From the NCBI GenBank assembly GCA_029775965.1, contig JARVJU010000008.1, positions 1 to 64,000 of the forward strand: a stretch of DNA of 64,000 nucleotides, in the 5' to 3' direction. The stretch is from Nitrososphaeria archaeon (lineage in GTDB: Archaea > Thermoproteota > Nitrososphaeria > Conexivisphaerales > DTJL01). The notes under the pieces were generated by a model. It had not been told where the DNA came from. It ran no database searches and saw only the letters and a list, made by a program, of their open reading frames with translations. Within the stretch, counting starts at the first letter, position 1. Each line of letters begins with the position of its first letter. The position numbers and the translations under genes are program-made. This document shows, one piece after another, positions 1-64,000 of the stretch.

Positions 1-132
1 TATACTTTTGCAATCTGATCTTTACGCCTTGCTCTTGTCTCCTTGCCTTTTTCTCGTATTCTAATGTTCTTTGCTATTTGTAGCGTATTATACTATATTC
101 AACATATCTATAAAAATTTTATTCGCTTACAT

Positions 133-152
133 CCCCTTGCCAAGTCAAGGGG
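133..152. repeat. Short hairpin CCCCTTG-ccaagt-CAAGGGG next to the truncated HtrA fragment; possible mobile-element end
   Basis: Perfect 7-bp inverted repeat with 6-nt loop, read directly; lies about 20 bp before HtrA homology begins. Confidence 0.4.
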
Positions 153-171
153 ACTTCCCGCTTGCTGAATT

Positions 172-774
172 AAAGTAGGACAGACAGTGATAGCTATAGG
201 AAGCGCCTTCGGATTCTTTCTTAATGGACCAACGGTGACAAAGGGAGTTGTAAGTGCTGTACATAGAAATGTAAGACTTGAAGATGATATACTCGAAGAT
301 TTTATCCAGACGGATGCTGCAATAAACCCAGGAAACAGCGGGGGGCCACTAGTAGACCTAGATGGAAAGGTTATAGGTATAACTACAGCCATGATACCCT
401 TTGCTCAGGGTATAGGGTTTGCAATACCCTCTAACACTGTAAGAAAGGTACTTGAAGACTTGATAATCTATGGCAAAGTAAGCAGGAGTTGGCTTGGTAT
501 TGAGGGGATAACTATTGAGCCTAACATGGCAATGAGGTATGGATTGGCTGTGAGCAGGGGTGTAGGTGTTGCGGGGGTGGCAAGAGGTGGTCCAGCATAC
601 AGAGGAGGAGTTGAACCAGGAGATATAATAACAAAGATAGATGGCAGAGATGTAGATGACGTTATAGAGCTAAGGAGGCAGATAAGGACAAAAAAGCCCG
701 GACAGACCATCGTGCTTGAAATTGTCAGGAATGGTAGAAGATATAACGCAAAGGTACCCCTTGCAGCCTCTTAG
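172..774 (+). pseudogene. 5'-truncated HtrA/DegP-like serine protease (S1C + PDZ), lacking the His and Asp catalytic segments
   Basis: Translation [16 protein letters not shown]...[12 protein letters not shown]...GIGFAIPSN then PDZ domain; in-frame TGA at 166-168 just upstream; compare intact paralog at 54807-56033. Confidence 0.7.
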
Positions 775-868
775 CTAGGTCTACGGAAACGCATCATCTT
801 TAGGTTTGGGCTAGAACTTGTTTCAAAAGCATATGTGACTTGCGTAATAACATGAATATAATGCAAAC

Positions 869-919
869 ATTTATCTAATCTCGGAAGAAGCCCCGTCCTC
901 AAGGGCGGGGTAGTTCACT
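869..919 (+). mobile_element. Orphan IS200/IS605-type right end / omega-RNA-3'-end-like hairpin (copy 1)
   Basis: TTATCTAATCTCGGAAGAAGCCCCGTCCTCAAGGGCGGGGTAGTTCAC; near-identical to 49193-49243; hairpin plus GTAGTTCAC typical of TnpB element ends; no tnpB adjacent. Confidence 0.6.
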
Positions 920-1083
920 CAAGATCAGCTATTAATTATTCTAGCTTGTAATGCGTATAGGTCTTCTCGGATAGTTAGATGCAGGGATACATTTATGTCT
1001 AAATTGCGGTCTGAAGCTGAGCAACATGCTAATACAGTACCTAACATTATACCGATAAGCCTATAGTTTAAACAATAGACGGC

Positions 1084-1416
1084 TCACGCAAGCTTGGTTC
1101 CGTTTGGAACTACTCTCTCGGGCACAGCAAGTACTACCGAACCATCATCCATGACAAACCCAGTGACAAGCACTTCTGATATAAAGTTCGCGACCTGCTT
1201 TGGTTTGAAATTTACGACACAAAGAACTTGCCTCCCTATAAGCTTATCCAGTGCATATAGCTTCGTTATCTGTGCGCTCGACTTCTTTATTCCCAGAGGG
1301 CCTAGGTCTACCCATAGCTTGTATGCTGGCTTTTTGGCTTCAGGAAAAGGTTCAGCCTTGACTATAGTACCAGCCCTCATCTCAACTCTTTCAAAATCTG
1401 ACCAATCTATGCTCAA
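1084..1416 (-). CDS. csaA: tRNA-binding domain protein, CsaA-like
   Basis: 110 aa; [32 protein letters not shown]...QITKLY...QVLCVVNF is typical of CsaA/MetG-C tRNA_bind domain. Confidence 0.85.
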
Positions 1417-1484
1417 TTTCCATTTTTTACGGTTGCAGTTAGATATAATAAGATTTTTCTACTCATATTAAGTCATGGTAGGAT

Positions 1485-2345
1485 ATGAAATATGCCGTAT
1501 GTCTTCCTAATTATGGCACAGATATCAAGCCTGATGGTATCGTTAAATTTTTTAATGAGGCAGAGGACCTAGGTTATGAATCTGTTTGGGCAACTGATCA
1601 TATTCTTATGAATAAGGGCAGTGGCACTCCTTATGAGTCTATCACAGAGAGCATAACAACTATTTCTTACTTGGCTTCAAAGAGTAGCAATCTTAGGCTG
1701 GGTATATCGGCTCTTATAATAGCTATGAGGAATCCTTTGCTTACTGCAAAGCAACTTGCTACGATAGACTTCCTGAGTAATGGAAGACTCTCTATCGCCA
1801 TAGGGACAGGCTGGAATCAACAAGAATTTGAAAATCTTGGCTCTAACTTCCACGACAGGGGAAAGAGGGTGAGTGAGTACATTAATGTAATAAGGGCTCT
1901 GTGGGAAGATAAAAGTACAGGAAAATTGTCAGATGTTTCTTTCTTTCCAATGCCTGTACAGAAGAGGCTTCCTATATACATAGCTGGTGGAAGCATGGCA
2001 GCTATGAGAAGAGCTATAGCTCTTGGAGATGGATGGCATCCTAACCTCTATGACATAAAAGAATTCGAGCACATGGTTGGAACTTTTAATAAACTTCCAA
2101 ACGCAAGTCAGAAGGAAATCTTTGTCAGGGTAGCAGTTGATATAAACCGAGGCTTAAGTAGCTATACAAGCCCGCAGGGTGAAAAAAGGTCTATCCTTCC
2201 TGCTGATAAATCAGCACTTGATATTCTAGAATTGCTTCAGAGTCTTGGGGTAAGTGGTATATTACTTGCTCCAAATTATGACGGCAAACATACACTTGAG
2301 AGGCAGATTAACACGATATCCGCATTCGCAAAGAATTTTATCTAG
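1485..2345 (+). CDS. LLM-class (F420/FMN-dependent) oxidoreductase
   Basis: Luciferase-like fold motifs: ESVWATDHI, TISYLA, RLSIAIGTGWNQQEFENLG, GDGWHP. Confidence 0.85.
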   Translation: MKYAVCLPNYGTDIKPDGIVKFFNEAEDLGYESVWATDHILMNKGSGTPYESITESITTISYLASKSSNLRLGISALIIAMRNPLLTAKQLATIDFLSNGRLSIAIGTGWNQQEFENLGSNFHDRGKRVSEYINVIRALWEDKSTGKLSDVSFFPMPVQKRLPIYIAGGSMAAMRRAIALGDGWHPNLYDIKEFEHMVGTFNKLPNASQKEIFVRVAVDINRGLSSYTSPQGEKRSILPADKSALDILELLQSLGVSGILLAPNYDGKHTLERQINTISAFAKNFI

Positions 2346-3400
2346 ATATATTCAGATCTGTCCACCCTGTTAGATAGCTCAGAGTTCGTGTAAAACCTTA
2401 TCACATTATCTACGGCAAGTGATAGCGGTCTGCCAGTGAACTGGCTTCTGTAGCCAGAGACGTGTGGTGTTACTATATAATTCTCGAGAGCAAATAACTT
2501 CCCCTCTGGGTCATAGTTCTCTCTTCCGTCTATTATCCATCCTACATCAGTTGCATACTTAAAGTCAGGATGTCTTTCCATGTGAAGAGCTAGTGATTTG
2601 TAATCAACAATATCTCCCCTTGCTATATTCACAAGTATAGCATCTTCCTTTAGCAGATTGAGCATTTGTTCTTCTATCAGACCTCTAGTATGCTTTGTCA
2701 GAGGCAAAGCGATTATAACAGAGTCACAAAGAGGTAGCATCTTTCGCAAACCATCAAGTCCAGTAAAGTTCATCTCATTACTAGCGTCTTTCCGTCTTGA
2801 ATATACAAGAATTCTCATTCCCATGCATCTTGCTATTTCAGCAGTTCTTCTTCCTATGCCACCATAGCCTAGAATTCCTAAGCTGGAGCCTTGCAATGTG
2901 CGTATTTGGCGATATGGGTCAGGCATACTTGCATTCTGCCTTAATCTGGCGTTGTATAGAGGTATTGATTTTGCTGCAGAGAGAAGTAGGGATATGCTGA
3001 ATTCCGCGACCTCATCAGAATATGCGCCTGCATTGCTGCATATGATAGCTTCCTTCGGTATTATGCTGAATGGCATTGCATCAACACCAGCAAAGAGAGA
3101 CTGCACAAGCTTAAGCATCTTTGCTCTCTTCATTAATTCGCCGTTCAACCTCTTTGGCCATCTTGCAACAAGCATTGTGTCAATTCTACCTATAATTTCT
3201 TCAAGCTCGTTATCTGATAATTCTTTTTCAAAGTGTATAGTTGCATGCTCACTCAGTCTTTTTATCTGCTCCTTGACAAATTTTTCCAGTTTAGAAGAAA
3301 GAGAATAATCTATCGCGATAAGACACTCATGCAATGCAGGCAAAGGGTTTGGGTATGCTCGGTTATTATCTTTATTAAAATATCTTAAAAGACAAAGCAC
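2342..3400 (-). CDS. D-2-hydroxyacid dehydrogenase family, NAD-binding
   Basis: LGILGYGGIGRRTAEIARCMGMRILVYSR; NIARGDIVD; DVGWIIDGRENYDPEGKLFALENYIVTPHVSG. Confidence 0.85.
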   Translation of the reverse strand: MLCLLRYFNKDNNRAYPNPLPALHECLIAIDYSLSSKLEKFVKEQIKRLSEHATIHFEKELSDNELEEIIGRIDTMLVARWPKRLNGELMKRAKMLKLVQSLFAGVDAMPFSIIPKEAIICSNAGAYSDEVAEFSISLLLSAAKSIPLYNARLRQNASMPDPYRQIRTLQGSSLGILGYGGIGRRTAEIARCMGMRILVYSRRKDASNEMNFTGLDGLRKMLPLCDSVIIALPLTKHTRGLIEEQMLNLLKEDAILVNIARGDIVDYKSLALHMERHPDFKYATDVGWIIDGRENYDPEGKLFALENYIVTPHVSGYRSQFTGRPLSLAVDNVIRFYTNSELSNRVDRSEYI

Positions 3401-3990
3401 AGGTAGTACATCGTTTAATTTATATCTTGGAATGGTAATTGTTATGGAGTAAAGGAATTACTTATATGTTACTATCACCTCCTTCTATTCTCTGAGTTTA
3501 CTATCATTTCTAGCTAAGCATAACACAAGAAGCAGATAGCATCATCACTAACTTCAAGATCCACCACTGGCGTACACTACTGATATTATTATCTACCCCA
3601 TTATTAGTTGAGTTTTTTGATGCAGATAACCCAACCTCACTATTCTTCAACCCGTAGAACCTCGACACTTACTCGTAGGTTGAGCCGAATACTGGAATCA
3701 CGCTTTTCTGCCTTAACGTGAAACTTATGCGAGCCTTATAGTGACATTATTTGGTTTGAAATTTCGCAAACTTGATAAGTTAACTTGGCTGCATCGGCTT
3801 TAGCTGGGAAGCTTCAGATAATGCGTGGCATAAAGCATAAAAAGAATTGATAGCTCCAAGGGGTCAGAATTGTGTCAGGTGTGTTGATCAGTTGAACTTC
3901 TACCTATTGGATAATGCTAGGCAAAAATTTTGCAGATATGAAGGCTTAAAGAGATAAAGTTAAGTCTATGTAAGAAAAACAAGCCTCGGC

Positions 3991-5010
3991 TTGAAAGCAT
4001 CTGTCTTTTATGAAACTGGTCCGGCAGAAGTGCTAAAGTATACAGACGTGGATAGACCTACTCTGCATGCTGGAGAGGTGCTTGTAAAGGTAGAGGCTTG
4101 TGGCGTAAATAGACTTGATATCTGGGTAAGAAGTGGCAGGTATAAGACCTACACTCCTCACATTCTGGGCTCTGACGTAGCCGGCACTATAGTCGACTTT
4201 GCCGAGGGAGTGACAAACTTGTCAAAGGGAGAAAGAGTTCTTATCTATCCTGTTTTATCAGATGGCACATGTGAGTTCTGCATCTCTGGTAAGACGAATC
4301 TTTGCGAAAAGATAGGATTGCTTGGCTCTGCTAGAAATGGTGGATATGCTGAATATGTAAATATTCCATCCCAGAATATAATAAAGATAGACGAACTTGA
4401 CTTCGATGTTGCTGCATCTCTCCCAGTCAATTTTGGTACAGCGTGGAACGCTCTAGTAAGAAGAGCAAGGATCAATCCCACTGATACCTTGCTCATCTGG
4501 GCAGCAGGTAGCGGGCTGGGACACGCAGCTCTGCAGATAGCCAAGCTCTTTGGTGCTACGGTAATAGCCACAGCAGGGAGTGATGAAAAGCTACATATGG
4601 CAAGTAAACTCGGGGCTGATTATACAATAAACCACAAAAATGAGAATGTTCCAGAAAGAGTGCTCTCTATTACTCAAGGGAAAGGTGTTGATGTTGTTTT
4701 TGACCATGTCGGTCGTGAAACATGGAAAAAGAGTATAGATTGTCTTAAGAAGGGAGGAACACTTCTCAGTGTCGGCGTAACAACTGGCGACAATGTAGAA
4801 GTTGCTATACCTAGTATATACAGGAATGAGCTTCTAATAGCTGGTGTCTATGCAATGACAAAAGATGACATGGTAAAAGTTATCCATTTAGCAGCACAGA
4901 GAAGAATAAGACCCGTTATACATAAGAGAATGAATATGAGCGAAGCAGCAGAAGCACACAGGATGCTTGAATCTAGCGAACAGTTTGGTAAGGTAATCTT
5001 AAAGCCATAA
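3991..5010 (+). CDS. Zn-dependent medium-chain alcohol dehydrogenase / quinone oxidoreductase
   Basis: MDR motifs HILGSDVAGTI, CEFCISGKTNLCE, GSGLGHAALQIAKLFGATVIATAGSDEK. Confidence 0.85.
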   Translation: MKASVFYETGPAEVLKYTDVDRPTLHAGEVLVKVEACGVNRLDIWVRSGRYKTYTPHILGSDVAGTIVDFAEGVTNLSKGERVLIYPVLSDGTCEFCISGKTNLCEKIGLLGSARNGGYAEYVNIPSQNIIKIDELDFDVAASLPVNFGTAWNALVRRARINPTDTLLIWAAGSGLGHAALQIAKLFGATVIATAGSDEKLHMASKLGADYTINHKNENVPERVLSITQGKGVDVVFDHVGRETWKKSIDCLKKGGTLLSVGVTTGDNVEVAIPSIYRNELLIAGVYAMTKDDMVKVIHLAAQRRIRPVIHKRMNMSEAAEAHRMLESSEQFGKVILKP

Positions 5011-5068
5011 GTACGGCAAAATTTCAGTCTTGTTAATATATTTGCAATAAAGAGCTTTACCCTGTACT

Positions 5069-5512
5069 ATGCTGAATGTTGGGGAGCAGATACCAAATGT
5101 TAAACTATTATCAGAAGAAGGAAATGAAGTAGAACTTGCAAGTTTTCTCGGCAAGAAGTTGGTAATATACTTTTATCCCAAAGACGGCTCTCCTGGATGC
5201 ACAAAAGAAGCATGTGAGTTTAGAAATGAATATTCTAAATTTATGAAATTAGGGGCGGAAATTATAGGGATAAGTGGTGATGGACCAGACTCCCATAGAT
5301 TCTTTAAATCAAAAAATTCCTTGCCTTTTATTCTTCTAAGTGATGCAAAAGGCGAAGCAAGAAGAGCCTTCCGTATAGGTAAGACTCTAGGATTAATTGA
5401 TAGTAGAGTAACATTCATAGTTGATGAAAAAGGTAAGGTACAATATACCTATAACTCTCAGTTCAGACCGCAGGAGCATATAAGAAGAGCTTTGGAATTT
5501 TTATCAAAGTGA
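5069..5512 (+). CDS. bcp: Thioredoxin-dependent peroxiredoxin, BCP type
   Basis: YFYPKDGSPGCTKEACEFRNEY motif and Prx fold. Confidence 0.9.
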   Translation: MLNVGEQIPNVKLLSEEGNEVELASFLGKKLVIYFYPKDGSPGCTKEACEFRNEYSKFMKLGAEIIGISGDGPDSHRFFKSKNSLPFILLSDAKGEARRAFRIGKTLGLIDSRVTFIVDEKGKVQYTYNSQFRPQEHIRRALEFLSK

Positions 5513-5538
5513 GTTTTCAGTATTCTTCGTAAAACCTT

Positions 5539-7107
5539 TTGAGGCTGGATTATCAAGCCACGTTGCTGGCCGTGCCATCTGTAGAGCTTATAATTTCAGC
5601 GTTCCTTGGTGTGATGCTTATTGCATCACTTGTAGCAAGCAGACTAAGATTACCATACACAGTAGTGTTAGTCCTTGCAGGCATGCTTATAGCTACTCTA
5701 TCCCTCTCTTCGACAATAGGTATATCAGTCATATACAACAGGCTGGTTCAAGGTGGTCTTTTTGTTGGACTTGTCGTCCCGCCTCTACTCTTTGAATCCA
5801 TGATAAACGTCAGAACTACAGATGTCAGGTATGTTGTCAGACCAGCATTCATCCTTGCCACGATAGGAGTTGTGATCTCGACTTTAGTAGGAGGATTACT
5901 TCTCTGGAGAATAGCAGACTTTCCTCCTTTTGTATCCTTCCTCTTCTCTGCTATAATAGCACCTACTGATGTGGTAACAGTTCTTGAGATATTTAGAAGA
6001 TTAAAGGTCCCTTCTCGACTTGCAACTCTTATGGAGATGGAGGCTGCCTTTAACGATGCCACAGCGATAATCATATTTTCTCTTATCCTCACCTCATTCG
6101 GTTTCTCGGGCGCAAATCTGTTTTCAGACATTGCTACTTTTACACTTAAATTTGGTGGAGGTATAGTGATAGGTCTAGCTGTTGCTTTCGCAATGAGGTT
6201 TATAGCTACTCACATCGCTGACAGATTCTCAAATACAATACTAACTGTTAGTGCTGTCTATGGTTCTTATGCATTAGCTGTAGCCCTCGGGACTTCCGGT
6301 TTGATATCTGTTGCTATAGTTGGGCTTTACTATGGAAGTGTAACTCTCCAAAAGTATACCAGACCAAGTTCAAGGGAATCTGTCAGAACGTTCTGGCAGT
6401 TTGCTGCATTCCTTGGCAATTCTGTGGCCTTCCTTTTTGTAGGATTGAGCACGAATCTTTTCCAAGTCATCAATGGATTAGGATACATAGCTGTAGCATA
6501 CATATCAGTCCTCATATCAAGGATAGCTTCTGTTCTTCCTGTAATGTATTTTTTTGACCCAAGGAGAAAAGCAATTCCTGCAAAATGGAACGCTGTAATG
6601 GTTCTCGGAGGTATGAGAGGAGCAGTGTCTATAGCTCTTGCTGCATCTGTGCCTATAGGAACGCTCGATAGCAATATAATATCTACGATGGTGCTTGGTG
6701 TTGCTTTCATATCTATAACCCTCCAAGGTCTTTTCCTTGCCAGATACATCTCTAGGAACTTTCCCGAGGAGCAAAGATCTGGTATAGAGGAAAGACGATT
6801 GCAGCTTTACAGAACCATCGCATCTCTTGAAACCCTTCAAGCCGCACATGAAAGAGCACTTATATCGGATGAAGAATTTACAGTTCAACTAGAAGAGGAG
6901 AGAGATAAGCTCTTCGAGATTATAGAAGATACAGGTAATGATGACAGACTTGATGAAAAGCTAAAGAGCGATTTTAGAAAGCTTCATGCACAGTTACTGC
7001 AAAATAAAAACAAGGATAACAGGCCTGAGGTTAGCAACGTAGAATCTTTAAGGAAGAGCGCGGAAGAAGCTATTATAATCTTGACGTCATCTGCAATCAA
7101 GTCTTGA
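5539..7107 (+). CDS. Na+/H+ antiporter, CPA1 (NhaP-like)
   Basis: Polytopic; FNDATAIIIF, GGMRGAVSIALAASVP; cytosolic C-terminal tail. Confidence 0.85.
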   Translation: MRLDYQATLLAVPSVELIISAFLGVMLIASLVASRLRLPYTVVLVLAGMLIATLSLSSTIGISVIYNRLVQGGLFVGLVVPPLLFESMINVRTTDVRYVVRPAFILATIGVVISTLVGGLLLWRIADFPPFVSFLFSAIIAPTDVVTVLEIFRRLKVPSRLATLMEMEAAFNDATAIIIFSLILTSFGFSGANLFSDIATFTLKFGGGIVIGLAVAFAMRFIATHIADRFSNTILTVSAVYGSYALAVALGTSGLISVAIVGLYYGSVTLQKYTRPSSRESVRTFWQFAAFLGNSVAFLFVGLSTNLFQVINGLGYIAVAYISVLISRIASVLPVMYFFDPRRKAIPAKWNAVMVLGGMRGAVSIALAASVPIGTLDSNIISTMVLGVAFISITLQGLFLARYISRNFPEEQRSGIEERRLQLYRTIASLETLQAAHERALISDEEFTVQLEEERDKLFEIIEDTGNDDRLDEKLKSDFRKLHAQLLQNKNKDNRPEVSNVESLRKSAEEAIIILTSSAIKS

Positions 7108-7495
7108 GGAAACTGTTCATAGATAGAATTCATACAAATATAACAGGTACGGTAATGGTACTTTCTTATCTTAGACTACAGATTGTTCCGCATTGATTAC
7201 ATATTGCATGGTTGTATATAGTTCTACCTCGGGAAAAGAGTCTGCAATATGCCATCAGCCTGCTACTGCTTGCTCCACAACCTAGTATTTCTGCATAGGT
7301 TAGCTTGTGTTCATTGCTGGGGGCAGGTCTGAGGAAAATCGCAGATTGTTCTAGCACAGAATCATCCATTTTTTCTTCATGTCTAAATTTAAGATTGTAT
7401 TAACTCTTGCTAAATAATGTACTTTGTGTTCCCTAATTCTGTCAAGATATCAATTCGATAATGTTTAATACATCTGTATAAGCTGTAACAAGCAT

Positions 7496-8551
7496 TTGAG
7501 AAGAGTAATATATTCTTTAAGTCCTATAGGGTTAGGACACTCGACAAGAGCTCTAGCAATAGCTGAAGAATTGAAAAAATTTGGAATAGAGGTGGAGTTT
7601 GCTACAGGAGGCAGAGCTTGTACATTTCTTAAGCAACATGGCTACAAAGTGCATGATATAATATCAGAGCCGAACCCTATAGAATTTGGAGGAAAGGTAT
7701 ACTTCCCATTATTATGGTATATACGCTACTGGCTGAGCTATAATAAAAACAAGAAAAGAGTTTCCGAGCTCTTGGATAAAAGTGAATATTCCCTTATAAT
7801 AGGTGATGAAGAATTTTCTTCCCTGATAACTGCTATTGATCAAGGAAGAAAGTGTGTCATGATTACAGACGAAACAAATCTCAACTTTGCACAGAGCTGG
7901 TTTTCTCGTTACGTCGAATCCAAAGTAATAGCATGGTACAAAGAGCTGCAGAGTCGTGTTGACCTTTTAATCATACCAGAGTTTGGTGCAGACCATGCGA
8001 ATATAAGATACGTAGGGCCTATAGTCAGACAACTGAATAAGACTAGAAAGGAGATATTTCAAAGATACAATCTACCACACGATAAGAAGATGATCCTGTG
8101 TAGCTTCAGTGGAAGCGGTCTTGGCGAGTACATAATAAGGTCAGCAATAAATTTCTGTCAAAAGGCTAAGATAGATAATTCTTTCATAGTGGTGACAGGG
8201 AAAAAGGTAGAGCTTGATAATTCAGAGGGAATTTTTAACCTTGGGCTGATAGATGATAATCATGAGCTTGTTGCATACGCTGACTTGGTAATAACAACAG
8301 CAGGCAAGAGCACTATAGACGAAGCAGCAAGCTATGGAACACCTATAATAGCAATCCCGCTTAAGAATCATTTTGAGCAGGAAGATAACGCCTTAGAGTT
8401 AGGTTACAGCTTCAATGACGTAGCAAGGCTGGATGAGCTTGTTCATAAGCAATTTGGAGAAAGGAGAGAACCTAAAAATTATGAGGGGGCAAAGATTGCA
8501 GCGTCATGTCTGGCAAAGCTGATAGATGAGAATATAATAAAAAATAGGTAG
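7496..8551 (+). CDS. Glycosyltransferase, MurG/MJ1255-like
   Basis: IGLGHSTRALAIAEELKKFGIEVEFATGG; VITTAGKSTIDEAASYGTPIIAIPL. Confidence 0.75.
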   Translation: MRRVIYSLSPIGLGHSTRALAIAEELKKFGIEVEFATGGRACTFLKQHGYKVHDIISEPNPIEFGGKVYFPLLWYIRYWLSYNKNKKRVSELLDKSEYSLIIGDEEFSSLITAIDQGRKCVMITDETNLNFAQSWFSRYVESKVIAWYKELQSRVDLLIIPEFGADHANIRYVGPIVRQLNKTRKEIFQRYNLPHDKKMILCSFSGSGLGEYIIRSAINFCQKAKIDNSFIVVTGKKVELDNSEGIFNLGLIDDNHELVAYADLVITTAGKSTIDEAASYGTPIIAIPLKNHFEQEDNALELGYSFNDVARLDELVHKQFGERREPKNYEGAKIAASCLAKLIDENIIKNR

Positions 8552-8557
8552 CTAATA

Positions 8558-10264
8558 CTACTCCTCAAATATCTTCTTAGTCTCTTCGCTTATGTAACCC
8601 TTAGCAAGGCTTCCCTTCAATTCAGGCTGGTATCTGGGTATAACCCATGCAGCCATAAGTAACATGTAAACTATTCCTGAAACAAGGAAGGCAGTGAGCC
8701 ATGAGTTTGCATACAATGCTTGGGTGAATACATTATTGATTATCCCCCAGTAGGATAAGTATGCTACGAATATGCCTACGAGGAAAGATATTATTGCCGC
8801 TGGATTGAACCCTCCTAAATATCTGAACCTGCCGTAAGATAGGTATGTGTCTGCAACATCGAACTTGAATCTGCGTATTATTGCATAGTCAAAGAATATC
8901 ACACCTTCTACTGCTCCAAGCAGTGCACCATATGCTAGGAGCCAGTTGTATATGTAATTATGAGCGCTACTGCTGTATGAAGCATAAGCTCCAACTAAAA
9001 GACTTATTACAACACCTATAAGTATTCCCCTGAACCACGAAAGTTTCTTTGAATATGTATTCGCTATATCATAGCCTGGGGCTACTGAGTTTGCAAAGAC
9101 ATTTACACTGAAGGTTGCTATTATTATCACAAGTAACAAGATATAATTAAGGCCAGCCGGAAAGTGAAGGGCAATCTGCTGGACAGGGTCGTATCCAAAG
9201 AAGTCTGTAGCTGTATGTATGCTTAGCCATCCATTAGACATCGCAGCTCCTGCTGCAAATAGTCCCATAGCACCTACAATCATCATCATTAGAGGCATAG
9301 GTATCTGACCCATTGTTTGCGAATACTGTGATTTTGCAAATCTTGTATAATCTGGCATGCTTACAGCCATAGTAGCCCAGTATGCAACGTTGGAATTTAG
9401 AAAACCAAGCACTGTAAGCCAGTAGGCTGCGCCGGAAAGTGATGATGGAAAGTTTATGACAGGCGATACATCAAAGTGAGCAGAAGCTAAGAAATAGTAG
9501 AACATTACAGAGAAGCCTACTATCATTATAGGTGCAGCTATCCTTGCGAGCCACTTCAAGGCAGGCTGAGCTTCTGTCGGTGGCGACTTCCAGAAGAGAA
9601 GCAGCTGTGCTATTATAACCAAAGCAAAAGTAACCCAGAATACGTTCGGGAAGTAAGTTGGCAGGGCTCCAGGACCAAGGTGTTGAGAGAGGACAGCTAT
9701 ATCTGCAGGCGAGGTAGTAAGCAGGTATATGTATCCTGCCGCTTCGGCAATGATAAAAGATTCTACCCCCCACCAACCCATAGATATTATAGCTCTTATC
9801 CATGAAGGGATCTGTGCACCATATATCCCCCACCTCGACCTTGTCAGCTGAGGTTCTGCCATGCCATACCTTGCACCTCCATGTGATTGAACAAGTGTAG
9901 GTATGAGAACTATTAGGTTTCCAAGAAACATCAATGCGAGCACAGTAGACCAGTTAAGCCCAAGCGCCATTCCAACTGTAGATAGTGTCCAAGTAGGAAC
10001 GATAACAACCATGCCAAGCCATATTGCAAAGAACGTCCAGGCTCCCCATGTTCTAAGCTTGAGAGGGGTAGGGTGAAAGTCTGGATTCCACAGGTAGCCT
10101 TCTTCTTTGAATTCTCTAGTCACTTCTATCTGCCCTCTTGATTTATCAAATTTAGTTGTCGCGACTCTATCGACAGACTGGGCAAGTGACTTTAGATCAG
10201 GTACTGAAGATACAGGAGTAGTCACTTTTACAGTTTTTTCTTCTTCGCCAGAATTTCTGGACAA
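8558..10264 (-). CDS. NCS1 family nucleobase/hydantoin/allantoin:cation symporter
   Basis: 568 aa, about 12 TM; features of the NCS1 family such as QSHGGARYGMAEPQLTRSRWGIYGAQIPSWIRAIISMGWWGVESFI and SMPDYTRFAKS. Confidence 0.85.
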   Translation of the reverse strand: MSRNSGEEEKTVKVTTPVSSVPDLKSLAQSVDRVATTKFDKSRGQIEVTREFKEEGYLWNPDFHPTPLKLRTWGAWTFFAIWLGMVVIVPTWTLSTVGMALGLNWSTVLALMFLGNLIVLIPTLVQSHGGARYGMAEPQLTRSRWGIYGAQIPSWIRAIISMGWWGVESFIIAEAAGYIYLLTTSPADIAVLSQHLGPGALPTYFPNVFWVTFALVIIAQLLLFWKSPPTEAQPALKWLARIAAPIMIVGFSVMFYYFLASAHFDVSPVINFPSSLSGAAYWLTVLGFLNSNVAYWATMAVSMPDYTRFAKSQYSQTMGQIPMPLMMMIVGAMGLFAAGAAMSNGWLSIHTATDFFGYDPVQQIALHFPAGLNYILLLVIIIATFSVNVFANSVAPGYDIANTYSKKLSWFRGILIGVVISLLVGAYASYSSSAHNYIYNWLLAYGALLGAVEGVIFFDYAIIRRFKFDVADTYLSYGRFRYLGGFNPAAIISFLVGIFVAYLSYWGIINNVFTQALYANSWLTAFLVSGIVYMLLMAAWVIPRYQPELKGSLAKGYISEETKKIFEE

Positions 10265-10298
10265 TTCCGTAGCATATATATTTTAGCATGGTATTTAT

Positions 10299-10339
10299 AA
10301 ATATGTATTTATTCGAACGTTATCTATAAATACATATTT
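10299..10339. promoter_or_regulatory. 14-bp perfect inverted repeat, operator-like, upstream of the NCS1 transporter
   Basis: AAATATGTATTTAT-(13 nt)-ATAAATACATATTT, 35-75 bp upstream of the 10264 start. Confidence 0.55.
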
Positions 10340-10549
10340 GTCTTTCATGATCTTCCGTGATATGTTTACGTTGTCTTTTATTCTGTTAACTATAAGCTTG
10401 ATGCAATATAGACTACAAGGTAGAGCCTTACTAAGTGTGAGCTCAAATTACTACATGCTTTAGCATGATATATTGCTAGGATTTCGAGGCATACATACCA
10501 TTACCTGTGTCCGCAGAAAAGAAATATAGTTTATTCGATGAATGTTCTG

Positions 10550-11515
10550 CTAAGTATTCACAAGCTTTATTTCGAAGTCTTCCCTTTTGGAAGCCTCTTC
10601 CCAATATAGGTTTACCTGTTCCTGTATCGATCTAATCACTTCCTTTCTTCTTACAGGATTGAACAGATGCTGATATCTCGACTGGGTTGCCAAGTATTCT
10701 TCTACAGGCTTGAGTGCTCTTGGCACAACTGTGTGTTTAACCTTTCCTTCAACAGCTTCCTTTAGAGGCCATATCCCTGTCTCTACTGCAAGCTTCTCCT
10801 CTCTAATCGTTTCCCTTGGGTCATACCCCCAGCCAGTTGGGCAACCTGCGAGAGATATGTAGAGCTTCGGACCTTTGAAGGTAGAACCCTTTTCAACCTT
10901 CCTCAGAAAATCTACAGTGTATGAAGACGAAAGGGTTGCTATGTATGGAGGGTTATGAGCTCTCCATATTTCAAATAAGTCCTTTCTTTTTTGTATGTTG
11001 CCTGCAGGCTCTGAAGGTACAGGAGGCGTTGTTGCAGTTGCTGAGCCTACGGGTGTTGCGGAAGATACTTGGAAGCCTGTATTTCCGTAAGCTTGGTTAT
11101 CATAACAAAGATAGTAGAAGTCTAGATTCCTGTATATTGCTCCAGAAGTGGACTGAAGACCTATATCGTATGCAGCTCCATCGCCAGTAAGAACTACAAC
11201 CTTTAAGTCCTCAGATTCGGGTATCTTCCCTTTTCGAATAAGTATGTCGAATGCGTCCCTTATTCCCTGAGCTCCTGCAGGAGCGCTTGCAAAGGCAGTG
11301 TAAAGCCAGTTCGACTTGAGGGGCACTAGAGGATAATTAACCATTATGGTCATACACCCTGCTGCATTAACCCAGACCACATTTTTGCCAAGAACTTTAT
11401 GGAATAGCCTTACAGCAAGAAGTCCACCACATCCTGCACAAAGAGATCCTCCAGGCGCCAAATAATCTATCTGGGGTACATCCCTAAGTGTTTTGTACTT
11501 TGATTGTAGCTCCAT
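10550..11515 (-). CDS. porB: Pyruvate/2-ketoacid:ferredoxin oxidoreductase beta subunit
   Basis: APGGSLCAGCGGLLAVRLFHK; TPP motif GDGAAYDIGLQSTSGAIYRNLDFYYLCYDNQAYGNTGFQ. Confidence 0.93.
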   Translation of the reverse strand: MELQSKYKTLRDVPQIDYLAPGGSLCAGCGGLLAVRLFHKVLGKNVVWVNAAGCMTIMVNYPLVPLKSNWLYTAFASAPAGAQGIRDAFDILIRKGKIPESEDLKVVVLTGDGAAYDIGLQSTSGAIYRNLDFYYLCYDNQAYGNTGFQVSSATPVGSATATTPPVPSEPAGNIQKRKDLFEIWRAHNPPYIATLSSSYTVDFLRKVEKGSTFKGPKLYISLAGCPTGWGYDPRETIREEKLAVETGIWPLKEAVEGKVKHTVVPRALKPVEEYLATQSRYQHLFNPVRRKEVIRSIQEQVNLYWEEASKREDFEIKLVNT

Positions 11516-12742
11516 TTAAATCTGAACCTCCTTTGCAGTTCTTACCATATTCTTTGTTGTTTCTAGTTCTTCTTGTCTCATCAGAAATATAGGGTCAGGT
11601 GATTCAGCACCAATTTCATTTTTGATCGCTTCGAAGATTTTCTCCATCTCCTCTACAGTTATCTGTTTTCCGCCTAGCCCTCCTATAACAGGTAACAGAA
11701 GCTGAGGCCTGTTTCTTCTGTGGTAGAGTGATGCAACGACCTCGGGATATATGATACCTCCTGAGCCAAGAGAAATATTCTGGTCGAAAACAGCAACACC
11801 TCTTCTCGCTGATAGGTATCTTGCTACAAGGGAAGAAGGAAAAGGTCTGAGCATTCTGAGTTTCAAAAGACCTGCAGGAAAACCTCTTTCTCTTAGTCTT
11901 CTAACAGCCTGCTTTGCTATGGTTGAGAAAGAGTTCGAAATTACGATGACAAATTCTGCATCATCCATCATGTATGGCTCTACTGGCGAATAGCTTCTCC
12001 CAAATATTCTCTCGAATTGCAAGGCTGCTTCTTCAAATACAGAGAGAGCCCTTATAGAAGACGTGTGCATGTGATATTTGAAGTAGCTGTAAAGTGCTCC
12101 GTTAAGAACAGTCGCACCCTTCGAAACTGGCATGTTCGCTCTAAACGGGTTAGGAGGGTTATAATCAGGAAGGAATGTTGATACATCTTGCTCACTGGGC
12201 AAGGTAACCTTCTCTCTTGTAAATGAAAGATAAAAACCATCTAGGTTCACTATTGCAGGTAGGAGTACAGAGCTGTCTTCAGCTACTCTGTATGCTAGAA
12301 GTATAAGGTCCAGAACCTCTTGGCATGTCTCAGCATGAAACTGTAAAAAGCCCGTATCCCTAGCTGCTAGCACATCGTTGTGGTCTGGCTCCAGAGTTAT
12401 GGGTGCAGCAAGAGCTCTGGCGACGTTTATCAGCATCATGGGTGCTCTCCACCCTGATATATTATACAGCATTTCCAAAGCATAAAGGAGCCCTTGACTG
12501 GATGTTGCAGTGAAGACCCTTGCCCCTGCAAGGGATGCTGCCCCAGCTGCTGTCAGCATAGAATGTTCAGATTCCATCTGAACGAGTTTAGCGTCCATCT
12601 CGCCTAGTCTTACCCACTTCGCTATAGTCTCTATTATTTCTGTCTGGGGTGTTATGGGATAAGCTGGTATGTAATCGGCTCTTCCGAGTCTTGCTCCCCA
12701 TGCAGCAGCCATATTGCCTGTCATAAGCATATCCTTTGTCAA
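11516..12742 (-). CDS. porA: Pyruvate/2-ketoacid:ferredoxin oxidoreductase alpha subunit
   Basis: YIPAYPITPQTEIIETIAKW; MESEHSMLTAAGAASLAGARVFTATSSQGL. TTG at 12742 preceded by GGAGGTGA is a better start than the track start at 12787. Confidence 0.9.
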   Translation of the reverse strand: MTKDMLMTGNMAAAWGARLGRADYIPAYPITPQTEIIETIAKWVRLGEMDAKLVQMESEHSMLTAAGAASLAGARVFTATSSQGLLYALEMLYNISGWRAPMMLINVARALAAPITLEPDHNDVLAARDTGFLQFHAETCQEVLDLILLAYRVAEDSSVLLPAIVNLDGFYLSFTREKVTLPSEQDVSTFLPDYNPPNPFRANMPVSKGATVLNGALYSYFKYHMHTSSIRALSVFEEAALQFERIFGRSYSPVEPYMMDDAEFVIVISNSFSTIAKQAVRRLRERGFPAGLLKLRMLRPFPSSLVARYLSARRGVAVFDQNISLGSGGIIYPEVVASLYHRRNRPQLLLPVIGGLGGKQITVEEMEKIFEAIKNEIGAESPDPIFLMRQEELETTKNMVRTAKEVQI

Positions 12743-13647
12743 AAGGCAATCACCTCCCTTTCGATGTTTATCGCCTTCGGAGGGCACTCCCTATAGCAGA
12801 TTAGGCATCCCTTACAGTTATCATAGTCTATCTCAGGCTTCCCATCTTGTCTTAGTATAAGCGCAGACTCAGGGCAGTAAGCATAGCATACAGTACAGGC
12901 TGTGCACTTTTCATAGTCAACCACAGGCTTAAAGATCCTCCAGCTGCCTGTTTTGGCAACCTTTGAGTTTCCCACAGCTATTATATCTTCCAAGCCATCG
13001 TTCGATGTTATCATTTCAAGAGGAACAATTCTCAATTTTTTCTCGCTTTCTTCCGTGGCTAATTCTAAAGGTTCCAGCGAAGAGAATATCTTCCTTCCAA
13101 GCATGACATTTTTCTTTATCATCTCTTCACTCAGACCTATCTCTTCGAGCTCTGTTACTATGGCTTGCTCAAGAGAGCTCTCCTTGACAAGTCCGACCAA
13201 CCTTGCTGCTGCAGCAGCAGACGCTGAACTTATTATAGGCTTCCCTAGCATCTCCATTGCAGAGCTTGTCAGGTCATAGCTGGCAATTCTTACGTCGCTA
13301 GGTAAAGTGTAATGCTCTCCAATTATATTTGCTGATTGAGCATTCAGGAATATTGCACCTTTTTTTCTTATACCGTCAGTCACCTTAGCAACAGGGCTAG
13401 CAAGCAGAGTTGCATCCATCACGATAAGCAAATCAGGGTCGAAGACATAGCCTCTTTCGAGAATTTCGCTATCGGATATCCTTGTGAAGGCTGTTACTGG
13501 GGCTCCTCTCCTCTCCGCACCGTAAACAGGCGAGTCTTGAACATTCATCCCCTCTACAAAAGATGCTGTACCGAGAATTCTGCTCGCAGTTTTTGCACCT
13601 TGACCCCCTCTGCCATGGAAGCGAACTCGCACTATCATTAATATCAT
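12739..13647 (-). CDS. porGD: Pyruvate:ferredoxin oxidoreductase gamma-delta fusion
   Basis: VRFHGRGGQGAKTASRILG...SPVYGAERRGAPVTAF plus C-terminal 2x[4Fe-4S]: CTACTVCYAYCPESAL, CKGCLICYRECPPKAI. Start at 13647 or 13638 rather than 13737. Confidence 0.9.
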   Translation of the reverse strand: MILMIVRVRFHGRGGQGAKTASRILGTASFVEGMNVQDSPVYGAERRGAPVTAFTRISDSEILERGYVFDPDLLIVMDATLLASPVAKVTDGIRKKGAIFLNAQSANIIGEHYTLPSDVRIASYDLTSSAMEMLGKPIISSASAAAAARLVGLVKESSLEQAIVTELEEIGLSEEMIKKNVMLGRKIFSSLEPLELATEESEKKLRIVPLEMITSNDGLEDIIAVGNSKVAKTGSWRIFKPVVDYEKCTACTVCYAYCPESALILRQDGKPEIDYDNCKGCLICYRECPPKAINIEREVIAF

Positions 13648-14214
13648 TAGAAATTTATCCGGGATTACTATTAAAGGTTGTGTGAGAATGTAAAAATCCA
13701 GTGTTAGAGCAAGAAAATAATTTGTTATCAAAGGCAATTTTACGAATGCATGTACATAAAGGAAAGGATCTTTGGTTCTTCTATGAACATGCCTGGGATT
13801 AAATCTAAGTAATGAAATATATACTCAGTCTACGCTAAACAATTTTTGTACCAAATAAACTCAAAGGGTGTATTTTAGTGTTCTTTTGGTGAATCTCGAC
13901 GCTAGCTCAGAAATCGAGAAGCTTTTGAGAGATTAAGATAATTGATGATGGGAATACATAGTGCGCCTATTGAATAGCTCTTACACAAAATCGCTGCACA
14001 AACATGAGGACTGGAAGAAGGATAACTCTCGTTTCAGCTTAGACAAGTTGCTTGCTATTGCTCTATTTTGTAGAAAGAACAACGAAGACAATCTTTTCGC
14101 AAAGTATGCCTCGTCCATTAAGACTGGGTACAACCTTTCGAATTGTTATTACACAATACTTTCTCGTTCAAGCTTTTAGATAGCTATGTTACTTTTCTTT
14201 TAAATTGCTTATCT

Positions 14215-14955
14215 TCATTTCCTTTCCAAAAATGATTTAATACCTTCCTTAGTCTCTTTTGTCAGTACATACTCTGCTATCTCTCTGAAGGATGAATCAT
14301 AATCGAAATTATAAAGATGTTTTGACAGCCTTTCCTTTGTAATCTTTACCAAGCTTTCTGGAACCTTACCTATCTCCTTCGCCCATGATTTAACCTTCCC
14401 TTCTGCATCGTCGATGTAGATATCGTTAATCAAGCCCCATTGTAGCGCAAGCTTAGCATCCACTTTTTTAGAAGTAAGAAGCATTTCTATCATCCTCTTT
14501 CTGCTTACAGAAGTTGGAGCTAGAGAAAGCGCCAGAGCTGGACCTACGCCAACTCTTCCTTGTGACAACATAAAGTATGACTCGCTATGCGCTATTGCAA
14601 GGTCACAAGCTAGGACAAGTTCGACCCCAACACCTAACGCAGGACCGTTTACCACTGCAGTGATGACTTTTCCACTCTTGACTATAATATCAAAGACAGG
14701 TTTAATATGTTTGATGAAAAGAGATAATGACGCATCCAGCGAAGATGCTGAGTAAAGGTCGTTCAAGTCTTCACCCGCAGAAAAGTATCTTCCTTTTCCT
14801 GTAATAGCAACAATTCTTATGTCTTGGTCATTTGAAGCATCCTCGAGATAATTTTTCAACCCTTCCCACATCTCAATGTCAATTGCATTTGCCTTATCTT
14901 CCCTGTTCAACGTGAGCCAGTATACGTTATCTTTCTTCTCGGAGATGATCTTCAC
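14215..14955 (-). CDS. Enoyl-CoA hydratase/isomerase family
   Basis: Crotonase motifs AGEDLNDLY and NGPALGVGVELVLACDLAIA. Confidence 0.9.
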   Translation of the reverse strand: MKIISEKKDNVYWLTLNREDKANAIDIEMWEGLKNYLEDASNDQDIRIVAITGKGRYFSAGEDLNDLYSASSLDASLSLFIKHIKPVFDIIVKSGKVITAVVNGPALGVGVELVLACDLAIAHSESYFMLSQGRVGVGPALALSLAPTSVSRKRMIEMLLTSKKVDAKLALQWGLINDIYIDDAEGKVKSWAKEIGKVPESLVKITKERLSKHLYNFDYDSSFREIAEYVLTKETKEGIKSFLERK

Positions 14956-15058
14956 AGTTCCTTAGTCTGAATTCAGGTGTTCTTAAGCATAAATGTCTAG
15001 CCTGATGAATGCTAGCTTATATATAAAAGTGCTATGGGTAGATAGCTAGAGTTTAGCT

Positions 15059-15994
15059 TTGGATGGTTATGCCATAGGAATTGATATAGGGGCAACAAAC
15101 ATGAGGGTCTGCTCTATCGATAGCAATAGAAGACTGCTCTGGAGTGAGAAGCATTATTTAGACATGAGCTCTCCTCCCGATTCTTTTCTAGCTCAGATAA
15201 AAAAGATAATCATGAAACATAAAAGCTTATCCCCTATCTCAGTAGGAATAGCTGTAGCTGGTTATGTATCTATGAAGAGCAACAAGGTTCTGAAGATGCC
15301 GAATGCTGGGATAGGAGAATTTGACCCTAGTGTAAGTATTGAAGAATTCCTTGGTGTCAAGCCATGGATCATAAACGATGCTGTCGCAGCAGTTATCCCT
15401 GAGTTTCTGGTTGAAAACGGTATGAAAGAAGGAAACATAAGCGATCTGGTGTTCATCACACTCAGCACTGGAATAGGGGGTGGTATTCTGTTGAACGGCA
15501 GAATCGTAGCAGGAAAAGAAGGCAATGCACACGAGGTTGGACATATAGTCGTAGATTATGAAGGTGAAATGGAATGCGCATGTGGGGGAAGAGGACACTG
15601 AGAGGCGTACTGTTCTGGTGCAAACTTACCTAGATTTGCTATAAAGACAGCTGGTCAAGTAAAATCTTTACGTGGTAATAATAAACTTGATGCCAATAAA
15701 ATATTCAGCCTAGCAAAAAAAGGAGATAAAGCAGTAGCTGGAGCTGTTAATAAAGCGATCAAGATAAACGCAGCTGGTTTTGCAAGCGTGGTAAATGAGT
15801 TCTGGCCTGATAAGCTTGTCATAGGAGGCTCCCTTGCCCTGAGTCAATGGGAGAGTTACGTAGTTCCTTCTCTTGAAGCATCAAAGAAATTAGTTTCACA
15901 CGATATACCGCAGTATAGGAAGAGCTTCTACGGAGATAGCGTCAGCTCTTACGGCGCAGCCCTATTCTCTCTATCACCATATACGTTCTTATGA
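15059..15994 (+). pseudogene. ROK-family sugar kinase (glucokinase-like) with a single in-frame TGA at 15599-15601
   Basis: AIGIDIGATNMRV...TGIGGGILLNGRIVAGKEGNAHEVGHIVV...CACGGRGH[TGA]EAYCSGANLPRFAIKTAG...DKLVIGGSLA...; both halves are in the same frame and no other stop occurs. Confidence 0.85.
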
Positions 15995-16031
15995 GAAAGA
16001 CTTAACTTTCTTTTTGAATAGGTCTTGAGCT

Positions 16032-16457
16032 ATGTCCTCTGCAAGATTAAGAACTGGGTCTAAGGTTGCAAAGATTCTTGTTGCAAAGGCAGGCCTGGAT
16101 GGGCATGATAGAGGGGCTAAAGTTATAGCTAGAGCACTGATGCAGGCGGGATATGAAGTAATATACTTGGGGGTTCATCAAACCGTTCGAAGTATAGTGA
16201 ATTCTGCTATAGATGAAGATGCTGACCTAATAGCCATAAGCATACTGTCTGGCTCGCATATGGAGTTTGCTCAGGATATTATACATATGCTGAAGGAAAA
16301 AGGCTTTTCAAGGCCTGTAATTATGGGTGGCATCATACCAAGTCAGGATATCCCAAAGCTCAAAAGACTTGGCATACAACTTATCTTTGGACCTGGCACT
16401 TCTATAGAGGATATAATCAAAAGTATAAGAATGCTGTTGTTGGAAAAAAAGGTATGA
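16032..16457 (+). CDS. mcmA2: Methylmalonyl-CoA mutase small subunit / B12-binding domain
   Basis: KILVAKAGLDGHDRGAKVIARALMQAGYEVIYLGVHQT signature. Confidence 0.93.
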   Translation: MSSARLRTGSKVAKILVAKAGLDGHDRGAKVIARALMQAGYEVIYLGVHQTVRSIVNSAIDEDADLIAISILSGSHMEFAQDIIHMLKEKGFSRPVIMGGIIPSQDIPKLKRLGIQLIFGPGTSIEDIIKSIRMLLLEKKV

Positions 16458-16870
16458 CAAGTGTAAGAAGGCTTGAACATATAGGCATAGCTGTGAATGA
16501 TATAAACTCTGTATTGCCCTTTTATTTGGAGAGGATGGGGTTGACGCTAGCGTGGGAGGAAGATGTACCTGAGGAAAAGGTCAAGATAGCTATGCTTAGC
16601 GCTGGGGATGTATACATCGAGCTTCTGGAACCTACCTCTTCAGAGAGCTCTGTCTATAAATTTCTACAAAAGAGAGGTGAAGGGTTGCATCACATAGCAT
16701 TCGAAGTTGAAGACGTAGATTCAGCTGTGACTGAACTAAGAGAAAAAGAAATTAAGATTGTCTATAGCCATGCAAAGAGCATCGGTAATAAGAGAAAGAT
16801 AAACTTTATTCATCCAAGTTCATCACACGGTGTTCTGGTAGAGCTCATCAAGAGATACAAGCTAGGTTAG
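16454..16870 (+). CDS. mce: Methylmalonyl-CoA epimerase
   Basis: LEHIGIAVNDINSVLPFY...GEGLHHIAFEVEDV...IHPSSSHGVLVELI. Confidence 0.92.
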   Translation: MTSVRRLEHIGIAVNDINSVLPFYLERMGLTLAWEEDVPEEKVKIAMLSAGDVYIELLEPTSSESSVYKFLQKRGEGLHHIAFEVEDVDSAVTELREKEIKIVYSHAKSIGNKRKINFIHPSSSHGVLVELIKRYKLG

Positions 16871-17169
16871 CCTTTCCAGAATCCTACTATTATTCCAGCT
16901 ATGAATGCTATAGGATAGCTGAAGAATATCGGGCCTATGGCATTGTACAACGTAAAGGCAAAGGTTCTCAGCTTGGAGAAGATCAAGGTTGTAGATACGA
17001 AAGGTATGCTCAAACCAATGTATCCTGCAAGGAGTATCGCAAGGACGATAAGTATTATCGATGTAACAGCCTTCTTTGCTGCAAAGCCAAACAATAGCCC
17101 GTCTATGAAAAGCAGTAGCAGATTTATCAGTGATGCATATGGTTCCAGCTGAGCAGGTAGTACGACCAT
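16867..17169 (-). CDS. Small membrane protein, FUN14-like
   Basis: 100 aa, 3 TM segments, GLLFGFAAKKA / GIIVGFWKG. Confidence 0.5.
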   Translation of the reverse strand: MVVLPAQLEPYASLINLLLLFIDGLLFGFAAKKAVTSIILIVLAILLAGYIGLSIPFVSTTLIFSKLRTFAFTLYNAIGPIFFSYPIAFIAGIIVGFWKG

Positions 17170-17476
17170 AGATTATCGTATAATTACAGGCTATATAAGA
17201 TTTTGAAACCCCCTTTACCTGAAAGACAATAACATATATTTATTTGTCTTTGATAATTTGCTCTGGCATTTTCTATTCAAATACTAAAAACTCGTAGCAT
17301 TAATATCAGTTCTTGCAGAACAATGGTTTGATATATTTGTTTTTTATGGTAAAAGGTCTGAATTCAATACCAATTAGGTTATTTTGGTATACCAGAGATT
17401 AGCATAGAAAGGTATTTGGCGAAGTCTCGCATAGGAAGGGGTTACCTTTTATAAGCAACTCTGTTCTCTTCATGCT

Positions 17477-17998
17477 ATGCCGATTATGGAAGTGCTCGGA
17501 AAGAGGCCTACGATACATCCGTCTGCCTACATAGCCAAGACTGCTTGGATAATAGGAGATGTAAAGATAGCCTCTGGCGTAAGCATATGGTTCAATTCTG
17601 TACTAAGGGCTGAGGGTGTCTCCATAAGCATAGGCAGCGACAGCAACGTAAGAGACGGTTCACTGATACATCCTGATAGCATTTCTACAGTAATAGGAGA
17701 AAGAGTGAGCATAGGCCACGGTTGTAGGGTGGAAGGTGTATACATAGCAGATGAGGTTCTTATAGGGTCTGGAGCAATAGTGCTAGAGGGGGCTAGAATA
17801 GGGAGAGGAAGTCTGATATCTGCTGGCTCGGTTCTCCCTGCGGGGTCTGATATTCCAGAATTCAGCTTGGTAATGGGAAATCCTGCGAGGATAGTAGGTA
17901 GAACTGACAGCAGGCATAAAAGGGCTGTTCAGGAAGCATGGAACGCATATTCTGAACTAGCAAATTCATACAGGGTATCGAGAATCATATCTGAATAA
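17477..17998 (+). CDS. Gamma-carbonic anhydrase-like / left-handed beta-helix protein
   Basis: Hexapeptide repeats, SVWFNSVLRAE-like segment, SIGHGCRVEGVYIADEVLIGSGAIVLEGARIGRGSLISAGSVL. Confidence 0.85.
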   Translation: MPIMEVLGKRPTIHPSAYIAKTAWIIGDVKIASGVSIWFNSVLRAEGVSISIGSDSNVRDGSLIHPDSISTVIGERVSIGHGCRVEGVYIADEVLIGSGAIVLEGARIGRGSLISAGSVLPAGSDIPEFSLVMGNPARIVGRTDSRHKRAVQEAWNAYSELANSYRVSRIISE

Positions 17999-18001
17999 AA
18001 G

Positions 18002-20902
18002 GTGATCGGGATGCAGGCAAGAGGTGCATTTGCCCTTTTTTCCAATGAAGTTCAGTCTGTACTTGGGTCGCTATCTATCAGAGAACCCACACCTCCACAG
18101 CAGGCAGCTATCCCTGCTATCTATGAAGGCCAAAATGTCCTCTTGGCTAGCCCTACAGGATCTGGAAAGACGGAGGCAGCTATTCTACCCATAATAGATA
18201 GGCTTGTGAGAGAAAAAAGGGAATCAAACTTGGGAATAAAGGCCCTTTATATCTCTCCTCTTAGAGCTCTCAATAGAGACCTCTTAGACAGACTTGAGAA
18301 GGTGTGTAAACAGCTTGACATAAAACTATCTGTTAGGCATGGAGACACATCTTTGCAGGAAAGGAGGGTTCAAAGCCTTTCACCCCCCGATATAATGATA
18401 ACTACCCCTGAAACCTTGCAGGTTCTGCTCGTATCCAGACGGATAAGAAGTTACTTGTCTACTCTGAGATGGGTTATAGTTGATGAAATTCATGAGCTTG
18501 CTTCTGATAAGCGAGGAACACAACTTTCTGTATGCTTGGAGAGGCTTGCACAGGTAAGCAAGGAGGAGTTTCAGAGAATAGGTCTTTCAGCTACCATAGG
18601 AAATCCTGAGCTGCTTGCTTCTTTTCTGGTTGGAGTTAACAGAAGCTGCAAAGTGATAAAAGTAAGCCCCTCCAAAGCATTTGAATACACTGTAAAGTAT
18701 CCGAAGCAGCAGGATGAGGATAAAAGGTATGCAGAGAAAATGCTAACTTTTCCTTCAGTAGCATCAAGAGTTAGACTCGTAGCCTCTTTAATAAAGCAGG
18801 GTCCGGCTATAGTCTTCACAAATACAAGGTCTGAGGCAGAGATCCTTGCAAGCAGGCTAAGGCTTCTGGAGCCAGATATAAGAATAGCAGTTCACCATGG
18901 GAGCCTATCCAGAGGCAGTCGGTCGAAGGCTGAAGAGAGTCTTAAGAGTGGAAATCTTAAGGCAATAGTTTCAACAAGCAGCCTAGAGATGGGGATAGAT
19001 GTAGGCATACTGAACATAATAGTGCAGTACGGCTCACCTAGGCAGGTAACAAGGCTAGTTCAAAGGGCAGGAAGAAGCGGTCACACTCTAGCTAGGGTAA
19101 GCAGATGCGTTATAGTGACGCAGGATTCAGATGATACCTTTGAAGCAGGTGTAATAAGCAGATTTGCGTTGAAAGAGATGTACGAAGATACGGAGCTTTA
19201 CAACAAACCTTATGATGTACTAGTTCAGCAGCTGGCTGGGCTTCTCATAGAAAGAAGAAGCTGGAAGATTGAAGATATTTACAGTTTGATCAAAAGGGCA
19301 TATCCCTACAAAGATCTTGAAAAGATAGAGTTCGAGAGAGTACTGGACTTCATGCAGTCAATAAGGCCAAAAATAGCAAACTATAGAGAAGGAATACTGT
19401 CAAGGCCTTTTGATAACAAAAATCTGTACGAATATTATTTTCAGAATCTTTCGATGATTCCGGAGACCAGACAATATCCTGTAGTATGCGGAGATGAGCT
19501 TGTGGGGAGCCTTGATGAAGAGTTCGTAGCCAAGGAGGGAGATATAGGCAAGAAATTCATTCTAGGCGGCAGTCCTTGGAAGATAGAGCAAGTCTTTGAA
19601 GGGAAAGTCTTCGTAAGAAGGGAGAAGGACGCTCTGGGTGCGATACCAACATGGGTTGGTGAAGAGATTCCAGTGCCAGCAGAGGTCGCCATGGAAGTTG
19701 GTAGAATAAGGGGGGAGCTTGCGAGTATGTCCATCTCTTCGCTCGGCAAAGAATTTGAAGTTAACAAAGAAAAAAGAGTTGAAACTGGAAAAATAGCTGA
19801 ATTTGCAGCTCAGTACAATATGGATAAAGATTCCATGACTCTTGCTGCAAAGGAAATCATAATGCACAAAGAATTATCAATTCCTGTGCCCAGTGATAAG
19901 TTTGTTACTGTGGAGAGAGCTAAGGATCTGGTAATAATACATACACATAGGGGATTAAGGGTGAACAGGACCGTTTCAAGGCTTCTATCTGCTATTCTTT
20001 CGATTGAAAGAAAGATAGTAGCAAGCGAAGACCCATACAGAGTAATACTGGAAGGGAAGGGGTTGACGGCTCTTGAAACTGCAGATGAGCTGAAAAATTT
20101 AGCAAGCAAGGATATAGAGGCAATACTGAAAAATTCGTCTGAGGAATCTGGGCTTTTTAGAATAAGATTCATGCATGTAGCTAGGAAGATGGGTGTACTA
20201 GAAAAGGATGCAGACCTTACAAGCAACCTGCTCGACAAGGTACTCCAAGCTTATAAAAGGACAGTTGTGTTTGATGAGGCCTGGAAGACCTTTGCCCATG
20301 AAGACATAGATATACGTGGAACAAGCAGATTCATATCTGATATATCTTCAGGCGTCATAAAGATAGAGGTTATCGAAGGGTTGAAAGAACCTACCCCAAT
20401 TGCAATGATAGGTCTTGAAGAGATGATGAGAAAAGGGGAAGTGATGGACCCAAACAGGTTAAAGAGATTAGCTATAGAATCTGCAAAGGCAAGGTCCTTG
20501 GGTAATACTATCAGCTTGGTTTGCACATCATGCTGGAAATACTCTGAAGACGTATACCCTGCGGAATTAAAAGACAAGCCAAAATGCCCGTTCTGTGCTT
20601 CTGAGAAGCTGGCATCTTTAGAAATCGATACAGAAGAGTTAGACAGCTTAATGAGAAGGATGAGAATAGGTTCAGGATTAACAGATAGGCAGAAGAAGCT
20701 TCTGAGAAAAGCCAAGAGCAGCGCCGAGATTAATCAAAGATACGGTATACTTGGTATTGTTGCTCAGAGGTTCGATATAAACAACGATGAGATTAGGCGC
20801 ATTCTAGATGCTCATGCAAGTGCAGATACATCGTTCTTTGCTGAACTAGTAGAATCTGAGAGGAAAAACATAATTAAGAGATTCATCAGGAAGGCTGACT
20901 AG
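18002..20902 (+). CDS. lhr: Lhr-like DEAD/DEAH-box helicase
   Basis: ASPTGSGKTEAA, DEIHEL, GLSATIG, VQRAGRSGH, and C-terminal Cys4 Zn ribbon (CTSCWKYS...CPFCAS). Confidence 0.85.
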   Translation: MIGMQARGAFALFSNEVQSVLGSLSIREPTPPQQAAIPAIYEGQNVLLASPTGSGKTEAAILPIIDRLVREKRESNLGIKALYISPLRALNRDLLDRLEKVCKQLDIKLSVRHGDTSLQERRVQSLSPPDIMITTPETLQVLLVSRRIRSYLSTLRWVIVDEIHELASDKRGTQLSVCLERLAQVSKEEFQRIGLSATIGNPELLASFLVGVNRSCKVIKVSPSKAFEYTVKYPKQQDEDKRYAEKMLTFPSVASRVRLVASLIKQGPAIVFTNTRSEAEILASRLRLLEPDIRIAVHHGSLSRGSRSKAEESLKSGNLKAIVSTSSLEMGIDVGILNIIVQYGSPRQVTRLVQRAGRSGHTLARVSRCVIVTQDSDDTFEAGVISRFALKEMYEDTELYNKPYDVLVQQLAGLLIERRSWKIEDIYSLIKRAYPYKDLEKIEFERVLDFMQSIRPKIANYREGILSRPFDNKNLYEYYFQNLSMIPETRQYPVVCGDELVGSLDEEFVAKEGDIGKKFILGGSPWKIEQVFEGKVFVRREKDALGAIPTWVGEEIPVPAEVAMEVGRIRGELASMSISSLGKEFEVNKEKRVETGKIAEFAAQYNMDKDSMTLAAKEIIMHKELSIPVPSDKFVTVERAKDLVIIHTHRGLRVNRTVSRLLSAILSIERKIVASEDPYRVILEGKGLTALETADELKNLASKDIEAILKNSSEESGLFRIRFMHVARKMGVLEKDADLTSNLLDKVLQAYKRTVVFDEAWKTFAHEDIDIRGTSRFISDISSGVIKIEVIEGLKEPTPIAMIGLEEMMRKGEVMDPNRLKRLAIESAKARSLGNTISLVCTSCWKYSEDVYPAELKDKPKCPFCASEKLASLEIDTEELDSLMRRMRIGSGLTDRQKKLLRKAKSSAEINQRYGILGIVAQRFDINNDEIRRILDAHASADTSFFAELVESERKNIIKRFIRKAD

Positions 20903-21437
20903 CCTCTTTACCTGCTTTGGAGAGAATAGAGGTTAGAAGCTCATCTCTATCAACTTCAACCTTGCTTCTCCAGCCTATCTTAATATAGCCTGCATCCTCC
21001 TCTATATAGCCAAGTCTTGTCAGCTTTGCTATAATCTGTTTGATCCTCCATCCTGGAAGTTTCTCAAGTAAAAGACTTTCAATCGCTTTCTTACTCTCCA
21101 TTGTGCCTTTAACATAGAGCTGCGACAGTATAATAGCAAGCGAAGCTGCCTCCTCGATTCTCATCCATCCTATACCTTCCTTTTCTCCTATCGCATCCTT
21201 GGACACAAAAACATACCTGGCTTTGTCCATGTCATCCTTCTGTTCTTCATCCGGAACTACAACAAGCTTCAGGTTGGCTTCGTCTGCCATAATAGAAACT
21301 ATCTTTAATATTTCCTGGTAGTTCTTGCCAGCTAGTCTTTTCAGCTCCCATCCTTTGCATCCAGGCTGGCTGTGCCTTTGAACAAGCAGATAAGAAAAGA
21401 GCTTTTTTGCCTTTCCTTTTAGTTCTTCTTCCTCCAA
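20886..21437 (-). CDS. Tandem winged-helix protein, candidate Nse3/MAGE (kite)-like subunit
   Basis: 183 aa; ...KLFSYLLVQRHSQPGCKGWELKR...YVFVSKDAIG...EEAASLAIILSQLYVKGTMESKKAIESLLLEKLPGWRIKQIIAKLTRLGYIEE...GYIKIGWRSKVEVDRDELL follows the MAGE domain pattern; operonic with Smc5-like and Nse4-like genes. Confidence 0.6.
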   Translation of the reverse strand: MEEEELKGKAKKLFSYLLVQRHSQPGCKGWELKRLAGKNYQEILKIVSIMADEANLKLVVVPDEEQKDDMDKARYVFVSKDAIGEKEGIGWMRIEEAASLAIILSQLYVKGTMESKKAIESLLLEKLPGWRIKQIIAKLTRLGYIEEDAGYIKIGWRSKVEVDRDELLTSILSKAGKEASQPS

Positions 21438-21447
21438 ACATTTTCAC

Positions 21448-22155
21448 CTAAAGTACCACGGCAACAGAGTTATCAGGTATGCCTGAAGATTGAACGATGA
21501 CATACTTGGATGTAGAGGGGTCGTATCTTATGCTTATAACGCCTGATGAGCAGAGGTACGATACCAGAAATGCTCTTTTCACCCTTTCTTTTCCATCATT
21601 TCCCAATACATCTTCATACAAGATGGGTCCATTAGAAACCTTTTCCTTCAGCCAAGATGCAAAGCTCTGCAACTCTTTTTCTATATCATCTGTTAAAAGT
21701 TCAAATTCTTCTAGACCTATCTGCAGCTCGGGTATGGCTTCTAGCGATTCTTTCTTCCCCCATGCTGTCAATTCTATCCAGTAATCAGCAGCCCTTTTCA
21801 ATCTTCTCGAATCTATCTGCCTCACTGAAGCAGGTAGATGTACTGAACTCATGAAAGCCCGAGATAGAGATTCAATATCGGAAGACCTTATTTTGTCCAG
21901 AAGCATGTATGGATCTACCTGTACTCTGCTGAACTGATAGCTTAGCCAATCATTCTGATGGGAGACTATCTTGCTGACAGCATTTACAGCAGCAGCATCC
22001 AGTATCAATTCGTCTCCGCTTAACTTGTCATAACCATGTCTTAACCTGCTGAGAACACCTTTTACATCTACCTCAAAGGGGTCTGCACCACTTTTCTTCA
22101 GCTCATCAGGCAGAGCTGCTATCCTTCTTCTGTATTCCTTTTCTTCTTTAGACAG
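21448..22155 (-). CDS. Candidate Nse4-like kleisin; N-terminus extended past the track start to a probable CTG
   Basis: Frame is open upstream: LSKEEKEYRRRIAALPDELKKSGADPFEVDVKGVLSRLRHGYDKLSGDELILDAAAVNAVSKIV..., resembling Nse4 N-domain; C-terminus RVKRAFLVSYLCSSGVISIRYDPSTSKYVIV resembles Nse4 C-domain; AGGTGA lies 6 nt before the CTG. Confidence 0.6.
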   Translation of the reverse strand: MSKEEKEYRRRIAALPDELKKSGADPFEVDVKGVLSRLRHGYDKLSGDELILDAAAVNAVSKIVSHQNDWLSYQFSRVQVDPYMLLDKIRSSDIESLSRAFMSSVHLPASVRQIDSRRLKRAADYWIELTAWGKKESLEAIPELQIGLEEFELLTDDIEKELQSFASWLKEKVSNGPILYEDVLGNDGKERVKRAFLVSYLCSSGVISIRYDPSTSKYVIVQSSGIPDNSVAVVL

Positions 22156-24046
22156 CTCTTTTCACCTGCTTTAACACTGATGCTGATGAAACTTTATGGA
22201 CCATAATGTAGTTAGCAGTAGAATCGTATACCTCAGGTTCCACAGGCGTTATGACCAGATACTGCGAATTATTCTGCTGTCTAAACATCTCATACACAAT
22301 CTTCATAAAAGCTTGCCTGTTCAGCCTATCCATATGCACATCCATCTCGTCCACTGCGCGGAAGGGTGATACAACAAGTCCCTGCAACGCAAGGAGAAAG
22401 GCCGCAACTGAACTGCTCCTCTCACCACCACTCTGCGTAACAGGATCAAGTTTGACAAGCTGGTCACTCCTAAAAGAGACAAAGAGCTCAAGACCGGCTT
22501 CTATTGGATTATCTTCATTAACAATCATTACCTTACCATTTCCGTTTATCATAGAGAGAACTTTTGTATATCGTTCGTTTATTTCTTTTATCAGTTCCTT
22601 TAGCTTGCTCCTCCAAACGCTGAATCTCTCTTCAACCTCTTTCATGGTTGCTCTTTTGTTTTCATCCAGCTCTTTAAGCTTAGATGACAGCTCATCTATT
22701 CTTACTCTGTAATCATTGTAGAGCTTTTCCACTTCTTCTGGAACAGTTCCAAGCTCTTTCAGCTGAAGCTCTATCAGTTTCTGCTCTGCCTGTATTTCAG
22801 CAAGCTGTCTTGGAGAATACGATATCTGGCCAAGTCGATTCGCTTCCTCTTTTACGGTCTGCAGTTCATTTTCTATCTCTGCCTTTTGCCTTTTTATACG
22901 CCTTTCCTCGCTTTTCATCTCGCCTATTCTGTATTCTAAGACAGCATTCTCCCTGCTCTTTTCGATCAACTCTTTAAGAGAATTCTCCAGCTCTCCTATC
23001 GCCTCTGAGACCATTCGATCAAGCGCAAATGTTGATTCTTCATTAATTTGCAGTTCTTTCTTTAAATCCTCTAGCTTATGATGCACTTCATCTGGTATGC
23101 TTGATCCTTTAACTGTTAAAATATTCTCTATCTTAGGTATCATACTGAGCCTTTCCCTCTTTCTTTCAGTCTCTATCATCTTTGCCAAATTGTCATTGTA
23201 CAAAGAGTGAGATGTTGCAGCCTTATTTTTCGCCTCTTCAAATCTTGATTCAAGTGATGATATATCATCTCCAAGCCTTTTCAGCTTATCATCTATTAGC
23301 GTCAAAGAGCTGTTTATTTTTGCAACCTTGCTCCACGCTTCTTCAACCCTCAGCATATCCAGGTTGCTCCGAAGTTCTTTTATCTTGAGGAGCTTTTCGT
23401 ACTCGCCCTGCCATTTTGTGAGTGCAATGTTAGCTTGCTCCAGCTCTTTCCTCCTCTCCTCTTCTTCAGACTTTATCTTTTCAAGTCTTTCCTTGGCTTC
23501 AAGGAGACTTCTTCTGTAGCTTGATAATCCTACAGCATCTTCAACCATACTCAGCTTTTCCTGAGCAGGTACAGCACTAAAAGAATCTCCAATTCCTTGA
23601 TGCATAATTATGAGCATGTTGTCAGGGTTGAGCCCAAGCTTCATCAGAGTCTCAGTAACCTCAGACTTGTTCGCTTCCTTGAAATCAATCTCAAACCAGT
23701 ATGCACCATCTTTCCTTATGTACCTTGAAAGATGGATAAGATCAGACCGAAATGGCAAAGGCCTTTTACCGTTCCTTATAGAATTGTCCAGTAGCAACGT
23801 TACTCTTGCAATCTCCTTGCCTCTCTTCACAAGGTCGCTCAATCTCCTTGACCTCTCTGTGTAGGCCTGCCCTAAGGCAACAGAAATGGCAAGGAGTATG
23901 CTTGATTTACCCGATCCGTTGGGACCAAGGATAACATTAAGACCAGGCTTAAGCGGCAGCCTGCCATAGTCATAGCTCATGAAGTTCTCAAGTATCACTT
24001 CCCTTATGAATGGCCTTCGATCTTCAGTCTGAACAGGCACGGTCAA
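22148..24046 (-). CDS. Short SMC-family ATPase, Smc5-like
   Basis: Walker A GPNGSGKSS; RLSDLVKRGK; signature QSGGERSSSVAAFLLALQ; Walker B FRAVDEMDVHMDRLNRQ; SQYLVITPVEP. 632 aa with long coiled coil. Confidence 0.8.
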   Translation of the reverse strand: MTVPVQTEDRRPFIREVILENFMSYDYGRLPLKPGLNVILGPNGSGKSSILLAISVALGQAYTERSRRLSDLVKRGKEIARVTLLLDNSIRNGKRPLPFRSDLIHLSRYIRKDGAYWFEIDFKEANKSEVTETLMKLGLNPDNMLIIMHQGIGDSFSAVPAQEKLSMVEDAVGLSSYRRSLLEAKERLEKIKSEEEERRKELEQANIALTKWQGEYEKLLKIKELRSNLDMLRVEEAWSKVAKINSSLTLIDDKLKRLGDDISSLESRFEEAKNKAATSHSLYNDNLAKMIETERKRERLSMIPKIENILTVKGSSIPDEVHHKLEDLKKELQINEESTFALDRMVSEAIGELENSLKELIEKSRENAVLEYRIGEMKSEERRIKRQKAEIENELQTVKEEANRLGQISYSPRQLAEIQAEQKLIELQLKELGTVPEEVEKLYNDYRVRIDELSSKLKELDENKRATMKEVEERFSVWRSKLKELIKEINERYTKVLSMINGNGKVMIVNEDNPIEAGLELFVSFRSDQLVKLDPVTQSGGERSSSVAAFLLALQGLVVSPFRAVDEMDVHMDRLNRQAFMKIVYEMFRQQNNSQYLVITPVEPEVYDSTANYIMVHKVSSASVLKQVKRAV

Positions 24047-24085
24047 GGCATTATAATATGTACCTTTAAAGAGTTCTCAGTTTTA

Positions 24086-24364
24086 CTAACGCATCAGCCT
24101 TGCCATAGCTCTGTTTGTAAACCTGTATAATCTGAACTGGAATATCAAGAAAGAAAGGACAAGAAATGACACTGCTACACTGACACTTGCAAGCAGTACA
24201 AATGCACTTGCAATTGATACTATAACGGCCCTCTTAATGAATAGCTGTGACTTTGCCGAGTACTTTACTGACGATGCTACAGCGCGCAGCACTATGATCT
24301 GCCTGCTCACCTTCTCTCGCCATCCGTCGATTCTTCTCATTACACCAGAAGTCTTTATTCTCAA
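24086..24364 (-). CDS. Small membrane protein upstream of the Smc5-like gene
   Basis: 92 aa with central hydrophobic stretch; coding-like, no family recognised. Confidence 0.45.
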   Translation of the reverse strand: MRIKTSGVMRRIDGWREKVSRQIIVLRAVASSVKYSAKSQLFIKRAVIVSIASAFVLLASVSVAVSFLVLSFLIFQFRLYRFTNRAMARLMR

Positions 24365-24445
24365 TTCGGCGCGCTACTATGTTATGAACATAGTAATAAA
24401 CTAGTTGCACTATATCTCAAATTTCCTAGTGCTAGGACTATCGCT

Positions 24446-25405
24446 TTAAGCTATATCAGAATCATGTAATATATGAATGAATTCATCAAGCTCCTCTTTC
24501 GTAGGGCTGCCCCTTGTCTCATGCTTTGTTGCCTTGTATGCACCTGCGTAGTTTGCTCTCTCCAAAGCCGATACATCATCCATTCCTTCAGCTATGGATG
24601 CTGCAAAACATCCGATAAAAGCATCTCCGCATCCTACTGTGTTCACAACGGCGAACCCTGCTTCCCCCAGTTTTATACCTCTGGCTACATATGACTTCCC
24701 TTTTTCAAAAAGTACCGCTCCATCCTCCCCCATTGTCACTATTAGCCTCAAGGAGTTTGAATTCGCAGCAAGGGTAAAGAAGCCCTTCTCGGGATCAGTC
24801 TTACCTGTCAACTTAAAGAGCTCTTCTTCGTTCAAAACTAAATAGCTTGTTAGACCAAGCAGTTGCATTACCTGCTCTGGAGATATCAGTGTCCTTACAC
24901 CAGGGGCCCATATCACCTTCTTCCCTTTGGCCTTTTCAAACAGAGATTTTGTGTATGGAATCGGAGGGTCCATAGCAACCAAGATAGTTGCTTCTTCAAC
25001 CAATTCAGATATTACTTTGTTTTGCAATAACTTATCGTTCAAAGATGCATTTGCACCAAAGTGAGTGTAAATTTTATTTTTTCCAGTTGCATCTACAAGT
25101 ATGTGAGCCTGACCAGATTCCATGTTATTGGCTATAAATATACCTCTGGTATCAACACCCTCATGCTCAAATATCTTGAGGTGTAATCTTCCTATCTCGT
25201 CATCTCCCAATGAGCCAAGTATTCCGCATCTATTTTTGCCTAGCAGCCTTGCAGATGCAACAGCTACGTTAGCAGCTTTACCTCCAGGAACTCTTGTAAT
25301 TCTTTCCACAGGCATCTCCATAGCAGAACATTCTATTTCTTTAACGAAAAGATTAGTATCCCAGTTGATAGCTCCTGTTGTCAGAATATCTACCATACCT
25401 ATCAA
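24446..25405 (-). CDS. PfkB-family carbohydrate kinase (ribokinase-like)
   Basis: RVPGGKAANVAVASARLL; VNTVGCGDAFIGCFAAS. Confidence 0.9.
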   Translation of the reverse strand: MIGMVDILTTGAINWDTNLFVKEIECSAMEMPVERITRVPGGKAANVAVASARLLGKNRCGILGSLGDDEIGRLHLKIFEHEGVDTRGIFIANNMESGQAHILVDATGKNKIYTHFGANASLNDKLLQNKVISELVEEATILVAMDPPIPYTKSLFEKAKGKKVIWAPGVRTLISPEQVMQLLGLTSYLVLNEEELFKLTGKTDPEKGFFTLAANSNSLRLIVTMGEDGAVLFEKGKSYVARGIKLGEAGFAVVNTVGCGDAFIGCFAASIAEGMDDVSALERANYAGAYKATKHETRGSPTKEELDEFIHILHDSDIA

Positions 25406-25426
25406 CCAGTAGCTAGATGATTTTAA

Positions 25427-26611
25427 CTATTTTACTTTTGAAGATTTTAACAGCCTTATTGTGCCACTGATGTCTATATCAGCTGGACAGACTTCGTTGC
25501 ACGCATTGCAAGATAAGCAGAAGTACGATAATGGTTTTGCAGAATCCACACCCTCTACTATGGCAGTCCATACTATTCCTATGGCTGCTGTATAAGTATC
25601 ACCTCCCCATGCGGGGCCGTCTACGCTAAAGACTGGACATACAAGCTGGCAAGCACCACATTTTATGCACCTCAAACCATCTGAAAGGAAAGAACTTGCT
25701 GCATCTAGCCTTCCGTTATCAAGAAGTATAACATACATCTCCTTTGAACCTTGTGCGGGTCTGACCATAACCTTCTCTATATCTCCAGTTCCGCTTGGAG
25801 TAGATGTTAAGCTTACATATGTAGGCTTATCATAGCCTGCAAAGTAAGATTGTGTAAGCGCAGCCTTGACACAATCAACTGTGCTCGGATATACTTTTTC
25901 TACACTACTTAGAACTACATGCTTCCTTGGCATCGTCATTGTAAGTCTTATATTACCCTCATTCTCCACAGTTACAACTGTCCCTTCCCTTGCAGATATT
26001 GCATTAGCTCCAGTTATACCAGTATCAGCTCTTGCTATCTTATCTCTCAAAAAATTCCTTGCAGTTGCAACCATACCCTCCAAATCATCAGGGCTGAATT
26101 TTTTGTTGAACTGCTTTTCAAAGAGAGCTGCTACTTCCTCCCTTGGAATATGCAGAGCTGGAGCTACCATCTGTGCTGGCTTTTCGTTTTTTAGCTGAAT
26201 GATGAACTCCCCAAGGTCTGTTTCCCAGACCTCATTTCCTCTGAGTCGAAGAAAATCTCTAACACCTATCTCCTCCCCAACAAGACTCTTTGACTTGACA
26301 ACAAGTTCATGAGGCTGTATTATCTTATCAAGTATGGATAATGCATCCTGCCTTGTCTTTGCGTAATAAGCATAAACACCATTTTTTGTTAGAGATTCTA
26401 TAGCCTGTTTGTAGAGCTGCTCTATATTTTTTAATACATGCCTTCTTAGCTCAGAAACCTCTCTCTTAAGCTGCTGTACATCCTCTCTGGAGAATATACC
26501 TTCGTACTTTTCAGCATAATTCTGCATACCTCTCCCAACCCCTGTTCTCATATAAGTATCCTCTAGGGCAGAGTACATAGCCTTCTTAACTTCAATAAAG
26601 CTCCTCTTCAT
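25427..26611 (-). CDS. LUD-domain iron-sulfur protein (LutB-like)
   Basis: LUD domain; CIKCGACQLVCPVF and CLSCNACNEVCPADIDI ferredoxin-type clusters. Confidence 0.85.
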   Translation of the reverse strand: MKRSFIEVKKAMYSALEDTYMRTGVGRGMQNYAEKYEGIFSREDVQQLKREVSELRRHVLKNIEQLYKQAIESLTKNGVYAYYAKTRQDALSILDKIIQPHELVVKSKSLVGEEIGVRDFLRLRGNEVWETDLGEFIIQLKNEKPAQMVAPALHIPREEVAALFEKQFNKKFSPDDLEGMVATARNFLRDKIARADTGITGANAISAREGTVVTVENEGNIRLTMTMPRKHVVLSSVEKVYPSTVDCVKAALTQSYFAGYDKPTYVSLTSTPSGTGDIEKVMVRPAQGSKEMYVILLDNGRLDAASSFLSDGLRCIKCGACQLVCPVFSVDGPAWGGDTYTAAIGIVWTAIVEGVDSAKPLSYFCLSCNACNEVCPADIDISGTIRLLKSSKVK

Positions 26612-27559
26612 CTACACCATCTCCAGTAAATCATATACATTCATCCTATCTTTACAGGCTCTTCCAAGGTTGGAGAGGCAGATCGGGCATGCAACTAGCG
26701 CATTGCTGCCTAACTTTGCAAGCTGAGTGCACCTATTCTTTGCAATAGAGTTTGATACTCTTGGTGCTATGTTTTCTATTGGCCCACCACAGCAGTAAGT
26801 ATGCCTTTTTGACATCAGAGGTTCAGCTATTTTTAGCCCAAGAGATTCTGCAAAATCTCTATATCTTTGCGATAAATCCAGGTTTCTAGCTAAAAGACAA
26901 GGGTCATGGATAGAAAATATTTTGCTAGTATCTTTATCTCTCTTGTGTTTATCAGCTTTCAAAAGCTCCATGTAATGTACTATCTCAACATCAAATCCTT
27001 CAACATACTTGGGATATATACTTCTAAGAATGAAAGTTGAATGAGGGTCCATGGTTATTAATTTTGCAACTCTTTTTTCCTTCAATTTTTTAGCTAACTG
27101 TCTAGCTATCTCGCCGAATTCATCGTCAAGGCCTAGGTCATATAGTATAACACCACTATAAATTTCTTCATCTCCAAGATATCCAAAATTAATTCCCTCC
27201 TTCTTCAGCAAGGAATAAAGATTTGTAATTATCACATTATACCTTGCAGTTTCTTTCGCAGTAACGGAAGAGTAGAAGGAGGAAACGTTGAATCCAAACC
27301 TTTCTAGCAATTTTACCATACCTATACCCCCAGGTATTGAACCTTCAAGTCTATTCATACCGTCAATCAAGGAATTGATGTAGGGTATCATCTGATAAAG
27401 ACCTCCTGTATAAAGATAGGTATCTGAAGCGTTGTCAAATGAGAGGCCTTTTGACCATTCTGTCAGCTTATCTATACTGAGTCCGAGTGGGTTTCTGAAT
27501 CTTCTAAGATTGTTAACCAGACTCTTTGCTACATCATCTAGCGCAACGAGGTTTGGCAT
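26612..27559 (-). CDS. CCG-domain (Fe-S)-binding oxidoreductase subunit (LutA/GlpC/HdrB-like)
   Basis: SIHDPCLLAR...YCCGGPIENIAP...ALVACPICLSNL. Confidence 0.8.
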   Translation of the reverse strand: MPNLVALDDVAKSLVNNLRRFRNPLGLSIDKLTEWSKGLSFDNASDTYLYTGGLYQMIPYINSLIDGMNRLEGSIPGGIGMVKLLERFGFNVSSFYSSVTAKETARYNVIITNLYSLLKKEGINFGYLGDEEIYSGVILYDLGLDDEFGEIARQLAKKLKEKRVAKLITMDPHSTFILRSIYPKYVEGFDVEIVHYMELLKADKHKRDKDTSKIFSIHDPCLLARNLDLSQRYRDFAESLGLKIAEPLMSKRHTYCCGGPIENIAPRVSNSIAKNRCTQLAKLGSNALVACPICLSNLGRACKDRMNVYDLLEMV

Positions 27560-27585
27560 AAAAAAAAGTTCAATAGAATATGCTA

Positions 27586-28359
27586 TTAAACATACCGTTC
27601 TGTTTTGCTGATCTCTAACACCTTGCTGAACAATTCATCTATTTTCTCATGATTTATCTTTTCATAAGTTTCTATGGATCCAACATCAAGCCAAAAATCA
27701 TCAAACGTATACCCTTCTACCTTCATCTTCCTTGTCAAGAGCTCAGGTAAAAGATCTCTCATTATATCTATGTTGTTATGACTCTCTGCTAAATCTTCGA
27801 GCACTTTGACAGCACCAGAAGATATAGCCATTATTCCGGTTCCGACGTTTATCTTTACCTTTGGTTTTTCTTCAAATCCAATTATTGCTTTACCATGCAT
27901 CTTTGCCACACCTACAGGAAGCTGCAGTTCTCTCGAAACAGCAAGAGTAGCTACAGCTCGCGACTTCTCATGCTGCTTAAGAAGCTCCCTCAGATTCATT
28001 GTTGTAAGTATATCACCATAGTAGATTAGCGCAGTGTTGTCTCTATTTATTAGACCATTATTGTATGCATTCAGCAGTGCTCCTCCACTTCCACTCAATG
28101 TAGGAGGGTCCATGCCGTAAAATACTCTGAGCCCAAACTTTGACCCGTTTCCAAAATAGTTCTTTATCTGTTCAAACTTGTAATTCGCAAGTAGCACTGC
28201 CTTCCTTATGCCGTTATAGGTAAGGGACCTTAATATATACTCAAGTATTGGTCTCTGTTCTCTACCTATAGGCAGCATCGTCTTTTGGAAATAATAGGTC
28301 AGAGGCCTGAGTCTGCTACCCAGACCGCCACAAAGAACTACTGCTTCAGCATTTTCCAT
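27586..28359 (-). CDS. Sugar-phosphate nucleotidyltransferase
   Basis: AVVLCGGLGSRLRPLTYYFQKTMLPIG; YYGDILT; GFEEKPK. Confidence 0.9.
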   Translation of the reverse strand: MENAEAVVLCGGLGSRLRPLTYYFQKTMLPIGREQRPILEYILRSLTYNGIRKAVLLANYKFEQIKNYFGNGSKFGLRVFYGMDPPTLSGSGGALLNAYNNGLINRDNTALIYYGDILTTMNLRELLKQHEKSRAVATLAVSRELQLPVGVAKMHGKAIIGFEEKPKVKINVGTGIMAISSGAVKVLEDLAESHNNIDIMRDLLPELLTRKMKVEGYTFDDFWLDVGSIETYEKINHEKIDELFSKVLEISKTERYV

Positions 28360-28914
28360 GATTTATAAGACCTAGCTTCACCTTTTAAATCTTGCCTCAT
28401 TGATATCCCATTAGTCAGATGTATATGATTAAAATAGCTCATACTTAAAGAAGCGATCATGGATTCCCAGTCTACCGCAGTAACTTACTTGAACCTAGCT
28501 TGAGGTAAGGTTACCGGGAATTAGGTATCATCCAGCTCTATAAGATTTGAATTGTTCATCTAATACTATGCGTCTTATCCGCATACGCAAGTAATATTTC
28601 TTCAGAGCTAAATCCATTGCAATCATTATAATTTTTGCACTCTTCAAGTATGCGTTTATACTCTACGTAAGACCTTGGAAATATTTTTCATCCTAGAGCT
28701 AAAAAAACGGTAAAGTAAGTTATCTGTATAATTTAATCTGATGGAGCAGTCTTTGATTGCTTCAGCTACATATGCTATCTTAAGCATGTATTCATCCTTC
28801 TGACAATAAGATCGTTATGTTTTAACGATATAAATTTAACTTTCAACGCATCTTTTCCGAACTCGATACTTTTAATAACGCATGTTTTTGGTTGACGAAC
28901 ATGGAGGCAATAAT

Positions 28915-29700
28915 ATGGTAAAACTGTATGATTTGTCTCAGCCGCTGAATCAAGAGACACCGTTCTGGCCGCTATACCCACCTTTCGAAGTAAAGTTCAT
29001 AAAAAGGAAGGCAGAGCACGGGGTCAATGCGCAATACATAATGACATCAAATCATATAGGAACGCATCTTGATGCACCTCTTCACTTTGTCACTGGGGGG
29101 AAGACTATAGATCAGATCCCTCTGAGTCAGCTTTATGGACCAGGAGTGATAGTTGACGTAAGCGAGGTTGGACCACTTGGCATATATACGCCAGAGCTGA
29201 TAGAATCCAAGGTTCGAGTAAATGAGGGCGATATATTGCTGCTTTATACAGGCTTCAGCAAATACGCATGGTACCAAAAACCTAAACCACAGGGAACTGC
29301 AGATGAAGAGATGTACATCCATATGCATCCTGGCGCAACAAGGCCTATGGTCGACTGGTTGCTGAAGAAGAAGATAAAATTATGGGGCGTGGATGCAGTA
29401 TCAACTGATCATCCTATGAATTTACCCATAGGAAGATTCCTTCCAAGGGTGTGGGAAAAAGTCAGGGCTGCTGCGGAAAAGAAGTTCGGAGGAAAGGAAG
29501 CTGTTGATAAGTTGTTTCCCCCCGAGGACTATCAGCTGACACATAATGCGCTATTTCCTTACGATTGTATTCACATCGAAAATCTGGGTGGCGAAATAGA
29601 CAAGTTACTTAACAGAAGGCTAACAATTGGCTGCTTCCCTTGGCTCTTTAAAGGTGGAGAAGCAGCCTTCGCAAGGGTAGTTGCCTTTGTGGAAGAATGA
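28915..29700 (+). CDS. Cyclase family protein (kynurenine-formamidase-like)
   Basis: YDLSQPLNQETPFWPLYP; SNHIGTHLDAPLHF; GVDAVSTDHP; SD GGAGG before ATG 28915. Confidence 0.85.
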   Translation: MVKLYDLSQPLNQETPFWPLYPPFEVKFIKRKAEHGVNAQYIMTSNHIGTHLDAPLHFVTGGKTIDQIPLSQLYGPGVIVDVSEVGPLGIYTPELIESKVRVNEGDILLLYTGFSKYAWYQKPKPQGTADEEMYIHMHPGATRPMVDWLLKKKIKLWGVDAVSTDHPMNLPIGRFLPRVWEKVRAAAEKKFGGKEAVDKLFPPEDYQLTHNALFPYDCIHIENLGGEIDKLLNRRLTIGCFPWLFKGGEAAFARVVAFVEE

Positions 29701-30177
29701 TCAGAACTTTTCAACCAGTTTCTTAGCAAGTTCTTCTATTCTTTTGTTTGTAGCTTCTATAAGCTCTACCGTCTTTTGCATTGTTTTTAGCATATCAGAT
29801 TCCTTCTTATAAAGCATTCCAATAAGAATAGGGATCTGACTATTGTCTTGAGTTTTCGATGGCTGGCTAACAATCTCTTTTTTCTCAACCCTTTTAGGGC
29901 TGAAAATTTCATCTATTGCTTCAAGAATCTTTTGTTGAATATCCTCAACATGATTACTGCTTCTTGTTATGATGCCATAGAAGTCTGCAAGTCTCGCTGC
30001 TGACTCTTGCATGGATGGTACAACAATAAGTATACTGTGCGAAGACTCAACATCTGAGCACTCTGCAACAAAAGCAGCTACAGAAGACTCTGACAAAGGT
30101 GCCGAACCCATTATTATCCTAAGAACTGTATCTGGCCTCAGCTCTCCGTCTGGCTTCTGCATATGCCAAGCGATCAT
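29701..30177 (-). CDS. Hypothetical protein, alpha/beta N-terminus and C-terminal coiled coil
   Basis: 158 aa ORF, coding-like, paired with the next upstream gene. Confidence 0.5.
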   Translation of the reverse strand: MIAWHMQKPDGELRPDTVLRIIMGSAPLSESSVAAFVAECSDVESSHSILIVVPSMQESAARLADFYGIITRSSNHVEDIQQKILEAIDEIFSPKRVEKKEIVSQPSKTQDNSQIPILIGMLYKKESDMLKTMQKTVELIEATNKRIEELAKKLVEKF

Positions 30178-30212
30178 ATCATAGCTGTGCGTAACGCCTG
30201 AACGCCCTTTTA

Positions 30213-30896
30213 CTATAGCATCAGTTTTGCTCCGAAAGTCATAAGAAGCAACTTGTTCACGATAATAGAAAAGTCTACAGTATGCTTTTCCACCTTTTCA
30301 AACGTTTCAGGATTCAGTCTGTAGGCATATGAGAACTCGATACCTACTCTGTCAGAAGCTGTTAACCTTCCGCAGTTATTGCAGAGAAAATTGTTTAATA
30401 CGTTTTGCCCTATGTAGCCACAGCTTCTGCACCTGAAATATCTTTCAATTCTTCTATAATCTGCGCCTAATGCTTTTAACGGTTTGCCACAGGAAGGGCA
30501 TTTAAGAGTCTTGTTGGAGAGAAACGATTCTTCCATACCTATGTATCCGCATTTAAGATGTTGAAGTGCCCTTCCAGATGACACAGTACTACTTTTGCAA
30601 GAAGGGCATGAGGCCTTTAGAGAAATATCCTTTGAACCGCATGATGGGCATACATAGAAGGATTCATGTGGCTCTTTGATAAGAATCTGCTCTGATGCGA
30701 GAAAATCCAAGGTTTCTATTGCCTTTTTAGCATCAACATCTACAATGGAAAGGAGTGCAGGATATACAATCTCTCTTGCCTTGTTGTCGTACTTGGGCTC
30801 AAACTGCACAATTGTTTTTTCTTTGAGACTCTTTAATATCTTCTGCACCGCAGGTGTTTCAAACTGGGAGCCCGTTGTTGTCATATTCCCTAACAC
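30213..30896 (-). CDS. TackOD1-like (thaumarchaeal output domain) multi-zinc-ribbon protein
   Basis: CPSCGSKDISLKASCPSCKS...LQHLKCGYIGMEESF...CPSCGKPLKALGADYRRIERYFRCRSCGYIGQ...FLCNNCGR. Confidence 0.7.
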   Translation of the reverse strand: MLGNMTTTGSQFETPAVQKILKSLKEKTIVQFEPKYDNKAREIVYPALLSIVDVDAKKAIETLDFLASEQILIKEPHESFYVCPSCGSKDISLKASCPSCKSSTVSSGRALQHLKCGYIGMEESFLSNKTLKCPSCGKPLKALGADYRRIERYFRCRSCGYIGQNVLNNFLCNNCGRLTASDRVGIEFSYAYRLNPETFEKVEKHTVDFSIIVNKLLLMTFGAKLML

Positions 30897-31106
30897 CTAC
30901 CTATGCAGCTGGCCATCCTAACATGCATCCAAAATCTGTGTCAGGAATCTGTTTAATAAGTCTATTTTTTTATCTTACTTTATGTTCTTCATAAATTCTT
31001 AAGATTATAATATAATTCGTAAATTTTCAATGCAGGAAGTTAACCGAGCGGCAATTGTGTTAATATGAGGGTGTGAACTTGATATAAAACAGGTGCATAA
31101 GTTAAG

Positions 31107-31289
31107 TTGCGCAGAATCACGATAGTAATGGACGATCAGCTATACATACAGCTGATCAACTTTGCCGCTGAGAAGAGCAAGCAGAAGATGCAACCACTCA
31201 GTATAAGTGATTCAATACGTGAGCTTGTCAGGTCTGTACTTGTCCCTAAGAGCGTGCAAGAGGATGACAGAGACAAACAGAGAAGCTGA
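31107..31289 (+). CDS. Small CopG/RHH-like putative DNA-binding protein
   Basis: 60 aa; RRITIVMDDQLYIQLINFAAEKS...SISDSIRELVRS pattern. Confidence 0.5.
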   Translation: MRRITIVMDDQLYIQLINFAAEKSKQKMQPLSISDSIRELVRSVLVPKSVQEDDRDKQRS

Positions 31290-31541
31290 AAAAGTTATAG
31301 CAAAGCCTATGTCCCAAACAAAAAAGAGGCTCGAAGAGATACTCCTTAGAGTAAGGGGGCTGAAGTAAAGGCATTTTCAGAGGATAACTTTGCAATAGTA
31401 TTCACAGGGTATGTTGGTCCTAGTATTCTTAGCAACCTTACTAGGCTTGGGTTCGAGATATCAAGCATCTATTCTGCATCAAAGTGTACTATTCTTCTTT
31501 CCAATAATGCTGGCAATCAGCTCCAAGAAAAAATGACATAA
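31264..31541 (+). pseudogene. Small gene interrupted by a frameshift at a G5 run (31355-31359)
   Basis: MTETNREAEKVIAKPMSQTKKRLEEILLRVRG / -1 frame / AEVKAFSEDNFAIVFTGYVGPSILSNLTRLGFEISSIYSASKCTILLSNNAG... Confidence 0.4.
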
Positions 31542-31973
31542 ACAGCTTGAAGATGCACCTGTCAGAATTGATAGACAAGATTGAACAAGACAGATTACTG
31601 TGGAAGAAAACGATAGAATCACAAGAGCATGTTTAGTGAAGAGATACAGTATCAGAGTTTATTGCATGCACTGGAGCAGAAGAATATGATTCCACGAGTA
31701 TAGGAAAGATATCCGGCATCGAAGATAACATCCATGAAGATATCGACCGCGACTTGACTACTTCATCTATAGTTGTGAATATGATACATGCTACTAAACT
31801 ACAAATCAGGATTGCTAGCTATAAACTTATCAAATGTATTCCTTCCTTGGCTTTTACTGCTTTATTTTCCCAAATTTCTGCAGACTTTAGAAGATTAGCA
31901 AAGTAAGATCCTCCTGAAATTCGCGAATCAGTACGTAGTAAGATTTTTATTCTAATGATTACTCTCGATATAT

Positions 31974-34394
31974 ATGGAAACAGAAGCTCAATCTCCTAAG
32001 TACATAGGACGTTATGTTCCTCAACAGGATTCTACCTTAAAGGTGACAGGAACAGCTACCTACACTTTTGATGTCGAGCTACCTGGAATGCTATACGCAA
32101 AGCTTGTAACAAGCGATAGACCTCATGCAAAGATAGTAAGTATTGACACAAAAGAATCAGAGCAGGTCCCTGGTGTTGTGGCTGTTGCTACAGGAAAGGA
32201 CTTTAATTTCAGAATTGGTATCTACGTAGGAGATAGAGATATACTAGCGTTTGATACGGTCAGATGGATAGGACACCCGATAGCTGCTGTGATAGCAGAG
32301 ACTCTCGAAGCAGCTGAAGAAGGAGCTTCAAAGGTGCATGTTGAATATGAAGACCTTCCAGCTGTGTTCGACCCAAGGGAAGCGCTTAAGCCAGAAGCCC
32401 CATTACTACATCCTAAGCTTGGAGAGTATAGAGTTTCTCCTGCATTCAAGCCTATTCCAGGCACAAACATAGCCAACAGATTTAAACTCCAGAGGGGAAA
32501 TGTCGACAGAGCCTTCGATGAGTGCAGTGTCATAATAGAAGATAACTTTTCAATGCCTTACGTAGCTCATGCCTTCATGGAGACCCAGAACTGCATTGGA
32601 CTGTACAGGAGGGATGGCGTTATTGAAGTCTGGTCCAGTCTTCAGTCACCATTTTCTGCAAGATACCTGATGGCGCAATCATTAGACATACCTGTGAACA
32701 ATGTGATCATACATAATACATTCTGTGGAGGAGGGTTTGGCGGCAAAGCTGGGCTTGGTTGGGAGCCTCTAGTAGCTATGCTGAGCAAGAAAGCTGGGCA
32801 TAAACCAGTTAAGCTCATACTATCAAGGAAAGAGCAGTTCACCTCTGCTGCTGTTAGAGAAGCATTTTATGCTCATGTAAAGGCTGGCTTTTCTAAAGAT
32901 GGGAAATTCCTAGCTTACAAGGCTACCTTCATCATGGACTGCGGAGGATATGGTGATTATACAGTAAATGTCAGCAGGACTGCAGGTTATGCTGCTGATG
33001 GATCTTATGATATAGAAAATCTCGACGTTGAGTCTCTAGCTGTATACACAAATAAGGTTCCTACAACTGCCATGAGAGGTTTCGGATATCCAGAGGGCCA
33101 CTGGGTTCTGGAGCAGATAATGGACAGGGCTGCATCAAAACTTGGATTGGACCCCGTGAAGATAAGATTGATAAATCTTGTCAGACCTGGAGAATCAAGC
33201 ACAGGTACTGGTGAAAGAGTGAGGGAGGATGCAGGTAATCCTAGGAAAGTTCTTGAGACTATAGTCAAAGAGCTTGGCATAGGGAAGGAAATTGACAAGC
33301 CTAATGAACCATGGATGGTAAGGGCTAGAGGTTTCGCGCTTAATGTCAAGGGACCATCGCAACCACCTAATGCATCAGGTTCAGCTATTATGAAGTTCAA
33401 CGAGGATGGTAGCATAGACCTGCTCGTTGGAACAGGCTCGTTTGGACAGGGGACAACGACTGCGTTATGCATGATAGTTGCGGAGGAGTTTGGTATCCCT
33501 CTCGAGAAGGTGAGAGTTCCATTTGATAGGGCAACAGATAGTGAAGCCTATACTTGGCAGACGGTTGGAAGTAGGGGTCTCTTTGTAGACGGAAACGCAA
33601 CTCTAAGTGCAATAAAGGATGCGAAGAGAAGAATAGTAGATGTTGCAAAGCAGGTTTTTAGAGTACCAGAAGAAGATGTAATTATCTCAGAGGGAAAAGT
33701 TTCAGTCAAAGGGAGACCTTGGTTAAGTATAAAGCTCAGTGATATAGCTGCAGCCTATACATATCCAGAGGGCAATGCTATAGGAGGACCTATTATAGGC
33801 GCAGGCTATTGGACCTCTGTATTAAACACTTATCTGAACCCTGAAACTGGCCAAGGAATTCCATCTATCTTTCACACCTTTGGTGGGACAGGTGTCGAGA
33901 TATTACTCAACCTTCTGACGGGAGAAATAATAGTTGAAAGAGCAATTCAGGTTGAAGACGTAGGAAGAGTGATAAACAGACTTGGTGTTGAACAGCAGAT
34001 GGATGGAGGTTTAGTGATGGGGATGAGTGTATCTTTATGGGAAAAAATGCAGTTTGATCAGCAGGGCTGGTTGTTGAATCCGAACTTCACGGGTTATTAC
34101 TTGGCTAGGTTCAAAGACCTGCCTAAAGAGATAAAGAAAGTGGCTCTTGAAACTCCCCAAGCAGACGGACCTCTGGGAGCTAGAGGCGTAGGAGAGATGG
34201 TTATGATATCTGTCGGTCCAGCTATAGCGAATGCAATATTTAATGCTACAGGTGTGATGCTAAATCACGAACCCATGACACCCGAGGCAGTATGGAACGC
34301 TTTGAGGGAACAGAAATCAGAGCTTCTTAATGAGGCGATAAGAGGAATGAAGGAGCACTTTAGACAGACAGAGGAAGTGATGACAAAGCAATGA
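31974..34394 (+). CDS. Xanthine dehydrogenase family molybdopterin-binding large subunit
   Basis: YIGRYVPQQDSTLKVTGTATYTFDVELPGMLYAKL; FCGGGFGGKAG; TTAMRGFGYPEG; GARGVGEM. Confidence 0.93.
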   Translation: METEAQSPKYIGRYVPQQDSTLKVTGTATYTFDVELPGMLYAKLVTSDRPHAKIVSIDTKESEQVPGVVAVATGKDFNFRIGIYVGDRDILAFDTVRWIGHPIAAVIAETLEAAEEGASKVHVEYEDLPAVFDPREALKPEAPLLHPKLGEYRVSPAFKPIPGTNIANRFKLQRGNVDRAFDECSVIIEDNFSMPYVAHAFMETQNCIGLYRRDGVIEVWSSLQSPFSARYLMAQSLDIPVNNVIIHNTFCGGGFGGKAGLGWEPLVAMLSKKAGHKPVKLILSRKEQFTSAAVREAFYAHVKAGFSKDGKFLAYKATFIMDCGGYGDYTVNVSRTAGYAADGSYDIENLDVESLAVYTNKVPTTAMRGFGYPEGHWVLEQIMDRAASKLGLDPVKIRLINLVRPGESSTGTGERVREDAGNPRKVLETIVKELGIGKEIDKPNEPWMVRARGFALNVKGPSQPPNASGSAIMKFNEDGSIDLLVGTGSFGQGTTTALCMIVAEEFGIPLEKVRVPFDRATDSEAYTWQTVGSRGLFVDGNATLSAIKDAKRRIVDVAKQVFRVPEEDVIISEGKVSVKGRPWLSIKLSDIAAAYTYPEGNAIGGPIIGAGYWTSVLNTYLNPETGQGIPSIFHTFGGTGVEILLNLLTGEIIVERAIQVEDVGRVINRLGVEQQMDGGLVMGMSVSLWEKMQFDQQGWLLNPNFTGYYLARFKDLPKEIKKVALETPQADGPLGARGVGEMVMISVGPAIANAIFNATGVMLNHEPMTPEAVWNALREQKSELLNEAIRGMKEHFRQTEEVMTKQ

Positions 34395-35275
34395 GTTTTG
34401 GATCACCTTATTTTACTCTGCCCAGATTCAGGTATGAGAAACCTGATACCCTAGAAAAAGCACTGTCAATTTTGCAGGAAAACAAGGATGATGCCAGAAT
34501 ACTCGCTGGCGGAGTAGGCCTCCTAAATTTAATGAAGGAGAGGCTTGTTGAAGCGAAGGTGTTAGTAGATATAAAGGGTATAAAAGAACTGCACAAACTA
34601 GAATACAAAAAAGGTCAAGGCTTAACGATAGGTTCCACTGTTACTCTGAATGAAATACTTGAGCATCCTATCTTGAAGCAGAGGTATACGGCGTTATACC
34701 AAGCTATTTCTACTCTAAGCGATAACAACCTAAGGAACAGGTCAACTCTTGTGGGAGATCTGTGTGAAGCTCTTCCCTGGATAGATTCACCGGCACCTCT
34801 CATTGCTTTTGATGCAAGCGTAAACATAACTGGGCCAGAGGGGTATAGAAGCGTAAAGGTAGAGTCTTTCATAAAGGGGATGGCAGAAGTAGACTTGGCG
34901 CCAGTAGAGATAGTTACCTCTATAACCTTGCCTGAACAGACAGATACGTCAAGAAGCATATATCTCAAGTTTGCACGCGGTACAGAATTTGGACTTGTGA
35001 ATTTGGCTGTGGTTGCCTCTAACCTCAAGAAGTATGTTGATAGGTCCGTCAGAATAGTATACAGTGCAATTGATACAAAGCCTGTAAGAGCATTAGAAGC
35101 AGAATCTGTATTCAAAGAAGACCTTCCCCCAAGAGACATGATATCAAGAGCTGTAGAAAAAATAAGAGATACAATAGAGCCTATGAGTGACAATTTGGCA
35201 TCTGGCCAATACAGAAAGCATCTGATGCAGGTCATGACTTATGAGGCTCTTACAAGGATCTTTGAGGGTGCATAA
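34391..35275 (+). CDS. Xanthine dehydrogenase family FAD-binding (medium) subunit
   Basis: FRYEKPDTLEKALSILQENKDDARILAGGVGLLNLMKERL; STLSDNNLRNRSTLVGDLCEA. Confidence 0.92.
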   Translation: MSFGSPYFTLPRFRYEKPDTLEKALSILQENKDDARILAGGVGLLNLMKERLVEAKVLVDIKGIKELHKLEYKKGQGLTIGSTVTLNEILEHPILKQRYTALYQAISTLSDNNLRNRSTLVGDLCEALPWIDSPAPLIAFDASVNITGPEGYRSVKVESFIKGMAEVDLAPVEIVTSITLPEQTDTSRSIYLKFARGTEFGLVNLAVVASNLKKYVDRSVRIVYSAIDTKPVRALEAESVFKEDLPPRDMISRAVEKIRDTIEPMSDNLASGQYRKHLMQVMTYEALTRIFEGA

Positions 35276-35759
35276 GATGGCAAGAGTCATAACTCTGACT
35301 GTAAACGGGCGTAAAAGAGTAGCAAACGTAGAAGATAACGAATTGCTTCTTGACGTGCTTAGAGATAAGCTAGGCGTCAAAAGTGTAAAGGCTGCATGCT
35401 GGAGAGGAGAGTGTGGATTATGTTCAGCCATACTAGATGGAAAGGCTGTGAAGACCTGTCTAATTCTTGCTGTAGAGGCTGAAGGAAGCGAAATAACTAC
35501 AGCTGAAGGTATCTCCGAAGATGACAAGCTTTCTCCAATTCAGAATGCTTTTGTTGAATACGGAGCAACACAATGTGGCTTTTGTACACCTGCCTTCATA
35601 GTCTCAGCTCATAGTATTCTTCAGAAGAATCCAGAGATAACTGAAGATGAGATAAAGGAGAAGTTGAGCGGGGTAATATGCAGGTGCGGAACCTATAATC
35701 AGATGCTACCAGCTATAAAGAAAGCATCTAAAGAATACAGAAGGTCTAAATCAGCTTAG
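35241..35759 (+). CDS. Xanthine dehydrogenase family 2Fe-2S (small) subunit
   Basis: CWRGECGLCSAILDGKAVKTCL; TQCGFCTPAFIVSA; VICRCGTYNQM. Probable start ATG 35277. Confidence 0.93.
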   Translation: MRLLQGSLRVHKMARVITLTVNGRKRVANVEDNELLLDVLRDKLGVKSVKAACWRGECGLCSAILDGKAVKTCLILAVEAEGSEITTAEGISEDDKLSPIQNAFVEYGATQCGFCTPAFIVSAHSILQKNPEITEDEIKEKLSGVICRCGTYNQMLPAIKKASKEYRRSKSA

Positions 35760-35913
35760 AAAGGATATCTTCTAATTCCTTCTCTAGCTTGACAGGAGGA
35801 TTCCACTCTACGTGAACTGTTTGAACTCCTTGCTTCTGCAGACTATCGTAAAATATCTCCAAGCCTATGTTTATGACCTTATATTTTCCTTGAAATATGT
35901 CTTTCCACTCCAT
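35746..35913 (-). CDS. Unlisted 55-aa ORF, FdrA-associated small protein
   Basis: MEWKDIFQGKYKVINIGLEIFYDSLQKQGVQTVHVEWNPPVKLEKELEDILSKLI; ATG abuts the fdrA-like TGA; below the track's 60-aa cutoff. Confidence 0.7.
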   Translation of the reverse strand: MEWKDIFQGKYKVINIGLEIFYDSLQKQGVQTVHVEWNPPVKLEKELEDILSKLI

Positions 35914-37524
35914 TCAGGACGCCTCCATGTATGATTCGAACACGTACTTTAATTTATTATCGCTCAGTTCGCCCTTGCTACTAATTATAGCTCCAGCCAA
36001 AGCCATCTGTGCATTCGTATTAAAGACAAGTACACCATTATCTTTGAGCATGCGCTCCTGTGATGTTTTTACCTGAGGATCATTATCAGTACCACAGACA
36101 TGCGCCAGTATAGGCAGATACCTCCCGTCCGTAGAAGCTATTTCTTTAGCATTCTTAATTGATTCTATGATAGAGCCAACAGGATCGCTGTTCGCACCAT
36201 ACCCAAGCACAAAATCTAGTGCTATACATGCAACAGATTCGTCTTTCGCCTCTTGCAATAGCCTGAGTCTTCTAACGGTTGGGTCAATCATCGGATGTGC
36301 CCTCCCTTTGGTAAACTCCTCCTCTCCTAAGTCCACTATCGTGTTTTGAAAACTTTTAAAAGAGTCTTTTAGTTTAAAGCTTTTATCTAGGGGTGCGTTC
36401 GAAAAGACATTATCAAGCAAACTAGAGATGATTATCTGGCTTTCATAGGATAAAGTTCCTCCTGTATAAAGACCTCTTACGAAGCTCTGGCCTTTATTTA
36501 TCTTCGAATATTCAGGCTCTGTAAGAGAAAGAATTTTCTTAAGACTCAGATGAATATTCTTCATAAAATGATTGTACACATCCGCTCCCTGCAATTTGGC
36601 GCATGTAGCAGCGGCAGAATGCAAAGACCTGACATGCTTTATCCTTTCTGATGACTCTATTTTATCACTTCCAAGGAAGCAGAGCACATACTTCTTTTTT
36701 GTTGAACTTTCAATAAAATTCTCTATCTTTGCTAGTGTTTGTGCATCTGGAGGCTTGCTGATGAAGCACACATACCTAGTGGCAGGGTCTTCTTCAAGAG
36801 TATGTATCGCAGCAAGAGACATTATTCCTCCAACGCCATCTTTTACGTCCCCTCCTCCCACCCCCATTCCTTGTGATATCCCAGACCCTATGTTGCTCAG
36901 AATACTAGAAACCTCCTGCAGACCAGTACCTGCTGCTGCAACTATCCCTATATCCCCTCTTTTTACTGCATTTGCGAAGCCCAATCCTATTCCACCTATT
37001 ATGGAAGTTCCTGCCCCGGGTCCTAAAAGGAAAAGTCCTCTCTGGACTGCATACTTCTTTAGTTCTACTTCATCCTTCAATGGCACATGATCGCTGAAAA
37101 GCTGCACGTGCAGGCCTTTATCGAGTAGCTCTTTCACCACAGGAAATGCATATTCACCTGCTATTGATACAATTGCAAACTTTGCATCGGGGAGAGCTTG
37201 AAAAGCTTCTTCTATAGAAGAGAATTTTTCTTTGCTTGCAGGTTTTACCTCACCCTCTATAAGTGTACTAATGGTATTAATTATATCCTGAAAGTTTACA
37301 TCATCTTGCATCAGAACTGATATTATCATATCTGATTCACCAGCATCTTTTGCTTCTTTAGTCAGTAATCCTGCTATGTCTAGCAGCTCTTTATTCGTTG
37401 GTGTTCCCATCACTATTGAAGCATCTACTATGCCTCGCATTTTTTTGACCTCTTCTGTTATCTTAAGAAGACGCATAGAATCACGATACATCCCTTTCTT
37501 TACAACACAGGCTATCTTTGTCAT
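35914..37524 (-). CDS. fdrA: FdrA family protein (AllF-like; succinyl-CoA-synthetase-alpha-like fold)
   Basis: FLLGPGAGTSIIGGIGLGFANAVKRGDIGIVAAAGTGLQEVSSILSNIGSGISQGMGVGGGDVKDGVGG; VACIALDFVLGYGANSDPVG. Confidence 0.88.
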   Translation of the reverse strand: MTKIACVVKKGMYRDSMRLLKITEEVKKMRGIVDASIVMGTPTNKELLDIAGLLTKEAKDAGESDMIISVLMQDDVNFQDIINTISTLIEGEVKPASKEKFSSIEEAFQALPDAKFAIVSIAGEYAFPVVKELLDKGLHVQLFSDHVPLKDEVELKKYAVQRGLFLLGPGAGTSIIGGIGLGFANAVKRGDIGIVAAAGTGLQEVSSILSNIGSGISQGMGVGGGDVKDGVGGIMSLAAIHTLEEDPATRYVCFISKPPDAQTLAKIENFIESSTKKKYVLCFLGSDKIESSERIKHVRSLHSAAATCAKLQGADVYNHFMKNIHLSLKKILSLTEPEYSKINKGQSFVRGLYTGGTLSYESQIIISSLLDNVFSNAPLDKSFKLKDSFKSFQNTIVDLGEEEFTKGRAHPMIDPTVRRLRLLQEAKDESVACIALDFVLGYGANSDPVGSIIESIKNAKEIASTDGRYLPILAHVCGTDNDPQVKTSQERMLKDNGVLVFNTNAQMALAGAIISSKGELSDNKLKYVFESYMEAS

Positions 37525-37535
37525 AACCTAGCTAG

Positions 37536-38864
37536 TTGCTCACCACTATATTTGTATTGAGAACAAAATTAATAATCAAACGTTCTCTGACCGCTGGTAT
37601 GAGTATAAAGGAAGAAGTCGAAACAGCGAATAAATTAGCTGTAGAAAAGATGATGGAGAGCAATCCTCTTTTGGTTGACGTCGGTCTTGCTAAGGATAAG
37701 ATACCTGGCATGCAAGGAAAGATACTTTTGCACGCCGGACCTCCTATAGCATGGGAAAAGATGTCCGGACCTTTGCGCGGAGCTGTTATTGGAGCAAGTA
37801 TCTATGAAGGGTGGGCAGAAGATGCAAGGAGAGCAGAAAAGCTTGCTGCATCTGGTGAAATCAGATTCGAGCCATGTCATAATCATAACGCAGTTGGTCC
37901 TATGGCTGGTGTGATATCTCCTAATATGCCTGTCTATGAAGTTGAAGACCAGAAGACAGGGATAAAGGCCTTCTCTAATTTCAACGAAGGGCTGGGCAAA
38001 GTTCTTAGATACGGTGCTTACGATAAAGAAGTTATAGATAGGCTAAACTGGCTAGGGACAACCTTTTCAGAAGTAATGAAAGATGTTGTAGACCAGATAA
38101 GGAAGGATAAAGGAGGTCTTTCCTTCAAAAATATAATAGCTCAAGCTTTGACTATGGGTGATGACTGTCATAATCGTTACGTAGCTGCAACTTCTCTATT
38201 CATCAGAGAAATCGTACCATACTTGTTTAAGTCAGGATATGACCAAAAAAGGATACAAGAGTTTTATTCGTTTATCAACGCTAATAACTTTACAACTTTG
38301 AATATAGGTATGGCAACAGCAAAAGCAATGACATTATCAGCTCATAATATAAAATACAGTACAATAGTCACAACAATGTCAAGGAATGGTACCGAGACAG
38401 GAATCAGAGTGAGCGGATTAGGTGATAGATGGTTCACTTCCCCTGCACCAAGAATCAAAGGTTTATGGTTCCCGGGCTATAGTGAAAATGATGCTAATCC
38501 GGATATAGGTGATAGCGCGATAACAGAAACAGCTGGATTCGGTGGATTTGCGATGGCTGCGGCTCCTGCTATAATATCATGGGTGGGAGGCTCAGCTTCT
38601 ATAGCTTTAGAGATAACAAACAAGATGTACGAGATAACATATACAAAGCATAAGTACTTTACTATTCCTTCGCTTGATTTTCAAGGAACACCAACGGGTG
38701 TAGATATCAGAAAGGTTGTAAAAACAGGCATTACTCCGCACATTAACACAGGTGTTGCTCATAAAGATCCTGGGATAGGACAGATAGGCGCAGGTCTTGT
38801 CGTGTTTCCTATGCAGATGTTTAAGGATGCACTAGTAGCCTTCGCAGAGGAATATTCTCTATAA
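37536..38864 (+). CDS. DUF1116 family protein (YlbE/AllG-like)
   Basis: LLHAGPPIAWEKMSGPLRGAVIGA; PCHNHNAVGPMAGVISPNMPV; GDDCHNRYVAATSLFIREI. Probable start ATG 37598. Confidence 0.88.
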   Translation: MLTTIFVLRTKLIIKRSLTAGMSIKEEVETANKLAVEKMMESNPLLVDVGLAKDKIPGMQGKILLHAGPPIAWEKMSGPLRGAVIGASIYEGWAEDARRAEKLAASGEIRFEPCHNHNAVGPMAGVISPNMPVYEVEDQKTGIKAFSNFNEGLGKVLRYGAYDKEVIDRLNWLGTTFSEVMKDVVDQIRKDKGGLSFKNIIAQALTMGDDCHNRYVAATSLFIREIVPYLFKSGYDQKRIQEFYSFINANNFTTLNIGMATAKAMTLSAHNIKYSTIVTTMSRNGTETGIRVSGLGDRWFTSPAPRIKGLWFPGYSENDANPDIGDSAITETAGFGGFAMAAAPAIISWVGGSASIALEITNKMYEITYTKHKYFTIPSLDFQGTPTGVDIRKVVKTGITPHINTGVAHKDPGIGQIGAGLVVFPMQMFKDALVAFAEEYSL

Positions 38865-39029
38865 GTTTGTTATTTTTTGAACGTTTAAAGCTAAATTTTA
38901 TTATCTTTTTTCTTTTCACACAATCTTATAGAATTGATAGAGAAGGTTACAAAGATGGATTGAATTCACAGCAGTTTTTGAAAATATAGGTCTTCTAATT
39001 TTATATAGAGTCTGTATAAATGACAGTAG

Positions 39030-39890
39030 ATGGAAAGGCTGACAGCTGTTTGTGTTGGGTCTAAAGTATTAGAATATTCTGGCTCAATGCCTATATCGAT
39101 CATAAAGGCATTTGATAATGTAGTTTATGCAAAAACCTCAAAGTCTCACTTGCTTGTCATCACATCGGGTAGCAAGAGGTCAGACATAACTGTAAACGTT
39201 GATGCTCCTAAAGGACTTCAGAATTATTTGATAGAAGGAGAGCAGCTTAGTTTGATTGATAATAGCATGGTTGGAAGGTATGCAGACATAATTCTGTCTG
39301 AAAACACTTACAGAGGAGGTCTAGCAAAGGGAGATAAAAATGCATTATTATCCTGCAGAGAAGAACTGGTAAAAGCAGCCACTCTACTTAGTATATTGGC
39401 TCCGCAGGATGCGATATGTGATAGTAAAGGCAGATTTTTTGAATCGTACAAGCGGGCTATTAATTTACTTAGCCTTGATAACATTCATCAGCCACTGCTT
39501 GAGAACATAGGCCTAGGATCCGGTCTAACTCCTTCTTTCGATGACTTTGCCTCTGGCTTTCTTGCTATCTATAACAATTATGCCAGACTTTTCGGAAGGG
39601 AAAGAATAATACTAAGCAGAAACCTTATACTTAAAAGAACAAGCTGGTTAAGCGGTTCAATACTGGATTATGCCCAGCATGGCATTGTTGATGAGGACGT
39701 TGCGCATGTAATAAACTCAATAAGCAGAGGTGATAAGAACTTTCTATTAAACATTCAAGAGCTGACAATCAAAGGGCATACATCTGGAGTAGATACTGCT
39801 ACAGGCATAGTTGTTGCAGCTGCCTTACTTATGGGCAGCGAAGCAAGAGGCTTTATGTATGATATTATGCGAATATTAGGCTTAACATAA
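39030..39890 (+). CDS. DUF2877 family protein (YlbF/AllH-like)
   Basis: NIGLGSGLTPSFDDFASGFLAIY; C-terminal GHTSGVDTATGIVVAA. Confidence 0.8.
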   Translation: MERLTAVCVGSKVLEYSGSMPISIIKAFDNVVYAKTSKSHLLVITSGSKRSDITVNVDAPKGLQNYLIEGEQLSLIDNSMVGRYADIILSENTYRGGLAKGDKNALLSCREELVKAATLLSILAPQDAICDSKGRFFESYKRAINLLSLDNIHQPLLENIGLGSGLTPSFDDFASGFLAIYNNYARLFGRERIILSRNLILKRTSWLSGSILDYAQHGIVDEDVAHVINSISRGDKNFLLNIQELTIKGHTSGVDTATGIVVAAALLMGSEARGFMYDIMRILGLT

Positions 39891-39911
39891 ATACAATATT
39901 ATTAAATCATA

Positions 39912-41585
39912 TCATCGGTTGCTATCCCATTCTCCCCAGGTTTCTCTAAACACTTTACTTATCTCACCTATTGTTGCTCCTGCTCTTACACATTGAAGCA
40001 CATATGGAAAGAGGTTATTATTAGGATCTTCCTTCTCAGCGGCATCTGTAAGTTTGGAGAGTCTCCTTTCAACTTCGCCATTATCCCTCTCTTCCCTGTA
40101 TCGTTTAACTCTTTGAATGACCTTTTCCCTAGTCTTCTTATTTATCTTAAGCACTTTTACTCCTCTATCTTCTTTTTCTTTAAAGATATTTACACCTACG
40201 ATCTTTACTTCCCCTTTTTCAACACTCATTTGGTACTCATAGCTTGCCTTCTCAATTTCTTTTTGAGGGTAACCTGCCTCTATAGCCTTTACCATTCCTC
40301 CTAGCTTTTCTATACTGCTTATGATCTTCATCGCTTCTTCTTCAAGCTGGTCTGTAAGTTCTTCAAGCATGTATGAACCTCCAAGCGGGTCAACGGAATC
40401 TGCTACGTCAGTTTCATGCAGAATCACCTGCTGCACTCTCAGGGATAACTTTGCAGCTTCCTCCGTGGGAAGACCAAGAGCCTCATCGTAAGAATTAACA
40501 TGAAGAGATTGGGCCCCTCCAAGAATAGCAGCAAGAGCCTGAATCGCTGTTCTGATTATGTTCACCTGCACTTGGCTAGCTGTCATCTGCACACCAGCTG
40601 TTTGTACATGGAATCTCATCATCTTGGACCTTGGATCTTTAGCATGGAAATGCTCCTCCATTACTTTTGACCATATTCTCCTTGCCGCTCTAAACTTCGC
40701 TACCTGTTCAATCATGTTGCTCCTCGCTGAGAAGAAGAAGGATAGTCTAGGAGCAAATTCATCAATTTTTACTCCTCTTTCTAAGAGGGCTTTAACATAC
40801 TCAATACCATCAGCTATTGTAAATGCAATCTCCTGAGAAGGAGTTGCTCCTGCTTCTTCAAAATGATATCCGCTTATACTTATGCTGTTCCATTTTGGCA
40901 TATTCCTTGCGCAATACTGTATTATATCTGCACTATATCTCATAGATTGCCTTGGTGGATAAATATAATTGTTTCTTGCTATGAATTCTTTAAGTATATC
41001 GTTTTGAACGGTTCCTTCTAGCTGATTAGCGTCTATTCCTTTTTGCTCTGCTGAGACGATATACATAGAGAGCTCTTCCATAGCTGTTGCGTTTATAGTC
41101 ATAGATGTTGAAACCTTACTTTGATTTATACCCTCGAATATAGAGTTCATTTCCTTCCAGTGAGGAACAGAAACACCTACCCTTCCAACTTCATAGAAGG
41201 CCCTTTCATCATCAGGATCCAGTCCAAGTTGTGTTGGTAAGTCAAATGCTATACTAAGACCTGTCTGGCCTTGCTCAAGTAGCATTCTGAACCTCTTATT
41301 CGTCTCATTCGCACTTCCATACCCAGAATACTGACGCATCGTCCATGCTCTTCCTCTGTACATTGTTGGGTAGACCCCTCTTGTATATGGTTGCATTCCA
41401 GGGAACCCAAGCTTCTCTATGTACTCATCATCTATTTCTTTAGGCAAATATAGCATCTTTATTTCAATTCCATCCTCTGTAACAAACTTCGGCTTTCTTT
41501 GCACAGAGCCTTTTGTAACTCTTTGCCATTCTTGATACATCTTTGATCCTTTTCTGCTTGCTACAGTCTGCATATTGGCTATCAA
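39912..41585 (-). CDS. mcmA1: Methylmalonyl-CoA mutase large subunit
   Basis: PYTRGVYPTMYRGRAWTMRQYSGYGSANETNKRF; ISISGYHFEEAGATPSQEIAFTIADG. Confidence 0.93.
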   Translation of the reverse strand: MIANMQTVASRKGSKMYQEWQRVTKGSVQRKPKFVTEDGIEIKMLYLPKEIDDEYIEKLGFPGMQPYTRGVYPTMYRGRAWTMRQYSGYGSANETNKRFRMLLEQGQTGLSIAFDLPTQLGLDPDDERAFYEVGRVGVSVPHWKEMNSIFEGINQSKVSTSMTINATAMEELSMYIVSAEQKGIDANQLEGTVQNDILKEFIARNNYIYPPRQSMRYSADIIQYCARNMPKWNSISISGYHFEEAGATPSQEIAFTIADGIEYVKALLERGVKIDEFAPRLSFFFSARSNMIEQVAKFRAARRIWSKVMEEHFHAKDPRSKMMRFHVQTAGVQMTASQVQVNIIRTAIQALAAILGGAQSLHVNSYDEALGLPTEEAAKLSLRVQQVILHETDVADSVDPLGGSYMLEELTDQLEEEAMKIISSIEKLGGMVKAIEAGYPQKEIEKASYEYQMSVEKGEVKIVGVNIFKEKEDRGVKVLKINKKTREKVIQRVKRYREERDNGEVERRLSKLTDAAEKEDPNNNLFPYVLQCVRAGATIGEISKVFRETWGEWDSNR

Positions 41586-41828
41586 GAAGACATGATGATA
41601 TATAAGTGATTATATTCAACAGAGATGTGGTCAACTAATACTATTGGACAGAATAATCAAAAGTGCAGGCTATTTTACTCGGAACATATAAAAGTAGCGT
41701 AACACCGCTTATGATGCCTCCCCTGATAATTTTTGGTCAGATACTCTAAGCCATCAAGAAAGGACGAAGCCTACAAGTTTCTCACATTTGAGAAACTATT
41801 TAAGTACACAACGAATTAATAAATTTCT

Positions 41829-42217
41829 TTGTCAGAAAATAATCCGGCGAAAAAAGCTAGATTACCTGAGTTATCCTCGGCTTGCTGGGCAGGTGTCGCA
41901 GGAATTGCTAAAGAACTCCAAATCGGGCCTGCTACTCTTATCAAGCTTTTGGCAGATATGGAAGAACAAGGGCTGATTAAAGTCAGAACTTTGCACACCA
42001 AAGCAGTTGGAAGGCCTGTAAAACAAATTGAGGCTACAGAGCTCGGAAAGGAGTATCTGTGTCTCTTCAAAATGCTCCAACTTAAAGCACTCAAGAGTAA
42101 AAGGCAGATCTTATTAAGGCGACTTACGACGCTCAGTATGCAAAAAGAGTCGTAGAGAGGGGCATTGATGCATATGACATCTTTCTCGAGTTGAATGATA
42201 TTGTCTACTCTAGATGA
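41829..42217 (+). pseudogene. Winged-helix DNA-binding protein with C-terminal frameshift, adjacent to a decayed nucleotidyltransferase
   Basis: IAKELQIGPATLIKLLADMEEQGLIKVRTLHTKAVGRPVKQIEATELG; near 42130 the coding signal moves to another frame (DAQYAKRVVERGIDAYDIFLELNDIVYSR*). Confidence 0.55.
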
Positions 42218-42730
42218 GTTTCTGTCTAAAGTTACTTCCCTTTTGGAAAGAGCAGGTATTGATTATATGGTAATTGGTGGATATGCATTACCTTCTTATG
42301 GTACGATAAGGTCGTCTTGGACATAGCTGTAAAGATACAAACTGAAAAAGGGTATAAGAAATTCGAAAGGTTGATAAAAAGGAGGGTTTAGATCCTAGCA
42401 TCTCTAATTTTGCCAATCCTGTCAATGTGTTTGTTGATTCTATGCTACATCTCAAGGTTGAATTATGGCTGCGCCCTGACGGTATAAAATGGGATTCTGA
42501 GTTGTTGCAGAGGAGAAGAAGAGAGAAGATAGGGAAGGCTGAAGTCTGGGTGGTGTCACCAGAAGACTTTATTGTTACGAAGTCGGCCAGAAAAGATAGG
42601 CAAGTACAAGACGAAAAGATGTGAAGAGTGTTTTAGTTCGCTCGGGCGATTCGCTTGACAAAAATTATCTGTATAAAAGGGCAAAAAAGGCAGGGGTATT
42701 AGCACTTCTAAAGTCTATTGAAATGATATA
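42195..42730 (+). pseudogene. Decayed AbiEii-like nucleotidyltransferase
   Basis: Fragments in different frames: LDEFLSKVTSLLERAGIDYMVIGGYALPSYGTIR / LDIAVKIQTEKGYKKFERLIKR / PVNVFVDSMLHLKVELWLRPDGIKWDSELLQRRRREKIGKAEVWVVSPEDFIVTKSARKDRQVQDEK / VKSVLVRSGDSLDKNYLYKRAKKAGVLALLKSIEMI. Confidence 0.65.
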
Positions 42731-43153
42731 GCTCTTATTGGCAAGATAGAGTAAATAAGGTATGCAACCCAAGCCTTTTAGCTCGTGACGGAGATAGCTG
42801 ATGGCAAATTGGAATATCTATTTGACCTAATCCCGCTGTGTGAGTCCAGCTTCTTTATCCTCTAATTCTTACAGGTATCTCATCCTGTAAAAGTGGGTGA
42901 GACTCGCATTAAGTATACGTACTGTGCCTTTATTTAGCTCTGCTTAAGAGAGCAAAGAGCAAAAAACTGCCTAACTGATACTCGCTGGTTTGTTAAAAAC
43001 TGCTGGTCGCACTAGACTAATTGTTCGAAGCGTAATGGACAAAAGAAACTTTTCGATAGATGAATATATAGAACTGTTGATAAAATAGACAGAAGACCAC
43101 GTCTACGTCAGAGTTCAGCGAGCTCCTAACTTCCTTATATTGCAACTTCATGG

Positions 43154-43714
43154 TCAAGAAGAGTCATTCTTAGAGTCAGCAAAAAAGGAATCAGATACTG
43201 CCATAAGAACTATCAGAAATATAAAGGAACCGAAAAGTAAAATCCCAATGATCGGATTGGGCAGAACTTTAGAGCTTTCGGTAAAGTAGATTGACACAAG
43301 AGAAGCTGGCAACGATATGATTACAGATAAGAATGAGGCTAAAGCTATGAGCGTTCCAATTCGATCATATTCTTCTAGCTGCGAATCGGTAAAGTTAACA
43401 ATTCCAGATGTAATAGAACTGAACGACAAATCACTAAGAGAGGCTGCTAAGCATAAAGCAGTAAGTAGTGAAATAAAGAAAAGAGCATTAGGCTTTAGTG
43501 CAAAGACCATAACTCCCGTTGCCGCAAGCATGAACCAAGAAAGAGAAGCAGCTTTCCTGTTTTGGATTGCCACACCCACAAAATAAATCATTGCCGAGAT
43601 TGCAATTGCTATTAGGCCATAAGGAGTTTTGCCAGTTATGAGCAGGATTGTGATCAAAGTAGCAAGAGAATAAAAGAATATAGATGTTGACCATTTTAAT
43701 AGTTTTAGAATCAA
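43154..43714 (-). CDS. Membrane protein of the MoxR/DUF58 cluster
   Basis: 186 aa, multiple TM, abuts the DUF58 gene. Confidence 0.6.
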   Translation of the reverse strand: MILKLLKWSTSIFFYSLATLITILLITGKTPYGLIAIAISAMIYFVGVAIQNRKAASLSWFMLAATGVMVFALKPNALFFISLLTALCLAASLSDLSFSSITSGIVNFTDSQLEEYDRIGTLIALASFLSVIISLPASLVSIYFTESSKVLPNPIIGILLFGSFIFLIVLMAVSDSFFADSKNDSS

Positions 43715-44977
43715 CTAACCAAACCCCACTTTTGCTTCCACATTTCTCATGGAATGTGAGATAGGAATAGCTATATCCCAGTCAACGACTGTGGCATATT
43801 TTCTCACCTGGTTCAAAAACACCTTTCTATTCTGGATGAAGAGTTTTGTTGCTATTCTCCTTTCCCGATCTTTCAGCCTGCCTATTCTTTCCGACCATAT
43901 ATCAGGAGCAACAACTAAGGTATTGAAACCATCTTCATGAAGAGCAGATACCGAATCTAAAATCTCCACATCAGCTAGAGGTGTAATAATAGTTACCTCA
44001 TTCACTTTTGGAAAAAGGAGCCTGAGGTAGCTGTTTACTTTACTGATTTGCCACCTTCTTCCCGCTCTAAAGTCTGATAAAGCAGCAAGTATCTTTCTCA
44101 GCTGCTTAAATCCATATGCTGGAGGAACTTTTTCTAGCAAATCACCCATTATCATCAGCCCTACTTTGTTTCTAGACATAAGGGAGGAATAGGCAATTGT
44201 TGCAGCAGCGCTTGAGCAAAATCTGAATTGTACTTTCTCATCATCCTCTGCAAGCAATGCAAATCTCGAATCCAGAACTATCATCAGCTCACCCGCCAAT
44301 TCAGAAGTATACTGATTTGTAAAAAGAGCTGAATACCTAGCAGATGCCTTCCAGTTGATTCGTCTTAATCTATCCCCAGGAACGTAGTTCCTTACAGAAT
44401 AAAATTCCTCCCCTTCACCCTGTCTTCTAGACCTGTTTTCGCCAGGTTCATTTCTTAGAGAAAGCATCAGAATGCTGTGCCTGCTTGTTTCAACAAAGGG
44501 ATAGGCTCTTATTTCTTCATATGTTTGGATGATCTTTCTTTTATGAAATATCTGAAGCGGATCCATCACTTCAATGCTTATTTTTGATAGCATGTATCTA
44601 CCCGGAAGTGAAGCTGAAAGAGAAAAGTTAAACGATTTTGTCTCATTGTTTTTTAAACCGAGCAGAATTACGTTTGAGCCATCAACAAGCTCCATATTAC
44701 TCGGTAATTCATCCGTTACCTTGACAACTGCCAACCTTTCACCGTTATTTTGAATTTTTAGCTTTATGCTCAACGTATCGCCTTGGAGAATTACCTTTCT
44801 TTCTACCAATCTTGTCACGTCAACCTCAGTATGTAGCGGAAAGGCAACCCTGGCCATCAGAATGAAGATAACCGCTGGGAGTGAAACCATGCTTATGGCA
44901 GGAAGGTAGAAGAATGCGCCTAGTGCCACTGATAGAATGGCTATGGTAGAGATGTAATAGCCTCGAGCAGTAAACAC
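43715..44977 (-). CDS. DUF58 domain protein
   Basis: RQGEGEEFYSVRNYVPGDRLRRINWKASARYSALFTNQYTSEL signature. Confidence 0.9.
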   Translation of the reverse strand: MFTARGYYISTIAILSVALGAFFYLPAISMVSLPAVIFILMARVAFPLHTEVDVTRLVERKVILQGDTLSIKLKIQNNGERLAVVKVTDELPSNMELVDGSNVILLGLKNNETKSFNFSLSASLPGRYMLSKISIEVMDPLQIFHKRKIIQTYEEIRAYPFVETSRHSILMLSLRNEPGENRSRRQGEGEEFYSVRNYVPGDRLRRINWKASARYSALFTNQYTSELAGELMIVLDSRFALLAEDDEKVQFRFCSSAAATIAYSSLMSRNKVGLMIMGDLLEKVPPAYGFKQLRKILAALSDFRAGRRWQISKVNSYLRLLFPKVNEVTIITPLADVEILDSVSALHEDGFNTLVVAPDIWSERIGRLKDRERRIATKLFIQNRKVFLNQVRKYATVVDWDIAIPISHSMRNVEAKVGFG

Positions 44978-45934
44978 TCAGTCCACCTTCGGGACGGGGA
45001 CTTGCTCCAGTATCTCTTTAACTACAGCGGCGCTCTTTCCTCCTCTGAGCATCTGCTCAGGCTTCAGAATTATTCTATGTGAAAGAGCATCCAAGGCTAT
45101 CTGTTTTATATCATCAGGTATTAAGTATTCCCTTCCGTGCATCCATGCAGATGCCTTGGAGAGTTTTAGAAGAGCCAGCGTTCCTCTTGGGCTGGCCCCT
45201 ATCTCGACATCCTTGTGGACCCTAGTCCTTCTTACAATCTCTACCATATAGTTGAGCAATGATTTGTCTACGTACACATCTTCCACTCCTCTTCTCATCT
45301 CCTCTACCTCTGGTGCATCAACTACAACCTCAAGTTCAACATCATCATACTTTCTCTCGTTTCTTTTCCCTGCGATGCTGAACTCTTCCTGTGCGCTGGG
45401 ATAGCCAACTGATATTTTGGCTAGGAATCTATCTACCTGTGCTTCAGGCAGAGGGTATGTTCCTTCATATTCTATCGGGTTCTGTGTAGCAATTACCATA
45501 AACGGCCTTGGCAGCTGATATGTCGAATCCTCAATTGTTACCTGTCTCTCCTGCATAGCCTCCAATAGTGCGGACTGGGTCCTTGGAGGAGCCCTGTTCA
45601 CCTCGTCAGCAAGGACTATGTTTGCAAAAAGAGGCCCCTTTCTGAGTACAAATCTGGATTCATTCCTGTCGAAGACAAACGACCCGGTTATATCAGCAGG
45701 AAGCAGGTCAGAAGTGAATTGTATTCTTTTGAATTGAAGGCCTAAAGTCCTTGCAAAAGACTTTGCTATCAGTGTCTTGCCTAGACCAGGGTAGTCTTCG
45801 ATAAGTACGTGCCCTTCACAGAGAAGGCACATCAGAAGTTTCATTATAACTTCTTCCTTCCCAACGATGGCTCTGCTCATCTGATCAAGTATCTTCCTCA
45901 CTGCCTTGTTAATCGGTTCAGCTATATCTTTCAT
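44978..45934 (-). CDS. MoxR-family AAA ATPase
   Basis: GHVLIEDYPGLGKTLIAKSFARTL; LADEVNRAPPRTQSALLEAMQERQVT; ATQNPIEYEGTYPLPEAQVDRF. Confidence 0.95.
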   Translation of the reverse strand: MKDIAEPINKAVRKILDQMSRAIVGKEEVIMKLLMCLLCEGHVLIEDYPGLGKTLIAKSFARTLGLQFKRIQFTSDLLPADITGSFVFDRNESRFVLRKGPLFANIVLADEVNRAPPRTQSALLEAMQERQVTIEDSTYQLPRPFMVIATQNPIEYEGTYPLPEAQVDRFLAKISVGYPSAQEEFSIAGKRNERKYDDVELEVVVDAPEVEEMRRGVEDVYVDKSLLNYMVEIVRRTRVHKDVEIGASPRGTLALLKLSKASAWMHGREYLIPDDIKQIALDALSHRIILKPEQMLRGGKSAAVVKEILEQVPVPKVD

Positions 45935-46367
45935 CAGCCATCTTGTCCAGCAGTTTTTCTAGAGTCACCAAGTATAGCTTCCTTTCCTCTGAATCCTTTA
46001 TTTTTATAAATCTCTTCTTGGATGAAAGTCTTCTTATTTCATCAGCATTCAGAAGGCTTTCAGCCTTCCCCTTAGCAGATGCAAGCTGTTTGAGATTTTC
46101 AAGTATATATCTTCTTGCTTCACTTTCGCCATCTGCTGCCCTTTTTACCGTCAACAGCATCTCATCCTTTCTTGTCAAAACAACTTTTTTAGTTATCTCA
46201 TGGTCCGGCCTCATCGACAAAGATAACCCTATGCCAAGGAATAAAAGAAAATACAAGCTAATCATTACTGTAACGTCGTTTTCACCAAGAACTGCATTCA
46301 ACAAAATAAGGGCGATTGAAGCCGTGGCTGTGATCGCTGCTAACCTCATGTTCTTGCCTATCAGCAT
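45918..46367 (-). CDS. Membrane protein, MoxR cluster
   Basis: 149 aa, 2 TM, overlaps neighbours by short translational-coupling distances. Confidence 0.6.
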   Translation of the reverse strand: MLIGKNMRLAAITATASIALILLNAVLGENDVTVMISLYFLLFLGIGLSLSMRPDHEITKKVVLTRKDEMLLTVKRAADGESEARRYILENLKQLASAKGKAESLLNADEIRRLSSKKRFIKIKDSEERKLYLVTLEKLLDKMADERYS

Positions 46368-47206
46368 TAACCGCCTACCCAGTCCGTTCCCAGCAGCTTC
46401 TCTTCTATCTTCTTTACCGATGTGATTGCAGCGCTCACCTTCCCTTCATCAATAGGATAGATGCTGTATCTAGCCTCTTCGAACGCCGATGTAAGTGTCA
46501 TAGCTTCAGGGTAAATTTTTGGTGAATTTTTCTCTATTTCATTTAAGTACTCTCTTGGGGTAAGAGTTAAGACTTCTTTTATTCCCATTTTTTGTGCAGC
46601 AGAAATCAGCCTACCATAACACAGGTAAACTTTCTTCCTCATTTCATCTTTCTCGGAATATGCTAAACTAAATATATCCTCAGCCTTTGAAGCTTCCCTT
46701 TCTTCTTCGTTTTTTTGGAAGTCTCCTGGCATAATATATGCAGCAGTTTTGTGTCTCCTAACGTAGGTAGAGGAAAGAATCGCAAGCAGTACTATTATGG
46801 AAATTAAGAAGTATTGCAATTCATAGAGATCAAAATTGAAACCTGGAAAGTGAACGAGCAAAGTCAACATACCATAAGTAAACGTACCAAGCAAGGCTAG
46901 AAATAAAATAAGAAGCATTTCTTTGAGGCTTGTCACAAGTCTGTCTCTAATCCAAGTCATAAGAAAGGCTGTGAGCAAGAGCAACGCACCGAGCATAAGG
47001 ATCCCTGCATCAGTGTTTGATTCACCTTGGCCTTGCGTTGGATTAACTATTATCGAACCTCCTCTGCCTGGGGGCTGAATAGGTGTACCCGAAAAGCTTG
47101 CGAAGTGTATGCCAGAAGCATTTACTATAAAGGCCGCTACAGAAGCGGATAGAATAAGAATAATCCCAGCTGATAGAATAAGCTCAACTTGAACTGCCTT
47201 CAACAC
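46367..47206 (-). CDS. DUF4129-like membrane protein
   Basis: TM region then KVYLCYGRLISAAQKMGIKEVLTLTPREYLNEIEK...FEEARYSIYPI. Confidence 0.75.
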   Translation of the reverse strand: MLKAVQVELILSAGIILILSASVAAFIVNASGIHFASFSGTPIQPPGRGGSIIVNPTQGQGESNTDAGILMLGALLLLTAFLMTWIRDRLVTSLKEMLLILFLALLGTFTYGMLTLLVHFPGFNFDLYELQYFLISIIVLLAILSSTYVRRHKTAAYIMPGDFQKNEEEREASKAEDIFSLAYSEKDEMRKKVYLCYGRLISAAQKMGIKEVLTLTPREYLNEIEKNSPKIYPEAMTLTSAFEEARYSIYPIDEGKVSAAITSVKKIEEKLLGTDWVGG

Positions 47207-47566
47207 TATGCTATAATGTCTAGTAGTATTTTATTTTAGCTGTATATAGATTCTCTTGTCTTTTGTAAAAATATCCCTGCCTAAATTTAGAGTAGGGAAT
47301 CCCGGTGTGATTGTTCTAAAATACAATACAGCCACGTAGGGATACTGCGCTTTGCCCGCTAAATCACCATTTTGTTGACTTTCTCGATCTTCTAATGTAT
47401 TATGATTAATGCAGCTGCAAGCACTATCGCTGAAAAAGTGAAGCAGTAATTAAGTTGAGTAGGATAGCAGGATCTTACGGGCAGGTTAATTGTGTTGATT
47501 TTTACAAGAGAAGTCTTCAGTCATGCTGGTCCAAGTAGAGCAGGTAAGAGTTACAAAATCTAAAAT

Positions 47567-48154
47567 CTACCATCTTTCATAATGCACAAACTCATTCCAA
47601 TTTCTTCTTCCTCTCTTTAGCGAGGGAGATTTGACATCCTTATCTCCATAGCCAATTGATATTACACCGACCGGATGAAAATGGTCAGGTATGCCTAGCA
47701 ATTCTTTCATCTCATGTACCCTGGTGACTCCGGTGAAGGCAGAAGCCAAAGCTAGGTCGACAGCTGCAAGCATAACAATCATGCAGCTGGCTCCAGCATC
47801 AAAGAACCAGTATGGCGTGGGCCATTCTATTTCTCTCCCGTTCTTTAGCTTATCTGGCTCACTGTATCTGTCATGGTATATCTTTTCGCTTATACACGCT
47901 ACAATAGCAACAGGTGCTTCGCTTATCCATCTATGGAACCCAGCTTTTGCATATTCTTCTTCTCCCTGTAGTTCTGCCAATCTCTTCTTCCTTTCAGCGT
48001 CTCTGACAACAACATAAGCTACACCTTGACTGTAGCCAGCGCTTGGAGCATGTTGTGCGAGCTGAAGAATAAGGTCTACCTTTTCCTGTGGGATATCATC
48101 TTTCTTAAAATGCCTGACCATCCTTCTCTTCTTTACCACTTTTTGAAACTCCAA
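47567..48154 (-). CDS. Nitroreductase family protein
   Basis: RRMVRHFKKDDIPQEKVDLILQLAQHAPSAGYSQ; IPDHFHPVGVISIGYGD. Confidence 0.88.
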   Translation of the reverse strand: MEFQKVVKKRRMVRHFKKDDIPQEKVDLILQLAQHAPSAGYSQGVAYVVVRDAERKKRLAELQGEEEYAKAGFHRWISEAPVAIVACISEKIYHDRYSEPDKLKNGREIEWPTPYWFFDAGASCMIVMLAAVDLALASAFTGVTRVHEMKELLGIPDHFHPVGVISIGYGDKDVKSPSLKRGRRNWNEFVHYERW

Positions 48155-48347
48155 ATTTTATGACCTCTGTATCATTAAGTTATGACGAAGTTTTTAATGA
48201 TTTTTCTGTTCATGTAGGACTAATGTTTATCTGAGTCGTAAAGGTCTTCTTTCAGTATTAGCATTTCTTCGACGATTCTTAGTTCGAAGCTTCCAGCAAC
48301 TCTTTTAGCTGGATGCATTTAAATATGGATGAGCAGCTTGCTATATT

Positions 48348-49181
48348 ATGCTACAAAATCAAAAAGCAGACTTATTCAGGTCATATCATCATTCAACAAA
48401 AATCTTCATACTTCCGAATGCATGGGATGTTCCTACAGCAAAGCTGTTTGAGAATGTTGGCTTTAGGGCAGTAGCGACAACAAGTGCAGGCATGATGGTA
48501 GCTCTTGGCTATGAGGATGGAGAATACATACCAAGACAAGAATACATAGCTTCTGTTGCAAGAATTGCCAAAGTTCTGACAGTACCTTTGAGTGTAGACT
48601 TGGTATCAGGATTTGGTAGGAATGCAAAAGGTGTAGCTGATACTGTAAAGGCTGTGGCTGATGTTGGCGCAGTAGGGGTAAATATAGAAGATTTTGAGCA
48701 TACGAGCAAAAAGTTGTTCAGCATTGAAGAGCAGGTTGAAAAGATAAAAGCCATAAAAAAGCTTACACCAAACATATTCGTAAACGCAAGGACAGATGCA
48801 TTAAGGTTTGCCTCAGGAGATGAAGAAGAGAGATTCAAAGAGGCGTTGAAGAGGGGAGAAGCATACAGAGATGCTGGAGCTGATTGCTTATATCCCATGG
48901 GCCTAGTAGATAAAGAGAAAATTGCAAGGTATGTTGACAGTATAAAGTTTCCTGTCAATATCATGCTAAGAAAAGGGATCCCGAGTATTAAGGAGCTGGA
49001 GGAGCTTCATGTTGCAAGGCTGAGCTTTGGTCCATCAGCAGCTTATGCTGTTATTGGGTTTCTTAAAATTGCCTCCAGGCAGATACTTGAGAAGTATGAT
49101 TACAGTATGATGCTGGAGAATGCGATAGACTATGAAGAACTGAACAGCCTTGCAAAGAAAACATTTAACAAGGGAAGATGA
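48348..49181 (+). CDS. Isocitrate lyase/PEP mutase family protein
   Basis: ILPNAWDVPTAKLFENVGFRAVATTSAGM; VGVNIEDFEH; VNARTDA. Confidence 0.9.
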   Translation: MLQNQKADLFRSYHHSTKIFILPNAWDVPTAKLFENVGFRAVATTSAGMMVALGYEDGEYIPRQEYIASVARIAKVLTVPLSVDLVSGFGRNAKGVADTVKAVADVGAVGVNIEDFEHTSKKLFSIEEQVEKIKAIKKLTPNIFVNARTDALRFASGDEEERFKEALKRGEAYRDAGADCLYPMGLVDKEKIARYVDSIKFPVNIMLRKGIPSIKELEELHVARLSFGPSAAYAVIGFLKIASRQILEKYDYSMMLENAIDYEELNSLAKKTFNKGR

Positions 49182-49192
49182 TTTGAATCATT

Positions 49193-49243
49193 TTTATCTA
49201 ATCTCGCAAGAAGACCCCGTCCGCAAGGGCGGGGTAGTTCACT
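49193..49243 (+). mobile_element. Orphan IS200/IS605-type right end / omega-RNA-3'-end-like hairpin (copy 2)
   Basis: TTTATCTAATCTCGCAAGAAGACCCCGTCCGCAAGGGCGGGGTAGTTCAC; matches 869-919 with a few differences. Confidence 0.6.
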
Positions 49244-49309
49244 TGACAGGTAGCCTCGCTTTCTGTGTAAAGTTCTTGTATAATGGGTTGTATACCATTA
49301 TGAAGATCA

Positions 49310-49870
49310 TTATAGCTGTTTTGAAGCCATCAATATCGACTTGCTGAGCTGCCTGACGTATTCCTCTGGGCTCAAAGGGTTATCATCCCACCATATTGTA
49401 TAACAGAGCAGGGAACCAAAGAAACTCCTCCTCAGAACAATTGGTATTTTATTCCCTGAAAGCTTTTCCACATTACTGAAAAGCATATCCATCTTGTCCA
49501 AGCATGCCAACTTTAGTCTTTTTTTTATTGTCTTATACCTGTCCTTATTCGCCATTGTAGCTATGAGTAATGACCTCATGTTGCTGTCTTTGTATTTCTT
49601 CATAAACGCCATTCCAAAGGCGTTCAGCATCTCCTCTGCACCTTTATACCTGCCGTCAAGGGTTGCCTGAATTACATCATAGGGGACAGAAAGCATTGCA
49701 ATATGCTTTATCAGGTCATCCTTCTTCTTGAAATACAGAAAGACTGTGCCCTTGCTCAGCCCGCTCCTTTTTGACACTTCGTCTACTGTCGCTGAATCGA
49801 ACCCCTTTTCCGCAAAGACATTTACAGCCGCCATAATAATTTTATCTTTGCTATTCTCCATCTGGCCCAT
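49310..49870 (-). CDS. TetR/AcrR family transcriptional regulator
   Basis: KIIMAAVNVFAEKGFDSATVDEVSKRSGLSKGTVFLYFKKKDDLIKHI. Confidence 0.93.
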   Translation of the reverse strand: MGQMENSKDKIIMAAVNVFAEKGFDSATVDEVSKRSGLSKGTVFLYFKKKDDLIKHIAMLSVPYDVIQATLDGRYKGAEEMLNAFGMAFMKKYKDSNMRSLLIATMANKDRYKTIKKRLKLACLDKMDMLFSNVEKLSGNKIPIVLRRSFFGSLLCYTIWWDDNPLSPEEYVRQLSKSILMASKQL

Positions 49871-49904
49871 ATATTATGCTATAGTAGCGGGGTATTTTAA
49901 TATT

Positions 49905-49958
49905 ACTGACTAACCGGTTACTGACTGACCCACCGGTAAGTTTATAAACTGACTGACC
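49905..49958. promoter_or_regulatory. Probable TetR operator/promoter region between divergent tetR and MFS genes
   Basis: TAACCGGTTA palindrome (49911-49920), ACCGGT (49932-49937), CTGACTGACC direct repeat (49921-49930, 49949-49958) flanking TTTATAAA (49941-49948). Confidence 0.65.
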
Positions 49959-49978
49959 GTATAGTCATATGATGGTAT

Positions 49979-51184
49979 ATGCAGAATAAAAGAAAGATTG
50001 GATTGGATTTCGGCATTATAAGCGGCGCCGAATGGCTGATAATAATTGCAGCATTTATAGGAAGATACCTTTTGCAGTTCTACCAGACTTCAATAGGTTC
50101 ACTGGGACTTGCATTTGGGATGAATTCATTTGAAATAGGTATAGGGTTTGCGCTCTTCACCGTTATGTTTGCTGTTGCTGCAGTACTCATGCATAGCTTC
50201 AAACCCAGCCAGCTCAAGACAGTTGAAATAGTTTCACTGGCATTATTGGGAATAACCATGCCCCTTTACATAATAGCAAAGGGATATGCAGTTGTTTACA
50301 CGCTGATGACAATAGATGGATTCATAACCGGCCTAGTCATGGACTCATTCATGACTATGGCAGGGATGGCTTCGCTAGATCAGTCAAAAAGGCAGGTAGA
50401 GCAGGCAGCCTTTTCCTTCTGGGTTGCGCTTGCATTGATTGTTGCGCCTTTTACAACAGGCCTCATACTTGGCCTGGGCATAAAGGAGATATTTCTGATA
50501 TTTGCAGTAATGGCATTTATAGCAATCCCGTTTGTGATTGCATTAAGGGGAAGCTATGCTCTGAAGTATACTGAATCAAAGGAACATGAAAGAGGTAGCT
50601 TCAGTTCGCTTTTCCACAACCAACAGTACAACTGGGCTGTAATTGCTGCATTTGCATACACAATACCATTCTTCATAATATTATCTTTTGGCACTTACTA
50701 TGGACAGGTTCTCGGGCTGTCTGCGAGTAGTGTTTTCTATTTGTTAGCAGCGATGTTTGTAGGAGATGTCGTGACAAGACTCATCATCAGGATCAGGTCC
50801 CCAGTACAGAACAAGCGTCCTTATATGATATTTGCGGTGTCAATTGCAATGCTTGCTGCAATATTTCTTGCACTGAGCTCTTTTTCATTGGTATTCTTCG
50901 TTCTTGCATTTCTGATAGCAGCAATCCCTGATGGCATAGCATGGACACTGGGATTACAGATAGCAAACACCACATTTAAGCCTGAGGATATAGTGAATTC
51001 AACATCGTTCTTCAGCTCCAGCATGATGATAATGTCAGCTCTCATGCCTCTGGTAGGATACATGGCTTCATTGAAGGAATTTAGCTTTACAAACACCTTC
51101 TGGATATTTGCAGCATTAACTGCCATATTCTTTACATGGGAACTTCTACTCAGGCAGGGAAAAGGAACCAAGGTGGTTGGCTAA
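49979..51184 (+). CDS. MFS transporter
   Basis: 401 aa, about 12 TM; divergent from the TetR gene. Confidence 0.8.
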   Translation: MQNKRKIGLDFGIISGAEWLIIIAAFIGRYLLQFYQTSIGSLGLAFGMNSFEIGIGFALFTVMFAVAAVLMHSFKPSQLKTVEIVSLALLGITMPLYIIAKGYAVVYTLMTIDGFITGLVMDSFMTMAGMASLDQSKRQVEQAAFSFWVALALIVAPFTTGLILGLGIKEIFLIFAVMAFIAIPFVIALRGSYALKYTESKEHERGSFSSLFHNQQYNWAVIAAFAYTIPFFIILSFGTYYGQVLGLSASSVFYLLAAMFVGDVVTRLIIRIRSPVQNKRPYMIFAVSIAMLAAIFLALSSFSLVFFVLAFLIAAIPDGIAWTLGLQIANTTFKPEDIVNSTSFFSSSMMIMSALMPLVGYMASLKEFSFTNTFWIFAALTAIFFTWELLLRQGKGTKVVG

Positions 51185-51944
51185 AATGTCTTTTCTAGCG
51201 GCTGTCTTTGCAACTATCATTAACTTCTTCGCCGCACTGCTCTTTGGGATGCTTGGAGTAGGTGCGGCACCTGTTTTCATTCCTACTATCGAGGGCCTCG
51301 GTTACGGAATAGCGACAACTGTGTTTCCTCTGGCCATACTGTTAAACGGCATAAACAGCGGCTTTGCACTGATCCCATTTGCAAGAGCACGCAACGTGGA
51401 CTGGAACAGAGGAACTGTCTTGTCAGTTATAGCAGCGGTGTTTGCGTTCACAGGCGCTTACTTCGCAGCTGATATTCCAGCTCGGACGTTGCTATACTTT
51501 CTTGCCGCTGTGCTGATTCTGCTCAGTGCATGGACCTTTGCGAGGGTGAAGAGAGAGGGAAACTCGGGGAACCCAAGCGGTAGAAAAGTAACCTTGATTG
51601 CCTTTCCTGCCTCTATTTTTGCCGGATTCGTGGGCGGGTTGCTTGCTATTGGGGGTGGAGGCTTATTAGTTCCTTTTCTTATGATATCAGGCTACAATAC
51701 AAAAAATGCAGCAGGAACTACTGCTCTAGTGGCTACGGTAGCAAGTGCAGGAGGATTTCTTGGATTCCTTACCCATGGGTTTATTCCCCTAAATCTTCTT
51801 CTTTACTCTACTATAGCAATTGCTATTGCCTCTATCCTTGGTGCTTGGTTCTCGATCAGACTGGCAAAGCCATCCTGGCTAAGGCTCCTTCTTGGTCTGA
51901 TACTTCTGGCTTCAGCTTTAAAGATAGCGGTAACGTTGATCTGA
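51177..51944 (+). CDS. TauE/SafE family permease
   Basis: ALLFGMLGVGAAPVFIP; AGFVGGLLAIGGGGLLVPFLMISGYNTKNAAGTTALVA. Confidence 0.88.
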   Translation: MAKMSFLAAVFATIINFFAALLFGMLGVGAAPVFIPTIEGLGYGIATTVFPLAILLNGINSGFALIPFARARNVDWNRGTVLSVIAAVFAFTGAYFAADIPARTLLYFLAAVLILLSAWTFARVKREGNSGNPSGRKVTLIAFPASIFAGFVGGLLAIGGGGLLVPFLMISGYNTKNAAGTTALVATVASAGGFLGFLTHGFIPLNLLLYSTIAIAIASILGAWFSIRLAKPSWLRLLLGLILLASALKIAVTLI

Positions 51945-52199
51945 TACAGGATGCTTCTGGAATTTCGTCACATCTTTATTTTGTAAGAAGGTTTGCATTT
52001 ATTTTCTGAAGGCTAAACGGAAATGAAATGGAGAGAGTGTTAATATAATATGTAAATGTTGAAAGAATTCAATAAATAAAATCACAATTAATTGCACTCA
52101 GCAGATACATGCAAGCATGAGTATATTATCTACAGGTTTGATGATAGGTTGTAAAGATGATATATCTTACCAAAGGTTTTATTCAAGGAAGTCTGGGGG

Positions 52200-52634
52200 A
52201 TGAATGTCTTGAGGTTTGAAATTTCAGAAGAAGTAGTATATTCCGATAAAGACGTATTACATATAATATTTCCTATGAAGAAAAGCAGAATCGCAGCTGA
52301 ATACCTTGTTGAGCACTTTAGAAATAACGGTGGTTATATAACAAAGGAACAGATGAGCGAGATAGCAAACAGGCTGGACAAAGGACTAATAACAGAAGAG
52401 GAAAAACTGATAAAATATAGCAGGAGAAACTTCTATCTTACAGTTGTGAAGAGACTTGTAGAACTTGGTTTTGTTCAAAAGAACGTAAGGCACAGAAATC
52501 CCAGTACTGGCAAAGAAGAATTTGCATATATGAGAAACATATTCGATATCCCCTCAAGGCCCCCCTCTGTAGGATTCTGGAGATTATCCTATTTCATATG
52601 CAGAAAGTGGAATAACCTGTTCTCTCAATCTTAA
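52200..52634 (+). CDS. Hypothetical winged-helix-like protein
   Basis: 144 aa; AAEYLVEHFRNNGGYITKEQMSEIA...FYLTVVKRLVELGFVQK. Confidence 0.5.
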   Translation: MNVLRFEISEEVVYSDKDVLHIIFPMKKSRIAAEYLVEHFRNNGGYITKEQMSEIANRLDKGLITEEEKLIKYSRRNFYLTVVKRLVELGFVQKNVRHRNPSTGKEEFAYMRNIFDIPSRPPSVGFWRLSYFICRKWNNLFSQS

Positions 52635-53140
52635 AGTCCTTTATTCTCGCCATAAAAGTTGATAGAAGCGACATCTTTTAGCTGTCTTCTGCTCTTTTTA
52701 CCTCTGATTTTCTTACTTGGATATCCAAAGGGAATAACGGAAATAATTCTGAATTCTTTTGGAATACCGAGTAGCTCTGAAATCCTTTCTCTGTCAAGCA
52801 TACCAACCCAGCATGACCCTAATCCAAGTCCCCATGCAGCTATCATCATGCCTTGTATGCACCTTGCACTATCGATTATGTACTGAGGGTAGTTAGGGTC
52901 TATGCAAACAGCAACAGCAAATGCCGAGTCTGAAATATATCTACCTGTCTGTGCAAGCTCCCCTATCTTTCTGAGCAACTCTTTGTTATTAATAAGAATA
53001 AAATGCCATGCCTGCTTATTGTAGGCGCTTGGCGCCTGTCTTGCAGCTTCTAAAACCTTCTTTTGTAGCTCAAACGGCACTTCATTCTTTGAAAACTCTC
53101 TAACTTCTACTCTGCTCACAACAGCTTCATATGCGTCCAT
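52631..53140 (-). CDS. Nitroreductase family protein
   Basis: RVEVREFSKNEVPFELQKKVLEAARQAPSAYNKQAWHFILI; GLGLGSCWVGML. Confidence 0.92.
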   Translation of the reverse strand: MDAYEAVVSRVEVREFSKNEVPFELQKKVLEAARQAPSAYNKQAWHFILINNKELLRKIGELAQTGRYISDSAFAVAVCIDPNYPQYIIDSARCIQGMMIAAWGLGLGSCWVGMLDRERISELLGIPKEFRIISVIPFGYPSKKIRGKKSRRQLKDVASINFYGENKGL

Positions 53141-53228
53141 ATTACGTATTTATTCAGCGTTATATTTAAATTATGATATGCTACAAATAGTATTCCTAAA
53201 ATATACGTAGACATGTGGGAATCTCACA

Positions 53229-54158
53229 TTGGAAAGCAAAAAACCTGTGCTCACAGCTTTTACAGCCAACCTTTTGGTAGCTTTAATGAAAGTGACGTTG
53301 GCAATTTTCAGCGGAAGCACTGTACTTTTTGCTGAAGCCGCTCATTCTATTTCTGATACTGTAAACCAGCTCTTTTTGCTGCAAGGCATAAGGCTGAGCA
53401 GGCAGCCGCCTTCACAAAGATATCCTTTTGGAAGAGGAAAGGAGCAGTTTTTATGGTCTTTTATTGCTGCTGTATCTGTCTTCGGCATATCTTCGCTTCT
53501 TTCAATATGGGAAGGTATTCAGAAGCTTATACTCCCAAGCTACCCTAGGCATCTAGAGAGCTCTCTGGTTTTTCTTGTAGCTATAGGAATCATCGAACTG
53601 TATGCACTTAGGATTACGTACACAAATATAGTAAAAAGAGCGAGTAGAAGAAAGGTTAGTGGTCTAAGACATTTCTTCTCCATTGAAAGAGATCCCATAA
53701 TACTTGCCACTTTTTTGGAGGATATAGTGGCTGTAGCAGGTATCTTGGTAGCAGCAGCTAGTATATACCTGTCTTATGCGCTGAAACTGGTGACTTTCGA
53801 TTCAGCAGGCTCTATAGTCATAGGTCTTATGCTCCTTGCTTATGGTGCAGTCCTTGCTACTCAGAGTAAGAGCCTTTTAGTAGGAGAGGGGCTTCCACAA
53901 GATTATATCGATAGAATAAAAACACTTGTACAGGCTATGCCTGAGGTAATAAAGGTTCTTGATGTAAGGGGTGTGTACTTTGGTTCTAACAGCATAGTAC
54001 TCGGACTCGATGTATACTTTATACCTGGGCTAGATACGGTAAGACTGCAATCAGCTATAGACAAAATCGAAAAGACACTAAAATCAGAAATAAAAGAAAT
54101 AGCATATATTTATGTTGAAGCGGAAAATCCTCAGGTGGAGCCTCCAGAGTCAGAATGA
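53229..54158 (+). CDS. Cation diffusion facilitator (CDF) transporter
   Basis: FAEAAHSISDTVNQLFLL; YPFGRGKEQFLWSF; C-terminal cytosolic domain. Confidence 0.9.
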   Translation: MESKKPVLTAFTANLLVALMKVTLAIFSGSTVLFAEAAHSISDTVNQLFLLQGIRLSRQPPSQRYPFGRGKEQFLWSFIAAVSVFGISSLLSIWEGIQKLILPSYPRHLESSLVFLVAIGIIELYALRITYTNIVKRASRRKVSGLRHFFSIERDPIILATFLEDIVAVAGILVAAASIYLSYALKLVTFDSAGSIVIGLMLLAYGAVLATQSKSLLVGEGLPQDYIDRIKTLVQAMPEVIKVLDVRGVYFGSNSIVLGLDVYFIPGLDTVRLQSAIDKIEKTLKSEIKEIAYIYVEAENPQVEPPESE

Positions 54159-54601
54159 CCATCAAAGTCTTCTAGCTTATGTTGCTGCATCATTCGGTTT
54201 ATAAAAGCATCAGCCTCTTTAAGTACCTCTCTCGTATTTTCATGGGATGCTTGTTTCAGAGCATCGTGCAGATTAAGCCATACGAATCCATCATGCTCTG
54301 ATGAGATCTTCACGTCCTTACTACTGCTCTCTGCAGCGAAGAATACTACCGTCTTGTGAACCTTTACTCCACCAGGTCTAGTGTAAAAATAGCTTATACT
54401 CTTTCTAAATCCTTCCAAAAATACAAGCTTCAAACCAGTCTCTTCCTTGGTTTCTCTTACAGCTGCTTCTTTTTCTTCTTCGTCTTGTTCTATATTACCC
54501 TTCGGCAGGTCAAAGTTATTTCTGTTTTTGAGCAAAAGATAAAGAAGCTCCCCTTTTTGTGAGAAGAATACTACAGCCCCAGCAGACCTTTCTTCCTGCA
54601 T
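54131..54601 (-). CDS. NUDIX hydrolase
   Basis: LPKGNIEQDEEEKEAAVRETKEETGL Nudix box. Confidence 0.93.
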   Translation of the reverse strand: MQEERSAGAVVFFSQKGELLYLLLKNRNNFDLPKGNIEQDEEEKEAAVRETKEETGLKLVFLEGFRKSISYFYTRPGGVKVHKTVVFFAAESSSKDVKISSEHDGFVWLNLHDALKQASHENTREVLKEADAFINRMMQQHKLEDFDGHSDSGGST

Positions 54602-54806
54602 ACAAAATACTTGCAGGGTGGAGAGATTTAACTATTCGTCTGTAAAGAGATAATTCTAATCCCGTTCAACTTTACTGAGTGTTTTGCCGATATCTCAGAT
54701 AACTGTATCCTATAATCATACTTTGAAAAAGACAGCAGAAAGTAAGCAGACAAGTGACAGTGCCGGAGAAAGATCTTATTGTGTTAAGACCTGCAGAACA
54801 AGCCTG

Positions 54807-56033
54807 CTATGGAGGTGGTCTTTCGCCAAGTGTCACGTTAACATTAATTATTCTACCATCCCTGAGTAATGTAAGAACAACTGTTTGCCCGGGCAATGTG
54901 TTCTGTTCGAGATAAGAGCTAAGAACGTCGCCATCAGTCACTCTGGTACCGTTTATTGCTAGGATTATATCACCCCCAGCAACGATCTGCCCCTGAACTG
55001 TGTTTACGGTTTTATTTCCGCCTATTATGCCTGCTTTAGCAGCGGGGCTGTTAGGTGCAACAGATTCAACAAGCCATCCATATGTAACATTTACTCCTAT
55101 TGCTGTAGCTATGTATGGCGTCATATCTGTTCCGCCTATTCCTAGGTAAGGATGCATGTTGTAACTACCTGTAGCTATAAGACTTGGTAGCTCTCTAAGT
55201 ATAGTATCCGCAGGGATTGCAAAGCCCAGCCCCTGAGAATTACTAACCTCTGCTGTTGTTATTCCTATTACATCCCCACTTGTATCCAAAAGCGGACCGC
55301 CACTATTCCCAGGGTTTATTGGTGCGCTGAACTGAAGTACATCAGCTATCGGGTAACCATTAGTGGTACTCTCTGTTATTGTCCTTCCTACCTGACTTAT
55401 TATTCCGAATGTCATAGAGCCTGCAAGACCAAACGGGCTGCCTATGGCTACTACAGGTTCTCCTACCTGTACTGATCTAGATGAAACAATTGTTAAACCT
55501 TGAACAAACACTGTTCCATTAACATGCAGCACGGCTAGATCGCTGTACGGGTCAGTTCCGAGAACTCTTGCATTATACGCTACTCCGTTGTAAAAGGTGA
55601 CAGTTATGTTCTGTGCACCGTTTACAACATGGTAGTTTGTAATGATAACAGGCTGACCATTATAATAATACACAAACCCTGAACCCTGAACCATCTCGTA
55701 CTGCTGAACGGGCCCGAAGAATCCGATAACAGTCTGTGGAACTATCCCTTCCACAACTACCACAGAATCCTTAACAGAATTGTATAACTGTGTAAGATCT
55801 GATAAGCCTGTAATATTAGAATATGAGTTGCCAGCGCTTATCTGGCTAGAAAGAGTATTAACCTCACCCTGCAATGCGCCTATCATGCCATTAAGAGAGG
55901 CTACTTGGGAATTGAAGTTTCTCTGTGCAAGGCTATAGCCTATTATCGCTCCAGCAGCTGATCCAGCTATTATTCCTATTATCAGAATAGCTACCAGCTT
56001 AGAGGAAGTGGATGTGGAACTTTGAGGAGACAT
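54807..56033 (-). CDS. HtrA/DegP-like trypsin-like serine protease with N-terminal TM and PDZ
   Basis: [28 protein letters not shown] catalytic motifs; PDZ domain. Confidence 0.93.
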   Translation of the reverse strand: MSPQSSTSTSSKLVAILIIGIIAGSAAGAIIGYSLAQRNFNSQVASLNGMIGALQGEVNTLSSQISAGNSYSNITGLSDLTQLYNSVKDSVVVVEGIVPQTVIGFFGPVQQYEMVQGSGFVYYYNGQPVIITNYHVVNGAQNITVTFYNGVAYNARVLGTDPYSDLAVLHVNGTVFVQGLTIVSSRSVQVGEPVVAIGSPFGLAGSMTFGIISQVGRTITESTTNGYPIADVLQFSAPINPGNSGGPLLDTSGDVIGITTAEVSNSQGLGFAIPADTILRELPSLIATGSYNMHPYLGIGGTDMTPYIATAIGVNVTYGWLVESVAPNSPAAKAGIIGGNKTVNTVQGQIVAGGDIILAINGTRVTDGDVLSSYLEQNTLPGQTVVLTLLRDGRIINVNVTLGERPPP

Positions 56034-56078
56034 TTGCCTCTAGCATTTAGCATGGATAATAAAAATTAATCGTCGTTT

Positions 56079-57677
56079 TCACTTCTTTCTTCTTGCTTGT
56101 TCTTCTTTTCTTGGCCTTATTTCTAGGCTTACTCCTAGCAAGTCTTCCAAGAAGTCTATATTTTCCCCTCCCTTACCTATCAACCTTGGTATAGAATTCT
56201 TCCCAACATGAACTACAGCTTTGTTTCCTGATACCATTTCGACTTCTACCTTAGGGTCATAGCTCTTTAGCACCTGAGTTATCCTTTCTTCCGCCAGTCT
56301 AGTCACACCCGGTTCATGAGCTTGCTTCTCTTTGATTGGCACAACTACGTTTTCCTCTCCATATGTGTAGATTTCATACTTTAATTTACCAGTTTCAAAG
56401 TCTTTGACCTCTACAAGAGGTCTAGCTAGGTCTTCTTCAACCATACCTGTAGGAACTCTAACTGCAAGGTTAAGCTCGAGAACTTCTTTTATCTGTCCAT
56501 CTCTTACATATATAACAGTATCAAGTACATGAGGTATCATCCCTAGCTCAATCCTACCCATGAATCTTTGTATCGCATCCACAGGGCCGCTGGCATGAAC
56601 AACTCCAACCATTCCCACACCAGCCAGCCTCATGTCTGCAAAGACGGCGAAGTCTCTGCCTGTTCTCACTTCATCAAATATCGTATAATCAGGTCTCACA
56701 AGGAGTAGCATCTCTGCAGTTTTGGCAAAATCTCCCTCGAGCTTACCATACTGAGTTATTTCAGGCCCAACTTGCAAATCCCTTGGCGATTCCAATGTTT
56801 TAACTATCTTTCCCAGCTTCATGTAGTATTCTGCTATGCTACTAGCTAGAGTACTCTTGCCTGAGCCTGGAGGGCCTGCGATCAATATTCCTTCAGCTCT
56901 TTCTCTTAGCCTAGATATCAATCTATCTGAGACTTGGTAATCCTCTAGTGTAAGCTTGACTATAGGCCTCACTATGGTTATTTCTAATCCGTCACTGAAC
57001 GGTGGTCTTGCGACAGCGAAGCGATAGGCACCAAACTGTGTTACAGTCATACCGCCCATCTGGATCTCCTCAAATGATTCCTTGCTTATTCTGGCAGCTT
57101 CATGCACTTCTTTTTCTATCTTCTCCAGCTCTTCTCTGTTCATAGGTCTGTCATCAAGCTTCTCAAGCCTGAAGTCTCCTGGCTTACCTCTTTTCGCCAT
57201 TGGAGCTACACCTTCCTTAAGATGTACACTTAGTGTTTGATTATCAAAATATTTCTCGAATTCAAGGCCTGATAGCTTCACTTGGGGCCTGAAATATCTT
57301 ACCTTGATTCCTTCGGCTTCAGCTACAAGGTAAAGGACATAATCTGCAGTGTAAAGGATCCCGTTCACATCTCTCGCCACGTTTCTTATAATAGCATCTA
57401 TTCTACCACTTCTAGCTAATTTTATATCATCAAGACTTGGTGTCTGCCCTTTAAAGTAAAATGGTATTCCTTTTTGTTCACATGTCTCTCTGATGGATTT
57501 CAGGTGGTCAAGACCTATAAAGCCGACATCCACATTTTTTGAGGCCTGAGCCTGAAGCTCATCTAAAGCAGCATGAGGGATGCATATCTCCACGTTGTCA
57601 AGCTTTCCAGTATTTAGTTCCGGTATAATTGCTCCGCTTATCAGAACACTGGTATCCAGCACCAATATATCAGGCAT
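56079..57677 (-). CDS. PIN-domain/KH-domain ATPase (PINc ATPase)
   Basis: DILVLDTSVLISG; AGPPGSGKSTLASSI; C-terminal KH NSIPRLIGKGGENIDFLEDLLG. Confidence 0.93.
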   Translation of the reverse strand: MPDILVLDTSVLISGAIIPELNTGKLDNVEICIPHAALDELQAQASKNVDVGFIGLDHLKSIRETCEQKGIPFYFKGQTPSLDDIKLARSGRIDAIIRNVARDVNGILYTADYVLYLVAEAEGIKVRYFRPQVKLSGLEFEKYFDNQTLSVHLKEGVAPMAKRGKPGDFRLEKLDDRPMNREELEKIEKEVHEAARISKESFEEIQMGGMTVTQFGAYRFAVARPPFSDGLEITIVRPIVKLTLEDYQVSDRLISRLRERAEGILIAGPPGSGKSTLASSIAEYYMKLGKIVKTLESPRDLQVGPEITQYGKLEGDFAKTAEMLLLVRPDYTIFDEVRTGRDFAVFADMRLAGVGMVGVVHASGPVDAIQRFMGRIELGMIPHVLDTVIYVRDGQIKEVLELNLAVRVPTGMVEEDLARPLVEVKDFETGKLKYEIYTYGEENVVVPIKEKQAHEPGVTRLAEERITQVLKSYDPKVEVEMVSGNKAVVHVGKNSIPRLIGKGGENIDFLEDLLGVSLEIRPRKEEQARRKK

Positions 57678-57939
57678 CTAAGTATGCTTATGTCTGCATG
57701 GTAATTATCTGTTTTGCTAGGTATTCAAAATGCATGCTCAACAGTCTACAGAATATGATATCGGCCATATCCTTGATCATACTTGAATAGCCAAGTTGGT
57801 ATAGAGTATGATACATTTCAGTTGACGACATGATATTGCATGAAGAGAGATGTTTCTTCCGTACAGCTATAACGTGACTGTCTGTGAGGTATAAATGCCA
57901 CATGCCATTTTCGTTATGTCAGCATGCGAGGTCTTAGTT

Positions 57940-58521
57940 TTAAATTAATCCTATGTATATAAAGTATATCGCGAATACGATCAGACCTACGGCTGAGGCG
58001 TACCTTATAATCGTTATTATTCTCGGGCCGTAACGAGTAGATATTCTCCATATAAAATAAGGAAATGCTATTATCCATATAATTAAACCTGTAAAGAAGC
58101 CAAGGGCTGAAGATAGTCCAAAATAGTACACCATCGCCAACCCAACCGTGAGCCACCACCCTATTTGGAAAGGGTTTGTCAGTCCTAGGCTCAGACCAGT
58201 TAGATAGCCACCAGAAACAGAAGAAGCCTCCAAAGACGAACTGTTTAAAATTTTGTAGGCTATGAAAATAAGCAAAAAAGCACCAACAATCGATACAGGT
58301 TTAAAAAATTCAGATGGTATATGTCCATGCAGTAATAATACTAATACGAGGAATATGGCATCTGCTGTGACAGCACCGAGTCCTACCACAGTCCCTTTGA
58401 GTGCCTTTACTGTTGCAGCTGATGCTATTAGAGCATTCATCGGTCCAGGAGGTGCTGCTAGGGAAAACGCCATTCCTAGACCGACGAGAGCAGTAAGCAG
58501 AGTCACATTGCTTGCCAACAA
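57940..58521 (-). CDS. LysE family amino-acid translocator
   Basis: SLAAPPGPMNALI; LGAVTADAIFL; GLTNPFQIGWWL. Confidence 0.82.
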   Translation of the reverse strand: MLASNVTLLTALVGLGMAFSLAAPPGPMNALIASAATVKALKGTVVGLGAVTADAIFLVLVLLLHGHIPSEFFKPVSIVGAFLLIFIAYKILNSSSLEASSVSGGYLTGLSLGLTNPFQIGWWLTVGLAMVYYFGLSSALGFFTGLIIWIIAFPYFIWRISTRYGPRIITIIRYASAVGLIVFAIYFIYIGLI

Positions 58522-58574
58522 ACAAAGGTCATAAAAAATCTTTTAGCTTGGCTATCTTAAGCCTCCAATAGTAG

Positions 58575-59027
58575 CTAGGGTTCCTGCTTAATGACAGAAA
58601 AAGCCACACATGTCTCAGTCCTCTCTACCCCTCTGGTCATTCTCAACTTTTCTAAGACTAAATTACCTATATCTTCTACTGATTTTCCTCTTACCTTCAG
58701 TATTATATCCCATTCGCCAGATATCAAAGATACCTCATAAACATCAGGTATTGTTGCTATCTCTTCTGCCAGAGCCCTTTGGGAGATATTGCTATCAGGG
58801 CGGAACGAAAGAAGTATGTAAGCAGTTACAGGGATACCTATCTTTTTATAGTCTGGTATTGCTGTGAATTTTGCTATTATTCCGTTGCTTATCATCCTCT
58901 TTATTCTTTCCTGAACAGTAGCACGTGGCATGGATAATCTGGCAGCTATCTCTACAGCTGATAGCCTTGCATTCTGTATTAAAAGGTTCAGTATACTGAC
59001 ATCTTTTTCGTCCAAGTCCATGAGCAT
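58575..59027 (-). CDS. Lrp/AsnC family transcriptional regulator
   Basis: LDEKDVSILNLLIQNARLSAVEIAARLSMPRATVQERIKRM; ISGEWDIILKVRG. Confidence 0.93.
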   Translation of the reverse strand: MLMDLDEKDVSILNLLIQNARLSAVEIAARLSMPRATVQERIKRMISNGIIAKFTAIPDYKKIGIPVTAYILLSFRPDSNISQRALAEEIATIPDVYEVSLISGEWDIILKVRGKSVEDIGNLVLEKLRMTRGVERTETCVAFSVIKQEP

Positions 59028-59123
59028 ATTGCTCGTTTTAAGTGTATAATATACTTTTTTATAAGCAAAGTGCTATCGTTGCTAGCAAAATGTTTTTACC
59101 CATGAATAATTCTTTCTAACGGG

Positions 59124-60095
59124 ATGAAGTCGTTGCAAAAAGAGGGTCATCTTGTTCCGCAGCCTCTGGAGATGCTGAGCGATGAAGGCTTAAGACGAAA
59201 ACAGTTCTTTGCTACTTTGACATCTCATACATTAAAATATCTTTCAGATCAGCTTGTTGAGAGAGGTTTTTACTGGCTTCTGCCGATTGTATTCTCAAAG
59301 TCTACAGACCCGTTGTGGCCTGACCCTAATGCGTCAATAGAGAAGAGAATTGAAATAGAGATTTACGGCCAAACAGTAAGGACTATGCAAAGCATGATCC
59401 TTCATAAACTTGTGGCAACCTCGATAGCTTATGAGAAGCTCTTCCTGCTATCACCAAACATCAGAATAGAAAGACGCGAGAGAAGCTCTACTGGTAAGCA
59501 TGCGTACGAGTTTACGCAACTTGATTTCGAGATCCGGGATGCCCTATCTTCGAACGTGATTGAATTGGTGGAAGAGCTGCTTGTAGGTCTGCTTTCCCAT
59601 CTGAGAAAAGAATGCAAGCAGGAATTACAAGAGCTTGGTGTATATGAAAACATGAAGGTACCAAAAAGGCCGTTTATCAGATATGACAGATCGCATCTTG
59701 AAAATGTATATGGCGCAGCTTGGGAAGATAGGATTGCATCAGAGGCAAAGGAGCCAGTATGGGTGACAAATATACCAAGGGAATTCTATGACTTTGAGGA
59801 CTTTGATACCGGTAGATGGGATAATTATGACCTGTTTGTTCCAGGGATTGGTGAAATACTGTCAGGAGCGAGAAGAGAATGGGAGATATCAAAAATAGAG
59901 CGTAAGATGGAGAGAGACGGAATAAGAAAAGAGAACTTCTCAATAATTCTCAGTCTTGCTAGAGAAGGTAGACTGAAACCATCTGCTGGCGCAGGGATAG
60001 GGCTCGAGAGACTTATCTCCTGGATATCAGGCACAAGGCATATAGGTGAAGTTCAGCCCTTCCCCAAAGTACCCGGCTATGTATACGACCTCTGA
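59124..60095 (+). CDS. Asparagine synthetase A, archaeal type (AsnRS-related)
   Basis: Class II aaRS-like: HAYEFTQLDFEIRD; GAGIGLERLISWISGTRHIGEVQPFPKVPG; lacks an anticodon-binding domain. Confidence 0.8.
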   Translation: MKSLQKEGHLVPQPLEMLSDEGLRRKQFFATLTSHTLKYLSDQLVERGFYWLLPIVFSKSTDPLWPDPNASIEKRIEIEIYGQTVRTMQSMILHKLVATSIAYEKLFLLSPNIRIERRERSSTGKHAYEFTQLDFEIRDALSSNVIELVEELLVGLLSHLRKECKQELQELGVYENMKVPKRPFIRYDRSHLENVYGAAWEDRIASEAKEPVWVTNIPREFYDFEDFDTGRWDNYDLFVPGIGEILSGARREWEISKIERKMERDGIRKENFSIILSLAREGRLKPSAGAGIGLERLISWISGTRHIGEVQPFPKVPGYVYDL

Positions 60096-60435
60096 GCAAT
60101 TTCATTTTACCTTAACTTTGGCTCAGCACTGATGTCATTCATCACATATCAGAAATACCAGCTGGCTTCATCGCCGCCGTTATTAGAAAGGCCATCCTTA
60201 TGATTTTTACCCAGATAATTATCCTATGCTGATAGCTACTCTGATTATTTTGTTGTCATAAATTCAACTTCCAATCCTTGATTGAATCACTTCTATCTAT
60301 CATATATTTTCTGTTGTTAAGACCAAATAAAGAATAAATCAACTTACCGTCTACGCTGCATGCTTAACGCTATGCGGTAAAAGATGAAGAAAAGGCTAAA
60401 AATAGTATGGATTATCAGGAGTTGAATTAAAAGTT

Positions 60436-61296
60436 ATGAGTCTAAGGGATTACTGGCAGCTGACAAACCCAAATATAGTTTCTCTGCTTGCATTCACAGC
60501 TTTAACATCTGGGATAATGGGAGGAGGGCTGTTTCATCCAATCCGACTCATAGACATGACTTTTGCATGTGGTATAGCTAGCATGGGGGCTAGATCACTT
60601 ACAAACTATGTCGATAGGGATATGGACGCCATAATGGATAGAACAAAGCTTAGGCCTATACCAAGAGGAGCTATCCAGCCTTTGAACGCGCTTGCCTATG
60701 GTTTAACGCTTTCTTCAATAGGTATATTGCTTGCAGCTCCAGTTGGAATATTTTACTCAATAATATTACTTATAGGCTTACTGGATAATGTAGTGGTATA
60801 TAACGTCCTGACCAAGAGAAGAACTCCTTGGAATATTATCCTTGGAGCACCAAGTGGAGGTGTACCTGCATTTGTTGCATACGTCTCAATGACAGGAAAG
60901 ATAAGCATAGTAGCGCTTATGCTTGCTGCACTCGTTGTGCTGTGGACACCTGTACACATATGGAGTCTAGCAATTAGATACAGGGATCAGTATGAGAAGG
61001 CGCATGTGCCTATGTTACCTGTAACTCTAGGAATAAAACCAGCGATCAAATGTATTGCATCAACAAGCATACTTCTTGCTCTTTTTACAATAGCTTTGCC
61101 ATACATACCTGACACACCCTTTGGGCAACTAACATTGATAGTCTCTTTGATTCTTAGCATCCCCTTGCTGTATATGTCCCTTAGATTGCTCAAGAGCACT
61201 TCCTCTGAGCTGGCTTGGAATTTATTCAAATTTACTTCTCCTTATCTTGCGATTCTGTTTACAGTTATGGCCTTTGACGCTGTGTTTCGCATATAA
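60436..61296 (+). CDS. ctaB: UbiA-family prenyltransferase, protoheme IX farnesyltransferase-like
   Basis: SLTNYVDRDMDAIMDRTKLRPIPRGAI; GAPSGGVPAFVAYVSMTG; LWTPVHIWSLAIRYRDQYEKAHVPMLPV. Confidence 0.88.
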   Translation: MSLRDYWQLTNPNIVSLLAFTALTSGIMGGGLFHPIRLIDMTFACGIASMGARSLTNYVDRDMDAIMDRTKLRPIPRGAIQPLNALAYGLTLSSIGILLAAPVGIFYSIILLIGLLDNVVVYNVLTKRRTPWNIILGAPSGGVPAFVAYVSMTGKISIVALMLAALVVLWTPVHIWSLAIRYRDQYEKAHVPMLPVTLGIKPAIKCIASTSILLALFTIALPYIPDTPFGQLTLIVSLILSIPLLYMSLRLLKSTSSELAWNLFKFTSPYLAILFTVMAFDAVFRI

Positions 61297-61408
61297 TCGC
61301 TGATAAACTTTATAGGTTAAGAGATACAGAAGAATGGGTATAGAAATGTATGGTTAGAAAGAACAAGCTGGCAATAATCTTTCTAAAGACAATGCTGGTA
61401 GATGATCT

Positions 61409-61978
61409 ATGAATTACGAAGAGTTTGTCAAAAATGTAATAGATCAGTTTAACAATTCTGGCTTTGATTATGCTCTTACTGGCGCTGTAGCAGTTAGCTA
61501 CTATACTAACCCCGCTACTACAAACGAAGTTGATGTAATAGTAAGAGTAAGACAGTCCATGCTTGGCAGACTTGCGGTTACACTGCGTAACATAGGATTC
61601 GAGTGCGACCAGATGTACCTTGAAAAGACTTGGAATTCGAAGTTCAGAGTCGCAACTTTTTTATCTAACGAGGGATTTAGGTTGGAACTTGTACTTACAC
61701 CCAGAAATATTGCCAGAAGAATGGCTGTCATCTATGGAATTGAAACATTCGTTCAGGAGCCAAGCTCACTTTTGATAAGAGACCTCGAGCTTATAAATAA
61801 TGAAAAGGACGCAGAGCTAAAGAAAAAGCATATGACACAGGCTCTTTCAATCTTAAAAAATGCTGAGGTTGATGTATCAGAAGCTAGGGATGAAGCAAGG
61901 AAGAAAAATGTAGCTGACATATTTGACAGTTTGCTAACGCAGGTTGAAAACGAAGATGAAAATGAGGATAAGAGATAG
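61409..61978 (+). CDS. Nucleotidyltransferase of the AbiEii-like fold
   Basis: FDYALTGAVAVSYYTNPATTNEVDVIVRV; IETFVQEPSSLLIRDLELI. Confidence 0.65.
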   Translation: MNYEEFVKNVIDQFNNSGFDYALTGAVAVSYYTNPATTNEVDVIVRVRQSMLGRLAVTLRNIGFECDQMYLEKTWNSKFRVATFLSNEGFRLELVLTPRNIARRMAVIYGIETFVQEPSSLLIRDLELINNEKDAELKKKHMTQALSILKNAEVDVSEARDEARKKNVADIFDSLLTQVENEDENEDKR

Positions 61979-62013
61979 TTATGTGTATTAACTGCTAAAA
62001 TTCTCCCGCTGAT

Positions 62014-62457
62014 ATGCAATTATACCCGGAACCAACTGTGGGTGCTCTTATACAAAGAAAGGATGGTAAAGTATTGCTATGCATCTCTCACAAATGGCCT
62101 GGCTTATACACAGTGCCGGGAGGTCATGTAGAGCTGGGAGAGACGCTAGAGGATGCAATAAAGAGAGAGGTAAAGGAGGAAGTGGGATTCGGTATAACTC
62201 CAGTAGAGCTTATTTCTGTACAGCAGGTAATATATCCGCCAGAGTTCTGGAAGAAGGGACACTTCATATTCTTCGATTATCTGTGCGAGACAAAGAATGA
62301 GGAAGAATTGAAGCTAGATAAACGTGAAATTCAGGATGCTGTATGGGTCACGTTAAACGACGCGTTGTCTATGAAGATAGATAAGTACCTAATGCATTTT
62401 ATAAAGAGGACAATAGATAGGTCCCTCCCCTTTCTTGTCATGTGGAAAGATAGATAG
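62014..62457 (+). CDS. NUDIX hydrolase
   Basis: VPGGHVELGETLEDAIKREVKEEVGF Nudix box. Confidence 0.94.
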   Translation: MQLYPEPTVGALIQRKDGKVLLCISHKWPGLYTVPGGHVELGETLEDAIKREVKEEVGFGITPVELISVQQVIYPPEFWKKGHFIFFDYLCETKNEEELKLDKREIQDAVWVTLNDALSMKIDKYLMHFIKRTIDRSLPFLVMWKDR

Positions 62458-62481
62458 TTTAATAAGAGATATACAGGCAAA

Positions 62482-63240
62482 TTATATACTGATATTTCTG
62501 AATCTCATAACAGCGATGAAGAAGATTATACCTCCTTCAGTAGCCAGTAAAAGAGCTTCGTACGGAAGATAACTTGTCCACATGCCGAAGAGACCAAACC
62601 TGAGAAGGTCCACACTGTAGGTCAAAGGATTTATAAGAAAGATGAATCTCAATATACTGGGAGCATCCTGTGCTGGGTAGTAGATAGAGCTTGCGAACAT
62701 CAATATGAATACTATCAGATTGACCAAGGCATTGAATACCTGTTCCGAGGTAACAAATGTTGATATAACTATAGCCATAGAGCCCATAAGAAAAGCACTA
62801 AGGCAGACAGTTCCGATTATGATAAAAGGGGAAGTCAAAGTTATGTGGACACCTCTAAGTATAGGAAGCGCTACAATTGAAATGATAACGGCTCCACCCA
62901 AACCTACAAGTGTAGAAGAAATCACCTTGCTCAGTATATACTGCCCTCTTGTAAACGGGCCTACAAGTATCTGCTGAAACATGTTTAGTCTTCTATCTAC
63001 CCAAACAAGGCTGCCAGCTAATATCGAACCGAACATTATGCTAAGAATTATCGCCCCTGCTGCTAGAAAGGCTGGGTAGGGAATCAACCTTCCTTGCACT
63101 TCAAAAGGCTGTATCAGCTTGCTATATGCAAAGCCAGAAACAAAGAGCAAGAGCAATGGAAAAGCTAGCTGAACGGTGAGAAGCGCCTTGTCTACAGTTG
63201 CTCTGAGGTCTCTTATTATCAGCCTGATTACAGGATTCAT
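62482..63240 (-). CDS. ABC-2 type transporter permease
   Basis: 6 TM; ILVGPFTRGQYILSKVISSTLVG. Confidence 0.88.
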   Translation of the reverse strand: MNPVIRLIIRDLRATVDKALLTVQLAFPLLLLFVSGFAYSKLIQPFEVQGRLIPYPAFLAAGAIILSIMFGSILAGSLVWVDRRLNMFQQILVGPFTRGQYILSKVISSTLVGLGGAVIISIVALPILRGVHITLTSPFIIIGTVCLSAFLMGSMAIVISTFVTSEQVFNALVNLIVFILMFASSIYYPAQDAPSILRFIFLINPLTYSVDLLRFGLFGMWTSYLPYEALLLATEGGIIFFIAVMRFRNISI

Positions 63241-64000
63241 TATCGTACAACCCTATTCTCCTTATCAACTAGATTCATGAAAACCTGCTCCAAGGATGGC
63301 TCCTCAAGGCTTACAGAAATAGGCTTAATGTTAAGTGCTTCAAAAGTTTGTGTAATAATCTGAAACGTTTTGAGAGGCTTATCTGTTGCTATTTGAATTC
63401 TTCCAGGTATGTCACCATCTACATTTACACTTAAAGAATCTAATTTCCTCATTTCTGCAAGGACAAAACCAAGGTCATCAGGGTCTACTCTTATATCAAC
63501 AGTTCTTATTCCTCCAAATAATTCCTTAAGGTTCTTTGACCTATCAATCGCTACTATCTTTCCTTTGTTTATTACAGCTATCCTATCACAGATATAATCT
63601 GCTTCTTCAAGTATATGGGTGGTGAAGAATACAGTCAGGCCTTTTGAGGCAAGTTCCTTTATTGTATCCAGAGTCCTTCTTCTTACGATAACATCCATAC
63701 CAACTGTTGGTTCGTCAAGAAAAAGCAGATCCATATCATGCATGAATTCTCTAGCAACCTGAACTCTCCTCTTCATACCGATAGAAAGGTCATGTATGTG
63801 AGTATGCCTATACTCCTCCAAGTCGAATTCTGCTAGAAGCGTGTTTATTTTCTTCCTTCTTTCCTTCCTTGGTATATCCCATATCAATCCGTATACATCC
63901 AGGCTATCCTCAACGTTGAGACTATATTCATAGCTCGCCTCTTGTAACACAACCCCTATTCTCTTCCTAACCTCCTTACCTTCTTCAGGAAGTTTATATC
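63240..64000 (-). CDS. ABC transporter ATP-binding protein (truncated by window edge)
   Basis: DLSIGMKRRVQVAREFMHDMDLLFLDEPTVGMDV; ITTHILEEADYICDRI-like; frame remains open past 63950 into the window edge. Confidence 0.93.
   Translation of the reverse strand, partial: YKLPEEGKEVRKRIGVVLQEASYEYSLNVEDSLDVYGLIWDIPRKERRKKINTLLAEFDLEEYRHTHIHDLSIGMKRRVQVAREFMHDMDLLFLDEPTVGMDVIVRRRTLDTIKELASKGLTVFFTTHILEEADYICDRIAVINKGKIVAIDRSKNLKELFGGIRTVDIRVDPDDLGFVLAEMRKLDSLSVNVDGDIPGRIQIATDKPLKTFQIITQTFEALNIKPISVSLEEPSLEQVFMNLVDKENRVVR

Follow-up and report, generated by a model that had tools for sequence, protein, structure and literature searches.

A conserved archaeal operon for a probable hingeless SMC-kleisin-KITE complex of the Smc5/6 clade

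We describe an archaeal operon of three genes, whose products probably make up an SMC-kleisin-KITE complex of the Smc5/6 clade, which has no hinge, likely acts as an ATP-gated DNA clamp and is separate from the canonical SMC-ScpA-ScpB complex. The operon lies in the window, i.e., the whole stretch of 64,000 nucleotides of Nitrososphaeria DNA that was analysed (contig JARVJU010000008.1, positions 1 to 64,000). As claimed in a first-pass annotation of this DNA, three densely packed genes run on the minus strand from window position 24046 to 20886. The first gene (22148..24046, minus strand) encodes an SMC ATPase of the Smc5/6 clade with 632 residues, assigned by a Pfam SMC_N match, PDB sequence matches, a tree of SMC heads and an AF2 model. 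The second gene (21448..22155, minus strand) encodes an Nse4-like kleisin of approximately 235 residues, with a C-terminal winged helix at about residues 165-225, and was assigned by profile matches, by Nse4_C matches among the family members and by comparison with relatives. The third gene (20886..21437, minus strand) encodes a KITE protein of 183 residues with tandem winged helices of the Nse3/MAGE and Nse1 type, assigned by an AF2 model, Foldseek and Pfam matches among the members; its TTG start lies 10 nt past the end of the kleisin gene. The boundary of the kleisin gene was corrected to 21448-22155. Its reading frame was longer than in the mechanical ORF list: it does not begin at the TTG given there (22008) but reaches further upstream, to about 22155, and was open to 22161. 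Since the kleisin genes of two relatives (L009 and L010) begin with TTG at the corresponding site, the start is likely the CTG at 22153-22155 on the minus strand, which would overlap the SMC stop by 8 nt. Besides this probable CTG, non-ATG starts were also observed in the SMC and KITE genes.

The ATPase had been called Smc5-type on account of three motifs, QSGGERSSS, FRAVDEMDVHMDRLNRQ and SQYLVITP. All three are present in the window protein and are conserved in its family. Among 45 family ATPases, the signature motif was predominantly xQSGGE or xHSGGE, the pattern [FIL]R[ACV][VILM]DE.....D was matched by 42 and the pattern Q[YFT]..[IL]TP by 39. However, the attribution to Smc5 alone did not stand, because the motifs of the family are mixed, with QSGGERS and Q..ITP of the Smc5 type and DEFDVHMD of the Smc6 type; in the C-terminal head of the window ATPase, the QSGGERSSS signature is accompanied by a DEMDVHMD Walker B. 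Judged from the motifs, such a mixture is what is expected of a relative of both Smc5 and Smc6, and the protein is therefore better called Smc5/6-like, with one gene standing for both.

The wider sequence comparisons gave the same picture. The window ATPase matched Pfam SMC_N at 3e-32, and its top match among the PDB sequences was Smc5 (E=9e-31). When a profile of the 45 members was used, the ten best PDB chains were all Smc6 or Smc5 (246-200 bits), compared with 185 bits for the best canonical SMC. A balanced reciprocal test was performed with family profiles of eight members each and a canonical-SMC profile of eight members. Smc5/6 heads scored 50-72 bits higher with the family profiles than with the canonical profile, whereas Smc2 heads scored 131-155 bits lower with the family profiles. 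Foldseek of the SMC model returned Pyrococcus SMC first and Smc6 second, and did not separate the SMC subfamilies.

A maximum-likelihood tree was inferred from the concatenated N- and C-terminal SMC heads (335 columns). For the eukaryotes, the rows were limited to the Smc5, Smc6 and Smc2 of yeast and human that the PDB alignments contained, and the archaea sampled were all from outside Asgard. The search for Smc2 was seeded with a human SMC2 head sequence, and the rows in the tree are those returned by the PDB alignment. The archaeal family and the yeast and human Smc5 and Smc6 formed one clade (SH-aLRT/UFBoot 100/100), and the canonical SMCs together with Smc2 formed a separate group (96/100). 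A Rad50 identity of the ATPase was ruled out by the 100/100 clade and by the AU test, which rejected the grouping of the family with Rad50 (p=0.03). The grouping of Smc5/6 with canonical SMC was rejected as well (p=0.03). The family thus grouped with neither Rad50 nor canonical SMC in the tree, although the AU test did not reject its grouping with canonical SMC (p=0.10). Inside the clade, the tree nested Smc6 within the archaeal family and placed Smc5 at the family base. Since neither a monophyletic archaeal family (p=0.46) nor Smc5 plus Smc6 as its sister (p=0.29) was rejected, the branching inside this clade was not interpreted. The p value of 0.10 is one of the points in favour of a different explanation, namely that the operon is a divergent canonical condensin (SMC-ScpA-ScpB) and its likeness to Smc5/6 is convergence or a profile artefact; the tree of heads and the reciprocal profiles argue against it, and the kleisin, the KITE protein and the rest of the genome bear on it as well.

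The window kleisin alone had no Pfam match, and Pfam and NCBIfam gave nothing convincing until the family members were scanned. In a blind search of PDB with the kleisin profile, Nse4 was the top match (5e-6), with human EID3 second (4.9e-5) and ScpA after them (0.04). The Nse4 and EID3 matches covered the C-terminal winged helix only, and the N-terminus looks helical in the family alignment. Pfam Nse4_C was matched by 31 of the 49 kleisin members (best 1.8e-6), and any other family by two members at most. Furthermore, a six-frame scan of 20 genomes with Nse4_C gave matches in 15 of them, and in 14 of these 15 the best match was the operon kleisin, always under the Pfam cut-off. Of the Nse4-like N- and C-terminal segments proposed earlier for the second gene, statistical support was therefore obtained for the C-terminal one only, and by its C-terminal winged helix the kleisin is classified from sequence as Nse4-type. 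The condensin explanation draws some support here, because the C-terminal winged-helix fold is common to the kleisin and ScpA, as seen in the E value of the ScpA chains and in the 12.5 bits that the genome's own ScpA reached with the family profile. Nevertheless, Nse4 was the better match, with 29 bits compared with 16 at best for ScpA.

For the window KITE protein alone, no Pfam match was obtained either, and Pfam and NCBIfam were uninformative before the members were scanned. Among 48 members, MAGE was matched by 11 and SMC_Nse1 by 10, all below the curated cut-offs, and each other family by two at most. A shallow KITE profile matched MAGE-domain Nse3 among the PDB sequences at 2.4e-5, and a deeper profile was weaker (0.013). 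The assignment to the Nse3/MAGE/Nse1 type was settled by the comparison of predicted folds. The AF2 model (pLDDT 91.7) consisted of two winged helices and a C-terminal helix, and the top six Foldseek matches in PDB were Nse3, MAGE or Nse1 chains (best 7dg2_C, 6e-7). MukE ranked seventh, and ScpB was absent from the top 50. The tandem winged helices and MAGE/Nse3 pattern ascribed to the third gene in the first-pass annotation were thus confirmed in the model, and Nse3/MAGE/Nse1 matched better than ScpB. The absence of ScpB from these matches, together with the score of the genome's own ScpB with the KITE profile (-1.1 bits), argues against a canonical condensin. None of the 48 KITE proteins contains CxxC, and the family thus lacks the Nse1 RING; the AF2 model likewise has no domain past the second winged helix.

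The canonical system is encoded elsewhere in the same genome. Another contig carries a canonical SMC of 1195 residues with ScpA as the very next gene and ScpB after it (G000:C51:48691-53319, L099), and Rad50 is also encoded. A second Smc5/6-type SMC was not found in the genome, in which the other full-length SMC_N matches were the canonical SMC and Rad50; the operon has a single KITE gene, and the genome's ScpB sits with the canonical SMC. Therefore, the complex of the operon comes on top of the canonical one and has a kleisin and a KITE protein of its own. With canonical SMC, ScpA and ScpB present in the genome, and with the above results on the SMC heads, the kleisin and the KITE protein, the view of the operon as a divergent condensin is largely refuted, and we regard it as extremely improbable. 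The adjacency of SMC, ScpA and ScpB in this genome is unlike the situation in Thaumarchaeota, where smc and scpA were apart in all 14 species examined (PMC7055376). Another short-armed SMC was noticed in a Hadesarchaea MAG (L101:485-2809, plus strand), in which a canonical-type SMC of only 775 residues with an LSGGEKAL signature lies directly upstream of ScpA.

The operon is widespread and its gene order is conserved. A scan with the ATPase detected eight related loci in MAGs labelled Thaumarchaeota, Nitrososphaerota, Bathyarchaeota, Thermoproteota, Hadesarchaea and Thermoplasmata, and kleisin and KITE genes followed the ATPase gene wherever the contig was long enough. Forty more operon loci were sampled across families. 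With neighbouring open frames less than 500 nt apart, the order SMC-kleisin-KITE on the same strand was kept in 45 of the 47 loci in which all three genes were found, which is well beyond chance; the synteny that the first-pass annotation proposed to check in related archaea was thus observed. Of 300 Thermoproteota genomes, 128 contained the operon kleisin, almost always as a single copy (profile A3). A deeper profile (A5) was applied to 201 genomes of the window's class and detected the kleisin in 44. These include every listed genome of the window's own genus and family and the majority of its order, but none of the largest family of the class (f2). Around the Hadesarchaea MAG, 22 of the 28 genomes of the phylum encode the kleisin, compared with 2 of the 147 genomes around the Thermoplasmata MAG.

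This distribution also bears on the possibility that the operon is an anti-plasmid or anti-phage system of the Wadjet, MksBEF or Lamassu type. Wadjet is likewise an SMC-kleisin-KITE operon, and the LmuB, AriA and JetC profiles of PADLOC match the ATPase; those matches are, however, generic to SMC/Rad50-type ATPases, and the kleisin and KITE proteins have no PADLOC match. Neither a JetD-type nuclease nor any other effector was found as a recurring neighbour of the operon, which is usually present as a single copy per genome, is distributed clade-wise and has housekeeping neighbours rather than a defence island around it. We consider a defence system of this kind very unlikely, and an identity with Wadjet or Lamassu was ruled out by the neighbourhood and PADLOC, which revealed neither a JetD nuclease nor a Jet-type kleisin or KITE.

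Two genes recur near the operon. The first encodes an Lhr-type DEAD-box helicase (window 18002..20902, plus strand; Pfam DEAD, WH_Lhr and DEAD_assoc), which is convergent with the operon and whose 3' end overlaps the KITE gene by 17 nt. An Lhr-type helicase is convergent downstream in 24 of the 48 operon loci (including the window, L013, L072, L077 and L085), often adjacent, with the 3' ends touching or overlapping. Such recurrence suggests a functional or regulatory link between the operon and the helicase. The second encodes a protein of about 230 residues, which lies divergently upstream of the SMC gene in approximately 16 loci (alignment A7; e.g., L011:4133-4954 and L047:1043-1729, both minus strand) and beside Lhr in three. 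This family is well conserved (mean column identity 52%), has no Pfam, NCBIfam or PADLOC match, and has a member in the window's genome away from the operon (G000:C22:38836-39510). It is a possible extra partner of the complex. Nse2, Nse5 and Nse6 were found neither in the operon nor as recurring genes in its neighbourhood.

The first-pass annotation had regarded the three genes as the whole core of a eukaryote-style Smc5/6 complex. This did not hold, as the operon has one SMC and one KITE protein and lacks the RING and the hinge, the last of which had gone unnoticed. The N-terminal head of the ATPase with Walker A spans about residues 13-172. In the AF2 model (pLDDT 86), an N-terminal arm helix (175-311) and a C-terminal arm helix (319-405) are joined by the loop 312-318, forming a continuous plain hairpin whose apex loop is disordered (pLDDT approximately 47). 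A globular hinge was absent from this model and was not found in the sequences of the 45 members either. The members have 548-695 residues, about half the length of Smc5/6. The stretch containing the apex, between W238 and G406, comprises 99-232 residues (median 153) among the 45 members, and no CxxC of a zinc hook occurs in it in any of them. The apex varies in both length and sequence. A small dimerisation element may be present at this apex, which is predicted with low confidence.

This consideration leads to a further explanation, in which a complex of the Smc5/6 clade with short arms dimerises through the apex or through a partner protein, and is thus a closed ring and a true loop extruder. 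As far as is known, the SMC-kleisin-KITE motors that have been characterised all close into rings through a hinge. The SMC model is least confident at the apex, and the recurring divergent protein of about 230 residues could be an extra subunit; both would suit such a ring. However, the 45 members have neither a hinge nor a hook, and the variability of the apex in length and sequence is unlike a conserved dimer interface. We therefore judge a closed, loop-extruding ring to be unlikely.

In the hingeless clamp that we prefer, each complex would contain two identical short-armed SMC subunits, a single Nse4-like kleisin joining the head of one SMC to the neck of the other, and a KITE dimer on the middle of the kleisin. 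Since there is no hinge, the two SMC subunits would meet only through ATP-dependent head engagement and the kleisin/KITE bridge. Upon ATP binding, the heads would engage and DNA would be held atop them, capped by the kleisin and the KITE proteins as in the DNA-clamping state of Smc5/6, and hydrolysis would release it. In the published DNA-clamping state of Smc5/6, Nse3 is close to the SMC arms (PMC10191858). A local clamp is favoured over a long-range loop extruder, because the missing hinge means the absence of a constitutive SMC-SMC contact. The clamp would act locally, in repair or at recombination or replication junctions, rather than by long-step loop extrusion, and the neighbouring Lhr helicase could be its co-worker.

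We further propose, tentatively and with slightly less than even confidence, that the complex is an archaeal homodimer and the sister of Smc5/6 of eukaryotes, which represents the stage prior to the duplications giving Smc5/Smc6 and Nse1/Nse3, works as an ATP-driven DNA clamp and never as a hinge-closed ring, and is kept alongside a separate canonical condensin. Eukaryotic Smc5 and Smc6 have hinges. The archaeal family would therefore have lost its hinge after the split from the eukaryotic line, unless the history was more complicated.

Among the SMC complexes of eukaryotes, Smc5/6 is understood least, including where its pair of kleisin and KITE came from. As a minimal and genetically compact relative, whose core could be reconstituted with three proteins, the operon could reveal the origin of Smc5/6 and which components that complex can do without. 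The lack of a hinge serves as a natural experiment on the need for one in SMC motors; if the complex does clamp or move DNA, a hinge would be dispensable for the basic cycle. The operon also qualifies the view of archaeal SMC complexes as generally kite-less (PMC7055376).

The kinship of the ATPase with Smc5/6 is already published. Certain archaeal SMCs fall into one group with Smc5 and Smc6 at 100% bootstrap (Yoshinaga et al. 2022, PMC9389158), a grouping that is credited, in the description given there, to Yoshinaga and Inagaki 2021, and the window ATPase is very probably one of these proteins. The text of PMC9389158 mentions neither a kleisin nor an operon, and refers to the hinge for SMC in general and for ClsN. 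In our literature search, no archaeal Nse4- or Nse3-like partners and no hingeless SMC of the Smc5/6 type were found described. Part of this may be covered by van Hooff 2025, the title of which announces archaeal ancestors of SMC complexes.

Compared with known systems, the operon shares an SMC-type ATPase with Wadjet JetABCD, MukBEF and Lamassu, and a kleisin and a KITE protein as well with Wadjet and MukBEF; it differs in having no nuclease, in that its kleisin and KITE proteins are unmatched in PADLOC, and in the seventh rank of MukE. Like ASRP, the coalescin ClsN and Sph, the ATPase is a short archaeal SMC-like protein without a globular hinge. ASRP and ClsN, which are also short, carry a zinc hook (PMC9389158), whereas the 45 operon ATPases do not; an ASRP/coalescin identity was ruled out by the lack of CxxC and by the score with the ASRP profile (49 bits, the cut-off being 300). 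The archaeal canonical Smc-ScpA(-ScpB) likewise combines an SMC with a kleisin, and in some archaea with a KITE-like protein, and is found in the same genome, but its SMC is full-length and hinged and its partners belong to the ScpA and ScpB families. Jeon et al. 2020 (PMC7055376) report that the archaeal ScpAs tested do not bind ScpB, and argue that SMC complexes without a kite are the general case in archaea. Eukaryotic Smc5/6 has two SMCs and two KITE proteins, whereas the archaeal operon has one gene for each, and the archaeal arms are short, without hinge or RING and without Nse2, Nse5 or Nse6 in the operon. As the two SMCs, the two KITE proteins, the RING and the hinge were not found, the archaeal complex is not counted as a eukaryotic-type Smc5/6 complex. 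What it has in common with eukaryotic Smc5/6 is the SMC clade and its motifs (the QSGGERS and ITP of Smc5, the DEFDVxMD of Smc6), the C-terminal winged helix of an Nse4-type kleisin, and a KITE protein of the Nse3/MAGE and Nse1 type.

What the first reader, a model, noticed from the sequence alone, without database searches (positions are those of the whole stretch)
20886..21437. MAGE/Nse3-like tandem winged-helix protein in an archaeon
The order of segments (LxxYLLVQ...; YVFVSKDAIG; EEAASLAIILSQLYVKGTMESKKAIESLL; IIAKLTRLGYIEE...GYIKIGW) resembles a MAGE homology domain. MAGE/Nse3 is normally regarded as eukaryotic, so an archaeal homolog would bear on the origin of Nse1/Nse3 kites.
Basis: partly seen in the sequence, partly recalled or inferred. 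Interest (0 to 1): 0.7.

Follow-up and report, generated by a model that had tools for sequence, protein, structure and literature searches.

The report
Archaeal miniature Smc5/6-type complex operon
The gene makes a double winged-helix protein whose closest structural relatives are the Nse3/MAGE and Nse1 subunits of the eukaryotic Smc5/6 chromosome-maintenance machine, and it sits in a conserved three-gene archaeal operon with a small Smc5/6-like ATPase and an Nse4-like linker, so a whole Smc5/6-type core appears to exist outside eukaryotes.

Summary
The 183-aa protein (20886-21437, minus) models as a tandem winged-helix protein (pLDDT 84.6). Against 350,542 PDB chains its best fold match is Nse3 (E 8.7e-8); nearly all the top 13 are Nse3/MAGE, Nse1, MukE or Wadjet-complex chains. 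A family profile and Pfam scans independently pick MAGE and Nse1, not ScpB. It is the last gene of an operon kept in order and orientation in 56 of 57 loci: mini-SMC, kleisin, kite. The 632-aa mini-SMC matches eukaryotic Smc5 and Smc6 better than any other SMC in the PDB; the same genome's separate Smc-ScpA-ScpB operon shows the opposite pattern. The middle protein matches Nse4. The mini-SMC has short arms, no recognisable hinge and no zinc hook. The kite occurs in 157 of 398 genomes of the phylum; six genomes examined have the mini-SMC but no full-length SMC. Best reading: a second, compact, ATP-driven SMC-kleisin-kite DNA clamp of Smc5/6 type, with one SMC and one kite where eukaryotes have two of each. 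Archaeal "SMC5/6-related" ATPases were already reported; I found no report of the kleisin and kite partners, but a key 2025 paper could not be read.

The parts
20886..21437 (-). kite gene, 183 aa, tandem winged-helix protein of Nse1/Nse3(MAGE) fold (the reported finding)
   Evidence: ORF; AF2 pLDDT 84.6; Foldseek rank 1 Nse3 7dg2_C E 8.7e-8; profile vs PDB; Pfam MAGE 9/56 and SMC_Nse1 9/56
21201..21431 (-). winged-helix domain A of the kite (residues 3-79; carries the conserved PG-x-KGWEL motif)
   Evidence: secondary structure of the model; conservation
20976..21158 (-). winged-helix domain B of the kite (residues 94-154)
   Evidence: secondary structure of the model
21448..22155 (-). kleisin gene, 235 aa, probably CTG start overlapping the smc stop (the mechanical TTG ORF 21448-22008 is too short); N-terminal domain ScpA-like, C-terminal domain Nse4-like
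   Evidence: reading frame and alignment with relatives; profile vs PDB: Nse4 E 5e-5, ScpA C- and N-domains; Pfam Nse4_C in 24/55 members, best 1.8e-6; Foldseek top hits Nse4/ScpA/Scc1 but E > 0.01
21490..21684 (-). C-terminal winged-helix domain of the kleisin (residues 158-222), expected to bind an SMC head
   Evidence: model secondary structure; fold matches to ScpA-C and Scc1-C
22148..24046 (-). mini-SMC gene, 632 aa, Smc5/6-type ABC ATPase with short arms and no recognisable hinge
   Evidence: best PDB match human Smc5 E 9.4e-31; profile: all ten Smc5/6 chains outrank the rest; tree; no SMC_hinge listed
23903..23929 (-). Walker A motif GPNGSGKSS of the mini-SMC
   Evidence: invariant or near-invariant in 21 homologues
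22415..22435 (-). ABC signature QSGGERS of the mini-SMC
   Evidence: S539-G540-G541-E542 invariant
22346..22363 (-). Walker B FRAVDE of the mini-SMC (Smc5 has PFRVVDE)
   Evidence: alignment with human Smc5; D566, E567 invariant
18002..20902 (+). neighbour: Lhr-type helicase, convergent, 3' end overlaps the kite by 17 bases; near the operon in 31 of 58 loci. Not claimed as a subunit
   Evidence: Pfam WH_Lhr/DEAD_assoc; neighbour clustering

Best explanation
The gene encodes the kite subunit of a compact Smc5/6-type SMC complex made by a three-gene operon. Shown here: (1) the protein models as a tandem winged-helix fold closest to Nse3/MAGE and Nse1; (2) it is encoded next to an SMC ATPase whose heads are closest to Smc5 and Smc6 and to a kleisin whose C-terminal domain is closest to Nse4; (3) the ATPase motifs are intact; (4) the operon is conserved across many archaeal families. 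Inferred: two mini-SMC heads engage around two ATPs; the kleisin bridges them, its N-terminal domain on the neck of one and its C-terminal winged helix on the cap of the other; the kite, probably as a homodimer because there is one gene, sits on the middle of the kleisin and with the engaged heads clamps duplex DNA, as Nse1-Nse3 do. ATP hydrolysis opens and resets the clamp. The 110-170-residue arms, without a recognisable hinge, suggest a head-centred clamp or a shorter loop/ring than in other SMC complexes. The cellular role is most likely handling of DNA junctions, repair intermediates or topology, alongside Smc-ScpAB in this species and as the only SMC-kleisin complex found in some relatives.
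For: Fold. Sequence profiles: kite; kleisin; mini-SMC; the N-head alone ranks Smc6 first. Control: the canonical SMC of the same genome ranks bacterial/archaeal SMC and Smc1-4 and no Smc5/6 at E <= 1e-10, and that genome has a separate smc-scpA-scpB operon. Operon conservation: 56 of 57 loci in the same order and strand, smc/kleisin overlapping in 42 and kleisin/kite in 49. Tree rooted on Rad50: mini-SMC + Smc5/6 clade 97.8/100. Kite does not match ScpB (hhalign probability 0.1%). Genomes with the mini-SMC but no full-length SMC: G063, G072, G079, G086, G114, G225.
Against: No subunit contact or activity was tested. The AU test does not reject mini-SMC grouping with canonical SMC (p 0.10), and the tree has only three eukaryotic sequences, one with N-head only. 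Kite-to-MAGE/Nse1 sequence E-values are modest (0.0036 and 0.034 with 21 sequences, 0.0067 and 0.17 with 56, where a designed repeat protein ranks above). A reverse whole-genome search with the Pfam Nse1 model did not find the kite gene. The kleisin model is mediocre (pLDDT 76) and its fold matches are above E 0.01.
Confidence: 0.85

Rival explanations
1. It is a divergent ScpB and the operon is simply a second or derived copy of Smc-ScpA-ScpB; the likeness to Smc5/6 is convergence of a fast-evolving paralogue.
For: Kites share a fold; the kleisin N-terminal domain resembles ScpA; AU test p 0.10 for mini-SMC with canonical SMC.
Against: The same genome has a clear ScpB (E 1.5e-31) that does not align with this kite; SMC_ScpB is not among the Pfam families most hit by kite members while 9 hit MAGE and 9 Nse1; Nse4_C, not ScpA, is the Pfam family hit by kleisin members; all ten Smc5/6 chains outrank every canonical SMC.
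Confidence: 0.07
2. It is a Wadjet/MksBEF-like defence or plasmid-limiting system (JetABCD), in which an SMC, kleisin and kite act with the JetD nuclease.
For: Same subunit logic; the kite's fold hits include a chain of the JetABC head complex (8dk1_F) and MukE.
Against: No fourth, JetD-like gene conserved in the operon; the mini-SMC scores only 26 bits against JetC models, far below its likeness to Smc5/6, and the kite and kleisin hit no PADLOC model; it is conserved in order across many families, not patchy in islands.
Confidence: 0.03
3. The protein is an ordinary winged-helix transcription regulator that happens to lie next to SMC genes.
For: Winged helices are common; some members weakly hit wHTH families.
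Against: Fold search ranks SMC-complex chains first, not regulators; fixed operon with mostly overlapping genes in 56 loci.
Confidence: 0.02
4. The complex is Smc5/6-like but works as a chromosome-organising condensin substitute rather than in repair, at least in lineages without a canonical SMC (a variant of the best explanation, not exclusive of it).
For: Six genomes of three families have the mini-SMC and no full-length SMC.
Against: Most relatives examined keep both, so the roles are not interchangeable there; short arms without a hinge are unlike loop-extruding condensins.
Confidence: 0.25

Closest known systems
Eukaryotic Smc5/6 core (Smc5, Smc6, Nse4, Nse1, Nse3)
   Same: Head sequence of the SMC, C-terminal kleisin domain, and tandem-WH kite all match their Smc5/6 counterparts best
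   Different: One SMC gene instead of two, one kite instead of two, no RING on the kite, arms of about 110-170 residues, no recognisable hinge; no Nse2/5/6 genes seen in the operon
Archaeal 'SMC5/6-related SMC' (Yoshinaga and Inagaki 2021, used in Yoshinaga et al. 2022, PMC9389158)
   Same: Archaeal ATPases that group with Smc5 and Smc6; the mini-SMC here is very probably one of them
   Different: PMC9389158 does not contain the word 'kleisin' and I saw no kite partner described; the 2021 paper itself could not be read, so identity and prior description of partners are unverified
Smc-ScpA-ScpB (prokaryotic condensin)
   Same: Three-gene SMC-kleisin-kite operon; kleisin N-terminal domain similar
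   Different: Separate operon in the same genome; SMC of 1186 aa with hinge; ScpB does not align with this kite at sequence level
MukBEF / Wadjet JetABC
   Same: SMC-kleisin-kite design; MukE and a JetABC-complex chain are among the kite's fold matches
   Different: Different ATPase family, no nuclease partner, not patchy
Coalescin/Sph (ASRP) and arcadin-4
   Same: Archaeal short SMC-superfamily ATPases
   Different: Scores far below their curated cut-offs (49 of 300 and 39 of 860 bits); no zinc-hook CxxC in the arms of 53 homologues, unlike most ASRPs

Membership tests
Smc5/6 complex | SMC heads of the Smc5/6 clade | tested here: met
   PDB ranking, opposite control, tree 97.8/100; AU test leaves mini+canonical at p 0.10
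Smc5/6 complex | Two different SMC subunits (Smc5 and Smc6) | tested here: not met
   One mini-SMC gene per genome in the relatives; a homodimer is expected
Smc5/6 complex | Nse4-type kleisin | tested here: met
   Nse4_C in 24 of 55 members, best 1.8e-6; Nse4 E 5e-5 vs PDB; only the C-terminal part, the N-terminal part resembles ScpA
Smc5/6 complex | Kites of Nse1/Nse3 type | tested here: met
   Foldseek, profile, Pfam
Smc5/6 complex | Two different kites (Nse1 and Nse3), Nse1 with a RING | tested here: not met
   One kite gene per operon; the protein ends shortly after WH-B and has one cysteine, so no RING
Smc5/6 complex | Hinge domain and long coiled-coil arms | tested here: not met
   Arm regions 218-347 aa in total, helix breakers only at a short mid-point and a joint-like spot, no SMC_hinge among the families listed; the phylum-wide hinge hits that were listed lie in longer frames, mostly about 1,180 aa
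Smc5/6 complex | Nse2 SUMO ligase and Nse5/Nse6 loader | not tested
   Not among recurrent neighbours; not searched genome-wide
Smc5/6 complex | ATP-dependent DNA clamping/loop extrusion by the assembled complex | not testable with these tools
   Needs reconstitution
MAGE/Nse3 family | MAGE homology domain fold (tandem WH) | tested here: met
   Rank 1 7dg2_C, TM 0.68 by query length
MAGE/Nse3 family | Pfam MAGE score over the curated cut-off | tested here: inconclusive
   Window protein: no hit; 9 of 56 relatives hit, best E 2.8e-4; equal numbers hit Nse1
Smc-ScpAB | SMC_ScpB kite and full-length SMC with hinge | tested here: not met
   these are in a different operon
Wadjet (JetABCD) | JetC-type ATPase and JetD nuclease in the operon | tested here: not met
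   JetC 26 bits; no fourth gene conserved in the operon
ASRP / arcadin-4 | Curated score and zinc hook | tested here: not met

The most novel reading that the evidence does not exclude
The operon preserves the pre-duplication form of Smc5/6: a homodimeric SMC with one kleisin and one kite, the sister of eukaryotic Smc5/6, from which Smc5/Smc6 and Nse1/Nse3(MAGE) later arose by duplication; the compact, apparently hingeless build would make it an SMC-kleisin-kite machine that works without the usual hinge-closed ring, and in some archaea it is the only such machine.
Probability: 0.5. Interest if true: 0.88.

Novelty: new variant of a known kind. Interest (0 to 1): 0.74.

Why it matters
MAGE/Nse3 and Nse1 are usually treated as eukaryotic, and the origin of Smc5/6 is open. 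A complete prokaryotic operon of ATPase, Nse4-like kleisin and Nse1/Nse3-like kite would put the Smc5/6 core in archaea, offer a three-protein system small enough to reconstitute, and allow a test of whether a hinge and long arms are needed for SMC function. It also bears on two statements in print: that crenarchaea lack SMC-based complexes (PMC7055376) and that Thermofilum has no clear SMC-complex subunits (PMC11946384); a Thermofilales genome has the full operon.

Tried and rejected
Single-sequence searches of the kite and the middle gene against PDB and Pfam gave nothing useful; only family profiles and per-member scans worked. A reverse search with the Pfam Nse1 model over 31 genomes gave chance hits, none at the kite. 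The scan of the named genome collection was swamped by Walker-A matches and returned only two useful loci. The Yoshinaga and Inagaki 2021 and van Hooff et al. 2025 papers are not held. ScpB identity was rejected, as were ASRP and arcadin-4, Wadjet and a generic regulator. Lack of an SMC_hinge hit was first taken as lack of a canonical SMC in 84 kite-bearing genomes; a direct check showed that several of those still have a full-length SMC with a diverged hinge, so that count is not used. An alignment with several ScpB loci failed on frame and was replaced by a single-sequence comparison. Asgard archaea could not be sampled with the searches available.
Full report
WHAT WAS CLAIMED AND WHAT IS THERE. 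The ORF at 20886-21437 (minus, 183 aa, TTG start) exists and contains the four quoted segments in order. It is conserved: 33 of 61 related genomes, 157 of 398 genomes drawn from the phylum.

THE PROTEIN. A model from 21 aligned homologues has mean pLDDT 84.6 and the order H-H-H-E-E / H-E-H-H-E-E / H-H, that is two winged helices in tandem. Foldseek against 350,542 PDB chains puts Nse3 of the Nse1-Nse3-Nse4 complex first (E 8.7e-8, TM 0.68 by query length), then MAGE-G1, NSE1, a chain of the Wadjet JetABC head complex and MukE; nearly all of the first 13 are Nse/MAGE, MukE or JetABC chains and the first protein unrelated to SMC complexes is rank 14. Some alignments have poor rmsd, so the ranking and the consistency matter more than any one TM-score. 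By sequence, a profile of the family against 177,635 PDB sequences has a MAGE/Nse3 chain (0.0036), NSE1 (0.034, 0.039) and MAGE-G1 (0.45) as its top four. With 56 sequences the MAGE chain stays (0.0067) but a designed repeat protein rises above it and NSE1 falls to 0.17, so sequence evidence by itself is suggestive, not decisive. Scanning members one by one against 24,736 Pfam families, MAGE and SMC_Nse1 are each hit by 9 of 56, best 2.8e-4 and 6.5e-4, and no other family by more than 2. The window's own sequence hits neither, and a reverse search with the Nse1 model fails.

THE OPERON. Upstream on the same strand lie a middle gene and an SMC ATPase. The mechanical ORF of the middle gene (21448-22008) is truncated: the frame runs open to a CTG at 22155 that overlaps the smc stop, and the extra 49 residues align with relatives. 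I fetched longer loci from about 40 families. In 56 of 57 loci with all three genes, the order is smc, kleisin, kite on one strand; smc and kleisin overlap in 42, kleisin and kite in 49. An Lhr-type helicase gene is near the operon in 31 of 58 loci, mostly convergent; I do not claim it as a subunit.

THE ATPASE. The 632-aa protein's best PDB matches are human and yeast Smc5 (E 9.4e-31), then Smc6 and prokaryotic SMC. With a profile of 21 homologues all ten distinct Smc5 and Smc6 chains come first, 204-212 bits, ahead of every canonical SMC and Smc1-4. The N-terminal head alone ranks Smc6 first. The control is clean: the canonical 1186-aa SMC of the same genome ranks prokaryotic SMC and Smc1-4 and no Smc5/6 at E <= 1e-10. 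Walker A, Q-loop, signature and Walker B residues are invariant in 21 homologues. A tree of head domains rooted on Rad50 gives mini-SMC (98.6/99), Smc5/6 (89/98) and the two together (97.8/100). The AU test rejects canonical SMC with Smc5/6 (p 0.034) but not mini-SMC with canonical SMC (p 0.10); eukaryotic sampling is three sequences copied from alignments, so the tree is supporting evidence only.

SHORT ARMS. Between the head halves there are 218-347 residues (median about 255), against 831 in the canonical SMC of this genome. Proline and glycine peak only at the middle and at a joint-like place near the C-terminal head. No SMC_hinge match was listed for the family; the listed phylum-wide hinge matches lie in longer frames, mostly about 1,180 aa. 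No CxxC zinc hook in 53 homologues. How two mini-SMCs dimerise, beyond ATP-driven head engagement and the kleisin, is unknown.

THE KLEISIN. A profile of 55 middle genes against PDB sequences has yeast and human Nse4 first (5e-5 to 1.5e-4), then ScpA C-terminal and N-terminal domains (0.013-0.038). Nse4_C is hit by 24 of 55 members, best 1.8e-6, and no other listed Pfam family by more than one. The structural model is weaker (pLDDT 76); its best fold matches are Nse4, ScpA and Scc1 C-terminal domains but all above E 0.01.

TWO SMC SYSTEMS IN ONE CELL. This genome also has a complete smc-scpA-scpB operon elsewhere, whose ScpB does not align with the kite. One family of the class (f7) has canonical SMC and ScpB but no kite or mini-SMC. 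Conversely, G063, G072, G079, G086 (family f14), G114 (f35) and G225 (f37), listed as 95-99% complete, have the mini-SMC and no full-length SMC by a direct search.

MECHANISM. From established knowledge of SMC complexes (my own, not tested here): kleisin N-domain on the neck of one SMC, C-terminal winged helix on the cap of the other, kites on the kleisin middle and on DNA. With one SMC and one kite gene, the expected assembly is a homodimeric ATPase with one kleisin and a kite homodimer. That the profile meets Nse3 mostly through its N-terminal half and Nse1 through its C-terminal half fits a form older than the Nse1/Nse3 split, but does not prove it. Role in repair or DNA-junction handling is inferred from Smc5/6; a chromosome-organising role in canonical-SMC-less species is a live alternative.

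NOVELTY. PMC9389158 describes an 'SMC5/6-related' class of archaeal SMC, following Yoshinaga and Inagaki 2021, with a clade of 100%/0.99 support; the ATPase is therefore probably known as a sequence class. In the held literature I found nothing on kleisin or Nse1/Nse3-like partners of it. Van Hooff et al. 2025, whose title concerns SMC complexes from archaeal ancestors, is not held and may describe some or all of this; the interest score is lowered for that. PMC7055376 reports no smc, scpA or scpB in Crenarchaeota and PMC11946384 no clear SMC-complex subunits in Thermofilum.

Noticed in passing
window 21448-22155 (-): The kleisin gene has no ATG/GTG/TTG at its true start; the frame begins at or near a CTG overlapping the smc stop, so automatic annotation would cut off its N-terminal part.
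   Followed up: yes
window 18002-20902 (+): Lhr-type helicase gene convergent with the operon, overlapping the kite's 3' end by 17 bases; the association recurs in 31 of 58 loci.
   Followed up: partly
L046:3924-4784 and 17 other loci, upstream of the mini-SMC: A gene family of about 231 aa recurs upstream of the operon in 18 loci in mixed orientation; the representative has no Pfam match.
   Followed up: no
L052 (Thermofilales archaeon RSNS8): Full operon in a Thermofilales genome, although Thermofilum adornatum is described as having no clear SMC-complex subunits (PMC11946384).
   Followed up: partly
window 15059-15994 (+): What reads like a sugar kinase of the ROK type is split into two ORFs (15059-15601 and 15788-15994), possibly a frameshift or assembly error; judged by eye only.
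   Followed up: no
window 24086-24364 (-): 92-aa ORF between the mini-SMC and a PfkB-type kinase gene, with no homologue in the loci examined.
   Followed up: no
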